Shown here piece by piece: positions 1 to 64,000 of a stretch of 64,000 nucleotides of DNA (within the stretch, counting starts at the first letter, position 1; every line of letters begins with the position of its first letter). The stretch lies in contig NZ_JAOWIF010000028.1 in assembly GCF_030332225.1 (NCBI RefSeq), positions 558,001 to 622,000 on the forward strand. The letters run 5' to 3'. Under the pieces are notes generated by a model. That model was not told the DNA's origin. It was given only the letters and a program-made list of their open reading frames with translations, and did no database searches. The DNA is from Citrobacter sp. Cu233. GTDB taxonomy: Bacteria; Pseudomonadota; Gammaproteobacteria; Enterobacterales; Enterobacteriaceae. A program made the position numbers and the translations under genes.

Positions 1-1
1 C

Positions 2-394
2 GTCGGCTCCATGGCCTATTGCTCCTTTGCCACCGTCTTTATTGCCCAGGCGTGCAACATAGAACTGAGCATGGGCGAGCAAATCACCATGCTGCTGATC
101 CTGATGCTGACCTCAAAAGGGATGGCGGGTGTGCCACGTGCATCCATGGTGGTTATTGCCGCTACGCTGAACCAGTTCAACATTCCGGAAGCCGGTTTGA
201 TCCTGCTGATGGGCGTCGATCCGTTCCTGGATATGGGGCGTTCAGCCACTAACGTCATGAGTAATGCCATGGGGGCTGCCATTGTAGGTCGCTGGGAAGG
301 TGAACACTTTGGTTCAGGCTGCCGCGGAACAGCACCCGTCAAAACACCGGAGCAAGAACGCCCGGTTACCGAAACAGAGGTCGCGTTGTCCTGA
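2..394 (+). CDS. DAACS-family acidic amino acid/dicarboxylate:cation symporter, C-terminal part
   Basis: Only the last 130 codons are in the window; the reading frame is open from base 2 and the N-terminus lies to the left. The residues match the end of the DAACS (GltP/DctA) fold: a hairpin-2 tip (KGMAGVPRAS) followed by the last transport helix (GVDPFLDMGRSATNV). In the archaeal homologue GltPh this helix binds substrate through an Asp (amino group) and an Arg (side-chain carboxylate). Both are present here (D-M-G-R), whereas DctA, as I recall it, lacks the Asp, so glutamate or aspartate is a more likely substrate than a C4-dicarboxylate. An Asp that binds sodium in GltPh is replaced by Asn (MSN). 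The genes that follow (glutaminase, fumarase) fit glutamate uptake. The exact substrate is inferred. Confidence 0.85.
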   Translation, partial: VGSMAYCSFATVFIAQACNIELSMGEQITMLLILMLTSKGMAGVPRASMVVIAATLNQFNIPEAGLILLMGVDPFLDMGRSATNVMSNAMGAAIVGRWEGEHFGSGCRGTAPVKTPEQERPVTETEVALS

Positions 395-406
395 TACCCC
401 GTTATT

Positions 407-490
407 GCCGGATGGCGCTTGCGCTTATCCGGCCTACATAACGTTTAACTATCCGTAAGCCGGATAAGGCGGTACGCCGCCATCCGGCAC
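407..490. repeat. REP/BIME pair
   Basis: Two facing REP palindromes with the enteric core GCCGGATGGCG...TATCCGGC (407-438 and 459-490) fill the gap between the symporter and glutaminase genes. Such pairs usually form stable RNA hairpins after a stop codon. Confidence 0.85.
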
Positions 491-519
491 CATGATGAGT
501 ACCCCAACAGGATCGCACC

Positions 520-1521
520 ATGACTAAAACTCTTCCCGGCGTGAGTCTCTTTGTTTTCAGCGTCTTGTTTAGCTCTGCCTCATTCGCGCAAACCACGCCG
601 GACTACGCAAGGCTAATAGAGCAGGCACATCAGAAATACAAAAGTAACAATGATGGAAAAGTCGCCGACTACATCCCTGCCCTGGCGAGCTACAGTCCCA
701 ATAATTTTGCCATCACCGTTGCCACGGTAGACGGAAAAATCTACCAGGTGGGTGATGTTAAAAAGCCCTTCCCGATGGAGTCCCTGAGTAAAGTCTTCAC
801 TATGGCGCTGGCCATGGAGCAGCACGGTCCTCAGGTGGTTCTGGATAAACTCGGGGCCAATGCCACCGGCATGCCATTTAATTCAGGTTTAGCCGTTGAA
901 CTCACTAAAGGCGCGCCGGAAAACCCGCTGGTGAATGCAGGTGCAATGAGCACCGTCAGCCTGATTGAGGCCAAAGACAAAACCGATCGCTGGAACAAAA
1001 TCCTCGACAACCTGAATGTCTGGGCGGATGCCTCACTGACGGTCAACGAACCGGTATTCAAATCCGAGATGGAAACCAATCAGCACAACCAGGCACTGGC
1101 GAAGCTGATGGAGTCCTATAACAGTTTCTACGGCAACACAGAGGAAGCGGTCGAAATTTATACCCGCCAATGCTCAGTGGACATCACCGTTGAGCAACTG
1201 GCCAAAATGGGTGCCGTACTCGCGAACAAAGGCAAATCGCCCTTCAACGGTAAGCAGTTGCTGAATGAAAGCTATGTACCACAGGTGCTGGCTGAAATGG
1301 CCATTGCCGGACTGTACGACGGCAGCGGTAAATGGTTGTACAGCGTCGGTATTCCGGCGAAAAGCGGCGTTGGCGGCGGAATGGTTGCTGTTGTCCCGGG
1401 TGAATATGCCATTGCCGTCTATTCTCCGCCGTTGGACGAAGCCGGTAACAGCGTTCGTGCACAGAAAACTATCGAATATGTCGCTGACGCGACCAAAGCC
1501 AATGTCTTTTTAGCAAAATAA
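520..1521 (+). CDS. Secreted (periplasmic) serine-dependent glutaminase
   Basis: Hydrolyses L-glutamine to L-glutamate and ammonia. The 333-residue product has a clear Sec signal peptide (basic start, hydrophobic core, SFA-Q cleavage near residue 23), then one glutaminase domain of the beta-lactamase-like fold. The Ser-x-x-Lys catalytic pair is in ESLSKVF (Ser88, Lys91). Other family signatures are NPLVNAGAM, a Tyr-containing CSVDITVEQLAKMGAVLANKG helix and SGVGGGMVAVVPG. The E. coli glutaminases YbaS and YneH lack a signal peptide, so periplasmic placement is unusual. It would turn periplasmic glutamine into glutamate beside the symporter encoded just upstream. The start is the ATG after CAGGATCGCACC. 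REP palindromes on both sides mean cotranscription with its neighbours is uncertain. Confidence 0.92.
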   Translation: MTKTLPGVSLFVFSVLFSSASFAQTTPDYARLIEQAHQKYKSNNDGKVADYIPALASYSPNNFAITVATVDGKIYQVGDVKKPFPMESLSKVFTMALAMEQHGPQVVLDKLGANATGMPFNSGLAVELTKGAPENPLVNAGAMSTVSLIEAKDKTDRWNKILDNLNVWADASLTVNEPVFKSEMETNQHNQALAKLMESYNSFYGNTEEAVEIYTRQCSVDITVEQLAKMGAVLANKGKSPFNGKQLLNESYVPQVLAEMAIAGLYDGSGKWLYSVGIPAKSGVGGGMVAVVPGEYAIAVYSPPLDEAGNSVRAQKTIEYVADATKANVFLAK

Positions 1522-1527
1522 CGCTAT

Positions 1528-1591
1528 GCCGGATGGCGCTTTGCTCATCCGGCCTACGATTAGCACATTTATTTACGCCGTCATCCGGCAA
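1528..1591. repeat. REP/BIME element
   Basis: A REP unit (1528-1557) and an opposing partial unit (1573-1591) lie just after the glutaminase stop codon and before the fumarase ribosome-binding site. Confidence 0.8.
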
Positions 1592-1615
1592 AAAATGAAG
1601 AGGTGAGAAGTAAAC

Positions 1616-3268
1616 ATGTCTAAACCATTTGTCTGGCAGGAGCTCTTTGTTCAGAGTAAAGATAATACCGAATATGAATTGCTCAGTAATCAACATATTA
1701 CTGTGACAGAGTTAGACGGAGAGGAAGTTATTAAGGTTGCGCCGGAAGCGTTAACCTTGTTAGCACAGCAGGCATTTTATGAGGCCTCTTTTTTCCTGCG
1801 CGCCGGACATTTGAAACAGATTGCCAGCATTTTACACGATCCACAGGCCAGCAGTAATGACAAGTATGTCGCATTACAGCTGCTGCGCAATGCCGAAGTC
1901 TCAGCCAAAGGCGTACTACCAAACTGCCAGGACACTGGTACCGCCACCATTGTCGCCAGCAAAGGCCAGCAGGTCTGGACCGGTGGCGATGATGCCGAAG
2001 CATTAAGCAAGGGCGTATATACCACCTTTACGGAAAGTAACCTGCGTTATTCACAAAATGCCCCGCTGGACATGTATAACGAGGTCAATACCCAGACCAA
2101 CCTGCCTGCACAAATCGACATCAGCGCGACGCCGGGTAGCGAATACCGTTTCCTGTTCGTCAACAAAGGTGGTGGTTCAGCTAACAAAGCCGCGCTGTTC
2201 CAGGAAACCAAATCTATTCTGCAGCCGGAGAAATTGACGGCTTTCCTGATCGAAAAAATGAAATCGCTGGGCACTGCCGCTTGTCCGCCGTACCACATTG
2301 CATTTGTGGTTGGCGGATTATCTGCCGATCAGTCGCTAAAAGTTGCGAAGCTGGCATCGACCAAATATTACGATAACCTGCCCACCAGCGGGAATGAACT
2401 GGGTCAGGCATTCCGCGATACAGCACTGGAAGCCGAACTGCTCAATGCCAGCCGCGAATTTGGCATTGGCGCGCAGTTTGGTGGCAAATACTTTGCCCAC
2501 GACATTCGCGTTATTCGTCTGCCGCGCCACGGTGGCTCCTGCCCTATCGCCATGGCGCTCTCCTGCTCGGCTGACCGCAACATCAAGGCTAAAATTAATA
2601 AACACGGTATCTGGCTGGAGAAACTCGAACATAACCCAGGCAAGTTTATTCCCGACTCTCACCGCGTTGAAAACACCGCCCAGACGGTACAGCTCAACCT
2701 CGATCGCCCGTTGCGTGACATTCTGAATGATTTGTCAGCGCTGCCCATTGGCACCCGCCTGTCACTCAGCGGCCCGATTGTCGTCGCCCGTGATATTGCT
2801 CACGCCAAAATAAAAGCGCGCCTGGATAACGGCGAGCCAATGCCGGAGTACATGAAAAAGCACATTGTATATTACGCAGGTCCAGCAAAAACGCCGGATA
2901 ATCAGGCCTGTGGCTCAATGGGGCCGACCACCGGCGGACGCATGGACGGTTATGTCGATGCCTTCCAGGCTGCGGGTGGCAGTCTGATCATGTTGTCAAA
3001 GGGCAACCGTAGCCAGCAAGTAACCGATGCTTGCCACAAGCATGGTGGCTTTAACCTCGGCAGCATCGGCGGCGCAGCGGCCCTACTGGCACAGCAATAT
3101 GTGAAGAGCCTGCACTGCCTTGAGTACCCCGAACTGGGCATGGAAGCGGTCTGGATGATGGAAGTTAAAAATATGCCGGCCTTCGTCTTAGTGGATGACA
3201 AAGGCAATAACTTCTTCAGTCAGTTTGAGCAGCAGCATCGCTGCGCAACCTGCCCGGCAGGGCATTAA
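1616..3268 (+). CDS. fumD: Class I [4Fe-4S] fumarate hydratase, possibly the mesaconase FumD
   Basis: A 550-residue, single-chain, iron-sulfur, FumA-type hydro-lyase that adds water to fumarate, or in some family members mesaconate. It aligns with E. coli FumA throughout. The three cluster cysteines are in place (Cys104 in LPNCQDTG, Cys223 in TAACPPYH, Cys317 in LSCSADR), as are the [27 protein letters not shown] and [12 protein letters not shown] motifs. It is clearly diverged from FumA and FumB. In E. coli O157:H7 a third paralogue, FumD, is a mesaconase in a methylaspartate-pathway cluster, as I recall; the similar setting here (B12 genes, glutamate transport, next to sucD) suggests the same role. 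Class I fumarase is certain, mesaconase preference is inferred. The start follows AAGAGGTGAGAAGTAAAC. The adenosyltransferase gene starts 9 bases after the stop. Confidence 0.9.
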
Positions 3269-3277
3269 GGAGCTATC

Positions 3278-3880
3278 ATGGAAGCGCGAGCCAACAATGA
3301 CCGACATCGCCAGCGTCAGCAGAAGCTAAAAGCGCAGGTTGATACCCGCGTGGCGGCAGCCACCGAGAAAAAAGGGATTCTGATTGTCTTCACCGGCAAT
3401 GGTAAAGGGAAATCCACCGCAGCCTTCGGCACGGCTACGCGCGCGGTTGGTCACGGAAAAACCGTTGGCGTCGCGCAGTTTATTAAAGGCCAGTGGGACA
3501 ATGGCGAGTACAACACACTGCACCCTCTTGGCGTGGAGTTTCATATTATGGGTACCGGTTTTACCTGGGAAACTCAGAACCGGGAAGCCGATATTGAGGC
3601 GGCCACGGCAGTGTGGCAGGAAAGTAAGCGCATGCTAGCCGATGCGCATTACGATCTGGTCGTACTGGACGAACTCACTTATATGTTGGCTTATCACTAT
3701 CTGGATACACAGGAGGTTATCAGCGCCATCGAAAATCGCCCTGCCGACCAGAGTGTGATAGTCACCGGGCGCGGTTGCCATGCGCTGTTACTTGAACTTG
3801 CCGATACGGTCAGCGAGCTGCGCCCAGTTAAACACGCTTTTGATAGCGGCATTCAGGCACAGCCAGGAATCGACTGGTAA
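3278..3880 (+). CDS. BtuR/CobO-type ATP:corrinoid adenosyltransferase (accessory copy)
   Basis: Transfers the adenosyl group of ATP to cob(I)alamin or cobyrinate, making the coenzyme form of B12. The 200-residue protein has the family P-loop GNGKGKSTAAFG near residue 45, the conserved WDNGEY segment after QFIKGQ, the VVLDELTYML strand and the VTGRGCH turn. It ends in a short family-typical tail (HAFDSGIQAQPGIDW). Enterics normally carry btuR elsewhere (next to yciK in E. coli), so this is probably a second copy dedicated to a local B12 enzyme. It follows the fumarase gene by 9 bases with its own AAGGAG site, so the two are cotranscribed. No B12-dependent enzyme is in the window; glutamate mutase to the left is my inference. 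Confidence 0.9.
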   Translation: MEARANNDRHRQRQQKLKAQVDTRVAAATEKKGILIVFTGNGKGKSTAAFGTATRAVGHGKTVGVAQFIKGQWDNGEYNTLHPLGVEFHIMGTGFTWETQNREADIEAATAVWQESKRMLADAHYDLVVLDELTYMLAYHYLDTQEVISAIENRPADQSVIVTGRGCHALLLELADTVSELRPVKHAFDSGIQAQPGIDW

Positions 3881-3890
3881 TCACTCCTTT

Positions 3891-4005
3891 GCCGGATAAG
3901 GCGTTTACGCCGCATCCGGCAATTTGCCCGATGCCGCGACGCTTATCGGGCCTATGGTGAACACCGAAACCAGTAGGCCTGATAATGCGCAAGTCGCCAT
4001 CAGGC
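3891..4005. repeat. REP cluster in the convergent gap
   Basis: Three REP-like palindromes lie between two convergent genes: 3891-3920, 3928-3955 and 3977-4005. The last (GCCTGAT...ATCAGGC) covers the TGA stop codon of the LysR gene on the minus strand. Confidence 0.75.
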
Positions 4006-4902
4006 AGCCGACACCACGGATTTATTTAGCAACCAGTTGCGGAAGATCTCCAAATGCAGGGACTCCGATTTTTCCTCCCGCCACGTCATGATGAATCGAT
4101 TACCGGTACGCATTGGAACATCGCAAGGAATCACCATATCCCCACTATCCAGATCGTGCTGAATGGCAAAACGGGGTAGCAATGCGACGCCAAGGTTGGA
4201 ACGTACCGCCGCAATCAGCATCGACAAGAGATCAAATCGCGGACCTTTATTCACCAGTGGACTGCTGACATCGGACAGCGCAAACCATTCCTGCCAGCCT
4301 TTAATTCGGGTGCTTTGATGCAAAAGCGGGTATTCGTTCAGCAGTTCATCGACGGACAGCTTCCGGTCCGGTTCAGCAAGCAGGCAACGACTGCACACTG
4401 GCAGAATTTCCTCTTCGAACAGGTACTCTACCCCCGACCACGGAGAGTAAAAATCTTCCCGCATGATCGCTGCGTCATATTCCCGGTTAAGAAAATCACC
4501 AATATTCGCCAGAGAATGAATATTAACGATAATATCAGGATTGAGTTTATTGAACTCACGCAGGTTTGGGATCAGCCAGTGCGTACTGAACGTCGGGTTA
4601 ACCGCCAGTTCGATCACTTGTACGGTCGGCTGCCATGTCATGATCGTCGTCGTATCTCGTTCAAGCTTGTTCAGCGTTTCTTTAACGATAGTTAAATAGT
4701 GTTTGCCTGCCGCATTTAAAAAAATGCGCTTTTTGGCATGATTAAATAGCGCTGTATTAAGAAAATCCTCTAGCGCATTCACCTGGCGGAAAACAGCACT
4801 TTGTGTTAAAGCCAGCTCTTCAGCTGCCCGGGTATAACTTTCGTGACGCGCAACCACTTCAAAAGTTACCAGCAACTCCGTTTTGGGTATTTTTCCTCTC
4901 AT
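4000..4902 (-). CDS. LysR-family transcriptional regulator
   Basis: A 300-residue LTTR with an N-terminal winged helix-turn-helix (LLVTFEVVARHESYTRAAEE, then LTQSAVFRQVNALEDFL) and a periplasmic-binding-protein-like effector domain. The start ATG at 4902 has a purine-rich GAAGAGG just upstream; an in-frame ATG at 4914 has none and is less likely. It sits downstream of the fumarase/adenosyltransferase pair in convergent orientation and divergent from the methyltransferase gene, across a 405-base AT-rich gap. It is a reasonable candidate to control this block. The effector is unknown and I recognise no named orthologue. The stop codon is inside a REP palindrome. Confidence 0.9.
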   Translation of the reverse strand: MRGKIPKTELLVTFEVVARHESYTRAAEELALTQSAVFRQVNALEDFLNTALFNHAKKRIFLNAAGKHYLTIVKETLNKLERDTTTIMTWQPTVQVIELAVNPTFSTHWLIPNLREFNKLNPDIIVNIHSLANIGDFLNREYDAAIMREDFYSPWSGVEYLFEEEILPVCSRCLLAEPDRKLSVDELLNEYPLLHQSTRIKGWQEWFALSDVSSPLVNKGPRFDLLSMLIAAVRSNLGVALLPRFAIQHDLDSGDMVIPCDVPMRTGNRFIMTWREEKSESLHLEIFRNWLLNKSVVSAA

Positions 4903-5307
4903 AACCTCTTCCATATGCAGCGTACAAAAATAGTTTAATTTATAAAAAAATAATTCATGTCACCCAAATAAACATCGAGTGTTATATTTTATTTCAGGCA
5001 TTGATGTCATTGATCCAATCCATGATTTGTTCATACTGATGGCGGATAAATATTAACCAATAATACGCAAGCACAACAATAAACACAATTTAAATAAGGT
5101 TAAATTCAGACACATAGCGCCAATAAGTTCTTAATAATTTTTCAAGTCATCTTGTTTATTGTGGAAAAAACTTTGCGAGATTAATCAATATTATCCTTGC
5201 GATAATTTAGGAAAATTTAGCGTTATAACTTACAGGCAAACGACTGCTTTTAATCATTCTCCGGGGTGGTTCTGCCTTTTTTTGTTAGACGTGATAAAGG
5301 ACACAAT
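4903..5307. promoter_or_regulatory. AT-rich divergent regulatory gap with dyad
   Basis: 405 bases between the divergent LysR and methyltransferase genes hold no coding signal. The DNA is markedly AT-rich compared with its flanks. A clean dyad ATTATC-CTTGC-GATAAT lies at 5190-5206, about 100 bases before the methyltransferase start, and could bind a dimeric regulator. I found no B12-box or cobalamin riboswitch. Promoter elements cannot be assigned with confidence. Confidence 0.5.
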
Positions 5308-6096
5308 GTGAAAACTTTCGGAAAGGTCTGGCTCGTTGGCGCAGGTCCCGGTGATATTTCATTACTCACCCTCAAAGCAGTGATGTGCATTAAACAAGCA
5401 GATGTCATTATTTACGATCGGTTGGTCAATCCTAAGATTCTGGAATGGGCATCCGCTGACTGTGAGCTTATCAATGTCGGTAAGAATCCAGGATTTCATT
5501 GCGTACCACAGGATGAAATCAACGCGCTTCTCGTTCAGTATGCCCAGACGCATCACAATATCGTGCGCTTAAAAGGCGGCGATCCCTACGTATTTGGTCG
5601 TGGGGCCGAAGAAGCTGAAGGGCTTATCGAACCGGGGATCCCTTTTGAAGTCGTCCCCGGTATCAGTTCAACCATTGGGGGATTAACCTGCGCCGGGATC
5701 CCGGTAACACATCGCGATTACGCCTCTGGTTTTCACGTGGTGACCGGCCATACGCGCGAAGGTAACCAGCAACAGGACTGGCGCCAGCTGGCCAAACTGA
5801 ACGGTACATTGGTTATCGTCATGGGTATCGCGAATCTGGCATTCATCTGTGAAGAGCTACTGATGGGCGGAAAACCTGCGGAGACACCCGCAGCCATTAT
5901 CATGTCCGCGACCCGGGAGAATCAGCGCCGACTGACCTGTACCCTCGGATCATTACTGAGCAATGCGCAGGAAGCCAACATTACGCCGCCTGCACTGATC
6001 GTCATTGGTGATGTCGTCACGCTGAGCGATCGCCTGTCTTTCATTCCCGCCGCTATCGAACGCCCTGAACATCTTTACTGCGAGAGTCTGGCGTGA
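5308..6096 (+). CDS. cobA: Stand-alone uroporphyrinogen-III C-methyltransferase (SUMT)
   Basis: Uses two S-adenosylmethionines to convert uroporphyrinogen III to precorrin-2, the branch point to siroheme and cobalamin. The 262-residue protein has the SUMT signatures WLVGAGPGDISLLTLKA at the N-terminus, VRLKGGDPYVFGRGAEEAE near residue 85, VVPGISSTIGG, GIPVTHRDYASGFHVVTGH and a C-terminal PALIVIGDVV strand. It lacks the dehydrogenase/ferrochelatase half of CysG, so it is a dedicated methyltransferase. I place the start at the GTG at 5308, preceded by AAAGGA, because family members begin (M)KTxxxVWLVGAGPGD; an ATG at 5266 would add 14 residues with no family match. Its 3' end overlaps the convergent PocR-like gene by 22 bases. 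It probably raises corrin flux for coenzyme B12. Confidence 0.9.
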   Translation: MKTFGKVWLVGAGPGDISLLTLKAVMCIKQADVIIYDRLVNPKILEWASADCELINVGKNPGFHCVPQDEINALLVQYAQTHHNIVRLKGGDPYVFGRGAEEAEGLIEPGIPFEVVPGISSTIGGLTCAGIPVTHRDYASGFHVVTGHTREGNQQQDWRQLAKLNGTLVIVMGIANLAFICEELLMGGKPAETPAAIIMSATRENQRRLTCTLGSLLSNAQEANITPPALIVIGDVVTLSDRLSFIPAAIERPEHLYCESLA

Positions 6097-6968
6097 CGAA
6101 AAGACTGGGGTGATGTTTGATGCGCCGCCCGGAAAACGCGACAAAAATAACTGGTTTGTGCGTACTGAAGTTTCCGGGCAATACTGTCTATTGAATGAAC
6201 AGGATCATGTAATAACTCCCCCGCCTTTTGCATTTTTTTCTGATTTACCCAGGTTTTAAAATTAACGCCCTGGCGTTTCTTAAAAAATCGACTGAAATAA
6301 TTTGCACTTAAACAGACATGTGCTGCCACAGACTCCAGGGATAAGTCACTATACAAGTTATCATCAATATAACGCAGTGCCGCCAGTAGTTTTTTCTCAT
6401 GACGAGAAAGCTCCGTTAAATAGTGCCGGATGTTACTGACTGGTTTGTCGAACACTACTTCAGATTGTTTTTCTTGTCCCTCAAAATTATTAACAATAAA
6501 ATGCAATAAATTAGCCGATGCCACCAGCGTATTATTATCAACCGCAACAAGCTGATCCCACTCGGCTTTTATTTCAGGATCGACCATCCATCGCGATTCA
6601 TCTTCAACAATGATGGTTTTATATTCCTGGTACTTAGCCCGAACCTGACCACAGATAATAAAACCATGCAGATTTTCCTCATAAATTAATGGTATGGAGA
6701 ACAGACTTAGCCCTGCATGACAGCTGAATATTCTGGGCTTACACTGTTTCAGAGCTTCAAAAGCACACTGTTTATCGCACGTTTGGCAACCAACACTGTA
6801 GCGTTTATTCGCTCTCATCAGCTTACAGAATGAATTAAAATTATGGCAATCAGAGAGCGCTCTACCTGTAACATCAACGACTACCGTTGCTAACCCCGTC
6901 GCATTGGAGAAGACTTCTGCTATAGAGAAAAAACATGGTAAGTAATCATCCTGAATTTTCAGCGACAC
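6075..6968 (-). CDS. PocR-like AraC-family transcriptional activator
   Basis: Salmonella PocR activates the cob and pdu operons. This 297-residue product has the same plan: an N-terminal PocR ligand domain (TGLATVVVDVTGR, FCKLMRAN, CQTCDKQC, CHAGLSLFSIPLI, GFIICGQVR) and a C-terminal pair of AraC helix-turn-helices (LSLESVAAHVCLSANYFSRFFKK and DSIARKLQYAQTSYFCRVFR). I start it at the GTG at 6968, which has GGAGG five bases upstream; an ATG at 7046 would add 26 residues without family similarity. It is not PocR itself by context, since no cob or pdu genes are near. A role in controlling the neighbouring corrinoid genes is inferred. The final codons overlap the methyltransferase gene. Confidence 0.88.
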   Translation of the reverse strand: MSLKIQDDYLPCFFSIAEVFSNATGLATVVVDVTGRALSDCHNFNSFCKLMRANKRYSVGCQTCDKQCAFEALKQCKPRIFSCHAGLSLFSIPLIYEENLHGFIICGQVRAKYQEYKTIIVEDESRWMVDPEIKAEWDQLVAVDNNTLVASANLLHFIVNNFEGQEKQSEVVFDKPVSNIRHYLTELSRHEKKLLAALRYIDDNLYSDLSLESVAAHVCLSANYFSRFFKKRQGVNFKTWVNQKKMQKAGELLHDPVHSIDSIARKLQYAQTSYFCRVFRAAHQTSPQSFRHARLSQ

Positions 6969-7104
6969 GCCATCCTCCAACCTTAATATGACTAAAGGCG
7001 GTAATATGCAAAATCCAGGCAAAAGAAAGAATGATGTTCGCCGCAAAAAATAATCTCATTTGTGAAGATGATTATGATCAATTTGCATGATACGGGATGA
7101 CAGA

Positions 7105-7132
7105 AAATAAAAAAGGCCATCAATAGATGGCC
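7105..7132 (-). terminator. Rho-independent terminator of the sdh-suc operon
   Basis: Six-base-pair stem GGCCAT/ATGGCC at 7115-7132, followed on the minus strand by a run of six T. It ends the long operon after sucD. Confidence 0.8.
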
Positions 7133-7225
7133 AACCATGTCGAAAACGAATCAGTCTTGCTTCCTTCGCGTAACAGCTGTTTTCTGCTACGCGAAAGAGT
7201 CGGACTTTATACTGCTTTTTGAGAA
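7105..7225 (-). ncRNA. sdhX: sucD 3' UTR, candidate SdhX (RybD) small RNA
   Basis: In E. coli the sdhCDAB-sucABCD transcript ends in a 3' UTR that is processed to the small RNA SdhX. The same place here contains a hairpin made of TTCGCGTA...TACGCGAA arms (7165-7195) and then a Rho-independent terminator (GGCCAT/ATGGCC stem at 7115-7132 and a T-rich tail on the minus strand). Position and structure agree with SdhX; I cannot confirm base-level identity or the processing site. Confidence 0.5.
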
Positions 7226-8095
7226 TTACTTAATTACCGCTTTCAGCGCTTCGCCGATATCGGCCAGACTGCGCACGGTTTTCACACCAGCCGCTTCCAG
7301 TGCAGCGAATTTCTCATCCGCTGTCCCTTTACCGCCCGCGATGATCGCGCCCGCGTGACCCATACGCTTGCCTTTCGGCGCGGTCACACCTGCGATGTAA
7401 CCCACAACCGGCTTAGTCACGTGGTCTTTAATGTACGCTGCTGCTTCTTCTTCTGCGCTACCGCCGATCTCACCGATCATCACGATCGCTTCAGTCTGCG
7501 GATCTTCCTGGAACAGTTTCAGGATGTCGATAAAGTTAGAGCCTGGGATCGGGTCACCGCCGATACCGACACAGGTAGACTGGCCAAAACCGTAGTCGGT
7601 GGTCTGCTTAACGGCTTCATAGGTCAGCGTACCGGAACGGGAAACAATACCCACTTTACCCGGTTTATGAATGTGGCCCGGCATGATGCCGATTTTACAT
7701 TCGCCCGGGGTGATAACGCCTGGGCAGTTCGGGCCAATCATGCGTACGCCCGCTTCATCCAGTTTCACTTTCACCGTCAGCATATCCAGCGTCGGGATAC
7801 CTTCGGTGATGGTGATGATCAGTTTGATGCCTGCATCAATCGCTTCCAGAATGGAATCTTTGCAAAACGGTGCCGGTACGTAGATAACGGTGGCGGTTGC
7901 GCCGGTCGCTTCTACGGCTTCACGTACGGTATTGAATACCGGCAGACCCAGATGCGTGGTGCCACCTTTGCCCGGCGTAACGCCGCCGACCATTTGCGTA
8001 CCGTAAGCAATCGCTTGTTCAGAGTGGAATGTCCCCTGGCTACCGGTGAAGCCCTGGCAGATAACCTTGGTATCTTTATTAATTAAAACTGACAT
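7226..8095 (-). CDS. sucD: Succinyl-CoA synthetase, alpha subunit
   Basis: The alpha chain of succinate-CoA ligase, which makes ATP while converting succinyl-CoA to succinate. It is 289 residues, the E. coli length. An N-terminal CoA-binding Rossmann domain ([17 protein letters not shown]) is followed by the ligase domain. The phosphorylated histidine is in RMGHAGAII near residue 247, and GIGGDPIPG is intact. It is the last gene of sdhCDAB-sucABCD and its ATG overlaps the sucC stop codon by one base, indicating translational coupling. Control comes from the sdhC promoter far upstream. Confidence 0.98.
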
Positions 8096-9261
8096 TATTT
8101 CCCCTCCACTGCGGCAACAACCTGCTGAGCTGCATCCGTCAGACTTTTCGCTGCAATAATATTCAGGCCGCTGTCAGCCAGTTTCTTCGCGCCGAGTTCG
8201 GCGTTGTTGCCTTCCAGACGTACAACAACAGGAACGTTAACACCCACTTCTGCTACCGCACCGATGATACCGTCAGCGATCAGATCGCAACGAACGATAC
8301 CGCCGAAGATGTTAACCAGAACGGCTTTAACATTGTCGTCAGAGAGGATGATTTTGAATGCTTCGGTGACACGTTCTTTGGTCGCACCGCCGCCCACATC
8401 GAGGAAGTTAGCCGGTTCGCCGCCGTGCAGCTTAACGATGTCCATGGTGCCCATTGCCAGGCCCGCACCGTTAACCATACAACCAATGTTACCGTCCAGT
8501 GCGACGTAGTTCAGTTCCCACTGTGCAGCCTGTGCTTCACGCGGATCTTCCTGAGACTGGTCACGCATTTCACGCAGGTCAGCCTGGCGGAACAGCGCAT
8601 TGCCGTCAGCCCCCAGTTTGCCATCGAGACAAATCAGATCGCCTTGTTTGGTGACCACCAGCGGGTTGATTTCGATCAGCGCCAGGTCGCGCTCCAGGAA
8701 AATCGTCGCCAGGCCCATGAAAATCTTGGTGAACTGCTGAACCTGTTTACCTTCCAGACCCAGTTTGAACGCCAGTTCACGCCCCTGGTAAGGCATTGGG
8801 CCTGCCAGCGGATCAAGTGCCACTTTGTGGATCAGGTGCGGCGTTTCTTCTGCGACTTTTTCAATTTCCACACCGCCTTCGGTAGAGGCCATAAAGACCA
8901 CGCGACGGGAACTGCGGTCAACAACTGCGCCGAGGTAAAGTTCTTTACCAATGTCGGTCGCTGCTTCAACCAGAATCTGGTTTACCGGTTGACCATGTGC
9001 GTCTGTCTGGTAAGTGACCAGACGTTTACCCAGCCAATGTTCAGCAAAAGCGCGAATGTCTTCTTTGCTGTTAACAACTTTCACACCGCCCGCTTTACCA
9101 CGGCCACCAGCGTGAACCTGACATTTTACTACCCACGGGCCCGCGCCGATTTTAGAGGCGGCTTCTTCGGCTTCACGCGGAGTAGTACAGGCATAACCCA
9201 CCGGTGCCGGTAAGCCATAGCGGGCAAAAAGTTGTTTTGCCTGATATTCATGTAAGTTCAT
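8095..9261 (-). CDS. sucC: Succinyl-CoA synthetase, beta subunit
   Basis: The nucleotide-binding beta chain, 388 residues as in E. coli. The N-terminal ATP-grasp domain shows [18 protein letters not shown], and the C-terminal CoA-ligase domain shows [22 protein letters not shown] and [11 protein letters not shown]. It pairs with SucD in the alpha2-beta2 TCA enzyme. It is separated from sucB by 91 bases holding a REP-type hairpin and overlaps sucD by one base. Confidence 0.98.
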
Positions 9262-9298
9262 GTGTTCTGTCCATCCTTCAGGTAATCGTTATCTTTTA

Positions 9299-9332
9299 CC
9301 CGTAGGCCTGATAAGGCGTCCAGACCTACGGG
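9299..9332. repeat. REP-like hairpin between sucB and sucC
   Basis: Arms CCCGTAGG and CCTACGGG enclose a GCCTGATAAGGCGTC core of REP type. It may stabilise or partly separate the upstream sucAB message from sucCD. Confidence 0.7.
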
Positions 9333-9352
9333 GCAGGTGATACTCTTTTTGG

Positions 9353-10576
9353 TTACACGTCCAGCAGCAGACGTGTTGGATCTTCCAGCAACTCTTTAAT
9401 GGTTACCAGGAAGCCGACTGACTCACGACCATCAATCAGACGGTGGTCATAAGACAGCGCCAGATACATCATCGGCAGGATTTCAACCTTACCGTCTACC
9501 GCCATCGGACGGTCTTTGATGGCATGCATACCCAGGATAGCGCTCTGCGGCGGGTTGATGATAGGCGTAGACATCAGGGAACCGAACACACCACCGTTAG
9601 TGATGGTGAAGTTACCGCCCGTCAGATCTTCAACCGTCAACTTGCCGTCACGACCTTTTACTGCCAGTTCTTTAATATTCTTCTCGATGTCGGCCATACC
9701 CAACAGATCAACATCACGCAGTACCGGGGTCACCAGGCCACGCGGCGTGGAGACCGCCATGCTGACATCAAAGTAGTTGTGATAAACCACGTCATCACCA
9801 TCGATAGACGCGTTGACTTCCGGATAGCGTTTCAGCGCTTCAACAACAGCTTTAACGTAGAAAGACATAAAGCCCAGACGGATACCGTGACGTTTTTCAA
9901 ACGCGTCACCGTACTGCTTACGCAGGTCCATGATTGGCTTCATGTTGACTTCGTTGAAGGTCGTCAGCATCGCAGTGGAGTTTTTCGCTTCCAGCAGACG
10001 CTCAGCCACGCGCTTGCGCAGGCGGGTCATCGGAACGCGTTTTTCACCACGTGCGCCCAGCGCAGGCTGCGCAGCAGGTGCGGCGGCCGGTGCTTTGGCT
10101 TCAGCTTTCGCCGCCGGCGCTTTAGCCAGATGTTTTTCAACATCTTCACGCGTAATACGTCCACCGACACCCGTGCCATTGATAGCGCTGGCTTCGAGGT
10201 TATGCTCACCCAACAGGCGACGGATTGCCGGGCTCAGGGCATCGTTGTTCTGCTCGGCGAGGGACGCCTGCTGGCGCTGCGCCGGAGTAGAATCTTTCTC
10301 TTCAGACTTGGCGCTGGTCTCTTTACCGGCGCTGTTGCCTTCACGCAGGCGACCGAGGATCTGGCGAGAAGTTACAGTTGTCCCTTCATCTTCCAGGACC
10401 GCATCAAGAATACCGTCCGCTGATGCCGGTACTTCCAGTACCACTTTGTCAGTTTCGATTTCTACCAGTACTTCATCACGACGTACTGCATCGCCCGGTT
10501 TTTTATGCCAGGTTGCAACCGTTGCATCCGCGACGGATTCAGGCAGGTCGGGAACAAGAATATCTACGCTACTCAT
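9353..10576 (-). CDS. sucB: 2-oxoglutarate dehydrogenase E2, dihydrolipoyl succinyltransferase
   Basis: The core E2 of the 2-oxoglutarate dehydrogenase complex, moving the succinyl group from lipoamide to CoA. Its 407 residues comprise a lipoyl domain with the modified Lys44 in ETDKVVLEV, a peripheral subunit-binding domain ([14 protein letters not shown] near residue 115), an Ala-Pro-rich flexible linker around residues 150-175, and the catalytic domain ending with [10 protein letters not shown], which holds the active-site His. E. coli SucB is 405 residues; the two extra fall in the linker region. It starts 14 bases after the sucA stop. Confidence 0.98.
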
Positions 10577-10590
10577 TATTTATCCTTTAT

Positions 10591-13392
10591 TTAATCGACG
10601 TTCAGCGCGTCATTTACCAGATCTTGTTGCTGTTTCTGGTGAACGGACATATATCCTACTGCCGGAGAGGCAGAGGCCGGGCGACCTGCATAACGCAGAG
10701 CTGACCCAAATGGAATTACTTCACGGAAATGATGCTGGCTGCAGTACCATGCGCCCTGGTTAAGCGGCTCTTCCTGGCACCAGACAAAATCATGTACATG
10801 AGCAAACGGTTTCAGCGCTTCCTGCACCGCTTTATGCGGGAACGGATAGAGCTGTTCGATGCGCACAATGGCAACATCTTTTTGGCCATTCTTACGGCGT
10901 TGCTCCAGCAGGTCGTAATAAACCTTACCAGAACACATCACGACACGCTTCACGGCTTGTGGATCAAGTTCATCAATCTCACCAATGGCTGGCAGGAACG
11001 TACCGTTCGCCAGTTCGTCGAGCGTAGACACCGCCAGCGGATGACGCAGCAATGACTTCGGTGACATCACCACCAGCGGACGACGCATACCGCGCAGCGC
11101 CTGACGACGCAGCATGTGGTAAACCTGTGCCGGCGTAGATGGGACGCAAACCTGCATGTTTTGCTCAGCACAAAGTTGCAGATAACGTTCCAGGCGCGCG
11201 GAGGAGTGCTCCGGCCCCTGACCTTCATAGCCGTGCGGCAGCAACATCACCAGGCCACACATACGGCCCCATTTCTGCTCACCGGACGAGATGAACTGGT
11301 CGATAACGACCTGCGCACCGTTGGCGAAGTCACCAAACTGCGCTTCCCAGATGGTCAGGGTACGCGGTTCAGCCGTGGCATAACCGTATTCAAATGCCAG
11401 CACCGCTTCTTCAGACAGGACGGAGTCCCAGACGCGGAACGTCCCCTGCCCGTTATGCACATGCTGCAGCGGGGTGTAGGTTGAACCGTTCGCCTGGTTA
11501 TGAATGACCGCATGACGGTGGAAGAAAGTACCGCGACCGGAGTCTTCACCCGACAGACGTACCGGAATGCCTTCGTCAACCAGCGTGGCGTAAGCCAGAT
11601 TTTCTGCGCCACCCCAGTCGAACAACTTCTCGCCTGCCGCCATCGCCTGACGATCGCCATAAATCTTGGCAACGCGCGACTGCATTTCAACCGCTTCTGG
11701 TACGGTACTGATGCGTTTGGCCAGTTCCTGCAAACGCTTCATTTCAACTTTGCTGGGGTAGTTTTCATCCCACTCGTGGTTGAGGTACGGTGACCAGGTG
11801 AAGGAGTGCATGTTCATTGGACGCCACTCTTTCACGACGCATTCGCCAGCATCCAGCGCATCACGATAGAGGTTGACCATCTCGGTCGCATCTTCCAACG
11901 TCGCAACTTTATCGGCTTCCAGTTTGTCAGCGTAGATTTTGCGCGGGGTCGGATGCTTTTTGATTTTCTGATACATCAGCGGCTGGGTTGCGCTCGGCTC
12001 ATCGGCTTCGTTATGGCCGTGACGGCGGTAGCACACCAGATCAATGAAGACATCACGTTTAAAGGTATTACGGAAATCCAGCGCCAGACGAGTCACGAAA
12101 GCAACCGCTTCGGGGTCATCCGCATTCACGTGGAAGATCGGCGCCTGAACCATCTTACCGATGTCGGTGCAGTACGGCGTAGAACGTGCGTCCAGCGGGT
12201 TAGAGGTGGTGAAGCCCACCTGGTTGTTGATGACGATACGAACGGTACCGCCCACTTCGTAACCACGCGCTTTCGACATGTTCAGGGTTTCCTGAACCAC
12301 GCCCTGTCCGGTCACTGCCGCATCACCGTGAATCGTAATCGGCAATACTTTATTGCTGCTTGGCTCGTCCAGACGATCCAGACGCGCACGAACGGAACCG
12401 ATAACCACCGGGCTAACGATTTCCAGGTGCGACGGGTTAAACGCCAGCGCCAGGTGCACCAGACCGCCTTCGGTTTCGATATCTGATGAGAAGCCCATGT
12501 GGTACTTCACATCACCGGTGCCGAGGTGTTCTTTATGTTTGCCTGCGAATTCGTCGAACAGTTCCTGTGGGCGTTTACCCAGCACGTTAACCAGTACGTT
12601 CAAACGACCGCGGTGCGCCATGCCCAGAACCACTTCACGGGTTCCACTGTTACCGGCGTGGCGGATCATTTCTTTAAGCATCGGGATTAACGCATCGCCA
12701 CCTTCCAGTGAGAAGCGTTTTGCCCCTGGGAACTTCGCACCCAGGTAGCGTTCCAGGCCTTCAGCTGCAGTCAGTTCACTGAGGAAGCGTTTCTTCTCTT
12801 CACTACTGAATGCTGCACGACCGGACTCGATACGCTGCTGAAGCCAGCGTTTCTCTTCGGTGCTGGTGATGTGCATATACTCGGCGCCAATCGGGCCGCA
12901 GTAGGTTTGTTTCAGCGCGACAACCAGGTCGCTCAACTTCATGGTGTCTTTGCCGCCGGCAAAAGAACCAACGTTAAAGCTTTCCTGAAAATCAGCGTCG
13001 GTCAGATCGTGGAAAGACGGGTCCAGATCGGCCACATTTTCTTGTTGCCACAGCCCCAGCGGATCGAGGTTCGCATGCTGGTGACCGCGGAAACGATAGG
13101 CGTTAATGAGCTGCAGGACTTTAACCTGCTTCACATTGGCATCAGGGTCGGAAATAGAAGAAGAGTAACGTGGGGTAATCAACGCCTGTCGACGGAAATA
13201 ATCACGTGTTTTTGAGTGGAGTTGATCCGGTTTGACTCCGGTACCAGGTAACTGCTGGAACGTCGAACGCCAGTTAGCATCTACCGAGTCAGGGTCGGTT
13301 AAGAAGTCTTCATAGAGCTGTTCTATCCAACTCTGGTTAGAACCGGAGAGGTAAGAAGAGTCCAACCAGGCTTTCAAAGCGCTGTTCTGCAT
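10591..13392 (-). CDS. sucA: 2-oxoglutarate dehydrogenase E1 (thiamine-diphosphate dependent)
   Basis: The decarboxylating E1 of the 2-oxoglutarate dehydrogenase complex, 933 residues as in E. coli. Visible marks are the N-terminal E2-contact helix (AWLDSSYLSGSNQSWIEQLY), MAHRGRLNVLVNVLGK, the thiamine-diphosphate site around HGDAAVTGQGVVQETLNMS, CYRRHGHNEADEP, and the C-terminal GEDSGRGTFFHRHAV and EAQFGDFANGAQV segments. Inhibition or activation cannot be judged from sequence. It is the fifth gene of the sdh-suc operon, preceded by a 261-base gap with strong hairpins. Confidence 0.98.
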   Translation of the reverse strand: MQNSALKAWLDSSYLSGSNQSWIEQLYEDFLTDPDSVDANWRSTFQQLPGTGVKPDQLHSKTRDYFRRQALITPRYSSSISDPDANVKQVKVLQLINAYRFRGHQHANLDPLGLWQQENVADLDPSFHDLTDADFQESFNVGSFAGGKDTMKLSDLVVALKQTYCGPIGAEYMHITSTEEKRWLQQRIESGRAAFSSEEKKRFLSELTAAEGLERYLGAKFPGAKRFSLEGGDALIPMLKEMIRHAGNSGTREVVLGMAHRGRLNVLVNVLGKRPQELFDEFAGKHKEHLGTGDVKYHMGFSSDIETEGGLVHLALAFNPSHLEIVSPVVIGSVRARLDRLDEPSSNKVLPITIHGDAAVTGQGVVQETLNMSKARGYEVGGTVRIVINNQVGFTTSNPLDARSTPYCTDIGKMVQAPIFHVNADDPEAVAFVTRLALDFRNTFKRDVFIDLVCYRRHGHNEADEPSATQPLMYQKIKKHPTPRKIYADKLEADKVATLEDATEMVNLYRDALDAGECVVKEWRPMNMHSFTWSPYLNHEWDENYPSKVEMKRLQELAKRISTVPEAVEMQSRVAKIYGDRQAMAAGEKLFDWGGAENLAYATLVDEGIPVRLSGEDSGRGTFFHRHAVIHNQANGSTYTPLQHVHNGQGTFRVWDSVLSEEAVLAFEYGYATAEPRTLTIWEAQFGDFANGAQVVIDQFISSGEQKWGRMCGLVMLLPHGYEGQGPEHSSARLERYLQLCAEQNMQVCVPSTPAQVYHMLRRQALRGMRRPLVVMSPKSLLRHPLAVSTLDELANGTFLPAIGEIDELDPQAVKRVVMCSGKVYYDLLEQRRKNGQKDVAIVRIEQLYPFPHKAVQEALKPFAHVHDFVWCQEEPLNQGAWYCSQHHFREVIPFGSALRYAGRPASASPAVGYMSVHQKQQQDLVNDALNVD

Positions 13393-13503
13393 CGTGATCC
13401 CTTAAGCATTTGTATGCTTACTTCGCCGTGGATACTACCACGCACACCGATGTGCGTGCCGGGGTTCACTTGTTGCGGACTGTCGTATCATCTGCGTCCG
13501 CTA

Positions 13504-13614
13504 AGGAACCTTTAAAAACTGTCTAATAATCTTCGTCGTTCGGACCGCGCCTTGTCGCGCTTCGAACGCCTCGATTATTGCTCTCTAATTTATGGCAGTT
13601 TTTAGAGGTTTCCT
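13504..13614. repeat. Long imperfect inverted repeat (111 nt) between sdhB and sucA
   Basis: The outer arms 13504-13523 and 13594-13614 pair over 20 base pairs with two G-U pairs and one bulge. A perfect 7-bp stem (AATAATC/GATTATT, 13525-13531 with 13573-13579) and a 6-bp stem (CGTTCG/CGAACG, 13537-13542 with 13563-13568) continue it inwards to a GCGC/GCGC tip. As RNA this is one long rod within the sdh-suc message. I do not recognise it as REP or ERIC. Confidence 0.8.
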
Positions 13615-13620
13615 GCACTA

Positions 13621-13640
13621 CCGGGGAATCACTTCCCCGG
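13621..13640. repeat. Short GC-rich hairpin after sdhB
   Basis: CCGGGGA/TCCCCGG arms with a 6-base loop lie 13 bases after the sdhB stop codon. There is no T-run, so it looks like an mRNA-stabilising or pausing hairpin rather than a terminator. Confidence 0.7.
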
Positions 13641-13653
13641 CAACAACAACTAT

Positions 13654-14370
13654 TTATGCACTACGTTTCAGTAACATCGACTTAATATGACCAATCGCGC
13701 GCGTTGGGTTCAGCCCCTTAGGACAAACACTGACGCAGTTCATGATGCTATGGCAGCGGAATACGCTGAAAGCGTCACTCAAACCGTCCAGGCGGCTGTC
13801 GGTCTCGGTATCGCGGCTGTCGATCAGGAAACGATACGCGGCCAGTAAACCTGCCGGGCCAATAAACTTGTCCGGATTCCACCAGAATGATGGGCAAGAC
13901 GTTGAGCAGCATGCACATAAAATACATTCATACAGCCCATCGAGCTTCTCACGCTGCTCTGGCATTTGTAAATGCTCACGAGCCGGTGGATTTTTCCCAT
14001 TATTCAACAAGTAAGGTTTAATCTTCTCATACTGTGCGTAGAATTGCCCCATGTCTACCACCAAATCGCGCACAACCGGTAAACCCGGCAGCGGGCGAAT
14101 GACAATCATCTTACCCGGCTGATTCAGCGCAGAAATAGGTGTGATACAGGCCAGTCCATTTTTACCGTTCATATTCAGACCGTCGGAGCCACAGACCCCT
14201 TCACGGCAGGAACGGCGGAACGATAGCGTAGGGTCTTTTTCTTTCAGCTGCATCAGTGCATCCAGCAGCATCATGTCGCGCCCTTCTTCCGCTTCCAGGG
14301 TGTAATCCTGCATGTGCGGAGCATCATCAACATCCGGGTTATAGCGATAAATTGAAAACTCGAGTCTCAT
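13654..14370 (-). CDS. sdhB: Succinate dehydrogenase iron-sulfur subunit
   Basis: Carries electrons from the SdhA flavin to ubiquinone through [2Fe-2S], [4Fe-4S] and [3Fe-4S] clusters. It is 238 residues, as in E. coli. The plant-type ferredoxin cysteines are in RRSCREGVCGSDGLNMNG, the [4Fe-4S] ligands in CILCACCSTSC, and the [3Fe-4S] ligands in CHSIMNC with CVSVCPKG. It starts 15 bases after the sdhA stop and closes the sdh part of the operon. Confidence 0.98.
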   Translation of the reverse strand: MRLEFSIYRYNPDVDDAPHMQDYTLEAEEGRDMMLLDALMQLKEKDPTLSFRRSCREGVCGSDGLNMNGKNGLACITPISALNQPGKMIVIRPLPGLPVVRDLVVDMGQFYAQYEKIKPYLLNNGKNPPAREHLQMPEQREKLDGLYECILCACCSTSCPSFWWNPDKFIGPAGLLAAYRFLIDSRDTETDSRLDGLSDAFSVFRCHSIMNCVSVCPKGLNPTRAIGHIKSMLLKRSA

Positions 14371-14385
14371 TTTCCTGTCTCCGCA

Positions 14386-16152
14386 TTAGTAAGTACGAAT
14401 CTTCGGCGGGAATGCCGGGCGCAGTTTCGGTTCCATGTTGACTTGACGTCGGGTCATGGATTCCGACTCTGGCAGATACAGGGAATGGCACAGCCAGTTT
14501 TCATCATCACGTTCCGGGAAGTCGAAGCGACTGTGAGCGCCACGGCTTTCGGTACGGAAGTTGGCGGATACCGCCGTTGCGTACGCGGTTTCCATCAGGT
14601 TATCCAACTCCAGGCACTCGACGCGCTGGGTGTTGAACTCGCTGGAGGTATCATCCAGACGGGCATTTTTCAGGCGCTCACGAATGGCTTTCAGCTCTTC
14701 AAGACCTTTCGCCATCGCGTCACCTTCGCGGAATACCGAGAAGTTATGCTGCATACATTCCTGCAGCGCTTTACGGATCACAACCGGGTCTTCACCGTCG
14801 CGATTGCCGTTCCAGCGATTCAGACGCGCCAGAGAGGCATCGATCTCTTCTTCCGTCGCATCCTGCAGATTACCTTGCTCGGCGATAGATTCCTGCAGAT
14901 GCAGGCCGACCGCACGACCAAAGACCACCAGGTCCAACAGCGAGTTGCCGCCCAGACGGTTGGCACCGTGAACCGATACGCAAGCGATCTCGCCCACGGC
15001 AAACAGTCCAGGAATGACCACATCTTCACCCTGCTCGTTCACGGTCAGCGCCTGGCCAGTCACCTTGGTCGGAATACCCCCCATCATGTAGTGACAGGTT
15101 GGAATGACCGGAATCGGCTCTTTCACTGGGTCAACGTGAGCAAATGTACGGGAAAGCTCCAGGATACCCGGTAGACGGGATTCCAGTACTTCTTTACCCA
15201 GATGGTCGAGTTTCAGTTTGGCGTGCGGACCCCATGGGCCATCGCAGCCGCGACCTTCACGGATTTCGATCATAATGGAGCGCGCCACCACGTCACGGCC
15301 CGCAAGGTCTTTCGCGTTCGGGGCATAACGCTCCATGAAGCGTTCGCCGTGTTTGTTCAACAGATAACCACCTTCACCACGGCAGCCTTCTGTTACCAGC
15401 ACGCCCGCACCGGCGATACCGGTCGGGTGGAACTGCCACATTTCCATATCCTGCACCGGAACACCGGCACGGATTGCCATACCTACGCCATCACCCGTGT
15501 TGATGTGGGCGTTCGTTGTCGACTGATAAATACGGCCTGCACCACCGGTTGCCAGCACGGTCGCGCGGGCTTTGAAGTAAACCACTTCACCGGTTTCGAT
15601 ACACAGTGCGGTACAACCGACAATTGCGCCGTCGGCGTTTTTCACCAGATCTAACGCATACCACTCGGAGAAAATCGTGGTGTGGTTTTTCAGGTTTTGC
15701 TGATACAGCGTGTGCAACAGCGCGTGACCGGTACGGTCAGCCGCTGCTGCAGTACGTGCCGCTTGCTCGCCACCGAAGTTTTTCGACTGACCGCCAAACG
15801 GACGTTGATAAATGGTGCCATTTTCCAGCCGCGAGAACGGCAGCCCCATGTGGTCCAGTTCCAGAATCGCTTCCGGACCGGTTTTACACATATATTCAAT
15901 GGCGTCCTGATCCCCAATGTAGTCCGACCCTTTTACCGTGTCGTACATGTGCCATTCCCAGTTATCTTCATGGGTATTACCGAGCGCAACGGTGATACCC
16001 CCCTGCGCAGAGACGGTATGGGAACGGGTTGGGAAGACTTTGGAGAGCAGCGCACAGGTCTGACCGCTCTGGGAAATTTGCAGCGCCGCGCGCATACCTG
16101 CACCACCGGCACCAATCACAACAGCATCAAATTCTCTGACTGGCAGTTTCAT
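14386..16152 (-). CDS. sdhA: Succinate dehydrogenase flavoprotein subunit
   Basis: The catalytic subunit that oxidises succinate to fumarate with covalent FAD. The 588 residues start at the ATG at 16152 ([19 protein letters not shown]), matching E. coli; four further codons upstream would overlap sdhD and add nothing conserved. The FAD-linking His is in the [10 protein letters not shown] segment near residue 45. The catalytic RxxxGRDVVAR region ([13 protein letters not shown]), the HPTGIAG loop and [10 protein letters not shown] are intact. The start codon overlaps the last base of the sdhD stop (TAATG), so the two are coupled. Confidence 0.98.
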
Positions 16153-16499
16153 TACACACCCCACACCACAACAAATCCATAAATGACGTAAACCACCAGC
16201 GCAACGACAATGGCCAGTTGCAGAATCAGGCGAACTGCCAGCGGTTTAACGTAGTCGGTCAACACCTGCCACATGCCAACCCAGGCATGAATCAAGATGG
16301 AGAAAAGAGCCAGCAGGGTGAAGACTTTGGTGAATGCCGATGAGAAGAAACCGGTCCAGGCTTCAAAGGTCAGGTCGCCACTGGTGGCGAAGAAGCCGAC
16401 CATATAGATGATGTATAACGTCAGAACGATAGCGGTGGCACGGACCAGAATGAAGTCATGTACGCCATTGCGTCCTAATGCGGAGGCGTTGCTTACCAT
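16152..16499 (-). CDS. sdhD: Succinate dehydrogenase membrane anchor subunit D
   Basis: One of two cytochrome b556 membrane anchors. The 115 residues start at the ATG at 16499 ([16 protein letters not shown]), equal in length to E. coli SdhD. Three transmembrane helices are evident ([62 protein letters not shown]). The heme-ligand His lies in the second helix (LIHAWVGMW) and the quinone-site Tyr in TDYVKP. The start overlaps the end of sdhC by 7 bases. Confidence 0.97.
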
Positions 16500-16882
16500 A
16501 CGAGGACTCCTGCGAGAAGTGAAAGCACGACAATGATTACAAAAGAAATTTTGGCGGAACGTGTCCCTGCTTCGAGGGTTTCTTCGAGGTAGCCAAAATC
16601 CATCAACAAATGGCGAATGCCCATGACGGCGTGATAGGCCAGCGCAATCAGAATCCCCCACAGAATCAACTCCACGAAGAAATTATTCATAATGGATGAC
16701 GCGGCGAGGAAACCTTCAGGGGAGGACAGGCTGGTACCCAATAACCACAACAGGATCCCGACCGCCACGAAGGTGATCACTCCAGATACGCGATGGAGAA
16801 TGGACGCTATCGCCGTGATTGGGAATCGGATCGTTTGCAGATCCAGATTGACAGGTCTTTGTTTTTTCACATTTCTTATCAT
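16493..16882 (-). CDS. sdhC: Succinate dehydrogenase cytochrome b556 subunit C
   Basis: The other membrane anchor, forming the ubiquinone and heme b site with SdhD. From the ATG at 16882 it is 129 residues ([21 protein letters not shown]), the E. coli length. An in-frame ATG at 16897 would add MWALF; neither start has a strong ribosome-binding site, so the choice rests on family length. Three hydrophobic segments, the quinone-site Ser/Arg in ILHRVSG and the heme-ligand His in [13 protein letters not shown] are visible. It is the first gene of sdhCDAB-sucABCD, with a leader of about 225 bases. Confidence 0.95.
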
Positions 16883-17113
16883 GAATAACGCCCACATGCT
16901 GTTCTTATTATTCCCTTTGGACTTCGGGCACAGAAGAAAAAGACTTCTGTAGTCTGAAAGACGCCGGGATTTCCTTCCTCCGGTCTGCGTGCGGGTCAGA
17001 CAGCGTCCTTACTATAACTACGCGTCATATAAAACACTGCTTCCAGTTGCTAAAACGACACGTTACAACGCTGGTTGGCTCGGGATTGCAGGGTATTCCG
17101 GAGACCTGGCGGC

Positions 17114-17142
17114 AGTATAGGACGTTCACAAAATCATTACAA
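17114..17142 (-). promoter_or_regulatory. sdhC promoter (-35 TTGTAA, -10 TATACT)
   Basis: On the minus strand TTGTAA (17137-17142) and TATACT (17114-17119) are 17 bases apart, placing transcription start near 17107, about 225 bases before sdhC. The position relative to the CRP-like dyad supports this as the main sdh promoter. Confidence 0.75.
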
Positions 17143-17178
17143 TTAACCTACATATAGTTTGTCGGGTTTTATCCCGAA

Positions 17179-17196
17179 CAGTGACATAGGTCACGA
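17179..17196. promoter_or_regulatory. CRP-like site upstream of sdhC
   Basis: CGTGACCTATGTCACT (minus strand) matches the TGTGA-N6-TCACA consensus except at the outermost bases. It is centred about 80 bases upstream of the predicted sdhC start. CRP control of sdhC is known in E. coli; binding here is inferred. Confidence 0.65.
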
Positions 17197-17252
17197 TAAC
17201 AACATTATTTTAATTTTTAATCATCTGATTTGACAATCATTAAACAAAGTTG

Positions 17253-17282
17253 TTACAAACAACACCAGAAAAAGCATATAAT
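17253..17282 (+). promoter_or_regulatory. gltA distal promoter (-35 TTACAA, -10 TATAAT)
   Basis: A perfect TATAAT (17277-17282) lies 18 bases after TTACAA (17253-17258), giving a start near 17289 and a leader of roughly 305 bases. The rest of the 711-base gap between sdhC and gltA holds no convincing gene; a second, nearer gltA promoter is expected from E. coli but I could not place it clearly. Confidence 0.6.
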
Positions 17283-17593
17283 GCGTAAAAGTTATGGGGT
17301 CACTCTTTCACCGGAGATTTAGTTATGTAACAGTGTGGAAGTATTGACCAATACCTTCAGGACAGTTATTAGTGATAGACAGGTTAAATAATTCGGATTG
17401 CTAAGTTGTTGATTTGTTGCTAATTCACCATGAGTTAACTGATTTACCTGCAAGCGCCCATTGCTCTGTACCCTGGTTTTCTCCTCTATCGCAGAGCGGC
17501 GAGCCGAATAACAAACTGGTAATGGTTAATTGATGAGTTGAAACAGATCTCACCTGAGTAGTCTTAAGTAATAAGGCGCTAAGGAGACCGTAA

Positions 17594-18877
17594 ATGGCTG
17601 ATACTAAAGCAAAACTCACTCTTAATGGTGACGCTGCTATTGAACTGGATGTGCTGAAAGGTACGCTCGGTCAAGATGTTATTGATATTCGTAGCCTTGG
17701 CTCAAAAGGGATGTTCACTTTTGACCCAGGTTTTACCTCTACCGCATCCTGCGAATCCAAAATTACTTTCATCGACGGTGACGAAGGTGTTTTGCTGCAT
17801 CGCGGCTTCCCGATTGACCAGTTGGCAACCGAGTCCAACTATCTGGAAGTGTGTTATATCCTGCTGTACGGTGAAAAACCGTCACAGGAAGAGTACGACG
17901 AGTTCAAAACCACGGTCACTCGCCATACCATGATCCACGAACAGATTACCCGTCTGTTCCACGGTTTCCGCCGCGACTCTCACCCGATGGCCGTCATGTG
18001 CGGTGTTACCGGTGCGCTGGCCGCGTTCTACCATGACTCTCTGGATGTCAATAATGCGCGTCACCGTGAAATCGCCGCTTTCCGTCTGCTGTCCAAAATG
18101 CCAACCATGGCAGCAATGTGCTACAAATACTCCATCGGCCAGCCGTTTGTTTATCCGCGTAACGACCTTTCCTACGCCGGTAACTTCCTGAACATGATGT
18201 TCTCCACGCCGTGCGAAAAATACGAAGTAAACCCAATCCTGGAACGCGCAATGGATCGTATTCTGATCCTGCATGCTGACCACGAACAAAACGCTTCAAC
18301 GTCAACCGTACGTACCGCTGGCTCTTCCGGCGCTAACCCGTTTGCCTGCATCGCAGCCGGTATCGCTTCCCTGTGGGGACCGGCGCACGGCGGCGCGAAC
18401 GAAGCTGCACTGAAAATGCTGGAAGAAATCAGCTCAGTTAAACACATTCCGGAATTTGTTCGCCGCGCGAAAGACAAGAATGATTCTTTCCGTCTGATGG
18501 GCTTTGGTCACCGTGTTTACAAAAACTATGACCCGCGCGCCACCGTCATGCGTGAAACCTGCCATGAAGTGCTGAAAGAGCTGGGTACCAAAGATGACCT
18601 GCTGGAAGTGGCAATGGAGCTTGAGCACATCGCGCTCAACGACCCGTACTTTATCGAGAAGAAACTCTACCCGAACGTGGACTTCTACTCTGGCATCATT
18701 CTGAAAGCAATGGGTATCCCGTCTTCCATGTTCACCGTGATCTTCGCAATGGCGCGTACCGTTGGCTGGATTGCACACTGGAACGAAATGCACACCGACG
18801 GCATGAAAATCGCCCGTCCTCGCCAGTTGTACACCGGCTACGACAAGCGCGATTTTAAGTCCGACATTAAGCGTTAA
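17594..18877 (+). CDS. gltA: Citrate synthase (type II, hexameric)
   Basis: Condenses acetyl-CoA and oxaloacetate, entering the TCA cycle. The 427 residues match E. coli GltA in length and nearly throughout. The catalytic residues are in [10 protein letters not shown] (His), [13 protein letters not shown] (His and Arg) and PNVDFYSG (Asp). The N-terminal domain that binds the NADH inhibitor in Gram-negative enzymes is present ([18 protein letters not shown]). The start follows a good AAGGAGACC site. It is divergent from sdhC, with a single-gene transcript ending at a strong terminator. Confidence 0.98.
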
Positions 18878-18884
18878 TCCCTGT

Positions 18885-18935
18885 TACCGGCTGGCGATGC
18901 TGTGGCGTCACCAGCCGGTATATTCCCTTTTTCTT
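18885..18935 (+). terminator. gltA terminator
   Basis: TACCGGCTGG pairs with CCAGCCGGTA (18885-18920), followed by a T-rich stretch (CCCTTTTTCTT). Confidence 0.85.
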
Positions 18936-19012
18936 GACATGCGTTGTGTTAATCCGCCCATCCTTTCTCTATGATTTACTGAGATTTCTCTAATTTTATT
19001 CAGGAGCATGGG

Positions 19013-20059
19013 ATGCCTGTTTTGCAGTGGAGTGCACTGTTTATACTGTCACTTCTTCTTTCCCTGCTGTTTCTGCTTATCCATCTTCCGGGGCCATTAC
19101 TGCTCGGGTCGATGATTGTCGGTATTATTTTCAGTATGCGCGGTATTTCGCTGCATCCCCCTCGCTGCACGTTTCTCGGTGCGCAGGCCATTCTCGGCTG
19201 TATGATTGCGCAAAACCTGACTGGCTCTATTTTAACCACGCTTGCGGCGCACTGGCCGGTGGTTATGGTCATCCTGCTGGCGACACTTGTCAGCAGCGCG
19301 GTCATCGGATGGCTGCTGGTTCGTTACAGCAACCTGCCCGGTAACACCGGTGCGTGGGGTTCATCGCCTGGCGGAGCCGCAGCAATGGTTGCAATGGCAC
19401 AGGATTATGGCGCCGACATCCGCCTGGTGGCCTTTATGCAGTATCTGCGGGTACTGTTGGTGGTGGGGGCAGCCGCACTGGTCACCCGACTGGTAATGGG
19501 CGATCAGGCACAGGCGGTCAGCGCCCAAATGGTCTGGTTTCCGCCGCTGAGTATCAACCTGTTCAGTACCCTGATGTTGGCCGCCGTTGCCGGGGGGGCA
19601 GGACGATTGCTGCGTATCCCCTCTGGCGTCATGCTCCTGCCTATGCTGGTGGGCGCATTGCTGAACGCTGGCGGTGTCATGGTCATTGAACTGCCGGAAT
19701 GGCTGCTGGCGATGGCGTATATGGCCATCGGCTGGCAAATAGGCCTGGGTTTTGACAAACAGATCTTTTTGATGGCACTGCGTCCGTTGCCACAAATTTT
19801 ATTGTCTATTTTTTCACTGATGACTGTCTGTGCCGCCATGGCCTGGGGGCTGGCACATTATATGCGAATCGACTTTCTCACCGCCTATCTGGCGACCAGT
19901 CCGGGAGGTGTGGACTCCGTCGCAGTGATTGCCGCAGGAAGCCATGCCGACATGGCACTGGTCATGGCGATGCAGACCCTGCGACTGTTCAGTATTTTAT
20001 TAACCGGACCGACAGTCGCGCGGTTTATTTCAGCGCATGCGCCAAAACAGCCAGCTTAG
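19013..20059 (+). CDS. abrB: AbrB-family inner-membrane protein
   Basis: A 348-residue, very hydrophobic protein with about ten membrane segments arranged as two AbrB/DUF-type repeats: each has a [12 protein letters not shown]- or [10 protein letters not shown]-like turn, and [21 protein letters not shown] is the conserved inter-repeat loop. In E. coli abrB was linked genetically to control of aidB; its molecular function is unknown, and it may be a transporter. The start follows CAGGAGCATGGG. Its last four bases overlap the convergent nei gene. Confidence 0.9.
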
Positions 20060-20847
20060 TGCTGGCATCCCGGGCACCAGTAAAACGGTCGTGAAGAGAG
20101 CATCGTTTTCTCAATAATGCCGCCACAGCGTTCACAGAGCTCGCCATCCCGATGGAACACCTTAAAGCGAAATAACGCCCCGTGATGCTTGTTCTCATCA
20201 GCCAGCCCACGGGTGTTGTAGGACAGGCGTGGAATCTCGAGCAGCGCATGCGCCAGCGCGCTGAGCTGTTCATCGCTCAGTTGCGATGCTTTATGCTGAC
20301 CGGTCAGTCCAACCTGCCAGAGAATTTCTACCCGCAGATAGTTCCCCAGTCCCGCCAGAAACGCCTGATCCAACAGTAAGCCAGAAAACTGCCGATTGCG
20401 AAAACGGGGTGACAGCAACCGCGCTTTAACCTCCTCAGGCGTTAAACGCAGATCCAGCACGTCCGGCCCTACCCGTTGCAGAAACGGATGGGTCGCCAAT
20501 TGTGCTGATGTCAGCATCTCAATATCAGACGCGCTATAGAGCAGGATGGTTTTATCGTGTGTTTGCAGTTTGACACGCAACACACGCGTCGTTTCCGGTA
20601 TATTTCCGGTCTCCACCACCCGCCATACGCCGTAAAGCTGATTGTGGCTGTACAGCGTCAGTCCATTTGAAAAGTGGGTCAGTAATGCTTTTCCCCGCGT
20701 TTCAAGCTGGATGACGCGCTGCCCGATGAGTTGAGATTGATACGGTTTTAACTGCTCAAAGGCAAACCAGACATCCGTCAGCGGTTTGCCTTTGACTGCC
20801 GCCTCCAGGTTATCCGCCGCGCGGCGGATCTCCGGGCCTTCAGGCAT
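20056..20847 (-). CDS. nei: Endonuclease VIII (DNA glycosylase/AP lyase)
   Basis: Removes oxidised pyrimidines and cuts the abasic site (base excision repair). The 263 residues begin [10 protein letters not shown], giving the N-terminal Pro nucleophile and the catalytic Glu next to it; Lys53 is in [11 protein letters not shown]. The helix-two-turn-helix region ([15 protein letters not shown]) and a C-terminal zinc finger (CERCGG...WCPGCQH) complete the Fpg/Nei plan. It is the last gene of the pxp/pcp cluster on the minus strand, 14 bases after pcp, as part of a long leftward transcript beginning at ybgI. Confidence 0.97.
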
Positions 20848-20861
20848 AATACTGTCCTTTG

Positions 20862-21506
20862 TTAATGAGTTGCACCGCCCGTCACTGCGATATCGCGTTC
20901 CACCTGTAAGGCAGTGTCAATGGCAATTTCCAGCGCCCGGCGCACCGTTTCGCTCGCCATACTTGGCGCTCCGGGGTGCGCGGCGGCCTGTTGTGGCAGA
21001 TAAGGGATATGGATAAACCCGCCCTTTACTGCCGGTGTGTCTCGTAGTTTGTGCAGCAAGCCATACATCACGTGGTTACAGACGAAGGTACCTGCGGTTT
21101 GCGAAACCGAGGCCGGAATACCCGCATTGCGCATGGCCGCCACCATTGCTTTGATCGGCAGCGTGCTAAACCATGCCGCCGGACCCTCGGCGACAATCGG
21201 CACATCAACAGGCTGCTGACCGTGGTTATCCGCAATACGCGCATCGTCCACATTGATCGCCACACGCTCAACGGTAATATCGGTACGACCTCCTGCCTGC
21301 CCCACCGCCAGCACCAACGACGGTGACAGCGCGTCAATCGCGGCATTAAGTACGGCCAGAGACTCGCCAAATACGCACGGTAGTTGACGCGCCACGACAC
21401 GGCATCCGGCGATGATAGCATTGTCGAGCCCGGAGACCACTTCCCAGGAAGGGTTAACTGACTCGCCGCCAAAGGGTTCAAATCCGGTAATTAAGACCGT
21501 TTTCAT
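20862..21506 (-). CDS. pcp: Pyroglutamyl-peptidase I
   Basis: Cysteine peptidase (family C15) that removes an N-terminal 5-oxoproline from peptides. The 214-residue protein has the catalytic Glu80 ([10 protein letters not shown]), Cys143 ([11 protein letters not shown]) and His166 ([10 protein letters not shown]). It lies next to the DUF969/DUF979 membrane genes and the 5-oxoprolinase genes pxpABC, so released 5-oxoproline can be converted on the spot to glutamate. E. coli K-12 has no pcp here. It begins 9 bases after the DUF979 stop. Confidence 0.96.
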
Positions 21507-21515
21507 CCTTTCTCC

Positions 21516-22511
21516 TTACAGGAACATCAGGAAATACATCAGGAACACGTTAACCAGCAACAGCAGTATGCCGGTTGGCACCTGCGCTTTAATCACCGCG
21601 TTTTTATCCGGTAACTCCAGCAGGGCTGCGGGCACGATGTTAAAGTTCGCTGCCATTGGCGTCATTAAGGTTCCGCAATAACCGGAGAACATCCCAATGG
21701 CCGCCATCACCGCGGGGTTACCACCATGCTGCAACACAAGAATTGGAATACCGATCCCGGCGGTCACAATCGGGAACGCAGCAAATGCGTTCCCCATGAC
21801 CATCGTCAACAGCGCCATACCGATGGTGTACACCGCCACGGCGATAAAGCGGCTATCTACTGCGAGGTATTCCTGGGTCAGATACGATATACCACTGCCG
21901 ACACCCGCCGCTGTAAACAACAGCCCAAGCGTTGCCAGAATTTGCGGCAGGATGAACGCCCAACCGATGGAATCCAGCAGACGACGGGCTTCCTGAATGG
22001 GCTGATGGACGCGCTCATGGGTCATTTTTATCGCCATCGCCAGGCCAATCAGCGAGCCTGCCGTCATAGAAAAGAGCGTGACCAGCGTGGCGTGATTCCC
22101 TGGCCCAAACAGTGCATCCTGCAAACCCGGAATATGGTTAAACATCAGTACACCGATAACGGTCACCAGCGGAATAGCCAGCGCCGGAAAAAACAAGCGG
22201 TTGCCCAGTCGGCTGGCGCTTTCTTCACGCTGCTGCTGGGTGCGTTGATGGTAGCTGCCCAGTTTCACACCGCCAAACCCGGCGATCAGCGCCAGTACAA
22301 CCACCGCAATGCCGACGGCGATATGTACCGTACGTTTGTCGCCAAACAGTGAGTACGTCCAGTCTCCAAGCAGGAACAGCACACCATACAGTCCCCAAAA
22401 CAGCCCTGTGCTCAGACGGCGTGGGTTCGCTTTGTCCTGCCAGGACATCACCGCCACAATCAACAGTACCGCACCCGCCAGCCAGTAGAGATAGCTTTGC
22501 TGAAAATTCAT
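21516..22511 (-). CDS. DUF979 membrane protein, probable 5-oxoproline permease subunit
   Basis: A 331-residue integral membrane protein of about nine to ten helices. Repeated conserved loops include FNHIPGLQDALFGPG, MTHERVHQPIQEARRLLDSIGWAFILPQ and GYCGTLMTPMAANFNIVPAALLEL. DUF979 genes always travel with DUF969, and comparative-genomics work on 5-oxoprolinase proposed the pair as a 5-oxoproline transporter; that function is not proven from sequence. It overlaps the DUF969 gene by 4 bases (ATGA), so the two are coupled and probably form one complex. Confidence 0.85.
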   Translation of the reverse strand: MNFQQSYLYWLAGAVLLIVAVMSWQDKANPRRLSTGLFWGLYGVLFLLGDWTYSLFGDKRTVHIAVGIAVVVLALIAGFGGVKLGSYHQRTQQQREESASRLGNRLFFPALAIPLVTVIGVLMFNHIPGLQDALFGPGNHATLVTLFSMTAGSLIGLAMAIKMTHERVHQPIQEARRLLDSIGWAFILPQILATLGLLFTAAGVGSGISYLTQEYLAVDSRFIAVAVYTIGMALLTMVMGNAFAAFPIVTAGIGIPILVLQHGGNPAVMAAIGMFSGYCGTLMTPMAANFNIVPAALLELPDKNAVIKAQVPTGILLLLVNVFLMYFLMFL

Positions 22512-23230
22512 TGCGCTGCTCCTTTCGCTGCCGCATTGGCTTTCGCCACCTCACGCTGCAGATAGTTATCCAGACGCCACAAGCGCGTACCGTGGATCAA
22601 GAAGGCGCAAATTGCCGTTGGGATCCCCCACAGGGCAATATGCAGTGGCTCGGTCTGGATCCCACCGGACTCCAGCATAAAGTTGTGCATGAAAATGATC
22701 GCCCCAAAGGCAACGAAGATGTCTTCACCGAAAAACAGACCAACGTTGTCAGTCGCCGCAGACATTGCACGCAGTCGATAACGCACGGCCCCCGGCAATT
22801 CACCGTGGTTTTTCTCCGCAGCCCCTTCAGCCATCGGGGATAATAACGGGCGTACCATCTGAGGATGCCCACCCAGGCTGGTCAAGCCCAGCGCGGCGGT
22901 CACTTCACGAATAAACAGATAGACAATGAGCAGACGACCACTGGTGGCGCTACGGATTTTCGCGATCCACGTCTGGGCACGCTCTTTCAGCCCGTGACGT
23001 TCCAGCAGACCAATGACTGCCAGCGGAATCAGCAGGATAAACGGCAGGTTGCGGGTGTTGAGAAATCCTTCACCCAGCTTTTCAAGAATAGTGGCGATTG
23101 GCATATGCGCTGCCAGCCCGGTGACGATCCCGGCAACGATAACCACCAATACCGGGTTAAAACGTAAAAGAAATCCGACCACGATGACGGCGATCCCCGT
23201 CAATGGCCAGAGAGAAATAGCCTCTCCCAT
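22508..23230 (-). CDS. DUF969 membrane protein, probable 5-oxoproline permease subunit
   Basis: A 240-residue membrane protein with about six helices. Conserved family regions are LLRFNPVLVVIVAGIVTGL, LPFILLIPLAVIGLLERHGLKERAQ, FIREVTAALGLTSLGGHPQMVRPLL and AATDNVGLFFGEDIFVAFGAIIFM. It is the partner of the DUF979 gene with which it overlaps. The 179-base gap from pxpA holds an ERIC element, so the permease/pcp/nei half of the cluster may have its own promoter or be partly uncoupled from pxpBCA. Confidence 0.85.
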   Translation of the reverse strand: MGEAISLWPLTGIAVIVVGFLLRFNPVLVVIVAGIVTGLAAHMPIATILEKLGEGFLNTRNLPFILLIPLAVIGLLERHGLKERAQTWIAKIRSATSGRLLIVYLFIREVTAALGLTSLGGHPQMVRPLLSPMAEGAAEKNHGELPGAVRYRLRAMSAATDNVGLFFGEDIFVAFGAIIFMHNFMLESGGIQTEPLHIALWGIPTAICAFLIHGTRLWRLDNYLQREVAKANAAAKGAAQ

Positions 23231-23248
23231 AATTCATTCCTGTTTAAA

Positions 23249-23367
23249 TTCGTCATATTTCAAGCAGCATATCCGTTGACTGCGTTCGTTCCCCCCCTGC
23301 CACTCACTTATGTAAGCGCCAGGGAAGTCACTCACGGGTCATCTTCCCGCCACTCGAAATATTCAGA
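23249..23367. repeat. ERIC element (pxpA-DUF969 gap)
   Basis: Shows the ERIC order: CGTCATATTTCAAG, GCGTTCGTTCCCCCC, a CACTCACTTATGTAAGCGCC centre and a CACTCGAAATATT end. It is diverged from the consensus but nearly full length. Transcribed, it would make a long hairpin between pxpA and the DUF969 gene. Confidence 0.8.
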
Positions 23368-23409
23368 GTTGATGTTGTTGTGTAATATCTTATTGTTTTG
23401 TATAAGAAT

Positions 23410-24144
23410 TTATGCGCTAATTTGAATATCACAGGCGCTGAACGCGCTGCGCAAACGACGGGCAAAAGCGAGTGCGTGCTCACCATCCCCATGAATGCAT
23501 ACCGTCTGCGCGGTCACGCTTGCCCATGTTCCACTCTGACTTTTTACTCTCCCGGACTGCACCATTTCTAACGTTTGCGCCAGCGCCTGCTCTTCGTCTT
23601 CGATCAGTGCACCTGGCTGACTACGCGGAACCAGACTACCATCAGCCTGATACCCCCGATCTGCAAAAACCTCCTGACGCGTCACCAGACCATAATGTTC
23701 ACCGGCGCGGATCAATTCGCTCCCCGCCAGCCCTACCAGTATCAATGACGGATCGCAGGCATAAACTGCTCTGGCTATCGCATCGGCCAGCACAGGATCT
23801 TTTGCGGCCTGGTTATAGAGCATGCCGTGCGGTTTCACATGGCGCATCATGCCCCCTTCCGCCCGGGTGATCGCGGCCAGCGCACCGATTTGATACAGCG
23901 TTTGTGCGTAAACCGTTTCTACCGGCAAGGTCATGGCGCTACGACCAAAGTTTTCCCGATCCGGGAAACTGGGATGCGCCCCCACCGCGACGTCATTTTT
24001 AAGCGCCTCACGCACGCTTGACAGCATGGTTTGCGCGTCCCCGGCATGAAATCCACAGGCGATATTGGCCGATGACACCAGCTGGAGTAGCGTCGCGTCG
24101 TTCGCACAGCCTTCGCCGAGATCGGCATTCAAATCAATTTTCAT
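23410..24144 (-). CDS. pxpA: 5-oxoprolinase subunit A
   Basis: The LamB/YcsF-family subunit of the bacterial PxpABC 5-oxoprolinase, which uses ATP to open 5-oxoproline to glutamate. The 244 residues equal E. coli PxpA (YbgL). Family motifs are [48 protein letters not shown] and [10 protein letters not shown]. It overlaps the end of pxpC by 11 bases. The order pxpB-pxpC-pxpA is conserved in enterics. Confidence 0.97.
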
Positions 24145-25066
24145 CGTTAAGTCGCCATGTTAGCTGTTCCAGATAACGCTGCTGATCGTGACGCGCCTTC
24201 AACGCCTCTTCCAGAGAGCACTGAACAAAGTGAATCGGTTGTCCAAGAGGGATCTGCGCAAGGTGATACATATCCGCCTCGATGATACAGGCGATACGCG
24301 GATATCCGCCCGTGGTCTGGGCATCGTTCATCAGTACAATTGGCTGCCCGTTATGCGGGACCTGTACCACGCCGGGGAGCAAACCGTGTGACAACATCTC
24401 GCGGTCTGTCGTGCGTGTCAGTGGCTGCCCCTGCAGGCGATACCCCATACGGTTACTCTGTGGGCTCAGTCGCCACGGCGAGCGCCAGAACGATGCCTGC
24501 GATGCCTCGTCAAACTCCTGATATTCGGGTCCTGGTAACGCACGAATGTGGTTGCCCCACATCAACTGTTTTACCCCTTGTGGGCCATTGAATTGCCGTG
24601 TTGAAACGCCAATCGCCAACTTATCGCCATCGCGTAACAAACGTCCTTCAAATCCGCCAATACCGACTTTCAAATCGGTACTGCGCGATCCCATAACGTC
24701 GGGAACATCAATACCGCCCGCCACCGCCAGATAACTACGCATACCATGATGCGGGTGTTTTAATGACAGGCGTTGTCCGGCTTTAACTGGCAACCGCCAA
24801 CCGCTCCATACCGGAGTACGATCCAAATGCGCTTCGCATCCCGCGCCGGTCAAGGCAAACCAACCATCCGCGTCAAACTCCACCACCAGCTGACCCAACG
24901 TGACTTCCAGCGCGGCAGCATTCGCATCATTTCCTACCAGCAGATTAGCGACGTTCAATGCCGGTTTGTCCAACGCACCGCAGTGGCTTACCCCTGACTG
25001 ACGAAAGCCATGCCGCCCCCCATCCTGTACGGAGGTGTACATGCCAGCACGAATGATGTTTAACAT
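24134..25066 (-). CDS. pxpC: 5-oxoprolinase subunit C
   Basis: The KipA/AHS2 (biotin-dependent carboxyltransferase-like) subunit of 5-oxoprolinase, 310 residues like E. coli YbgK. Characteristic segments are [20 protein letters not shown] near the start, [35 protein letters not shown] and [12 protein letters not shown]. It overlaps pxpB by 7 bases and pxpA by 11, indicating tight coupling in a three-subunit enzyme. Confidence 0.97.
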
Positions 25067-25716
25067 ACGCCCTCCTTCTGCGGGACAAAACGTACAGTAT
25101 CTCCAGCCCGTAACAGGATCGGCTCCTCCCGCTGCGGATCAAAAAGCTTAACGGCGGTACGTCCTATCAGTTGCCACCCGCCGGGCGTTGCAATCGGGTA
25201 AATACCGGTTTGTGAACCGCCGATCCCCACCGAACCTGCCGGAACAAGTAAGCGCGGTTCGGCTCGTCTTGGCGTATGTAATGGTTCTGGTAAGCTCCCA
25301 AGATAGGGAAATCCCGGCTGAAACCCTAAAAACCAGACGACATAATCCACTGATGCATGCAATTCAACGACCTGCTTGCCGCTCAAACCACTGTGCCGGG
25401 CGACTTCGGCCAGATCGGGCCCATATTCGCCGCCATAGATAACGGGGATTTCGACAAAGCGCGAATCCGGCTCCATCGCCTCGCTCTCTTCCCACCAACG
25501 TTGCAGGCGTTCGATAGCATCCAGCGCCAGCGTCTGCGGGGAATTCAGGATCACCGTGATATTGTTCATTCCCGGAATGGCTTCAAGTACATTCGGAGCA
25601 TCAGCCAGACGCTGGGCCAGACGCCAGATGCGTTTCTGAGTTGCCAGCGTAATCGGCGGTTCCAGCTCCAGAACCACCGCAGTTTCACCTAACAGATAAC
25701 AACGCGCTCGCTGCAC
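25060..25716 (-). CDS. pxpB: 5-oxoprolinase subunit B
   Basis: The KipI/AHS1 subunit (E. coli YbgJ, same length, 218 residues). Motifs include [66 protein letters not shown]. It is the first of the pxpBCA genes and starts 15 bases after the ybgI stop codon. Confidence 0.97.
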
Positions 25717-25731
25717 TTTCGTCCCTCTTTA

Positions 25732-26475
25732 TCAGGCTGGGTTAGGGATGTCGACGAACGTCACATCCAGATCGGTATTTTCATTCAGCCATTCGCTCAA
25801 TGCACGAATACCGCCGCGTTCGGTAGCATGGTGACCGGCAGCATAGAAATGCAGTCCCTGCTCGCGGGCAGAGTGAATGGTTTGTTCAGAAACTTCCCCG
25901 GTAATAAAGGCATCAACACCAAAACGGGCCGCGCTATCAATGAAACTTTGACCGCCCCCCGTACACCAGGCAACACGCTGAACGTTTTCGGGCCCGGTAT
26001 CGCCGCACCATAACGGTTTACGTCCCAGACGCGCTTCAATCCAGGATGCCAGTTCCAGCCCAGGAACAGGCATGGAGAGTTCCCCCCACGGTACCAGAGG
26101 CTCTATCTCCCCCATCACAGTGATGCCCAACAGCGCGGCCAGCTGTGCGTTATTCCCCAGTTCGGGGTGGGCATCCAATGGCAGATGCCAGCCATACAGG
26201 TTGATGTCGTTTTCCAGCAGCGTTTTCAGACGCCGGCGCTTCATGCCGCGAATAACCGGAGATTCGCCCTTCCAGAAATAACCATGATGAACGATGACCG
26301 CATCGGCCCCAAGGCGAACAGCTTCATCCAGTAATGCCTGGCTTGCGGTTACACCGGTCACGATTTTTTGCACCGTTTCTTTGCCCTCAACCTGCAAACC
26401 ATTCGGTGCATAGTCGCTTATGGCTGCGCTGTTCAGCTTGTCGTTAATCAGTTGTTCCAGCTCGGTGTTTTTCAT
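25732..26475 (-). CDS. ybgI: NIF3-family metal-binding protein YbgI
   Basis: A 247-residue NIF3-like protein that forms a toroidal hexamer with a di-metal site in E. coli. It has been annotated as a GTP cyclohydrolase 1 type 2 homologue, but its role is not settled. The metal-binding signatures are VIVHHGYFWKG, GWHLPLDAHPELGNN and HHATERGG near the C-terminus. I start it at the ATG at 26475 (MKNTELEQLIN), matching E. coli; the open frame upstream to 26589 has no similarity. It heads the leftward pxp cluster. Confidence 0.95.
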   Translation of the reverse strand: MKNTELEQLINDKLNSAAISDYAPNGLQVEGKETVQKIVTGVTASQALLDEAVRLGADAVIVHHGYFWKGESPVIRGMKRRRLKTLLENDINLYGWHLPLDAHPELGNNAQLAALLGITVMGEIEPLVPWGELSMPVPGLELASWIEARLGRKPLWCGDTGPENVQRVAWCTGGGQSFIDSAARFGVDAFITGEVSEQTIHSAREQGLHFYAAGHHATERGGIRALSEWLNENTDLDVTFVDIPNPA

Positions 26476-26764
26476 CATCGCCCTCGTTGTCATAAATTCT
26501 GCCTGCTCAATCAGCAACACAGCTTCAGTTAAAATAGCGTCCTCACCTCCGTTCGTCGATAGCCATTTCGCTGACACATCAAGAAACAATCACGCGGCCT
26601 GTAAACGTAAATTGCTTACCACCACGAGATCGTATTCATGTATATTTATGCAATCAGACAGCATATTGCAAAAATAATCAGATCTGTATCAAAGTGACAA
26701 CTTTAAGGAAACACACTCACACGGCACGTTCCTTCCGTCGTGAGGCATTTACTTCGAGAAAATA

Positions 26765-28246
26765 ATGAATAAACAAGCATCTCAGCCGCGCGCGATTTAT
26801 TACGTCGTCGCGCTGCAAATTTGGGAATACTTCAGTTTTTATGGCATGCGTGCACTGCTGATCCTGTATCTCACTAACCAGCTTAAGTACAACGATAACC
26901 ACGCGTATGAACTGTTCAGTGCTTACTGTTCACTAGTGTATGTCACGCCGATTCTCGGGGGATACCTGGCGGATAAAGTGCTCGGTAACCGGATGGCGGT
27001 AATGATTGGCGCATTTCTGATGGCAGTGGGACATCTGGTCCTGGGTGCCAGTGAAATGGCTCCGGCGTTTCTCTACTTATCTCTGGCCATTATTGTCTGT
27101 GGCTACGGTTTGTTTAAATCCAACATCAGTTGCCTGCTGGGTGAATTGTATAAACCAGAAGATCCGCGCCGTGACGGCGGATTCTCTCTGCTCTATGCTG
27201 CCGGTAACATTGGTTCAATTATTGCCCCTATCGCCTGCGGCTATGTGCAGGAAGAGTACAGTTGGGCAATGGGCTTTGCGCTGGCCGCTATCGGTATGCT
27301 GGCCGGGCTGGTCATTTTCTTATGCGGGAATCGTCATTTTGCTCACACCACCGGCGTCAACAAAGCCGTACTGTGTGCCAAATCGTTCATTCTGCCGAAC
27401 TGGGCCTGGCTGCTGGTTCTGCTGGTCGCCGCACCACTTTTCATTACTGTCCTGTTCTGGAAAGAGTGGTCCGTGTACGCGCTGATTGTCGCCACCGTCA
27501 TTGGTTTGGCCGTTCTGGCAAAAATCTACCGTCAGGCGCAAACGCAGAAGCAGCGTAAAGAGCTGGGTCTGATCGTTACCCTGACCTTCTTCAGCTTGTT
27601 GTTCTGGGCCTTTGCACAGCAGGGTGGTAGTTCCATCAGCTTGTATATCGACCGCTTTGTTAATCGCGACGTGATGGGATATTCAGTTCCTACTGCCATG
27701 TTCCAGTCAGTAAACGCCTTCGCCGTCATGTTGTGCGGCATCGTGCTGGCCTGGGTGGTCAAAGAAAGCGTGAGTGGCAATCGTACCGTTCGTATCTGGG
27801 GTAAGTTTGCTCTCGGCCTGGGATTAATGAGTGCTGGTTTCTGTATTCTGACCTTAAGCGCCCGCTGGTCCGCCGCATATGGGCACTCCTCCATGCCGCT
27901 GATGGTTTTAGGGCTGGCCGTTATGGGTTTCGCCGAACTGTTTATCGACCCTGTCGCCATGTCACAAATTACACGCATTGAAATTCCGGGGGTAACCGGC
28001 GTACTAACCGGCATCTATATGCTGCTTTCCGGGGCTATTGCCAACTACCTGGCGGGTGTGATTGCCGACCAGACATCACAGGGCGCGTTTGATGCAACCG
28101 GTGCCATCAACTATTCCATCAACGCCTACATTGATGTCTTTAGCGAAATTACCTGGGGTGCGCTGGCCTGTGTGGCGCTGGTGCTGTTGATTTGGTTATA
28201 TCAATCCCTCAAATTTAAAAACCGTCCGCTCGCGGTAGAGTCCTGA
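26765..28246 (+). CDS. dtpD: Proton-dependent di/tripeptide permease DtpD
   Basis: A POT/PTR-family importer in the inner membrane, 493 residues as in E. coli YbgH. About 14 hydrophobic segments are seen. Family motifs are [17 protein letters not shown] (proton-coupling helix 1), [15 protein letters not shown] after helix 2, and [13 protein letters not shown]. The first motif has Tyr where most POT proteins have Glu-Arg (ExxER), as I recall also for E. coli DtpD. It is divergent from ybgI across a 289-base gap and ends at a terminator shared with phrB. Confidence 0.96.
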
Positions 28247-28251
28247 GTTTA

Positions 28252-28290
28252 CGGGCCCGACGATGTTCTATGTCTCGGGCCTGTTTTTAT
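28252..28290. terminator. Terminator between dtpD and phrB
   Basis: GGGCCCGA and a facing TCGGGCCT, followed by GTTTTT, end dtpD. The convergent phrB gene stops 8 bases beyond; its own terminator is not clear. Confidence 0.75.
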
Positions 28291-28297
28291 CCGGCGA

Positions 28298-29716
28298 TTA
28301 CGAATGACTCGCTGCCTGATATGCTGCCAGCGTGGCTAACCTTGCCTGCTTATGATCGACAATCGGACGAGGATAATTGAGTGTCACCTGCATTTTTTCC
28401 GCCCACGTCCACGGTTCGTGAATGGCTTTTCCCGGTACATCACGTAATTCCGGTACCCATTGGCGGATAAAGTCACCATCACGGTCGAATTTCTCCCCCT
28501 GCGTGGTGGGATTAAAAATACGGAAATACGGCGCAGCATCTGTTCCGGTAGACGCAGCCCACTGCCAGCCACCATTATTCGCCGCCAGATCACCGTCAAT
28601 CAGTTGTGACATGAAATACTGCTCACCTTGTCGCCAGTCAATCAGCAGATCCTTCACCAAAAAGCTAGCCGCGATCATGCGTAAACGATTATGCATCCAC
28701 CCTGTGCCGTTAAGCTGGCGCATCGCCGCATCTACGATGGGATACCCTGTATTCCCCGTCTGCCACGCCTGAAAATGCGTCACGTTATTTTGCCATTGCA
28801 CACGATCAGTCCAGCGAATAAAGGGGTGATGCCGACACAGCGCGGGATAGTACGTCAGTAGATGGCGATAAAATTCGCGCCAGATGAGCTCGTTTAACCA
28901 AACGCTCCCGGCGCCTCCCTCTAGCGCCTGCGGTTGCTCGACTAACAAACGGTGCAGACACTGGCGCGGTGATAGCCCGCCGGTGGCAAGGCTTGCAGAT
29001 AACCGACTGGTACCTTCATTGGCCGGGAAATCACGTTGTTGTTCGTATTCTGCCGCCCCCTGCTGGCAAAACTGACGTAATTGCGCGATAACCGATTTTT
29101 CTTCTACCGGGAAAAGCGCCACATCAAAATCCTGCTGTGGATAGTTGAGCGTAATTGGCGTTGGTGGGGAGGGAATTGCGCCGCTTTCGCGGGCTTTTGG
29201 TGCCGCAACACACTCTGGGATACTGTCTTTTAACCGCTTCAGCCAGGCATTTTTAAACGGCGTAAAGACTTTATACATCTCATGATTCCCGGTCATTACC
29301 GCGCCCGGTGCCAGGATTACGCTATCGTCAAAGCCCTCACACACCACCTGCGGTAATGATTTTTCTACCTGAGCATCGCGCTGGCGTTCGTTGATTTCGT
29401 ACTGATAGTTATAAAACAGTCGGCTAACGTCATGCTGTGCGCAGACATTTTTGACTCTCTCTACGCTGGCGGTGAAATCCCCGACGTCATAAACCAGCAG
29501 CGGGATGCCTTTTTCCGCCAGCGCCGTTTGCAACGCATTCAACTGCTTGCTGATAAACGCCGCCTGACGCGGTGACATATCATGCGCTTTCCACTGTGCG
29601 GGCGTGGCAATATATAACGCCAATACCCGCGCCGAACGATCCCGACATGCCGCTGCCAGCGCAAGATTGTCATGCAGACGTAAATCTCGCCGAAACCAGA
29701 CCAGATGAGTGGTCAT
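28298..29716 (-). CDS. phrB: Deoxyribodipyrimidine photo-lyase (CPD photolyase)
   Basis: Repairs UV-induced cyclobutane pyrimidine dimers using light, FADH and a methenyltetrahydrofolate antenna. The 472 residues equal E. coli PhrB. N-terminal photolyase alpha/beta domain starts LVWFRRDLRLHDN; the FAD domain has LNELIWREFYRHLL, DAAMRQLNGTGWMHNRLRM and NGGWQWAASTGTDAAPYFRIFNP. It follows ybgA by 18 bases and is probably cotranscribed with it. Confidence 0.97.
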   Translation of the reverse strand: MTTHLVWFRRDLRLHDNLALAAACRDRSARVLALYIATPAQWKAHDMSPRQAAFISKQLNALQTALAEKGIPLLVYDVGDFTASVERVKNVCAQHDVSRLFYNYQYEINERQRDAQVEKSLPQVVCEGFDDSVILAPGAVMTGNHEMYKVFTPFKNAWLKRLKDSIPECVAAPKARESGAIPSPPTPITLNYPQQDFDVALFPVEEKSVIAQLRQFCQQGAAEYEQQRDFPANEGTSRLSASLATGGLSPRQCLHRLLVEQPQALEGGAGSVWLNELIWREFYRHLLTYYPALCRHHPFIRWTDRVQWQNNVTHFQAWQTGNTGYPIVDAAMRQLNGTGWMHNRLRMIAASFLVKDLLIDWRQGEQYFMSQLIDGDLAANNGGWQWAASTGTDAAPYFRIFNPTTQGEKFDRDGDFIRQWVPELRDVPGKAIHEPWTWAEKMQVTLNYPRPIVDHKQARLATLAAYQAASHS

Positions 29717-29734
29717 AAAACTCCCGAATAAAAA

Positions 29735-30289
29735 TTAAGCTTTGCCATGTAAACGCAGAATCGCAGGCCAGAGTTCAAAGTAACGTTGCCCGGACAACCA
29801 ACTGTTCGGGTGTTCCGTCATATAGTGTTGGAGGAGCATCAATGGCGCAAGCAGCGGCTGCATCTCACGTCGATAGTTATCGATTATTGAGGTCAGTTCC
29901 TGACGTTGACGAAGATTGAGTTGGTTACGGAAATAACCCTGCACATGCATCAGGACATTGGTATGGTTGCGTCGGGTCGCGTTATTAAACAGCAGATGAA
30001 TCAACCGCAAACGGTACTCCGTATAAAAAGCATCGAGGCTTGCCCATTCGTGGATTGCGGCCACAAAAGGGCCGAGTTCACGATACTCCGGTTGGGAGTG
30101 TGCCAGTAACACCAGCTTGTAACGGGTGTGAAAATCAATCAATGCGCCACGTGATAATCCGCTCTGGCGCAGTCGGTGCAATTCATGCAAGGCATAAATA
30201 CGTACCAGTGTATTCTCGTCAAACAGAAATTTATCGTTCGCTTCTGTGGTCAGACAGGCGCGGATACCAACAGAAATTCTCTTGCTCAT
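29735..30289 (-). CDS. ybgA: DUF1722 protein YbgA, with DUF523-like N-terminal remnant
   Basis: A 184-residue protein of unknown function; DUF1722 spans most of it (ALHELHRLRQSGLSRGAL, HTRYKLVLLAHSQPEYRELG, NVLMHVQGYFRNQL, PLLAPLMLLQHYM, PNSWLSGQRYFELWP). The start ATG at 30289 has AAGGAG five bases upstream. E. coli YbgA begins near the DUF1722 domain, but here about 17 extra residues (SKRISVGIRACL...) look like the first strand of DUF523, the domain often fused to DUF1722. It precedes phrB in the same direction, which hints at a light- or repair-related job, but none is proven. Confidence 0.9.
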   Translation of the reverse strand: MSKRISVGIRACLTTEANDKFLFDENTLVRIYALHELHRLRQSGLSRGALIDFHTRYKLVLLAHSQPEYRELGPFVAAIHEWASLDAFYTEYRLRLIHLLFNNATRRNHTNVLMHVQGYFRNQLNLRQRQELTSIIDNYRREMQPLLAPLMLLQHYMTEHPNSWLSGQRYFELWPAILRLHGKA

Positions 30290-30334
30290 CGCCACTCCTT
30301 ATCCGTTACACAGATAAGTGTAGTCTGCGACGTA

Positions 30335-30370
30335 TAAAAAAACCGCCACATTGCTGTTGGCGGTTTTTTT
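30335..30370. terminator. Bidirectional terminator ahead of ybgA
   Basis: AAAAAAACCGCCA pairs with TGGCGGTTTTTTT around a short loop. It ends ybfA on the minus strand and lies 46 bases upstream of ybgA. Confidence 0.85.
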
Positions 30371-30386
30371 GAACCTGAACGGTAAC

Positions 30387-30593
30387 TTAGTAGAAATCGC
30401 AGGTGGCTTTTTCAGCCTGCTCCATCCACACCGGCTTATCACTGGTTTTCGACCAGACGCGATGCAGGTAGCTGTAAAAACGGGCACGGTCTTTCCAGAA
30501 CAGCATGACCGGCAGCGCCAGAACACCAGCCAGTACGGCAAAGGTACGGCGCAAGAAAACAATGTGTGCTGGATATTCTTTATAAAAGTCCAT
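30387..30593 (-). CDS. ybfA: Small membrane-associated protein YbfA
   Basis: A 68-residue protein of unknown function, the same length as E. coli YbfA. One hydrophobic helix ([15 protein letters not shown]) is followed by a basic/aromatic tail ([15 protein letters not shown]). Start chosen at the ATG at 30593 after GAGAGGATT, because the longer open frame to 30692 has no family match. It is divergent from kdpF and ends at the terminator at 30335-30370. Confidence 0.9.
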
Positions 30594-30901
30594 AATCCTC
30601 TCCCATATATCTGTTCGGTGAATCGCACCGGAAAAATAAACTTGGTTAACTGGTGAAAATAATACCGCTTTGTGTGTAATTTTGCTACTCATCCGACCAC
30701 TTATTTTTATCTATTGATGCTCCGTTTAACTTAAATTCGTAAGTAAGTTACATAAAAGTTAAATTAATACTAATCATTAGTTAAATAATGGTCTTTGCCA
30801 TTTTTATACTTTTTTTACACCCCGCCCGCAGATTTTTGCGAAATCTTTGCAACCAAAAACCTACGCTCTGGTTATCACATTTATGCCACGGGAGGTGCAC
30901 T
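30594..30901. promoter_or_regulatory. kdp control region with KdpE box
   Basis: The 308-base divergent gap between ybfA and kdpF has no gene. At 30802-30818 it carries TTTATACTTTTTTTAC, the T-rich direct-repeat site bound by phosphorylated KdpE in E. coli, about 90 bases upstream of kdpF. I could not place the -10/-35 elements firmly. Confidence 0.7.
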
Positions 30902-30991
30902 GTGAGTGCAGGCGTGATAACCGGCATTGTGCTGGTCTTTTTATTACTGGGTTATCTGGTGTATGCCTTGATTAATGCGGAGGCGTTCTGA
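30902..30991 (+). CDS. kdpF: KdpF, small subunit of the Kdp K+ pump
   Basis: A 29-residue single-helix peptide ([20 protein letters not shown]...) that stabilises the KdpFABC complex. The start is GTG at 30902 after a GGGAGG site; length and sequence match E. coli KdpF almost exactly. The last base of its stop codon is the first base of kdpA (TGATG). Confidence 0.95.
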
Positions 30992-32670
30992 TGGCAGCGC
31001 AAGGATTTTTACTCCTCGCCAGTTTCCTGCTGGTGCTGTTTGTTATCGCCAGGCCGCTGGGCTTTGGGCTGGCGCGTCTTATCAACAATACATCCTTACC
31101 CGGCCTTGCAGGCGTTGAGCGTGTGCTGTGGCGTGGGTTGGGTATTTCGCAGCAGGAAATGACCTGGCTGCACTATTTGCTGGCGATCCTCGCACTTAAT
31201 ATCTTCGGTCTGCTGATACTGTTTGCGATGTTGATGGCGCAAAACCTGCTACCGCTGAATCCGCAACAGTTGCCGGGGCTATCGTGGGATCTCGCGCTCA
31301 ATACTGCTGTTAGTTTTGTGACCAACACCAACTGGCAGTCCTATGCGGGTGAAACCACTTTAAGCTACTTCAGCCAGATGGCCGGCCTGACTGTGCAGAA
31401 TTTCCTGTCTGCGGCGACAGGTATTGCGGTGATCTTTGCCCTGGCTCGCGCCTTTACGCGCCAGAGTATGAACACGCTGGGGAACGCCTGGGTGGATCTG
31501 GTACGCATCACATTGTGGATATTACTACCGATTTCTCTACTCATCGCGCTGTTTTTCATCCAGCAAGGTACGCTGCAAAACCTGCTGCCTTATCAGGCGA
31601 TCACCACGCTTGAAGGGGCAAAACAACTGCTGCCGATGGGACCGGTCGCCTCACAAGAGGCCATTAAGATGCTCGGTACCAACGGCGGTGGCTTTTTTAA
31701 TGCCAACTCCTCACATCCGTTTGAAAACCCAACCGCGCTGACCAACATGGTACAGATGTTGGCCATCTTCTTAATTCCCACGGCGCTGTGTTTCGCCTTT
31801 GGCGACGTCGTGGGCGATCGCCGACAGGGACGTACCTTGCTATGGGCTATGTCGCTCATTTTTGTTGTTTGCGTGGCGGTTGTTATGTGGGCCGAAGTGC
31901 AGGGTAACCCGCATCTGATAGCGTTTGGCGCAGACAGCAATATCAACATGGAAGGTAAAGAAAGCCGCTTTGGCGTGCTGGTCAGCAGTCTGTTTGCAGT
32001 CGTCACGACGGCAGCGTCCTGTGGCGCAGTCATCGCTATGCACGACTCCTTCACTGCGCTGGGTGGCATGGTACCGATGTGGTTGATGCAGATTGGCGAA
32101 GTGGTGTTCGGCGGTGTGGGGTCAGGGTTGTACGGCATGCTGCTGTTCGTGCTGCTGGCGGTCTTTATCGCCGGACTGATGATTGGCCGTACCCCGGAGT
32201 ATCTGGGTAAAAAAATCGATGTCCGTGAAATGAAAATGACCGCGCTGGCGATTCTGGTTACCCCTGCGCTGGTGCTGCTTGGGACAGCGATAGCCATGAT
32301 GAGCGATGCCGGGCGTAGCGCCATGCTCAATCCTGGGCCGCATGGTTTTAGCGAGGTGCTGTACGCGGTCTCGTCTGCCGCCAATAACAACGGTAGCGCT
32401 TTTGCCGGATTAAGTGCCAACAGTCCATTCTGGAACAGCCTGCTGGCCGCGTGCATGTTCTTCGGCCGCTTCGGCGTCATTATCCCGGTGATGGCGATTG
32501 CCGGTTCACTGGTCGGTAAAAAGAGTCAGCCAGCAAGTCCCGGCACGCTACCTACCCACGGTGCGCTGTTTGTTGGATTGTTGATCGGTACGGTGTTGCT
32601 GGTTGGCGCCCTCACCTTTGTTCCTGCGCTGGCGCTTGGCCCGGTCGCAGAATACCTCTCTTTACGTTGA
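30991..32670 (+). CDS. kdpA: K+-transporting ATPase subunit A (potassium channel-like)
   Basis: The K+-selective subunit of the high-affinity KdpFABC pump. The 559 residues form about ten helices with four P-loop-like repeats: [48 protein letters not shown] and [20 protein letters not shown]. coli KdpA is 557 residues. It overlaps kdpF by one base; kdpB starts 20 bases after its stop. Confidence 0.98.
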
Positions 32671-32690
32671 GCGATGCGGAGCACATTGTT

Positions 32691-34739
32691 ATGAGTCGCA
32701 AGCAACTGGCACTGTTCGAACCTTCTCTGGTCGTACAAGCGCTGATGGACGCCGTGAAAAAATTAAGTCCACATACTCAGTGGCGTAACCCGGTGATGTT
32801 TATCGTCTGGCTGGGCAGCCTGCTGACCACCCTGTTAACGGTAGCGATGGCGACAGGCCATATGTCAGGTAATCCACTGTTTACCGGCGCGATAAGCCTC
32901 TGGCTGTGGGTGACCGTTCTGTTCGCTAACTTTGCGGAGGCGCTGGCTGAAGGGCGTAGTAAAGCGCAGGCCAACAGCCTGAAAGGGGTCAAAAAAACCG
33001 CCTTTGCCCGCAAACTTCGTGAACCGAAATATGGCGCGCAAATGGATCACGTGCCGGCCGAAGAGCTACGCAAAGGCGATATCGTGCTGGTGGAAGCTGG
33101 CGATATTATCCCTTGTGACGGCGAAGTTATCGAAGGCGGCGCCTCGGTGGATGAAAGCGCCATTACCGGTGAATCCGCGCCAGTGATCCGTGAATCCGGC
33201 GGCGATTTTGCCTCCGTCACTGGCGGGACACGCATTCTCTCGGACTGGCTGGTGATCGAGTGTAGCGTCAATCCCGGAGAAACATTCCTCGATCGAATGA
33301 TTGCCATGGTCGAAGGCGCACAGCGACGTAAAACGCCAAATGAAATCGCGCTGACGATCCTGCTGATTGCCCTGACTATCGTCTTTCTGCTGGCAACCGC
33401 CACGCTGTGGCCGTTCTCTGCCTGGGGCGGCAGTGCGGTCAGCGTCACGGTACTGGTTGCCCTGCTGGTCTGTTTGATCCCCACCACGATCGGTGGGCTG
33501 CTTTCCGCGATTGGCGTCGCCGGGATGAGCCGCATGCTGGGTGCGAACGTTATCGCCACCAGCGGACGTGCGGTAGAAGCGGCTGGCGACGTCGATGTGC
33601 TGCTGTTGGATAAAACCGGCACCATCACGCTGGGGAACCGTCAGGCCTCTGATTTTCTGCCTGCCCAGGGCGTGGACGAAAAAACACTGGCCGACGCGGC
33701 ACAGCTTTCATCACTGGCCGACGAAACGCCGGAAGGCCGCAGCATCGTTGTCCTGGCTAAACAACGCTTTAACCTGCGTATACGTGATGTACAGTCGCTC
33801 CATGCCACCTTTGTGCCGTTTACCGCGCAAAGCCGGATGAGTGGTATCAACATCGACAACCGGATGATCCGCAAAGGTTCCGTAGATGCTATTCGTCGTC
33901 ACGTCGAAGCCAACGGCGGCCACTTCCCTGCCGATGTGGAGCAGAAAGTCGAAAACGTTGCTCGCCTTGGCGCGACGCCGCTGGTCGTTGCTGAAGGTTC
34001 ACGGGTGCTGGGCGTGATAGCCCTGAAAGATATTGTCAAAGGCGGGATTAAAGAACGTTTTGCCCAGCTGCGCAAAATGGGCATCAAAACGGTGATGATC
34101 ACGGGCGACAACCGCCTGACTGCTGCAGCAATCGCCGCAGAGGCAGGAGTGGATGACTTTTTGGCAGAAGCGACACCGGAAGCCAAGCTGGCACTGATCC
34201 GTCAGTATCAGGCGGAAGGTCGTTTGGTGGCGATGACTGGTGACGGAACCAACGACGCCCCGGCACTGGCGCAGGCCGATGTCGCGGTCGCGATGAACTC
34301 CGGGACCCAGGCCGCGAAGGAAGCGGGCAACATGGTGGATCTCGACTCTAACCCCACCAAGCTGATTGAAGTGGTGCACATTGGTAAACAGATGCTGATG
34401 ACGCGCGGGTCGCTGACCACCTTTAGTATCGCCAACGACGTTGCGAAATATTTCGCCATCATCCCGGCTGCGTTCGCCGCAACTTACCCGCAGCTTAACG
34501 CACTGAACGTCATGCGACTGCATTCGCCGGATTCGGCGATCCTGAGCGCCGTCATCTTCAATGCGTTGGTGATTGTCTTCCTGATCCCACTGGCGCTGAA
34601 GGGGGTGAGCTATAAGCCGTTATCCGCTTCCGCCATGCTGCGCCGCAATCTGTGGATCTACGGTCTGGGCGGCCTGGTTGTGCCGTTTATGGGTATCAAA
34701 GTCATTGATTTACTGCTGACCCTGCTGGGTCTGGTGTGA
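32691..34739 (+). CDS. kdpB: K+-transporting ATPase subunit B (P-type ATPase)
   Basis: The ATP-hydrolysing subunit of the Kdp pump. The 682 residues (start ATG at 32691, [11 protein letters not shown]) equal E. coli KdpB; an upstream ATG at 32667 would overlap kdpA and add 8 unmatched residues. P-type marks are present: actuator TGES (AITGESAPV), phosphorylation DKTGTITLG (Asp307), KGSVDAIRR in the nucleotide domain, and [21 protein letters not shown]. It is followed 8 bases later by kdpC. Confidence 0.98.
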
Positions 34740-34747
34740 GGTTTCAG

Positions 34748-35314
34748 ATGAGTGGATTACGTCCTGCATTATCAACATTGCTTTTCCTGATGCTTATCAC
34801 CGGCGGTGTTTATCCGCTGCTAACCACCGCACTGGGACAGTGGTGGTTCCCCCACCAGGCTAACGGGTCACTTCTGCGTGAGGGTCAGATAATTCGCGGC
34901 TCTGAACTGATCGGACAAAATTTTACCGCCGCGGGTTATTTTCATGGACGCCCGTCGGCAACGGCAGAAGTACCCTATAATCCAATGGCTTCGGGTGGCA
35001 GCAACCTGGCAGCGAGCAACCCGGAGCTGGATAAGCAACTGCAAAGCCGGATAGCCGAACTGCGTGCGGCTAATCCACAGGCTAGCCCTGCTGTTCCCGT
35101 GGAGCTGGTCACAGCGTCCGCCAGTGGTCTGGACAATAACCTGACCCCCGATGCGGTCGCCTGGCAAATTCCCCGCGTGGCACAAGCCCGCAACCTCAGC
35201 GTTGAAGAGGTTACGCAGTTGGTTGCACACTATACGCAAAAACCGCTGGTCAGTTTCATCGGTCAACCGGTAGTGAACCTGGTGGAACTTAATTTAGCGC
35301 TGGATAAGCACTGA
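34748..35314 (+). CDS. kdpC: K+-transporting ATPase subunit C
   Basis: The single-span KdpC subunit that assists ATP binding by KdpB. The 188 residues start at the ATG at 34748 ([10 protein letters not shown]); the ATG at 34736 overlaps kdpB and is unlikely. An N-terminal helix ([20 protein letters not shown]) is followed by a periplasmic domain with [19 protein letters not shown] and [15 protein letters not shown]. It is two residues shorter than E. coli KdpC at the C-terminus. Confidence 0.97.
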
Positions 35315-35324
35315 GAAAAAGGAC

Positions 35325-38009
35325 ATGCATAGCGAACCCCTACGTCCCAACCCCGATCGCCTGCTGGAGCAGACCACAGCGCCACACCGGGGAAAACTGA
35401 AAATTTTCTTTGGCGCCTGTGCGGGCGTAGGGAAAACCTGGGCCATGCTGGCGGAGGCACAACGGCTACGGTCGCAGGGGTTGGATGTGCTGATTGGTGT
35501 GGTGGAAACCCACGGGCGCAAGGAGACCGCCGCACTACTGGACGGTCTCACCGTACTCCCGTTGAAACGTCAGGCACACCGTGGGCGGCATATCAGCGAA
35601 TTCGATCTTGATGCCGCCCTCGCCCGCCGCCCTGCGCTGATTTTGATGGACGAACTGGCGCACAGCAATGCGCCAGGCTCACGCCACCCCCGCCGCTGGC
35701 AAGATATTGAAGAACTCCTGGAAGCCGGGATTGATGTTTTTACCACCGTTAACGTTCAGCATCTGGAAAGCCTGAATGATGTGGTCAGCGGCGTCACCGG
35801 TATTCAGGTGCGCGAAACTGTTCCTGACCCGTTTTTCGATGCCGCTGACGATGTGGTACTGGTCGATCTCCCACCTGACGATTTGCGTCAGCGCCTGAAC
35901 GAAGGCAAGGTCTATATTGCCGGTCAGGCAGAGCGTGCAATCGAGCATTTCTTCCGCAAAGGTAATCTGATAGCGCTGCGCGAACTGGCTCTGCGACGCA
36001 CCGCCGATCGGGTAGACGAGCAGATGCGTGCCTGGCGGGGGCGTCCAGGAGAAGAAAAAGTCTGGCATACCCGCGATGCCATTTTACTGTGTATTGGGCA
36101 CAACACCGGCAGCGAGAAACTGGTGCGCGCCGCTGCACGCCTGGCGGCACGTCTCGGCAGCGTCTGGCATGCGGTATATGTTGAAACACCTGCGCTACAC
36201 CGGCTACCTGAAAAACAGCGGCGGGCAATCTTAAGCGCGCTGCGACTGGCACAGGAACTGGGGGCAGAAACCGCCACGCTCTCCGACCCTGCCGAAGATA
36301 AAGCCGTTGTCCGTTATGCCCGGGAACACAACCTGGGGAAAATTGTGCTTGGGCGTCCGACCACCCGTCGCTGGTGGCGCAGCGATTCCTTTGCAGACAA
36401 GCTGGCGCATCGCGCACCGGATCTTGACCTGATGATTGTCGCATTGGACGATCCGCCTTCTCGCCAGACATTGCAAACCACGGATAACCGCACCTTTAAG
36501 GATAAATGGCGGGTACAAATCCAGGGTTGTGTGGTCGCTGCTGCATTGTGTGCGGTTACGACGTTGATTGCCATGCAGTGGCTGGTTGCATTTGACGCAG
36601 CCAACCTGGTGATGCTCTATCTACTGGGCGTGGTGGTGATCGCCCTGTTCTACGGGCGCTGGCCGTCAGTGGTAGCCACTTTTATCAACGTCGCCAGCTT
36701 TGATCTCTTCTTTATTGCTCCACGCGGTACGCTTGCCGTGTCTGACGTCCAGTACCTGCTTACCTTCGCCGTGATGCTAACGGTCGGCTTGGTTATCGGT
36801 AATCTGACCGCGGGGGTACGTTATCAGGCCCGGGTTGCACGCTATCGTGAGCAACGAACGCGGCACCTGTATGAGATGTCAAAAGCCCTGGCTGTAGGGC
36901 GTAGCCAACAGGATATCGCGGCTACCAGCGAACAGTTTATTGCCTCGACGTTTCAGGCCCGCAGCCGGGTGTTATTGCCTGACGAAAACGGTAAGTTGGT
37001 TCCCCTGACGCATCAGCAGGGTATGACACCGTGGGATGATGCCATTGCCCAGTGGAGTTTTGACAAGGGGCAGATGGCAGGTGCCGGCACCGACACATTA
37101 CCAGGCGTTCCCTATCAAATTTTGCCGTTAAAAAGCGCCGATAAAACCTATGGGCTACTGGTGGTGGAGCCAGGAAACCTGCGTCAGCTGATGATCCCGG
37201 AACAGCAACGTCTGCTGGAAACCTTCACTCTGCTGGTGGCCAGTGCGCTGGAGCGCCTGACTCTGACGGCCAGTGAAGAGCAGGCCCGCTTTGCCAGCGA
37301 GCGAGAAAGTATTCGCAATGCACTGCTCGCCGCCCTGTCCCACGATTTACGCACGCCGCTGACGGTGCTGTTCGGTCAGGCGGAGATATTAACGTTGGAT
37401 CTGGCAAGTGAAGGTTCGCCACACGCTCGCCAGGCCAGCGAGATCCGCCAGCACGTACTGAATACCACCAGACTGGTCAATAATCTGCTGGATATGGCGC
37501 GGATCCAGTCTGGCGGCTTTAATCTTAAGAAAGAGTGGCTAACGCTGGAAGAAGTGGTAGGCAGCGCCCTGCAAATGTTGGAGCCTGGGCTGGCAGCACC
37601 AATTAACCTGTCTCTTCCGGAGCCGTTGACGCTGATACACGTTGATGGACCACTCTTTGAGCGGGTGCTGATCAATCTACTGGAAAATGCCGTCAAATAC
37701 GCAGGTCCGCAGGCGCAAATCGGTATCGACGCCCAGGTCGACGGCGAGCATCTGTTGCTGGATGTTTGGGACAATGGGCCCGGTATTCCTGTCGGCCTGG
37801 AACAACGTATTTTCGACAAGTTTTCCCGTGGAAACAAAGAATCATCGGTACCGGGTGTTGGGTTGGGACTGGCAATTTGTCAGGCGATTGTCGACGTGCA
37901 CGGTGGCACGATTTCTGCTCATAATCGTCCGCAGGGAGGGGTGTGTTTCCGTGTTACACTGCCGCAGGAAGCGCCCCCTGAACTTGAAGATTTTCATGAG
38001 GATATGTGA
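35325..38009 (+). CDS. kdpD: Sensor histidine kinase KdpD
   Basis: Senses low K+ and turgor and phosphorylates KdpE. It has 894 residues as in E. coli. The N-terminal KdpD domain holds a Walker A (GACAGVGKT, residues 30-38) and DELAHSNAPGSRHP, followed by a UspA-like domain (to about 370), four membrane helices (about 395-500), a GAF-like region, a HisKA domain with the phosphorylated His in LSHDLRTPL (near 673), and an ATPase domain (NLLENAVKYAG, DNGPGIP, GVGLGLAI). The start ATG follows AAAGGAC, 10 bases after kdpC. Its end overlaps kdpE. Confidence 0.98.
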   Translation: MHSEPLRPNPDRLLEQTTAPHRGKLKIFFGACAGVGKTWAMLAEAQRLRSQGLDVLIGVVETHGRKETAALLDGLTVLPLKRQAHRGRHISEFDLDAALARRPALILMDELAHSNAPGSRHPRRWQDIEELLEAGIDVFTTVNVQHLESLNDVVSGVTGIQVRETVPDPFFDAADDVVLVDLPPDDLRQRLNEGKVYIAGQAERAIEHFFRKGNLIALRELALRRTADRVDEQMRAWRGRPGEEKVWHTRDAILLCIGHNTGSEKLVRAAARLAARLGSVWHAVYVETPALHRLPEKQRRAILSALRLAQELGAETATLSDPAEDKAVVRYAREHNLGKIVLGRPTTRRWWRSDSFADKLAHRAPDLDLMIVALDDPPSRQTLQTTDNRTFKDKWRVQIQGCVVAAALCAVTTLIAMQWLVAFDAANLVMLYLLGVVVIALFYGRWPSVVATFINVASFDLFFIAPRGTLAVSDVQYLLTFAVMLTVGLVIGNLTAGVRYQARVARYREQRTRHLYEMSKALAVGRSQQDIAATSEQFIASTFQARSRVLLPDENGKLVPLTHQQGMTPWDDAIAQWSFDKGQMAGAGTDTLPGVPYQILPLKSADKTYGLLVVEPGNLRQLMIPEQQRLLETFTLLVASALERLTLTASEEQARFASERESIRNALLAALSHDLRTPLTVLFGQAEILTLDLASEGSPHARQASEIRQHVLNTTRLVNNLLDMARIQSGGFNLKKEWLTLEEVVGSALQMLEPGLAAPINLSLPEPLTLIHVDGPLFERVLINLLENAVKYAGPQAQIGIDAQVDGEHLLLDVWDNGPGIPVGLEQRIFDKFSRGNKESSVPGVGLGLAICQAIVDVHGGTISAHNRPQGGVCFRVTLPQEAPPELEDFHEDM

Positions 38010-38683
38010 CAAACGTACTGATTGTTGAAGATGAACAAGCCATTCGTCGCTTTCTGCGTACCGCGCTGGAAGCTGATGGCCTGCGTGTGTATGAAGCGGA
38101 AACGCTGCAACGTGGTCTGCTGGAAGCCGCCACACGAAAACCCGATCTCATCATTCTCGACCTCGGTCTTCCGGACGGTGACGGTATTGATTTTATCCGC
38201 GACCTGCGGCAGTGGAGCGCGATCCCGGTGATCGTGCTGTCAGCCCGCAGCGAAGAGAGCGATAAAATCGCCGCGCTGGATGCCGGTGCCGATGACTATC
38301 TCAGCAAGCCATTCGGCATTGGCGAGCTACAGGCTCGTTTACGCGTTGCACTGCGGCGCCACGCTACCGGCCCCTCTCCTGATCCCGTGGTGCAATTTTC
38401 TGATGTAAAGGTGGATATTGCCGCGCGTCTGGTTCGTCGCGGGGATGTGGAGGTTCATCTGACGCCAATTGAGTTTCGCCTGCTGGCCATACTACTCAAT
38501 AATGCCGGAAAAGTGCTGACCCAACGCCAGTTATTGAATCAGGTGTGGGGACCGAATGCCGTTGAACACAGCCACTACTTACGTATCTATATGGGTCATC
38601 TGCGCCAGAAACTGGAACTGGATCCGGCTCGCCCACGCCATTTTCTTACCGAAACCGGGATTGGCTACCGGTTTATGCCGTGA
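38006..38683 (+). CDS. kdpE: Response regulator KdpE
   Basis: OmpR/PhoB-type activator of kdpFABC. The 225 residues start at a GTG that overlaps the kdpD stop by four bases. Receiver domain: acidic pair in VEDEQ, phosphorylated Asp52 (ILDLGLPDGDG), Lys in YLSKPFG. The winged helix has LTPIEFRLLAILLNN and HYLRIYMGHLRQKL. It is the last kdp gene and is followed by a strong terminator. Confidence 0.98.
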   Translation: MTNVLIVEDEQAIRRFLRTALEADGLRVYEAETLQRGLLEAATRKPDLIILDLGLPDGDGIDFIRDLRQWSAIPVIVLSARSEESDKIAALDAGADDYLSKPFGIGELQARLRVALRRHATGPSPDPVVQFSDVKVDIAARLVRRGDVEVHLTPIEFRLLAILLNNAGKVLTQRQLLNQVWGPNAVEHSHYLRIYMGHLRQKLELDPARPRHFLTETGIGYRFMP

Positions 38684-38695
38684 ATATGCACTGAA

Positions 38696-38737
38696 TAAAA
38701 AAGCCGGATCAGCACACAGGCTATCCGGCTTTTTTTA
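38696..38737. terminator. Bidirectional kdpE/pgm terminator
   Basis: AAAAAAGCCGGAT and a facing ATCCGGCTTTTTTT form a strong stem with runs on both sides. It serves kdpE and may also serve the convergent pgm gene. A REP-like unit follows at 38747-38776. Confidence 0.88.
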
Positions 38738-38746
38738 TTCATACTG

Positions 38747-38776
38747 GATAGCGACGCAAGCGTCTTATCCGGCATA
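38747..38776. repeat. REP unit between kdpE and pgm
   Basis: GGATAGCGACGCAAGCGTCTTATCC core palindrome, 5 bases beyond the pgm stop codon. Confidence 0.7.
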
Positions 38777-38780
38777 GGAT

Positions 38781-40421
38781 TTATGCGTTCTTCAACACTT
38801 CGCTGACAATCTCAACAGCTTCTTTCTCAATCTGCTTGCGATGTTCTTCACCCAGGAAGCTTTCGCAGTAGATCTTGTAAGCGTCTTCGGTACCTGACGG
38901 GCGTGCGGCAAACCAACCGTTGTCAGTCATAACCTTCAGGCCGCCAATCGATGCGCCGTTACCTGGCGCTGCTGTCAGACGCGCAGTGATGGGATCCCCC
39001 GCCAGCGTGCTGGCGCTAACCATTTCCGGAGAGAGCTTAGACAACGCAGCTTTCTGCGCGGAGGTGGCTCCAGCCTGAATTCGGTTATAGCTCGGTGCAC
39101 CAAAGCGCGCCGCCAGTTCGTTGTAATGCTCTTGCGGGTTCTTGCCTGTCACTGCCGTAATTTCCGCTGCCAGCAGGCACATGATGATGCCATCTTTGTC
39201 AGTGGACCACGGTGTACCGTCGAAACGCAGGAAAGATGCACCCGCACTTTCTTCGCCGCCGAAACCAAAGCTACCGTCGAACAGACCGTCAACGAACCAT
39301 TTGAACCCCACCGGCACTTCGACCAGTTTACGTCCCAGGTCGTTTACCACACGATCGATCATCGCGGAGGACACCAGTGTTTTACCCACAGCAACATCTT
39401 TGCCCCACTGTGGGCGATGCTGGAACAGGTAGTTGATCGCGACCGCCAGATAGTGGTTTGGATTCATCAGTCCAGCAGGCGTTACGATACCGTGACGGTC
39501 ATAGTCCGGGTCATTGGCAAACGCCAAATCGAACTTGTCACGCAGCGCCAGCAGACCGGCCATCGCGCACTCGGAAGAGCAGTCCATACGAATGGCGCCG
39601 TCTTTATCAAGATGCATAAAGCGGAAAGTCTGGTCGACCTGATCGTTAACGAGGGTCAGATTCAGGTTGTAGTGCTGAGCAATACGCTTCCAGTATTCAA
39701 TACCGGAACCACCCAGTGGATCAACGCCCAACGTCAGACCCGCCTTCTGGATTGCTGCCATATCGACGATATCTGCCAGCCCTTCCACGAACGGCTGCAC
39801 AAGATCCTGTTCTTTCACGTGACCGGACGCCAGTGCGGCATCCAGCGGAATACGCTTCACGCCTTTCAGACCATCCGCCAACAGTGCATTAGCCCTGTCT
39901 TCTACAACTTTGGTAACGTTGGTATCTGCCGGGCCGCCGTTTGGCGGGTTGTATTTAATTCCGCCGTCTTCTGGTGGGTTATGGGACGGTGTGATCACAA
40001 TACCGTCAGCCAGCGGACCGCCTTTTTTATTGTGGACCAGGATAGCATTAGACACGGCAGGTGTTGGCGTAAAGCCGTTGTTTTCCTGCACGATGACATC
40101 AACACCGTTCGCCGCCAGCACTTCCAGCACAGAGATAAATGCCGGTTCAGACAACGCGTGGGTATCCTTGCCCACATAGCACGGGCCAGTAATCCCGTTT
40201 TTCGCACGTTCTTCGGCAATCGCCTGAGCGATAGCCAGAATATGCGGCTCATTAAAACTATGACGACCCGCACTACCGCGATGCCCGGATGTACCGAACT
40301 TCACCGCGTGCTCCGCATTCCCTGCCGTCGGTTTTAGTACATAGTATTGCGCCGTTAACTGGGCGACATTAATCAAATCACTCTGTTGCGCAGGTTGACC
40401 TGCACGGTTGTGGATTGCCAT
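38781..40421 (-). CDS. pgm: Phosphoglucomutase
   Basis: Interconverts glucose 1-phosphate and glucose 6-phosphate. The 546 residues equal E. coli Pgm. The catalytic phosphoserine loop is [11 protein letters not shown] near residue 146, the Mg-binding loop is NDPDYDRHG, the sugar loop includes [12 protein letters not shown], and the phosphate-binding loop is [11 protein letters not shown]. It lies 24 bases after seqA on the same strand and is cotranscribed with it. Confidence 0.98.
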
Positions 40422-40445
40422 TGCCTGGTCCTTCTAGTGCAAGGA

Positions 40446-40988
40446 TTAAATTGTTCCGCAAACCTTTTCAATCAACTCCGCGGGGAATTGCATTGACTGC
40501 ATGATGTGTTCAACCATGCTGCATTTACGGCCGGTATTCGTGTTGGTGATCACCCAATATGGCGTGCCTGGCACGTGTTTTGGTTTGGTTTGATTACCAT
40601 TTTTCAGCAACGTCTGTTCATCCGCTGCGAAGTAGACGCGCGTGCGGCCATGCAACGATTCTGTTGCTTGTGCAAACGCGTGTTGATCCAGTGAGTAAAG
40701 TGTAGACAGCACCAGCATAAAGCGATTCACTGCTTTTTTCTGTTCCGCATATTCATCGGAAAGCAGCAGTTCACGCATGGCGCGCACTTTGTCTTTCGCG
40801 GGGTTGACCGGCTTGGCTTCCACGACAGGTTGCACGGCGCGGACTTCTTTTACTACCGGAGTGACAGGCTGTGATGCGGCGGAAAACTTCAACATACGCC
40901 GTAAAATGTCGGATGCGCTCTCGCCAATATGCTTGGTGTGGCTGGCAATATAGCTATAGAGTTCATCATCAACTTCAATCGTTTTCAT
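40446..40988 (-). CDS. seqA: Negative modulator of replication initiation SeqA
   Basis: Binds hemimethylated GATC clusters and sequesters oriC. The 180 residues start at the ATG at 40988 (MKTIEVDDELYSYIASHTKHIGE), matching E. coli; the five upstream codons have no counterpart. The N-terminal filament-forming domain is followed by a variable linker (residues about 40-70) and a DNA-binding domain with GRTRVYFAADEQTLLKNGNQTKPKHVPGTPYW and NTNTGRK. It is one residue shorter than E. coli SeqA, the difference lying in the linker. Confidence 0.97.
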   Translation of the reverse strand: MKTIEVDDELYSYIASHTKHIGESASDILRRMLKFSAASQPVTPVVKEVRAVQPVVEAKPVNPAKDKVRAMRELLLSDEYAEQKKAVNRFMLVLSTLYSLDQHAFAQATESLHGRTRVYFAADEQTLLKNGNQTKPKHVPGTPYWVITNTNTGRKCSMVEHIMQSMQFPAELIEKVCGTI

Positions 40989-41184
40989 CTTAATCCAGTG
41001 CAATGTTTGGCTGAATACAAGTTGTCAGGACTTTACACGCTGTAGTGTAAAGGCAAATCCTGACAGCGGATAGCGTCAAGCCTGGTGACCAGCAAAACTC
41101 GGAGTAACCGTAGTTGTTGCAGCCATGTGGCAGAATGGTCAACATGATACCCTAACCCGTGAGTGTGAAAAAAAGAACTTTGCC

Positions 41185-41958
41185 ATGAAATTGAATATCC
41201 GAGCGCAATCTGCGCAAAACCCGCACAATAATTCTCCCATCGTCCTGGTTCACGGTCTGTTTGGCAGCCTGGATAACCTGGGCATACTGGCGCGCGATCT
41301 GGTCGTTGATCACGATATTATCCAGGTCGATATGCGAAATCATGGCCTCTCTCCCCGCTCACCAGAGATGGATTATCCGGCAATGGCACAGGATCTGTTG
41401 GATACTCTCGATGAGCAACATATCGAAAAAGCGACCTTTATTGGGCACTCCATGGGGGGCAAAGCCGTCATGGCGCTCACTGCTCTCGCACCGGAACGGA
41501 TCGACCAGCTTGTGGCTATCGATATCGCCCCGGTTGACTATCACGTACGCCGCCACGATGAGATTTTTGCCGCCATTAATGCGGTAACAGATGCCCAGGT
41601 TTCCTCACGCCAGCAGGCTGCGAGCATCATGCGTCAGCATTTGCAAGAAGAAGGCGTGATCCAGTTTCTGCTGAAGTCTTTCGTCGAGGGCGAGTGGCGC
41701 TTCAACGTCCCGGTGTTGTGGGAGCAGTATCCCCATATCGTGGGATGGGAAACCCTACCCGCCTGGGAACATCCGGCGTTGTTTATCCCCGGCGGTAATT
41801 CACCTTATGTGACTGAAGCGTATCGCGAGCAATTACTGGCCCAGTTTCCGCTGGCCCGCGCACACGTTATTGCCGGCGCAGGCCATTGGGTACATGCAGA
41901 AAAACCAGATGCCGTGCTGCGCGCTATCCGTCGTTATCTGAGTGAGAAGGTTAACTGA
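41185..41958 (+). CDS. ybfF: Acyl-CoA esterase-like alpha/beta hydrolase YbfF
   Basis: A 257-residue esterase with the nucleophile elbow GHSMGGKA (Ser near residue 89), an HGLFGSLDN oxyanion loop and a C-terminal GAGHWVHAEKP with the catalytic His. The E. coli enzyme hydrolyses short acyl esters and acyl-CoA in vitro; the natural substrate is not established. Start at the ATG at 41185 (MKLNIRAQSAQ) matches E. coli; the open frame from 41125 is longer without similarity. The stop codon lies inside the LexA box of the next gene. Confidence 0.95.
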   Translation: MKLNIRAQSAQNPHNNSPIVLVHGLFGSLDNLGILARDLVVDHDIIQVDMRNHGLSPRSPEMDYPAMAQDLLDTLDEQHIEKATFIGHSMGGKAVMALTALAPERIDQLVAIDIAPVDYHVRRHDEIFAAINAVTDAQVSSRQQAASIMRQHLQEEGVIQFLLKSFVEGEWRFNVPVLWEQYPHIVGWETLPAWEHPALFIPGGNSPYVTEAYREQLLAQFPLARAHVIAGAGHWVHAEKPDAVLRAIRRYLSEKVN

Positions 41959-41970
41959 TTAAAAACTCAG
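41955..41970. promoter_or_regulatory. LexA box upstream of ybfE
   Basis: CTGATTAAAAACTCAG is a CTG-N10-CAG SOS box. It overlaps the ybfF stop codon and lies 117 bases upstream of ybfE, which is a known LexA-regulated gene in E. coli. A GC-rich hairpin (41974-41995) follows directly. Confidence 0.8.
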
Positions 41971-42086
41971 CGTCCGCGCGCGATTACGCGCGTGGGCGTT
42001 GGCGCGCCTCCCCTGCTGATGTATTATGGCGCGCTATCCATCCGGGCAGACGCCTGGCTGATTGTTTCCCCGAAGTCACCAAGATC

Positions 42087-42374
42087 ATGGCCAAAGAACA
42101 AACGGACCGTACGACATTAGATCTGTTCGCGCAGGAGCGTCGCCCGGGACGACCCAAAACCAATCCGCTTTCGCGTGATGAACAGTTACGTATTAATAAA
42201 CGTAATCAGCTTAAACGCGACAAAGTTCGTGGACTCAAGCGTGTCGAACTGAAACTGAACGCGGATGCCGTTGACGCTCTGAATGAATTGGCGGAAGCGC
42301 GCAACATGAGTCGCAGTGAACTCATCGAAGAGATGCTGATGAACCAACTCACCGCATTGCGCGGTCAGGCTTAG
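42087..42374 (+). CDS. ybfE: LexA-regulated small DNA-binding-like protein YbfE
   Basis: A 95-residue protein with a basic middle (LRINKRNQLKRDKVRGLKRVEL) and a C-terminal ribbon-helix-helix-like segment (LKLNADAVDALNELAEARNMSRSELIEEML). It resembles CopB/RepA2-type RHH repressors. E. coli YbfE is two residues longer at the C-terminus. Induced by DNA damage through LexA in E. coli; targets are unknown. The short AT-poor leader contains the hairpin at 41974-41995. Confidence 0.92.
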   Translation: MAKEQTDRTTLDLFAQERRPGRPKTNPLSRDEQLRINKRNQLKRDKVRGLKRVELKLNADAVDALNELAEARNMSRSELIEEMLMNQLTALRGQA

Positions 42375-42529
42375 TCTGAATTTCTGCTCTAAATCATAAA
42401 TCGTGTAGCACAGAGTGCAGTCCCGCATGTTTGCTGTTTCCGCATGCCGGACTGTTCTGCTATGATTGCCCTTATCCGTGGGCAATGCGCCACCACCATT
42501 TCAATAAGTTTCAAGAGGTTATTTTACTC

Positions 42530-43060
42530 ATGGCAATCACTGGCATCTTTTTCGGCAGCGACACCGGTAATACCGAAAATATCGCAAAAATGATTCAAAA
42601 ACAGCTTGGTAAAGACGTTGCCGATGTACATGACATTGCAAAAAGCAGCAAAGAAGACCTGGAAGGGTATGACATTCTGCTGCTCGGCATCCCAACCTGG
42701 TACTACGGTGAAGCGCAGTGCGACTGGGATGACTTCTTCCCTACTCTCGAAGACATTGATTTTAACGGTAAACTGGTGGCATTGTTCGGCTGCGGCGACC
42801 AGGAAGATTACGCAGAATATTTCTGTGATGCGTTAGGCACCATCCGCGACATCATTGAGCCGCGCGGCGCTACCATCGTCGGCCACTGGCCAACGGCGGG
42901 TTACCATTTTGAAGCGTCCAAAGGTCTGGCTGATGACGACCACTTTGTGGGTCTGGCTATCGATGAAGATCGCCAGCCGGAACTGACCGCTGAACGCGTA
43001 GAAAAATGGGTGAAGCAGATCGCTGAAGAGCTGCATCTCGACGAAATCATCAATGCCTGA
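42530..43060 (+). CDS. fldA: Flavodoxin 1
   Basis: FMN electron carrier that serves MetH, pyruvate formate-lyase activase, biotin synthase and IspG/IspH in E. coli. The 176 residues (start ATG at 42530, [17 protein letters not shown]) equal E. coli FldA. The phosphate loop is SDTGNTEN (10-17), the isoalloxazine is flanked by [14 protein letters not shown] and [16 protein letters not shown] 12-bp stem-loop at 43066-43093 follows the stop without a T-run, allowing read-through to fur. Confidence 0.98.
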
Positions 43061-43065
43061 TTTCG

Positions 43066-43093
43066 TGCGGCGTAGATATTCATCTGCGCCGCA
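43066..43093 (+). terminator. Hairpin after fldA (possible weak terminator)
   Basis: TGCGGCG and CGCCGCA arms, extended by a TAGAT/ATCTG pairing, follow the fldA stop. No T-run follows, so it may be an mRNA-stabilising hairpin with partial read-through into fur. Confidence 0.5.
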
Positions 43094-43266
43094 TCAATAG
43101 ATAAAACCAATCAAAATAATTGCTACAAATTTGTAACTTTTTCGCCTGACCCTGTACAATGGCTGGATGCCAATCGGGTATTGCACAGTGTGTTTGTCGG
43201 TGATACCACGTTTTGATTAACAATATTTGCCAGAGACTTGCAGTTTTCATTTAGGCATGGCAGTTC

Positions 43267-43285
43267 TATAATGATACGCATTATC
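43267..43285. promoter_or_regulatory. Fur box before fur (overlaps uof start)
   Basis: TATAATGATACGCATTATC matches 16 of 19 positions of the Fur consensus. It contains the uof start codon and is the expected site of Fur autoregulation. Confidence 0.85.
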
Positions 43286-43357
43286 TCAAGTGCAATTTCT
43301 GTCACTTCTGTTAATGAAGTGAACCGTTTAGCTACAGGACAGATTCCGCATGACTGA
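43271..43357 (+). CDS. uof: Uof, leader peptide upstream of fur
   Basis: A 28-codon frame (MIRIISSAISVTSVNEV..., ending GQIPHD) overlaps the first 8 bases of fur (ATGA-type coupling). In E. coli translation of uof is coupled to fur and is the target through which the small RNA RyhB lowers Fur synthesis. Sequence and overlap match the E. coli leader, so the control is probably kept. Confidence 0.9.
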   Translation: MIRIISSAISVTSVNEVNRLATGQIPHD

Positions 43358-43796
43358 CAACAATACCGCATTAAAGAAGGCTGGCCTGAAAGTAACGCTT
43401 CCTCGTTTAAAGATTCTGGAAGTTCTTCAGGAACCGGATAACCATCACGTCAGTGCGGAAGACTTATACAAACGCCTGATCGACATGGGTGAAGAAATTG
43501 GTCTGGCGACCGTGTATCGCGTGCTGAACCAATTTGATGATGCCGGTATCGTGACCCGCCATAATTTTGAAGGTGGTAAATCCGTCTTCGAACTGACCCA
43601 GCAACATCATCACGATCACCTGATTTGCCTTGACTGCGGCAAAGTGGTCGAGTTCAGCGATGACTCCATCGAAGCGCGTCAACGTGAGATTGCGGCTAAA
43701 CATGGTATTCGTTTAACTAACCATAGCCTCTATCTGTACGGTCACTGCGCTGAAGGCGATTGCCGCGAAGACGATCATGCGCACGACGCCAAATAA
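43350..43796 (+). CDS. fur: Ferric uptake regulator Fur
   Basis: Iron-dependent repressor of siderophore and transport genes. The 148 residues equal E. coli Fur. An N-terminal winged helix (ATVYRVLNQFDDAGIVTRHNF) is followed by the metal-binding dimerisation domain with HHHDH and Cys93/Cys96 (ICLDCGKVVEF). The C-terminal end has further Cys and His (GHCAEGDCREDDHAHDAK). Expression is shaped by the Fur box and the coupled uof leader. It ends at a terminator at 43811. Confidence 0.98.
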   Translation: MTDNNTALKKAGLKVTLPRLKILEVLQEPDNHHVSAEDLYKRLIDMGEEIGLATVYRVLNQFDDAGIVTRHNFEGGKSVFELTQQHHHDHLICLDCGKVVEFSDDSIEARQREIAAKHGIRLTNHSLYLYGHCAEGDCREDDHAHDAK

Positions 43797-43810
43797 TGTG
43801 ATGCTTTATG

Positions 43811-43839
43811 AAAAGCCAACCTTACGGTTGGCTTTTTTT
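43811..43839 (+). terminator. fur terminator
   Basis: AAAAGCCAACC/GGTTGGCTTTTTTT hairpin immediately after fur. Confidence 0.9.
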
Positions 43840-43926
43840 ATGGACTCAATCTGACCTTTCTCCCCTTCCTTCCAACTCAATGTTGCTTTACTTTAAAACT
43901 CACCTTGCCTTCATCGGAGAGTCGAA

Positions 43927-44796
43927 ATGGAACTTCGCCAGTTACGCTATTTTGTTCGCATTGTAGAAACCGGCAGCATGGGCAGCGCGGCGCTCGACCT
44001 CAATATCGGTGTTTCGGCGCTCAGTCAGCAAATGACCCGCCTGGAAAACGAACTCGCCATACGTCTGCTGCAACGGACTTCTCGTGGCGTGACACCCACC
44101 AGCGCTGGACTGGCTTTTTACTCTCAGGCACAACTGGCATTACGCCACGCAGACGATGCCATCCTTGCAGCACGGGAGGCCAGACTTTCCGGGCACGTCA
44201 GTGTCGGCATGGCCCCCAGCACAGCTTCCGTTCTCGGGATGCCTTTCATCAGCGCCATGCGGGAAAGCTATGCCGATGTCCGCCTGCATGTAGTGGAAAG
44301 TCTCTCTGGCAATCTGGAACGAATGATTAATACCCGTCAAATTGATTTGGCCGTAGTATTTCAGAAGGAAAAAATCCTGCGCTGGAGCGCCAGAGCGATT
44401 CTTGAGGAACGGTTATTTTTGATTGGTACTCATACCTTGCTGGCAGGTATTGCGGATGACACTATCGCCCCTGCCGAACTGGTTAATATTCCATTGATAA
44501 TGCCAAGCCCAGGACATGGTCTGCGCGGCAGACTGGATGCTATCAGCCAGGAGCATGCCCTGAACATTGAGATCGCCACAGAAATTGACGGTCTGACGCT
44601 ACTGATGCACGCCGTTCGCAGCGGAATTGGTGCAACACTTCAGCCCGGTGCGGCAATTTCCCATCTCGATAAAGAGACATTAAGAGTGGTCGGCATCCAT
44701 AACCCCATACTTAGCCGCCCCAACTTTTTGGTCAGCCTTTCTGACGATGAACTCACCCCGGCAGGTCTCGCTGCTCGTGTGGTACTAACGAAGTGA
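43927..44796 (+). CDS. tcuR: LysR-type regulator TcuR, frameshifted near the C-terminus
   Basis: Activator of tricarballylate utilisation in Salmonella. The frame codes 289 residues: an LTTR helix-turn-helix (MGSAALDLNIGVSALSQQMTRLENEL) and an effector domain with LRGRLDAISQEHALN and GIGATLQPGAAISHLD. The product stops at TGA 44794-44796, after LAARVVLTK. The +1-shifted frame from 44796 to 44852 continues as MHQLVESGNWPGAILYNN, which is the expected LTTR C-terminus. So one base is missing at ACGAAGTG (AAA to AA would restore the frame). The last about 18 residues are lost; it may be a real mutation or a sequencing error. Confidence 0.9.
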   Translation: MELRQLRYFVRIVETGSMGSAALDLNIGVSALSQQMTRLENELAIRLLQRTSRGVTPTSAGLAFYSQAQLALRHADDAILAAREARLSGHVSVGMAPSTASVLGMPFISAMRESYADVRLHVVESLSGNLERMINTRQIDLAVVFQKEKILRWSARAILEERLFLIGTHTLLAGIADDTIAPAELVNIPLIMPSPGHGLRGRLDAISQEHALNIEIATEIDGLTLLMHAVRSGIGATLQPGAAISHLDKETLRVVGIHNPILSRPNFLVSLSDDELTPAGLAARVVLTK

Positions 44797-44949
44797 TGCA
44801 TCAACTGGTGGAATCTGGAAACTGGCCAGGTGCGATCCTTTACAATAATTAAAGAGCTGTTTAGCATCACGTTATAGCGTCCCCACAACTTACTCGTATA
44901 CATTTTAATTACAAACTTAACAATTGGTTAAGTGGTAATGGAGTATGCG

Positions 44950-46353
44950 ATGGTTGATGTTCTGGTGATTGGCGGCGGCAATGCTGCATTATGTGCCGCC
45001 TTAACCGCCCGGGAGCAAGGCGCTTCGGTACTGCTGCTTGAGGCGGCCCCGCGTGAATGGCGCGGAGGGAACTCCCAACACACGCGTAATTTACGCTGTA
45101 TGCATGATGCGCCACAGGATGTACTGGTGGAGAGCTATCCAGAAGAGGAATTCTGGCAGGACCTCTGGCGTGTAACGGAAGGTAATACCAACGAAGCACT
45201 GGCACGGCTGGTGATCCGTACCTCTTCCCAATGCCGCGACTGGATGCGCCAGCACGGCGTTAACTTTCAACCTCCACTTTCTGGCGCTTTGCATGTCGCG
45301 CGAACGAATGCCTTCTTTATGGGCGGAGGAAAAGCACTCGTGAACGCCTATTATCGCAGCGCAGAAAAACTGGGGGTGCAAATCCGCTATAACACACCAG
45401 TCCAGGCGCTTGAACTGCATAATGGCAAGTTTGTGGCAGCACTGGCTGGCGCAGAGCGCATTCCGGCAAAGACCTGCGTGCTTGCTGCTGGCGGGTTTGA
45501 ATCTAACCGCGAATGGCTGCGAGAAGCATGGGGTGAGAACGCCCGCGGTGAATGTCCTGCGGATAACTTCCTCATTCGCGGCACGCGCTTTAATCAGGGT
45601 GTACTACTCAAATTTATGATCGATGCCGGCGCGGACATTATCGGCGAACCCTCGCAATCACACTGCGTGGCGATTGATGCCCGAGCCCCCTTATATGACG
45701 GCGGAATTTGCACCCGGGTGGACTGTGTCTCTCTGGGCATCGTAGTGAACCGCGATGCAGAACGATTTTATGATGAAGGTGAGGATTTCTGGCCAAAACG
45801 TTATGCCATCTGGGGACGTCTGGTTGCCCACCAGCCCGGACAAATTGGTTACTCCATTATCGACAGTAAAGCGATCGGTCACTTCATGCCCCCAGTTTTT
45901 CCTGGTGCACAGGCCAATACGTTAGCAGAGCTGGCATGTCAGCTGGGACTGGATACTGAGCGCTTTACCCATACTGTCATGCAGTACAACAGCGCCTGCC
46001 TGCCAGGGCACTTTGACCACACCACTCTGGATAACTGTGCAACACAAAATCTGACACCGGCAAAAACACATTGGGCGCGACCACTGGATACGCCGCCTTA
46101 CTATGGCTATGCCTTACGTCCAGGGATCACCTTCACCTACCTGGGGTTAAAGGTGAATGAACACGCCGCGGTGCATTTTGCCGGGCTTCCAAGTCGCAAT
46201 CTGTTCGTAGCCGGAGAGATGATGGCGGGCAACGTACTGGGAAAAGGCTACACCGCAGGTGTAGGCATGTCGATAGGGACCACCTTTGGCCGTATTGCCG
46301 GAAAAGAAGCCGCTCTGGCAGCACGTGAGGAGGCGCATCATGAAACAGCTTGA
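44950..46353 (+). CDS. tcuA: Tricarballylate dehydrogenase TcuA (FAD)
   Basis: Oxidises tricarballylate to cis-aconitate. The 467 residues start at the ATG at 44950 ([18 protein letters not shown]), with GGAG six bases upstream; upstream starts at 44932 and 44938 add unmatched residues. The Rossmann FAD motif [19 protein letters not shown] and the FRD/SDH-like HPTG-equivalent region ([39 protein letters not shown]) are present. It passes electrons to TcuB, encoded overlapping by 14 bases. Confidence 0.95.
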
Positions 46354-47452
46354 GAAATTAATTATCGAAGCGAAAATGCTTACCGAGCCAGAAGCAGAAG
46401 TTGAACGAGTCATGCAAGTCTGCAATGCCTGCCGCTATTGCGAGGGTTTTTGCGCCGTTTTTCCGGCGATGACTCAGCGTCTGGAATTCGGTAAAGCGGA
46501 TATTAACTATCTGGCCAACTTGTGCCATAACTGCGGCGCCTGCCTGCACGCGTGTCAATACGCACCGCCCCATGAGTTTGCTATCAATGTACCGAAAGCG
46601 ATGGCAGAAGTAAGGCTGGAAACCTATCAACACTATACTCAACCCGCCACCTTTGGCGCACTTTATCGCCGGGCTGGCATGACCGTAACGCTGTCGCTGG
46701 TTTTCGGCCTGATCCTGTTTTTACTTCTTGCCATGGGGTTAAAAGGCTCCCTGTTCCATCCTCCGCTGGCTGGAGATTTTTATCAAATTTTCCCGCACAA
46801 CCTGCTGGCATGGATGTTTGGTTCAGTCTTTATTCTGGCGATGGGGCTGCTCATGGCTGGCGTGATCCGCTTCTGGCGGGAGATTTCTCCGGGGATACCG
46901 CGTCCTGCTGACATTGCTGAAGCCTCACACAATGCGCTGACGCTGAAATATCTCGATGGTGGGCACGGTAAAGGTTGTAATGAAGCGGATGATGCTTTCA
47001 CCCTGATTCGCCGCCGGTTTCATCACTTCACTTTCTACGGTTTTATGCTCTGTTTTGCCGCCACCGTCGTGGCGACAGGCTACCACTACTTCGCCGGTAT
47101 CGAAGCCCCCTACCCGTTTTTCAGCATCCCGGTAATCCTTGGCACATTGGGTGGTATTGGTCTGGTTATAGGACCTGCAGGCTTGCTATGGCTGAATTTT
47201 AAACGCTCACCGCTACAAGGTGACGCAAGGCAAAAGCCGATGGACCGCGGTTTTATCCTGTTGCTGCTACTGACCAGTCTGACGGGCTTGGCGCTGTTGG
47301 CTGGCAGAGATACCTCATGGATGGCTATTTTGCTTGCTATTCATCTTGGTGTCGTCATAGCGCTATTTCTGACCATCCCATACGGAAAATTTGCCCACGG
47401 ATTTTACCGTTGTGCGGCATTACTCAAGTGGGCAATTGAAAAACAACGCTAA
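46340..47452 (+). CDS. tcuB: TcuB, membrane Fe-S/heme electron-transfer protein for TcuA
   Basis: Reoxidises the flavin of TcuA and passes electrons to the quinone pool. The 370 residues (start ATG at 46340 after AGGAGG) have two [4Fe-4S] motifs, [11 protein letters not shown] (about 29-39) and [11 protein letters not shown] (about 70-80), then about six helices with His residues suited to heme ([25 protein letters not shown]). In Salmonella the citrate/tricarballylate permease gene tcuC follows. Here the next gene is chiQ, convergent, with a terminator-like hairpin right after the tcuB stop, so tcuC is absent from this locus. Confidence 0.95.
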
Positions 47453-47495
47453 AATGCAAACGGGCGAAGAGATCTCTCCGCCCGTTCTTGTTCAT
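47451..47495. terminator. Terminator between tcuB and chiQ
   Basis: AACGGGCG and CGCCCGTT arms around GAAGAGATCTCTC, with T-rich TTCTTGTTC on the plus strand. Confidence 0.7.
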
Positions 47496-47503
47496 ACCAC
47501 GTT

Positions 47504-47836
47504 TTATTTCGCCGCATTATTACTGCGAATTTCCTGCCAGACCTTGTCGCAATCGGCCGAAACGGCCTGATCGTTACCCGTACGCGTTGCCTGGATACAC
47601 TGCTGGTAATCCAGTACGCGCACGCTTTCTTCATTGGCAAACTGCTGGTGCTGTTTTTCTTTCTTCAGCACATTCAACACGCTTTGGCAGGCTTCGATTT
47701 TCTCCGGCGAGCCCTGCGCAGTATTGATACAAGCACTGTAAGCTTCCTTAAGATGGCTATCTTCTTTCGGCGCTGGTGATTGCGCGCAGGCAACCAGCCC
47801 TGATGCCATGACGGCGATGAGTATCAGCTTTTTCAT
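47504..47836 (-). CDS. chiQ: ChiQ lipoprotein (chitooligosaccharide locus)
   Basis: A 110-residue lipoprotein (E. coli YbfN). Signal peptide with lipobox ASGLVAC puts the lipidated Cys at residue 17. The mature part is helical and acidic with Cys pairs (SACINTAQGSPEKIEACQSVLN, QQCIQATRTGN, ADCDKVW). The start ATG at 47836 follows GAGGAGTG. It lies 49 bases after chiP in the same transcript in E. coli, where it is silenced by ChiX with chiP. Its exact function is unknown. Confidence 0.93.
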   Translation of the reverse strand: MKKLILIAVMASGLVACAQSPAPKEDSHLKEAYSACINTAQGSPEKIEACQSVLNVLKKEKQHQQFANEESVRVLDYQQCIQATRTGNDQAVSADCDKVWQEIRSNNAAK

Positions 47837-47885
47837 AACACACTCCTCAACAAAACGGCAGGCTTGCGGCCTGCCGCTGTCGGCA

Positions 47886-49292
47886 TTAGAAGATGGTGAA
47901 CGGAGCAATAACGATGAATTTCACGTCACGCTCATCCTGGAAGATGTTACCGTAACCACCGCCCCAGCTCGGAATATCTGAATGGTTGTCGTACTGGGTG
48001 AAGTGCAGTTTAAACATAGTGCCCTTCGCACGGCCGTCCTGCAGGGTATAGACCGCATCCAGGCTGTAAGACGACTCTTCGATAGTACGATTTTTGTCGT
48101 AGTACGCATCCGGGTTGAGCTGCCAGGTAGCCGGTTTAGCATCCCACGCGTAAACGTAGGATGCACCCACAGCCCAGCCTGGCAGGTTCCAGTTCTTCAG
48201 GTCATACATCGCGCCGAAGAACACGGCCTTTTCACCATTGGCGTTGAAGTCAGAGCGGTTATCCCACCAAACGTCCAGACGACCGTTTGAAGACGCATAG
48301 GTCGGAGTCATACGCTGCAGGAAGTAGCCCTGCTGCCCGTCAGCTTTAACCCAGGTCCCTTCCAGTCGCAGATCAACGACTTCTGCCACTTTGTAGCCGA
48401 AGGTCAGTGCCTGCAGCCAGGCCGTGCCATCATAAATGTCGTTAACCGTGCGGTCATCAACCTTATCGCGGGCACCGTAGAACTGGTAGCTGGTTGTAAA
48501 TGGGTTACCGCCTAGATCAAATTTGTAGCTGGCTTTGGCGAAATACTGATCGACGTAGCCTTCAGACTGACCGAATGCTGCCTCCAGCAACAGGTTATTT
48601 TTGAAGTCATACTTTGCGCCGATTGAATGGAGGTAATCAACTTTGGTCTTTTTATCGGCTTGATAGAATTTATCGACTTCGGTGTGCCACGGAGCTTTAT
48701 ATTCGTTGGCCCACATATAGGAGAAGCTCAGCGCACCCGCATCGCCATAATCGAAGTTGGCACCGGCTTCAGCACCCTGATAGGTACCAGGCATAAAGCT
48801 CCAGTGTGGTGCCAGCAGAGTTTGCCCGGTTGGTTGAATATAACCGGCGCGCGCCCAGGTCGGGCCAAATTTAAATTTAGCTGCCGCTTTATACAGGCTA
48901 ATCCCGCTCTTATCGCCGGAGTAATCTTCGTCATAGCCTTTATTTTTTGAAGAGAATGCGATTTCGTTTGGATGGCCGCTTTCGCTACTTTCATTCATTT
49001 CAATAGCGGTAAATGCTGCGACATCAATACCAAACATATCCGCCACGTAACCGGACTGGAAGTCGAGGTTTGCGTTCCAGGTGGAGTGAGAAAGGTTAGT
49101 CTTGTATTTGTCATGATCGGTCACATCTTTACGGTCACGCTCACGCTGCCAGTAATAAATGCCACCAGTTAAAGTAGAGTCATCAATAAAACCTTCGGCG
49201 TGAACCTGGGGAGCGACAACAAAACCCGACATTGCTGTGATACCGGCGATAGCCAGCGCCAGCGTACTACGTTTGCCACTAAACGTACGCAT
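47886..49292 (-). CDS. chiP: Chitoporin ChiP
   Basis: Outer-membrane OprD-family porin for chitobiose and other chitooligosaccharides. The 468 residues (same as E. coli) have a signal peptide cut after QVHA (residue 32), beta-barrel strands alternating aromatic residues, and a terminal Phe (VIAPFTIF). Control is through NagC and through the small RNA ChiX, which pairs at the ribosome-binding site; a matching site is present at 49301-49312. An ERIC element sits just upstream of that site in the leader. Confidence 0.96.
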
Positions 49293-49300
49293 ATGTTAAT

Positions 49301-49312
49301 CCTCTTTGACGT
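49301..49312 (-). promoter_or_regulatory. ChiX-pairing site/ribosome-binding site of chiP
   Basis: On the minus strand ACGTCAAAGAGG is complementary to the ChiX seed CCUCUUUGACG as I remember it, and includes the AGAGGA ribosome-binding site of chiP. The ERIC element begins immediately upstream. Confidence 0.6.
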
Positions 49313-49440
49313 ATAACCCTTCGTCTTTCAAGCCGCATCTGCGTTGGCTTTCCTCGCTCATCCCAGTCACGTACTGATGTACGCTCCCGGGAATTCACTG
49401 CGTCGCCGCCTTGATGCAACTCGAAATTCATTGGGTATAA
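49311..49440. repeat. Full-length ERIC element in the chiP leader
   Basis: Starts TATAACCC and ends GGGTATA, with CGTCTTTCAAG, CTCGCTCATCCCAGTCACGTAC and TGTACGCTCCCGGGAATTCACT inside, the standard ERIC landmarks. It lies 18 bases upstream of the chiP start codon, in the untranslated leader. Confidence 0.85.
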
Positions 49441-49523
49441 AATGCTGCCGATAAAAGCGGTCAGCGAAAAAGCAAAAATAAAAAAGTAGCGCTGAGAAAA
49501 CCTCATTGACTACAATGAATAGA

Positions 49524-49545
49524 CTATTTTTCGCGACGCGAATTA
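49524..49545. promoter_or_regulatory. NagC operator upstream of chiP
   Basis: CTATTTTTCGCGACGCGAAT continuing to ATT forms a near-palindrome around TCGCGACGCGA, very close to the NagC consensus (A/T-rich arms flanking CGCGNCGCG). NagC represses chiP in E. coli, so this ties chitoporin to N-acetylglucosamine availability. Confidence 0.75.
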
Positions 49546-49801
49546 TCAATCTCTTTTTGTAACCAGTATGTAAGAACATGAGCAACCGCACATATTTCAT
49601 TGCTTTCTGTTACATTTTCATTGGAAGATAAAAAAGCGTTGAAGAATTGAAAAAAGGCTTGTTTTCCATAAAGATGAAATCGGTTTCAGTCCAGAGTGGC
49701 TGATAACGCAAGGTTTTTTTAGAAAAATATAAACGGCAAAAATCATTCCTGAATAACAATTATTTCGCTGCGCAAATAGAGTCTGCTAACCGTTTTCAGG
49801 C

Positions 49802-49829
49802 GAAAAAAACGCCGCAGAGTGCGGCGCTT
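49802..49829 (-). terminator. glnS terminator
   Basis: AAGCGCCGCACTCTGCGGCGTTTTTTT on the minus strand is a classical hairpin with a T-run, 22 bases after the glnS stop. Confidence 0.88.
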
Positions 49830-49850
49830 GAAAGGATGCGTAACGACGGT

Positions 49851-51518
49851 TTATTCGCCTACTTTAGCCCATGTATCGCGCAGACCCACGGTGCGGTTAA
49901 ACACCAGTTTGTCAGCTGTTGCATAGCGGCTGTCGAGGCAGAAGTACCCTTCACGCTCGAACTGGAACGCTTTACCAGCAACCGCAGCCTGTAGCGAAGG
50001 CTCCCCATAGCCCTGTTTAATCACCAGCGATTCCGGGTTAATGACGGACAGGAAGTCTTCCGCCGCGCCAGGGTTTGGTACGCTGAACAGACGATCGTAC
50101 AGACGGATTTCAATCGGCAGCGCATGAGCCGCACTTACCCAATGAATAACGCCTTTTACTTTACGTCCATCGGCCGGATCTTTGCTCAGGGTATCGGCAT
50201 CGTAGGTGCAGAAAATGGTGGTGATATTACCTTCCGCATCTTTCTCTACGCGCTCGGCTTTAACAACATAAGCATTACGCAGACGGACTTCTTTGCCCAT
50301 TACCAGACGCTTGTACTGCTTGTTGGCTTCTTCGCGGAAGTCAGCCCTGTCAATCCAGATTTCACCACTGAACGGCACTTCACGGCTGCCCATTTCCGGC
50401 TTGCTCGGATGGTTAGGCATCGTTACCAGTTCGCTTTCGCCCTGCGGATAGTTTTCGATAACCAGTTTCACCGGTTCGATAACGGCCATCGCGCGCGGTG
50501 CATTTTCGTTCAGATCTTCACGGATGCAGGATTCCAGAGAAGCTATTTCAATGGTGTTATCCTGTTTGGTCACACCAATGCGTTTGCAGAATTCACGAAT
50601 CGCAGCAGCCGTGTAACCACGACGGCGCAGACCCGAGATAGTCGGCATACGCGGGTCGTCCCAGCCTTCAACGTGCTTGTCGGTCACCAGCAGGTTCAGC
50701 TTACGCTTGGACATCACGGTGTATTCCAGATTCAGGCGCGAGAATTCGTACTGACGCGGATGAACAGGAATGGTGATGTTGTCCAGCACCCAGTCGTACA
50801 GACGACGGTTATCCTGGAATTCCAGCGTACACAGTGAATGTGTGATGCCTTCCAGCGCATCGCTGATGCAGTGGGTGAAATCGTACATCGGATAGATGCA
50901 CCACTTGTTGCCAGTCTGATGGTGTTCAGCAAACTTAATGCGGTACAGCACCGGGTCACGCATCACGATAAACGGCGAAGCCATATCGATTTTCGCACGC
51001 AGGCAGGCTTTACCCTCTTCAAAACCACCGGTACGCATTTTTTCAAACAGCGCGAGGTTCTCTTCAACGCTGCGATCGCGGAACGGGCTATTTTTACCAG
51101 GCTGAGTCAGCGTGCCACGGTATTCACGGATTTCGTCAGCAGACAGTTCGTCGACATACGCCAGACCTTTGTTAATAAGTTCTACCGCGTAAGCATGTAG
51201 CTGATCGAAGTAATCCGACGAGTAGCGAATGTCGCCAGTCCAGTGGAAACCTAACCATTCAACGTCATTTTTAATCGATTCAACGTACTCGATATCTTCT
51301 TTAACCGGGTTCGTATCATCAAAACGCAGGTTGCACTGGCCCTGGTAATCTTGCGCAATACCAAAGTTCAGACAAATGGATTTCGCGTGGCCAATGTGCA
51401 GATAGCCATTTGGCTCCGGCGGAAAACGGGTATGGATAGTGGTGTGCTTACCACTGGCCAGATCTTCATCGATGATCTGACGAATAAAGTTACTCGGGCG
51501 GGCTTCAGCCTCACTCAT
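49851..51518 (-). CDS. glnS: Glutaminyl-tRNA synthetase
   Basis: Charges tRNA-Gln with glutamine. It has 555 residues, one more than E. coli GlnS. The class I HIGH signature is [15 protein letters not shown] and the KMSKS-like loop is [11 protein letters not shown]. The C-terminal beta-barrel anticodon-binding domain continues from about residue 340. Four tRNA-Gln genes are in the same window at 60651-61164. The gene is divergent from no neighbour and has its own terminator. Confidence 0.98.
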
Positions 51519-51645
51519 CGTGGATTCCTCAAAGCGTAAACAACGTATAACGGCATATGATCTTATAAGCAGGACTGACTGACAACCTTTAGTTACGCAA
51601 AATACGTATCTGACAGCTATTATGCGGGCAATCGCTGCAAAAAAA

Positions 51646-51673
51646 AGCGGCGGAGGATTTCCCCCGCCGCTTT
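51646..51673 (-). terminator. nagE terminator
   Basis: AGCGGCGG and CCGCCGCT arms, followed by TTTTTTTT on the minus strand. A degenerate REP unit (51690-51732) lies between it and the nagE stop. Confidence 0.88.
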
Positions 51674-51689
51674 TGATTCATCTCATATT

Positions 51690-51732
51690 ACCGAATGGTG
51701 GCGCTTACGCCTTATCCACCCTACCGGCAACA
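51690..51732. repeat. Degenerate REP unit after nagE
   Basis: CCGAATGGTGGCGCTTACGCCTTATCCACC resembles a REP palindrome with mismatches. Confidence 0.55.
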
Positions 51733-51738
51733 AGCGAC

Positions 51739-53688
51739 TTACTTAGCTTTAATCTCGTACAGTGGTGTTTGACCGGCAACCACATGACCTTCGGCTTTAA
51801 CAACCAGACCACCGAAATCATCGCTATTGCTGCAAACTACCGGGCTAATCATGGAACGTGCGTTCGCGTTCAGGTATTCCAGATCCATTTCCAGAATCGG
51901 TTGACCTGCTGCAACAATCGCACCTTCTTCAACCAGACGTTTAAAGCCTTTACCTTCCAACGCCACGGTATCGATACCCATATGGACCACGATTTCCGCG
52001 CCTTTTTCTGTTTCCAGACAGAAGGCATGGTTGGTGTTGAAGATTTTCACGATGGTACCCGCTGCCGGAGAAACCACGATTTTATTCGTTGGTTTTACCG
52101 CCACGCCGTCACCCACTGCTTTGCTGGCGAATGCTTCATCAGGCACTTGCTCCAGTGCAACCACATCACCGGTAATCGGAGAAACCAGTGCTTCAATAGT
52201 GGCCGCATTCGCTACCGCCTGCGGTTTTGCAACCGGGGCAGCCGCTGCCGGAGTACTGTCAGTAGACGCTGCCGCAACCGGGCCACGCGCCACAACTTTC
52301 TTCATTTCGTCGCCGATAGATTCAGCTTTCGCACCCACGATGACCTGAATAGTTTGTTTATTCAGTTTAACCACACCCGATGCGCCTAAGCGTTTGCACA
52401 TCGCATCATTTACGCGGGCAGAATCGCCAACGGTCAGACGCAGGCGGGTGATACAGGCATCAATCGCTTTCAGGTTATCCGTACCGCCAACCGCTGCAAT
52501 GTAGTTGGTAGCCAGTTGAGCTAAACCTTCTTCGGTATTGCTGTTCGCTTCGTCAGTAACAATCTCGTCTTCTTTATCTTCGCGACCCGGCGTTTTCAGG
52601 TTAAACATACGAATAACCGCGCTGAACAGGACGAAGTAAATAACGAAGAACACCAGGCCCATGACGACCAGCATCCAGACGTTCTTACTTGCAGCCGGCA
52701 GGTTGTACATCAACACATAGTCGATAGCACCTGCGGAGAAGGAGAAGCCCGCATGAATCCCCAACAGCGTCGCAACAAACAGGCTGACACCTGTCAGAAC
52801 AGCGTGCAGGAGGTACAGCAACGGCGCCAGGAACATAAACAGGAATTCCAGCGGCTCGGTAACACCGGTCAGGAATGCGGTGATAGCAACGGACAGCAGC
52901 ATACCGCCGACCATCGGACGACGTGCTTTCGGCGCGGCGAAGTACATCGCCAGTGCCGCACCCGGCAGACCAAACATCATGATCGGGAAGAAGCCAGACA
53001 TGAACATACCCGCAGTGCCGTCACCCGCGTAGAAGCGGTTGATATCACCATGGAATACCGTACCTGCAGCGTTAGTGAATTCGCCAATCTGGAACCAGGC
53101 GATGGTGTTCAGAACCTGATGCAGACCGGTAGGGATCAGCAGACGGTTGATGAAGCCAAAAATACCGGAACCCAGCGCGCCAGCGCCCACGATCCACTCA
53201 CCACCCGCATGGATGGCGTTCTGCACCGGCGGCCACACGTAGCCGAAGATAGCAGCCAGCACCAGACAGAAGAAGCCAGTGGCGATGGGTACAAAACGTT
53301 TACCGCCGAAGAAGCTCAGGAAATCAGGCAGTTTGATGCCAGACCAACGGTTATACACCGCGCCGCCGACCAGACCGGTGATGATACCCGCCAGGACGCC
53401 CATGTTGATCGCCGGGTTAATGGTAACCATTGCTTTGGTCAATATGAAATAACCAACCGCACCTGCCAGCGCTGCCGCACCCGCGCTGTCTTTAGACCAG
53501 CTGGAAGCCACACCGATAGCAAAAATTAACGCGAGGTTATCAAAGATAGCCCCACCCGCTTGCGCGATGAAGGGTACGTTCAGTAAATCTGGTTGGCCGA
53601 ATCGCAGCAACAGTGCCGCGACTGGCAGCACCGCGATGGGGAGCTGTAACGCCCTACCCAGCCGCTGGAAAAAACCTAAAATATTCAT
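51739..53688 (-). CDS. nagE: N-acetylglucosamine PTS enzyme IICBA
   Basis: Imports and phosphorylates N-acetylglucosamine. The 649 residues hold the EIIC membrane domain (to about 380; GLHQVLNTIAWFQIGEF, GMLLSVAITAFLTGVTEPLEFLF), then EIIB with the phosphorylated Cys in ACITRLRLTV (about 412), and EIIA with the His in EIVVHMGIDTVALEGKGF (about 569). An Ala/Pro linker joins EIIB and EIIA. E. coli NagE is 648 residues. It is divergent from nagBACD and shares the NagC/CRP control region. Confidence 0.98.
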   Translation of the reverse strand: MNILGFFQRLGRALQLPIAVLPVAALLLRFGQPDLLNVPFIAQAGGAIFDNLALIFAIGVASSWSKDSAGAAALAGAVGYFILTKAMVTINPAINMGVLAGIITGLVGGAVYNRWSGIKLPDFLSFFGGKRFVPIATGFFCLVLAAIFGYVWPPVQNAIHAGGEWIVGAGALGSGIFGFINRLLIPTGLHQVLNTIAWFQIGEFTNAAGTVFHGDINRFYAGDGTAGMFMSGFFPIMMFGLPGAALAMYFAAPKARRPMVGGMLLSVAITAFLTGVTEPLEFLFMFLAPLLYLLHAVLTGVSLFVATLLGIHAGFSFSAGAIDYVLMYNLPAASKNVWMLVVMGLVFFVIYFVLFSAVIRMFNLKTPGREDKEDEIVTDEANSNTEEGLAQLATNYIAAVGGTDNLKAIDACITRLRLTVGDSARVNDAMCKRLGASGVVKLNKQTIQVIVGAKAESIGDEMKKVVARGPVAAASTDSTPAAAAPVAKPQAVANAATIEALVSPITGDVVALEQVPDEAFASKAVGDGVAVKPTNKIVVSPAAGTIVKIFNTNHAFCLETEKGAEIVVHMGIDTVALEGKGFKRLVEEGAIVAAGQPILEMDLEYLNANARSMISPVVCSNSDDFGGLVVKAEGHVVAGQTPLYEIKAK

Positions 53689-53824
53689 TTTATTCCCCCT
53701 ACGAGACCCCGATTAGGCTCCTTTGAAGCCATATTTTTATTGTGCGACCATTCCTGACTGCAACAGCAAGAGATTCTGGAACAACAACATTAACCATTCA
53801 TCTACATTCAGAGTGTGTGAAAAA

Positions 53825-53846
53825 TTAATTCGTATCGCAAATTAAA
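53825..53846. promoter_or_regulatory. NagC operator (nagE side)
   Basis: TTAATTCGTATCGCAAATTAA is the classical NagC site of nagE, almost unchanged from E. coli. Confidence 0.8.
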
Positions 53847-53856
53847 AGCGTGTTTT

Positions 53857-53878
53857 TTGTGATTACTATCACCAAATA
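53857..53878. promoter_or_regulatory. CRP site between nagE and nagB
   Basis: TGTGATTACTATCACC carries a perfect TGTGA and a TCAC half-site. It activates both nagE and nagB in E. coli. Confidence 0.75.
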
Positions 53879-53916
53879 TCGTTATTAACCCTCCCTTACA
53901 CTGGCTAACTACGAAA

Positions 53917-53942
53917 ACTTATTTTATCATTCAAAAAATCGA
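53917..53942. promoter_or_regulatory. NagC operator (nagB side)
   Basis: TTATTTTATCATTCAAAAAA is like the weaker NagC site of nagB in E. coli. Its distance from the nagE site is about 95 bases centre to centre, about nine helical turns. Confidence 0.65.
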
Positions 53943-54038
53943 AACGGATTGATCCTTACCGATGCAAAACCAGGTTACGCTTAATACTGCACAGAGACTC
54001 AATCCGCCAACTGCTTACATTTACTTTTGAGGTGAAGA

Positions 54039-54839
54039 ATGAGACTGATCCCCCTGAATACCGCTGAACAAGTCGGCAAATGGGCTGCTCGCCATATCGT
54101 TAACCGTATTAACGCGTTCAAACCAACGGCAGATCGTCCGTTCGTTCTGGGCCTGCCAACTGGCGGTACTCCGCTGACTGCCTATAAAGCATTAGTCGAA
54201 ATGCACAAAGCGGGCCAGGTGAGCTTCAAACATGTTGTCACTTTCAATATGGACGAATATGTTGGCCTGCCGAAAGAGCATCCGGAAAGCTATCACAGCT
54301 TCATGCACCGTAACTTCTTTGATCATGTTGATATTCCAGCAGAAAACATCAACCTCCTCAATGGTAACGCGCCGGATATTGATGCAGAATGCCGTCAGTA
54401 CGAAGAGAAAATCCGTTCTTACGGTAAAATCCATCTGTTTATGGGCGGTGTAGGTAACGATGGGCACATTGCGTTCAACGAACCCGCTTCTTCTTTAGCT
54501 TCCCGTACTCGTATCAAAACGCTGACCCACGACACCCGCGTAGCAAACTCACGCTTCTTTGACGGCGACGTAAGCCAGGTGCCTAAATATGCACTGACCG
54601 TAGGCGTGGGCACCCTGTTGGATGCTGAAGAAGTGATGATCCTGGTACTGGGTCACCAGAAAGCTCAGGCGCTGCAGGCGGCTGTTGAAGGTAACGTTAA
54701 CCACATGTGGACTATCAGCTGTCTGCAACTGCATCCGAAAGCGGTTGTGGTCTGCGATGAGCCTTCCACTATGGAACTGAAAGTGAAGACGCTGAAATAC
54801 TTTAACGAGTTAGAAGCGGAAAATATTAAAGGTCTGTAA
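54039..54839 (+). CDS. nagB: Glucosamine-6-phosphate deaminase
   Basis: Converts glucosamine 6-phosphate to fructose 6-phosphate and ammonia. The 266 residues equal E. coli NagB. Active-site Asp72 and Glu148/His143 are in FNMDEYVG and [11 protein letters not shown]; phosphate binding is by [13 protein letters not shown]. Residues of the GlcNAc-6-P allosteric site (N-terminal MRLIPL and [11 protein letters not shown]) are conserved. It is the first nagBACD gene; a hairpin follows before nagA. Confidence 0.98.
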
Positions 54840-54848
54840 TGATGTCTC

Positions 54849-54882
54849 CGCCCTGCCGAAAACTTGCAGGGCGGCATTTTTT
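54849..54882 (+). terminator. Hairpin with T-run between nagB and nagA
   Basis: CCGCCCTGC/GCAGGGCGG arms followed by ATTTTTTT look like a terminator, yet nagA must be transcribed through it. It may act as an attenuator that lowers nagACD expression relative to nagB. Confidence 0.7.
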
Positions 54883-54885
54883 TGA

Positions 54886-56049
<1,164 letters not shown>

Positions 56050-56057
56050 GAGAAAGA

Positions 56058-57278
56058 ATGACACCAGGCGGACAAGCTCAAATAGGTAATGTTGATCTCG
56101 TAAAACAGCTTAACAGCGCGGCAGTTTATCGTCTGATTGACCAGCATGGGCCAATCTCGCGAATTCAGATTGCCGAGCAAAGCCAGCTTGCTCCCGCCAG
56201 CGTAACCAAAATTACGCGTCAACTGATTGAACGCGGGCTGATTAAAGAAGTCGATCAGCAGGCCTCCACCGGGGGCCGCCGCGCCATCTCTATCGTCACC
56301 GAAACCCGTAATTTCCACGCAATTGGCGTTCGCCTTGGCCGCCACGACACCACGCTGACGCTCTATGATATGAGCAGCAAAGTGGTTGCCGAAGAGCATT
56401 ATCCGCTACCAGAGCGCACCCAGGAAACACTGGAGCACGCGCTGCTCAATACGATTGCCACCTTTATTGACAGTTGCCAGCGGAAAATCCGTGAGCTGAT
56501 TGCAATCTCCGTTATCCTGCCAGGCCTCGTTGACCCCGAAAGTGGCGTCATCCGCTATATGCCGCATATTCAGGTTGAAAACTGGGGACTGGTCGAAGCT
56601 CTTGAAAAGCGGTTTCAGGTCACCTGTTTTGTCGGTCATGATATCCGCAGCCTGGCGCTTGCCGAGCACTATTTTGGGGCAAGTCAGGATTGCGAAGACT
56701 CTATTCTGGTGCGTGTCCATCGAGGAACCGGCGCAGGAATTATCTCCAACGGGCGTATTTTCATCGGACGCAACGGCAATGTGGGTGAAATCGGCCATAT
56801 CCAGGTTGAGCCACTGGGCGAACGCTGCCATTGCGGTAACTTTGGTTGTCTGGAAACGATCGCAGCCAATGCGTCCATTGAACATCGCGTACAACATTTA
56901 CTGAAACAAGGCTATCCGAGCCGCCTCACACTGGACGATTGCAGCATCAAAGCGATCTGTAAGGCAGCCAATAAAGGTGACAATCTGGCAGCAGAAGTTA
57001 TCGAGCACGTTGGTCGCCATCTTGGAAAAACCATCGCGATTGCGATTAACCTGTTTAATCCGCAAAAAATCGTCATTGCCGGTGAGATTACCGAAGCAGA
57101 TAAAGTTCTGCTTCCGGCAATAGAAAGCTGCATTAATAATCAGGCACTGAAGGCGTTTCGCCACAATTTACCGGTGGTACGTTCCACGCTGGATCACCGT
57201 TCAGCGATTGGTGCATTTGCGCTGGTGAAGCGCGCCATGCTCAATGGTTCATTGCTGCAACGTTTGCTGGAGAGCTAA
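56058..57278 (+). CDS. nagC: NagC, ROK-family repressor of amino-sugar genes
   Basis: Represses nagE, nagBACD and chiP and binds GlcNAc-6-P. The 406 residues equal E. coli NagC. N-terminal helix-turn-helix (ISRIQIAEQSQLAPASVTKITRQLIERGL), and the ROK domain has GTGAGIISNGRIFIGRNGNVGEIGHIQVEPLG with the zinc-binding CHCGNFGCLE. The gene starts 8 bases after the nagA stop. Five operators for it can be proposed in this window: two in nagE-nagB, one upstream of chiP. Confidence 0.98.
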   Translation: MTPGGQAQIGNVDLVKQLNSAAVYRLIDQHGPISRIQIAEQSQLAPASVTKITRQLIERGLIKEVDQQASTGGRRAISIVTETRNFHAIGVRLGRHDTTLTLYDMSSKVVAEEHYPLPERTQETLEHALLNTIATFIDSCQRKIRELIAISVILPGLVDPESGVIRYMPHIQVENWGLVEALEKRFQVTCFVGHDIRSLALAEHYFGASQDCEDSILVRVHRGTGAGIISNGRIFIGRNGNVGEIGHIQVEPLGERCHCGNFGCLETIAANASIEHRVQHLLKQGYPSRLTLDDCSIKAICKAANKGDNLAAEVIEHVGRHLGKTIAIAINLFNPQKIVIAGEITEADKVLLPAIESCINNQALKAFRHNLPVVRSTLDHRSAIGAFALVKRAMLNGSLLQRLLES

Positions 57279-57475
57279 TACACGTCATCCTTCCTGCTGC
57301 CTCTGCGTTAGCGGGATCGGCTCACCCCAGCCACTTACTTCAGTATGCTCAGGGGATGAATGAGGGCCATTCATGTTCCTCACCGGAGGTCAGCCTTTGG
57401 CTGATCAAATTCGTTCCTGACGAATTTGTCACTCCCTTGCCGTCTTGATGCAACTCGGATGATTGCGTGTATTTT
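57278..57475. repeat. ERIC element with 71-base internal insertion (nagC-nagD)
   Basis: Shows the ERIC landmarks TACACGTCATCC, CGGCTCACCCCAGCCACTTACTT, ATGCTCAGGGGAT, then TCACTCCCTTGCCGTC and GATGCAACTCGGATGATTGCGTGTA. Between AGGGGAT (57357) and TCACTCCC (57429) 71 bases are inserted. Insertions of about 70 bases at this point are known in some ERIC copies. It fills most of the 237-base nagC-nagD gap. Confidence 0.8.
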
Positions 57476-57515
57476 GTGTATAGTAATGCCTTCTTTTTTT
57501 AATGTCGGATTGTCT

Positions 57516-58268
57516 ATGGCCATTAAGAATGTAATTTGTGATATCGACGGCGTGCTGATGCACGACAATGTTGCCGTACCGGGTGCGGCAGAATTTCTGA
57601 CCGGCATTCTGGAGAAAGGTTTACCGTTAGTCCTGCTGACTAACTACCCTTCGCAGACCGGGCAAGATCTGGCAAACCGCTTCGCCACTGCGGGTGTAAA
57701 TGTCCCCGATAGCGTCTTTTATACTTCCGCTATGGCTACTGCTGATTTTCTCCGTCGTCAGGAAGGGAAAAAAGCCTACGTGGTGGGTGAAGGTGCGTTA
57801 ATCCATGAGCTGTATAAAGCGGGCTTTACTATTACCGACGTTAACCCTGATTTTGTCATTGTCGGAGAGACCCGCTCGTACAACTGGGACATGATGCATA
57901 AAGCGGCTTACTTTGTGGCTAACGGCGCACGTTTTATCGCCACTAACCCGGATACCCACGGTCGCGGCTTTTACCCTGCTTGTGGTGCGCTCTGCGCTGG
58001 TATTGAGAAGATCTCCGGTCGTAAACCGTTTTATGTCGGCAAACCGAGCCCGTGGATTATTCGCGCGGCACTCAACAAAATGCAGGCGCACTCAGAAGAA
58101 ACGGTCATTGTTGGCGACAACCTGCGCACCGATATTCTGGCAGGCTTCCAGGCGGGTCTGGAAACTATCCTGGTACTGTCTGGCGTATCCAAGCTTGACG
58201 ATATCGACAACATGCCATTCAGACCAAGCTGGATCTACCCCTCCGTTGCAGAGATTGATGTGATTTAA
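57516..58268 (+). CDS. nagD: UMP/phosphosugar phosphatase NagD (HAD family)
   Basis: A HAD-superfamily nucleotide phosphatase, 250 residues as in E. coli, last gene of nagBACD. HAD motifs: DIDGVLMHD (nucleophile Asp), LLTNYPSQTG, GKPSPWIIRAA (Lys) and VGDNLRTDI. The start is the ATG at 57516 (MAIKNVICDIDG); an open frame from 57426 reaches into the ERIC element and has no similarity. The role in amino-sugar metabolism is unclear. Confidence 0.97.
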   Translation: MAIKNVICDIDGVLMHDNVAVPGAAEFLTGILEKGLPLVLLTNYPSQTGQDLANRFATAGVNVPDSVFYTSAMATADFLRRQEGKKAYVVGEGALIHELYKAGFTITDVNPDFVIVGETRSYNWDMMHKAAYFVANGARFIATNPDTHGRGFYPACGALCAGIEKISGRKPFYVGKPSPWIIRAALNKMQAHSEETVIVGDNLRTDILAGFQAGLETILVLSGVSKLDDIDNMPFRPSWIYPSVAEIDVI

Positions 58269-58569
58269 TCCCCTGGCCGGATAAGACGCACGCGCGTCAC
58301 CCTCCGGCAATGTTGCGGCGTGAATGCCGGATGACGGTGTAAGCGCCTCATTCGGCCAACAGAGAACCCACCATCTAATAAAAATGCCATTTTATTGATG
58401 ATTCATCAATAAATGCGCTCATTACGTAATCTTTTTTCACCATTCAACAATCATCATTGAGTTTTTTATTTTCAGCACGCCAAACTCCTTGCGCCCCCAG
58501 CGGCTTTGCGGCATTTTCTTTATCAAGCAAACATAAAAAGCATCACGCAACAGGTTAACGGAGAAGGTT
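58269..58569. other. asnB upstream gap: REP pair and a 23-nt perfect dyad
   Basis: 301 bases with no gene. Besides the REP pair it contains a dyad of 11-base arms and one central base at 58391-58413 (TTTATTGATGA / TCATCAATAAA). The dyad lies 157 bases upstream of the asnB start and could bind a symmetric regulator. Promoter elements cannot be assigned. Confidence 0.6.
58276..58357. repeat. REP pair after nagD
   Basis: GCCGGATAAGACGCACGCGCGTCA with a facing CCTCCGGCA (58276-58309) and GCCGGATGACGG with TTCGGCC (58326-58357) form a BIME. Confidence 0.75.
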
Positions 58570-60234
58570 ATGTGTTCTATTTTTGGCGTATTCGATATTA
58601 AAACAGACGCAGTTGAACTGCGTAAAAAGGCTCTGGAATTGTCCCGTCTGATGCGCCACCGCGGCCCGGACTGGTCTGGTATTTACGCCAGTGATAACGC
58701 CATTCTGGCGCATGAACGTCTGTCTATTGTCGACGTCAATGCGGGCGCTCAGCCGCTGTATAATGTGAAGAAAACACATATCCTGGCTGTTAACGGTGAG
58801 ATTTATAACCATCAGGCGCTGCGTGCTGAATACGGCGATCGCTATCAGTTCCAGACCGGTTCTGACTGCGAAGTTATCCTTGCGCTGTATCAGGAAAAAG
58901 GTCCTGAGTTCCTCGACTCGCTGCAAGGCATGTTTGCCTTCGCACTGTATGACAGCGAGCAGGACGCTTACCTGATTGGCCGCGATCACATCGGGATCAT
59001 CCCACTGTATATGGGCTACGACGAACACGGCAACTTCTATGTTGCGTCTGAAATGAAGGCGCTGGTTCCTGTTTGCCGTACGATTAAAGAATTCCCGGCC
59101 GGTAGCTATCTGTGGAGTAAAGACGGCGAAATTCGTCAGTATTACCAGCGTGACTGGTTTGATTACGATGCAGTAAAAGACAACGTTACGGATAAAAACG
59201 AGCTGCGTCAGGCACTGGAAGATGCCGTGAAAAGTCACCTGATGTCCGACGTTCCTTACGGAGTACTATTGTCCGGTGGTCTGGACTCCTCCGTTATTTC
59301 CGCCATCACGAAAAAGTATGCGGCGCGTCGTGTAGAAGATCAGGAACGCAGTGAAGCCTGGTGGCCGCAACTGCACTCTTTCGCGGTAGGCCTCGAAGGT
59401 GCACCGGACCTGAAAGCCGCGCAGGAAGTGGCAAACCACCTTGGTACTGTCCACCATGAGATCCATTTCACCGTGCAGGAAGGTCTGGATGCTATTCGCG
59501 ACGTGATTTATCACATCGAAACCTATGATGTCACAACCATTCGTGCTTCAACGCCGATGTACTTAATGTCGCGCAAGATTAAGGCAATGGGCATTAAAAT
59601 GGTGTTATCTGGCGAAGGCTCAGACGAAGTGTTTGGCGGTTATCTCTACTTCCACAAAGCGCCAGACGCGAAAGAGTTGCATGAAGAAACCGTGCGTAAA
59701 CTGCAGGCGCTGCACATGTTCGACTGCGCCCGTGCCAACAAAGCAATGTCTGCCTGGGGTGTCGAAGCCCGTGTGCCTTTCCTGGACAAAAAATTCCTTG
59801 ATGTGGCAATGCGCATCAACCCACAGGACAAAATGTGCGGCAACGGAAAAATGGAAAAACATGTCCTGCGCGAATGTTTTGAATCGTATCTGCCCGCCAG
59901 CGTGGCGTGGCGTCAGAAAGAGCAGTTCTCTGACGGCGTCGGTTACAGCTGGATTGACACGCTGAAAGAAGTCGCTGCAGAGCAAGTTTCCGACCAACAA
60001 CTGGAAACCGCCAGCTTCCGCTTCCCGTATAACACGCCATCGTCTAAAGAAGCGTATTTGTATCGTGAGATTTTTGAAGAACTGTTCCCGGTAGCCAGCG
60101 CGGCTGAATGTGTTCCTGGTGGCCCTTCTGTTGCCTGTTCTTCAGCAAAAGCCATTGAATGGGATGAAGCGTTCAAAACCATGAACGATCCGTCTGGTCG
60201 CGCGGTTGGCGTGCATCAGTCAGCCTATAAGTAA
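58570..60234 (+). CDS. asnB: Asparagine synthetase B (glutamine-hydrolysing)
   Basis: Makes asparagine from aspartate, ATP and glutamine. The 554 residues equal E. coli AsnB. N-terminal glutaminase domain begins MCSIFGVFD with the nucleophile Cys2; RHRGPDWSG and HERLSIVD follow. The synthetase domain has the PP-loop SGGLDSSVIS near residue 234 and SGEGSDEVFGGYLYF. The start follows GGAGAAGGTT. It has its own terminator and is followed by the tRNA cluster. Confidence 0.98.
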   Translation: MCSIFGVFDIKTDAVELRKKALELSRLMRHRGPDWSGIYASDNAILAHERLSIVDVNAGAQPLYNVKKTHILAVNGEIYNHQALRAEYGDRYQFQTGSDCEVILALYQEKGPEFLDSLQGMFAFALYDSEQDAYLIGRDHIGIIPLYMGYDEHGNFYVASEMKALVPVCRTIKEFPAGSYLWSKDGEIRQYYQRDWFDYDAVKDNVTDKNELRQALEDAVKSHLMSDVPYGVLLSGGLDSSVISAITKKYAARRVEDQERSEAWWPQLHSFAVGLEGAPDLKAAQEVANHLGTVHHEIHFTVQEGLDAIRDVIYHIETYDVTTIRASTPMYLMSRKIKAMGIKMVLSGEGSDEVFGGYLYFHKAPDAKELHEETVRKLQALHMFDCARANKAMSAWGVEARVPFLDKKFLDVAMRINPQDKMCGNGKMEKHVLRECFESYLPASVAWRQKEQFSDGVGYSWIDTLKEVAAEQVSDQQLETASFRFPYNTPSSKEAYLYREIFEELFPVASAAECVPGGPSVACSSAKAIEWDEAFKTMNDPSGRAVGVHQSAYK

Positions 60235-60247
60235 GCGAATCATCAGC

Positions 60248-60274
60248 AAAGAGCCCTTCGGGGCTCTTTTTTTA
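60248..60274 (+). terminator. asnB terminator
   Basis: AAAGAGCCC/GGGCTCTTTTTTT hairpin, 14 bases after the asnB stop. Confidence 0.9.
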
Positions 60275-60389
60275 TGTCGATTTAACGCGCGAAAAAACAA
60301 TTAATAACTAATAATTGCCGAATATTGCGTCATGCTGTTCGCAACCTAACCAAACAGTCACATTCCGGCTATTTTCAATGAAAAAGGGG

Positions 60390-60418
60390 TTGACGCTTCA
60401 AGGCTCAATACGCATAAT
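60390..60418 (+). promoter_or_regulatory. Promoter of the tRNA cluster
   Basis: TTGACG (60390-60395) and CATAAT (60413-60418) with a 17-base spacer, followed by a GC-rich discriminator GCGCCCC. This is typical of stringently controlled stable RNA promoters; start near 60425, 33 bases before the first tRNA. Confidence 0.8.
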
Positions 60419-60457
60419 GCGCCCCGCAACGCCGATAAGGTTACGCGAAAAAAAGAT

Positions 60458-60534
60458 GGCTACGTAGCTCAGCTGGTTAGAGCACATCACTCATAATGAT
60501 GGGGTCACAGGTTCGAATCCCGTCGTAGCCACCA
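60458..60534 (+). tRNA. metT: tRNA-Met(CAT), elongator
   Basis: Complete 77-base cloverleaf with encoded CCA; anticodon CAT at 60492-60494; begins GGCTACG, the elongator (not initiator) form. First gene of the metT-leuW-glnUW-metU-glnVX cluster. Confidence 0.97.
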
Positions 60535-60543
60535 TCTTTTTTT

Positions 60544-60628
60544 GCGGGAGTGGCGAAATTGGTAGACGCACCAGATTTAGGTTCTGGCGCCGCAAGGTGT
60601 GCGAGTTCAAGTCTCGCCTCCCGCACCA
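60544..60628 (+). tRNA. leuW: tRNA-Leu(TAG)
   Basis: 85 bases with a long variable arm and encoded CCA; anticodon TAG at 60578-60580. Confidence 0.97.
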
Positions 60629-60650
60629 TTCACCGTAAGCGTTGCACGGA

Positions 60651-60725
60651 TGGGGTATCGCCAAGCGGTAAGGCACCGGTTTTTGATACCGGCATTCCCT
60701 GGTTCGAATCCAGGTACCCCAGCCA
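60651..60725 (+). tRNA. glnU: tRNA-Gln(TTG), copy 1
   Basis: 75 bases, encoded CCA, anticodon TTG at 60683-60685. Identical to the next copy. Confidence 0.97.
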
Positions 60726-60762
60726 TTTTTTCTTCGATAAAGCGGTTCACCGCGACGGTCAT

Positions 60763-60837
60763 TGGGGTATCGCCAAGCGGTAAGGCACCGGTTTTTGATA
60801 CCGGCATTCCCTGGTTCGAATCCAGGTACCCCAGCCA
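60763..60837 (+). tRNA. glnW: tRNA-Gln(TTG), copy 2
   Basis: 75 bases, identical to the copy at 60651; anticodon TTG at 60795-60797. Confidence 0.97.
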
Positions 60838-60858
60838 TCGAAGAATGTGTTAGTATTT

Positions 60859-60935
60859 GGCTACGTAGCTCAGCTGGTTAGAGCACATCACTCATAATGA
60901 TGGGGTCACAGGTTCGAATCCCGTCGTAGCCACCA
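60859..60935 (+). tRNA. metU: tRNA-Met(CAT), elongator, second copy
   Basis: 77 bases, identical to the copy at 60458, with encoded CCA. Confidence 0.97.
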
Positions 60936-60978
60936 TATTAAGATGTATCGGGTTAACCCGGTAAATCCAAAAAATTGT

Positions 60979-61053
60979 TGGGGTATCGCCAAGCGGTAAG
61001 GCTCTGGTTTCTGATACCAGCATTCCGAGGTTCGAATCCTCGTACCCCAGCCA
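60979..61053 (+). tRNA. glnV: tRNA-Gln(CTG), copy 1
   Basis: 75 bases, encoded CCA, anticodon CTG at 61011-61013. Its amber-suppressor form is supE in E. coli. Confidence 0.97.
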
Positions 61054-61089
61054 TATTAAAGAAGTCATCCACTTTGTGGGTGCACCCGT

Positions 61090-61164
61090 TGGGGTATCGC
61101 CAAGCGGTAAGGCTCTGGTTTCTGATACCAGCATTCCGAGGTTCGAATCCTCGTACCCCAGCCA
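61090..61164 (+). tRNA. glnX: tRNA-Gln(CTG), copy 2
   Basis: 75 bases, identical to the copy at 60979; anticodon CTG at 61122-61124. Last gene of the cluster. Confidence 0.97.
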
Positions 61165-61169
61165 TCTTA

Positions 61170-61200
61170 AAAAAGCTCGCTTCGGCGAGCTTTTTGCTTT
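61170..61200 (+). terminator. tRNA operon terminator
   Basis: AAAAAAGCTCGC/GCGAGCTTTTTG hairpin right after the last tRNA. Confidence 0.9.
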
Positions 61201-61205
61201 TCTAA

Positions 61206-61278
61206 CGCCGGGTGACGACAAGCCTTACCCGGCCTACAAGTCATGTAGGCCTGATAAGCGTAACGACATCAGGCGCCA
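61206..61278. repeat. REP units between the tRNA cluster and ubiF
   Basis: GCCGGGTGACGACAAGCCTTACCCGGCC and GTAGGCCTGATAAGCGTAACGACATCAGGC palindromes lie just beyond the ubiF stop codon. Confidence 0.75.
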
Positions 61279-61284
61279 CTCGAG

Positions 61285-62460
61285 CTACAACCCTAGCGCA
61301 TACTTCAATGCCTGGCGTTTCAGCACGCCTGCGCGCTCTGCGGCCATGAGTCCCAGATTACGTATGATGCGCAACGGTTGCAGGTTATTACTGAACCCGG
61401 CGTAGAACAAATCCATGCCACTCTGCATGATGAAATTATCGGTCATGCGGCGATTCTGATAGCGTTTCAGTACTGGCTGGCTAGCCCAGGACTCACCGTA
61501 ACTGCGGGCATTCACCAGCACGTCAATCAGTGCATCGACATCGCGAAATCCCAGATTTACGCCCTGCCCCGCCAATGGATGAATGGTATGTGCGGCATCA
61601 CCGACCAGCGCCAGTCCCGGCTGGACATACTGCAACGCATGACGACGTGTAAGTGGAAATGCGCCTGCCGCCACAGGCAACACGTTACCCAGTCGCGATG
61701 GGAAGTGTTTGCCTATCTCTGTCTGGAGTTGCGCCATGCTTAAGCTTTGTAACTGGCGGATACGCGCCGGGGTGTCGTACCACACCAGCGAGGCCCAGTC
61801 GTCGAACAACGGTAAAAACGCACGCGGACCGTCAGGAGTAAACTGCTGCCAGGTGCTGTCTCCGGGTGCGTTTTCACACTGGACAGTTATCAGCATACAA
61901 GATTGCGCGTACTGCCAGGCATGAAGGCCAATCCCGGCCATTTTGCGTACCTGAGAGTTGGCACCATCAGCACCGATCACCAGCTTCGCGTTGATTTTTT
62001 CACCCTCTGCCAGCTCAAGTTCATGCCGGTCATTATGTCGATGTAAAGAAATCAGCGATGTGGGCACGCGCAACGTAACTTTAGGGTGAACTTCCAGCGC
62101 CTGCCAGAGCGCTTGTTGCAGGACGGTATTCTCCACCATGTAACCCAGCAACGGCAGCTTAAGCTCTGCAGCATCAAACACCACATGAGCATTTTCCCAT
62201 TCCCACGTCTCCAGCCGACGATAAGGATGGCTGCGCATCCCCTGCACCGTATCCCAGACGCCCAGCCCTTTAAGCAGCGATACCGAGGCGGAACTGATGG
62301 CCGAAATTCTCACATCCGGCTGTCCATCAGCCACAAACGGCGCGGGCACAGCATGCTCGATAACCGTTACCGTAAATCCGTGCTGCGCCAGTCCCAGCGC
62401 CAGCGCGCCGCCGACCATCCCCCCGCCGACAATGGCAATTTCCGTTGGTTGATTTGTCAT
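61285..62460 (-). CDS. ubiF: 3-demethoxyubiquinol 3-hydroxylase (UbiF)
   Basis: Flavin monooxygenase that hydroxylates 2-octaprenyl-3-methyl-6-methoxy-1,4-benzoquinol in ubiquinone synthesis. The 391 residues equal E. coli UbiF. FAD motif IAIVGGGMVGGALALGLAQHG, DG motif VIGADGANSQVRK near 165, and LVGDAAHTIHPLAGQGVNLGF near 285. The start is the ATG at 62460; a TTG two codons earlier is not needed. Divergent from miaB. Confidence 0.97.
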   Translation of the reverse strand: MTNQPTEIAIVGGGMVGGALALGLAQHGFTVTVIEHAVPAPFVADGQPDVRISAISSASVSLLKGLGVWDTVQGMRSHPYRRLETWEWENAHVVFDAAELKLPLLGYMVENTVLQQALWQALEVHPKVTLRVPTSLISLHRHNDRHELELAEGEKINAKLVIGADGANSQVRKMAGIGLHAWQYAQSCMLITVQCENAPGDSTWQQFTPDGPRAFLPLFDDWASLVWYDTPARIRQLQSLSMAQLQTEIGKHFPSRLGNVLPVAAGAFPLTRRHALQYVQPGLALVGDAAHTIHPLAGQGVNLGFRDVDALIDVLVNARSYGESWASQPVLKRYQNRRMTDNFIMQSGMDLFYAGFSNNLQPLRIIRNLGLMAAERAGVLKRQALKYALGL

Positions 62461-62605
62461 GGTCAATCATCCTGTTACCTGTATTGTGTAAGTTTACAGG
62501 ATTTTTTACCCCTTGAGGCTGACATCCGTCATACTGGTCACAACCGCGCCAAAGCAGTACACTATGCGCCCTGCATTTCAGCCACAATTTCGCAAGAGCA
62601 AGTCG

Positions 62606-64000
62606 ATGACCAAAAAACTCCATATTAAAACCTGGGGCTGTCAGATGAACGAATACGATTCATCGAAGATGGCCGATCTGCTGGATGCCACTCACGGGTA
62701 TCAACTGACCGACGTGGCGGAAGAAGCGGATGTGCTGCTGCTGAATACCTGCTCAATCCGCGAGAAGGCTCAGGAAAAAGTCTTCCATCAATTAGGTCGC
62801 TGGAAGCTCTTAAAAGAGAAAAATCCCGATCTCATCATTGGTGTTGGTGGCTGCGTGGCTTCTCAGGAAGGCGACCATATTCGCCAACGCGCACACTACG
62901 TCGATATTATTTTCGGGCCGCAAACTCTGCATCGTCTGCCGGAAATGATCAACAAAGTGCGTGGTAGCAATACCCGTAGCCCTGTGGTAGATATCAGCTT
63001 CCCGGAGATCGAAAAGTTCGATCGTCTGCCGGAACCGCGTGCCGAAGGTCCAAGCGCGTTTGTGTCCATCATGGAAGGCTGCAATAAATATTGTACTTAC
63101 TGCGTGGTGCCATACACCCGTGGTGAAGAAGTCAGCCGCCCGGCGGATGATATCCTGTTTGAAATCGCCCAGCTTGCGGCGCAAGGCGTACGCGAAGTGA
63201 ACCTGCTGGGGCAAAACGTAAACGCCTGGCGTGGTGAAAACTACGATGGCACGATCGGTTCGTTCGCCGATTTACTCCGTCTGGTCGCTGCAATCGACGG
63301 CATTGACCGTATTCGATTTACCACCAGCCATCCAATCGAATTCACCGATGATATCGTTGAGGTCTACCGTGATACGCCAGAACTGGTGAGCTTCCTGCAC
63401 CTGCCGGTACAGAGCGGTTCGGATCGTGTGCTGAACCTGATGGGTCGTACCCATACCGCGCTGGAATACAAAGCGATCATCCGTAAACTGCGCGCAGCAC
63501 GTCCGGATATCCAGATTAGCTCCGACTTCATCGTCGGCTTCCCCGGTGAAACCACCCAGGACTTCGAGCAGACCATGAAGCTGATCGCTGATGTCAATTT
63601 CGACATGAGTTACAGCTTTATCTTCTCTGCGCGCCCAGGCACTCCAGCAGCCGATATGGTTGACGATGTGCCGGAAGAAGAGAAAAAACAGCGTCTGTAC
63701 ATCCTGCAGGAGCGCATCAACCAGCAGGCGATGGCCTGGAGTCGCCGCATGCTTGGCACGACTCAGCGTATTCTGGTAGAAGGTACATCGCGTAAGAGCA
63801 TCATGGAGCTGTCAGGCCGTACCGAAAATAACCGCGTGGTGAACTTTGAAGGCACCCCGGAAATGATCGGCAAGTTCGTCGACGTTGAAATTACTGACGT
63901 CTGGACCAACTCCCTGCGCGGTAAAGTCGTGCGTACCGAAGACGAAATGGGATTGCGTATCGCGGAAAGCCCGGAATCCGTTATTGCTCGTACCCGTAAA
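62606..64000 (+). CDS. miaB: tRNA-2-methylthio-N6-dimethylallyladenosine synthase MiaB (3' end beyond window)
   Basis: Radical-SAM methylthiotransferase that modifies A37 of tRNAs reading UNN codons. The window holds codons 1-465 of an expected 474 with no stop. The N-terminal auxiliary [4Fe-4S] cysteines are in [18 protein letters not shown] and GGCVASQEG; the radical-SAM triad is [22 protein letters not shown] and [12 protein letters not shown] are conserved, and a TRAM domain starts near residue 380. The start ATG follows AAGAGCAAGTCG. Confidence 0.97.

Follow-up and report, generated by a model that had tools for sequence, protein, structure and literature searches.

The chiP leader and the ERIC element within it

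The chitoporin gene chiP (ybfM) lies on the minus strand of the window, that is, the whole stretch of 64,000 nucleotides of Citrobacter sp. Cu233 DNA that was analysed. Identical ChiP proteins (100%) are encoded by Citrobacter sp. wls619 and C. youngae CCUG 30791. The E. coli counterpart is annotated chiP and is found downstream of glnS; the same order is observed here, with a glnS-like frame at 49851-51518. The 5' leader of chiP measures 221 nt in this genome versus 98 nt in E. coli K-12 (XL1-Blue record). Read on the minus strand from upstream, the region comprises successively a putative promoter, a 5' hairpin, a U-rich tract, a second hairpin, the bases ATTT, an ERIC element, the pairing site of the small RNA ChiX, the spacer TTAACAT and the ATG. 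The features are as follows.

49521-49549, minus strand: putative promoter TTGATA-N17-TAGTCT, from the sequence
49530-49542, minus strand: NagC-type palindrome TTCGCGTCGCGAA between the promoter hexamers, from the sequence; NagC binding putative
49486-49513, minus strand: 5' terminal leader hairpin, predicted by the minimum free energy fold, absent from the consensus fold; putative transcription start at 49513 from the E. coli alignment
49466-49485, minus strand: U-rich tract, candidate Hfq rim site of a class II mRNA, from the sequence
49444-49465, minus strand: hairpin 2 (GCTGaCCG..CGGCAGC), directly 5' of the ERIC, predicted by the minimum free energy fold
49312-49439, minus strand: full-length ERIC, TATACCC...GGGTTATA, abutting the ChiX site, from the genome search, the profile and the empty sites
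49300-49311, minus strand: ChiX pairing site CGTCAAAGAGGA, 12 nt, an exact ChiX complement overlapping the Shine-Dalgarno sequence (AGAGGA, 49300-49305)
49296-49370, minus strand: GTG open frame of 24 codons starting inside the ERIC and running through the ChiX site, a lead only, its translation hypothetical
47886-49292, minus strand: chiP (ybfM), chitoporin of 468 aa, open reading frame with its ATG at 49292

The original prediction that a full-length ERIC begins at the end of the ChiX-complementary ribosome-binding segment is confirmed, the element occupying 49312-49439 and the site 49300-49311. The span first proposed for it, 49293-49440, combines the ribosome-binding site, the ChiX site and the ERIC, and the pairing segment falls outside the ERIC proper. 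By direct reading, the plus strand at 49290-49319 is catatgttaa tcctctttga cgtataaccc, which gives on the minus strand the end of the ERIC (GGGTTATA), the ChiX site (CGTCAAAGAGGA), the spacer (TTAACAT) and the chiP start (ATG). The element is 128 nt long, from TATACCC (49439) to TTATA (49312), with both termini present; the 3' terminus GGGTTATA carries one T more than the GGGTATA of other copies, the ERIC norm being about 127 bp bounded by TATACCC and GGGTATA. A search of the same genome, in which 40 of 48 first-look candidates were scored, returned 30 ERIC matches at E <= 1e-3, the chiP copy included and two of them being pieces of one place; the best other copy is 91% identical over 124 nt. 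The chiP element scores E 1.7e-38 (nhmmer) against a profile HMM made from the remaining copies of this genome (29, with two pieces of one place counted twice, here as in the folding controls below), so that the match is not due to chance.

The insertion point is defined by the empty sites of relatives, which read CAGCATTTTATA followed, across the point of insertion, by CGTC. Comparison of the empty TTTATACG with the filled TTTATACCC...GGGTTATACG reveals an insertion with a TA duplication, for which TA and TATA are indistinguishable; in a longer view, CAGCATTTTATACGTC in the relatives corresponds to CAGCATTTTATACCC...GGGTTATACGTC here. The gene of ChiX itself was found once in this genome, outside the window (Rfam sroB, 89.9 bits), and it holds TCCTCTTTGACG, the exact complement of the site over 12/12 nt.

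An ERIC close to a start codon is ordinary in this genome, because at least nine other copies (L003, L007, L008, L011, L020, L024, L025, L026 and L029) are found no more than about 45 nt from the probable start of an open frame with 236 codons or more, the distances being based on starts picked by Shine-Dalgarno match and on extrapolated ERIC ends. The genes beside these nine are presumably surA, dnaG, a cystine-binding protein gene, ilvC, nfo, dapE, proX, recO and gppA. Uniqueness of such a position was accordingly rejected, and what distinguishes the chiP element is its contact with a known sRNA site. The literature search found no ERIC in a chiP leader or at an sRNA site among the matches listed, mostly open-access papers, which is weak evidence of novelty.

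Probable transcription of the element

According to the original prediction, the element belongs to the chiP mRNA, an idea that would fail if the ERIC lay upstream of the transcription start. It is found downstream of the start deduced by alignment. The E. coli chiP RNA used for annealing in vitro is described as beginning with GUAGUCAGCGAG (PMC5606850), and the G aligned with this first nucleotide lies at 49513. In E. coli, the chiP leader is also reported to yield ChiZ, an RNA of about 90 nt that sponges ChiX and whose Rho-dependent 3' end comes right after the pairing sequence (PMC7815308). This length agrees with a start at the aligned G, a ChiZ of about 90 nt fitting the 98-nt E. coli leader, but the poor -10 hexamer, TAGTCT, and a consensus scan that failed to report the promoter count against it. 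As judged from the sequence, the ERIC is very probably inside the 221-nt leader, thus transcribed with chiP, and inside the counterpart of ChiZ.

The putative promoter and TTCGCGTCGCGAA are conserved in 27 aligned leaders, with a single base change, TTCGCATCGCGAA, in two Salmonella rows. This palindrome is a candidate NagC site. The claim that a NagC operator stands upstream of the ERIC in the leader region is borne out as far as a NagC-type palindrome is present there, its binding by NagC being putative. The attribution to NagC is supported by a review that mentions repression of chiP by NagC.

Two further roles for the element were considered. A consensus scan for promoters and terminators on both strands of 49250-49860 reported nothing, the putative native promoter included; the ERIC was rejected as a new promoter or terminator on this weak evidence, the scan missing the native promoter too. 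Its RNA is G-rich (C 0.21, G 0.32) and not C-rich, and an added Rho site was rejected by this composition.

The element also brings open frames into the leader. The GTG frame of 24 codons ends 3 nt before the chiP ATG and is present in the five translated leaders with a full freundii-group copy; its counterpart is shorter in C. amalonaticus and absent from C. braakii and from a genome of the C. sedlakii group (G227). A longer frame from the ATG at 49431 terminates 14 nt within chiP on the minus strand. The ATG starts of the longer ERIC-borne frames have weak or no Shine-Dalgarno matches, the better matches being buried in the hairpin. In the G227 leader (L044), the internal deletion of the ERIC leaves an upstream ATG in frame with ChiP, giving an N-terminal extension that crosses the ChiX site; it is probably unused, as the extension would precede the signal peptide.

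Occurrence in relatives and conservation of the ChiX site

A survey of ERIC in other Citrobacter showed that chiP is present in all 17 genomes of the genus and that the element occupies this exact point in 7 of them, the other 10 being empty. The filled genomes are the present one, G301 (wls619), G168 (C. gillenii), G023, G297, G295 and G296 (C. braakii). The copies of G301, G168, G023, G297 and G295 are 96-98% identical to that of Cu233, and the C. braakii element has a different interior. Two more cases occur outside the genus group, in G061 (C. amalonaticus S646) and in G227 (group of C. sedlakii), the latter with a large internal deletion. The total thus amounts to nine filled genomes and four element forms. 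Among 153 leader sequences, 13 match the ERIC profile, from these nine genomes (the named and unnamed sets overlap), and every match is at the same point. These 153 leaders derive from 168 chiP loci tried; the 15 loci without a usable TCAAAGAGG motif were left out, namely four second ChiP-like genes of genus genomes, five unnamed loci and six named ones (Kosakonia or Leclercia). Of 125 genomes of the family in which ChiP was matched, 70 contributed leaders, the other 55 being mostly more distant. The aligned E. coli and Salmonella leaders have an empty site, and a 211-nt query spanning the ERIC junctions found no place with 80% coverage in any of 5,426 E. coli genomes.

The 12-nt ChiX site is unchanged in 8/8 distinct filled leaders, representing the nine genomes and all four element forms. 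GTCAAAGAGGA is likewise invariant in 25 aligned empty-site leaders, which were preselected for TCAAAGAGG. At the insertion point, TGTC replaces CGTC in six empty genus leaders (youngae CCUG 30791, On2M, werkmanii, youngae ATCC 29220, FP75 and G302). Five empty genus leaders (L120, L122, L123, L125 and L127) have CATTTTTATGTC where others have CATTTTATACGTC, a variant that might be the scar of an element loss or a plain mutation. In five Kosakonia leaders (L165, L178, L188, L194 and L195), the site CGTCAAAGAGGA is replaced by CGTCTAGAAGGA, CGTCCAGAAGGA or CGTCAATAAGGA. The Rfam ChiX model found no match in these five genomes among the top 150 first-look candidates of each; with the same number of candidates, it matched in 2/2 Citrobacter and in 9/9 genomes of other genera. 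ChiX and its chiP site seem to have been lost together in Kosakonia. The leader of a Leclercia MAG (L187, 1441-1503) has a site with one change, CGTCAATGAGGA, yet ChiX was found in the same genome. A scan of eight genomes with the ChiX seed pattern, allowing two mismatches, was uninformative, its 58 to 89 matches per strand being at the level of the reversed control.

Predicted folding and its interpretation

The folding predictions describe the thermodynamics of naked RNA, free of Hfq, ribosomes and co-transcriptional folding. In the predicted ensemble, 0.63 of the ERIC bases pair inside the element and 0.002 (0.2%) outside. The closing CCC-GGG pairs have a probability of 0.97-0.98 at the border of the ChiX site, as expected from the proposal that the long hairpin ends next to the pairing site, and the outer UAUA pairs reach 0.29-0.59. 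The closing pairs are as firmly predicted (0.97-0.99) in seven of eight filled leaders; those of C. amalonaticus reach 0.47-0.64, and its element appears less closed, with 6.7% of bases pairing outside. As for the leader common to filled and empty sites, RNAalifold on 25 empty-site leaders produced nine pairs (six in hairpin 2 and three in the ChiX-site region) at -1.21 kcal/mol. Two-sided changes occur at four of these nine pairs in the 25 sequences, all in hairpin 2, and this covariation lends weak support to that structure. The 5' hairpin received no support from this 25-leader consensus, the alignment being gapped at its 5' end.

It had also been suggested that the hairpin could change how ChiX or the ribosome reach the leader. 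The predictions give no support to this idea: opening the ChiX site would cost 1.73 kcal/mol both with and without the ERIC, opening the ribosome-binding site (-18 to +6) 4.66 kcal/mol with it versus 4.97 without, and co-folding with the ChiX of this genome yields -18.8 kcal/mol with it and -19.5 without, in a range of -16.6 to -19.8 for other leaders. The effect on ChiX pairing is consequently predicted to be small; effects could still arise through Hfq geometry, RNase E cleavage or ChiZ length. Controls were obtained by replacing the insert. In 200 dinucleotide shuffles, the mean cost of the ChiX site is 2.79 (sd 0.98), 10.5% being as low as the real one, and that of the ribosome-binding site 6.36 (sd 1.36), with 6.5% as low. 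The reversed chiP ERIC gives 3.17 for the ChiX site, and the 29 other copies of this genome placed in the leader give 3.87 (sd 1.74) in the same orientation and 3.14 (sd 1.26) when reversed. Natural leaders range from 1.94 to 3.51 for the seven other filled ones (3.51 in G295 and C. gillenii) and from 1.89 to 4.89 for 13 empty ones. The real insert would thus stand at the mild end of the controls and not be significantly special, the shuffle mean being only about 1 kcal/mol worse.

The most probable explanation, to which we give a probability of roughly 0.6, is that the ERIC at chiP is a tolerated insertion forming a self-closed hairpin, with ChiX control retained, and not a new switch or kind of regulator. 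A mobile ERIC would have inserted at a TATA directly preceding the ChiX site in the chiP leader, and would have been kept since it is tolerated. Transcribed with chiP, it would fold as a closed hairpin domain with its base at the pairing site, which would not alter the accessibility of the ChiX site, the Shine-Dalgarno sequence or the start codon. The U-rich, probably Hfq rim-binding, tract would be 124 nt farther from the pairing site in sequence and brought near again by the closed hairpin. The other main consequence would be a ChiZ of about 215 nt versus about 90 nt in E. coli. Several points weigh against this explanation: the predicted neutrality is that of naked RNA, with shuffles nearly as mild; the opening cost is higher in other filled relatives such as G295 and C. 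gillenii, and the C. amalonaticus element is less closed; transcribed ERICs are reported to affect mRNA stability; and the use of one point by several forms could mean selection rather than tolerance.

The first alternative concerns RNA stability. The 3' repeat of the ERIC, whose AU-rich end (GGGUUAUA) adjoins the ChiX site, could bring an RNase E site to the border of the pairing site, the leader then being cut, ChiZ short or absent, and the ChiX-ChiZ-chiP loop altered. In Yersinia, ERICs inserted at gene 3' ends are reported to unmask an RNase E site (PMC10969869), and ERICs to be co-transcribed with a crucial influence of orientation (PMC2229807); reviews likewise describe an orientation-dependent destabilisation of upstream RNA by transcribed Yersinia ERICs, which they attribute to an RNase E site within the 3' repeat. 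This effect, however, is reported for ERICs at gene 3' ends, where ribosomes unmask the site, and no translated gene is known to enter the ERIC from upstream here. We regard such cleavage as unlikely.

Alternatively, the ERIC could weaken ChiX control by parting the Hfq-binding U-rich tract from the pairing site. ChiX and chiP are described as a class II pair, in which the mRNA partner uses the Hfq rim, and the tract has indeed been moved by 124 nt in sequence; but the closed hairpin is predicted to rejoin tract and site, and the site is intact in all the distinct filled leaders, as opposed to its changes in the five Kosakonia leaders, whose genomes gave no ChiX match. A weakened control of this kind appears improbable.

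The history of the insertion bears on a possible selection. Mapped onto the chiP gene tree, the filled state takes four changes, three of them forced by well supported branches, and it was thus gained, lost or exchanged within the group. A tree of 67 element copies, whose supported branches force two changes, places the freundii-group chiP copies with that of C. braakii, on weak support, and sets the C. amalonaticus chiP copy apart from them, together with another ERIC of C. amalonaticus. Copies from the freundii group, C. braakii and G227 make up one side of a weakly supported branch (70/55) in a comparison that omitted the C. amalonaticus copy. The latter is 70% identical to the chiP copy of Cu233 and at best 73-75% to ERICs elsewhere. 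A second, separate insertion in C. amalonaticus is likely, even if holding its copy together with those of the freundii group is not rejected (AU p = 0.1). Over its whole length, the C. braakii element is 75-76% identical to the chiP copies, and its interior shows 87-89% identity to elements at other places of G307, G023 and G168. Some ERICs elsewhere come nearly as close to the chiP copy of Cu233 as its counterparts at 96-98%, with 90% over 123 nt in G061 and 93% over 106 nt in G307. A target preference may suffice to account for the repeated use of the point, because no other TATA occurs within the last 430 nt in three of the four empty leaders counted, the fourth having its one TATA elsewhere. 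In this check of target preference, both termini were recovered by strict pattern in only four ERICs of the genome, the chiP copy included.

One may speculate that mobile hairpins were recruited more than once at one dinucleotide flush with the sRNA seed, as a spacer or stacking platform tuning the ChiX-ChiZ-chiP circuit between close Citrobacter, but we hold this to be highly improbable. Least probable of all is that the ERIC was selected as an insulating or tuning hairpin, acquired repeatedly and for instance stacking on the ChiX duplex: the identical point in nine genomes with four element forms and the separate grouping of the C. amalonaticus copy are in its favor, but a single origin is not rejected, the scarcity of TATA may suffice, 10 of the 17 genus genomes have no element, and the insert is not significantly milder than its shuffles.

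Whatever its origin, the insertion offers a natural experiment, as this well studied sRNA target exists in filled and empty alleles among close relatives. These alleles allow the test of a large hairpin beside an sRNA site and of a more than doubled ChiZ length. Unchanged ChiX control would show that a self-closed insert separating U-rich tract and pairing site is tolerated by an Hfq-dependent leader; a change would mean that a mobile element has rewired an sRNA circuit.

The element resembles the known enterobacterial ERIC (IRU, RU-1) sequences in its length of 128 nt, its TATACCC/GGGTTATA termini, its terminal TA, its long predicted hairpin and its approximately 30 related genomic places, and it differs from them in that it touches an sRNA pairing site within a leader. 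Like the transcribed Yersinia ERICs with a reported effect on mRNA stability (De Gregorio et al. 2005), it would be within a transcript; those elements are described at the 3' end of translated genes, whereas the chiP ERIC is in a 5' leader. Compared with the ChiX-chiP (ybfM) and ChiZ system of E. coli and Salmonella, the promoter, the NagC-type palindrome, the U-rich tract, hairpin 2 and the ChiX site are all conserved, but a 124-nt insert parts hairpin 2 from the ChiX site and would lengthen ChiZ accordingly.
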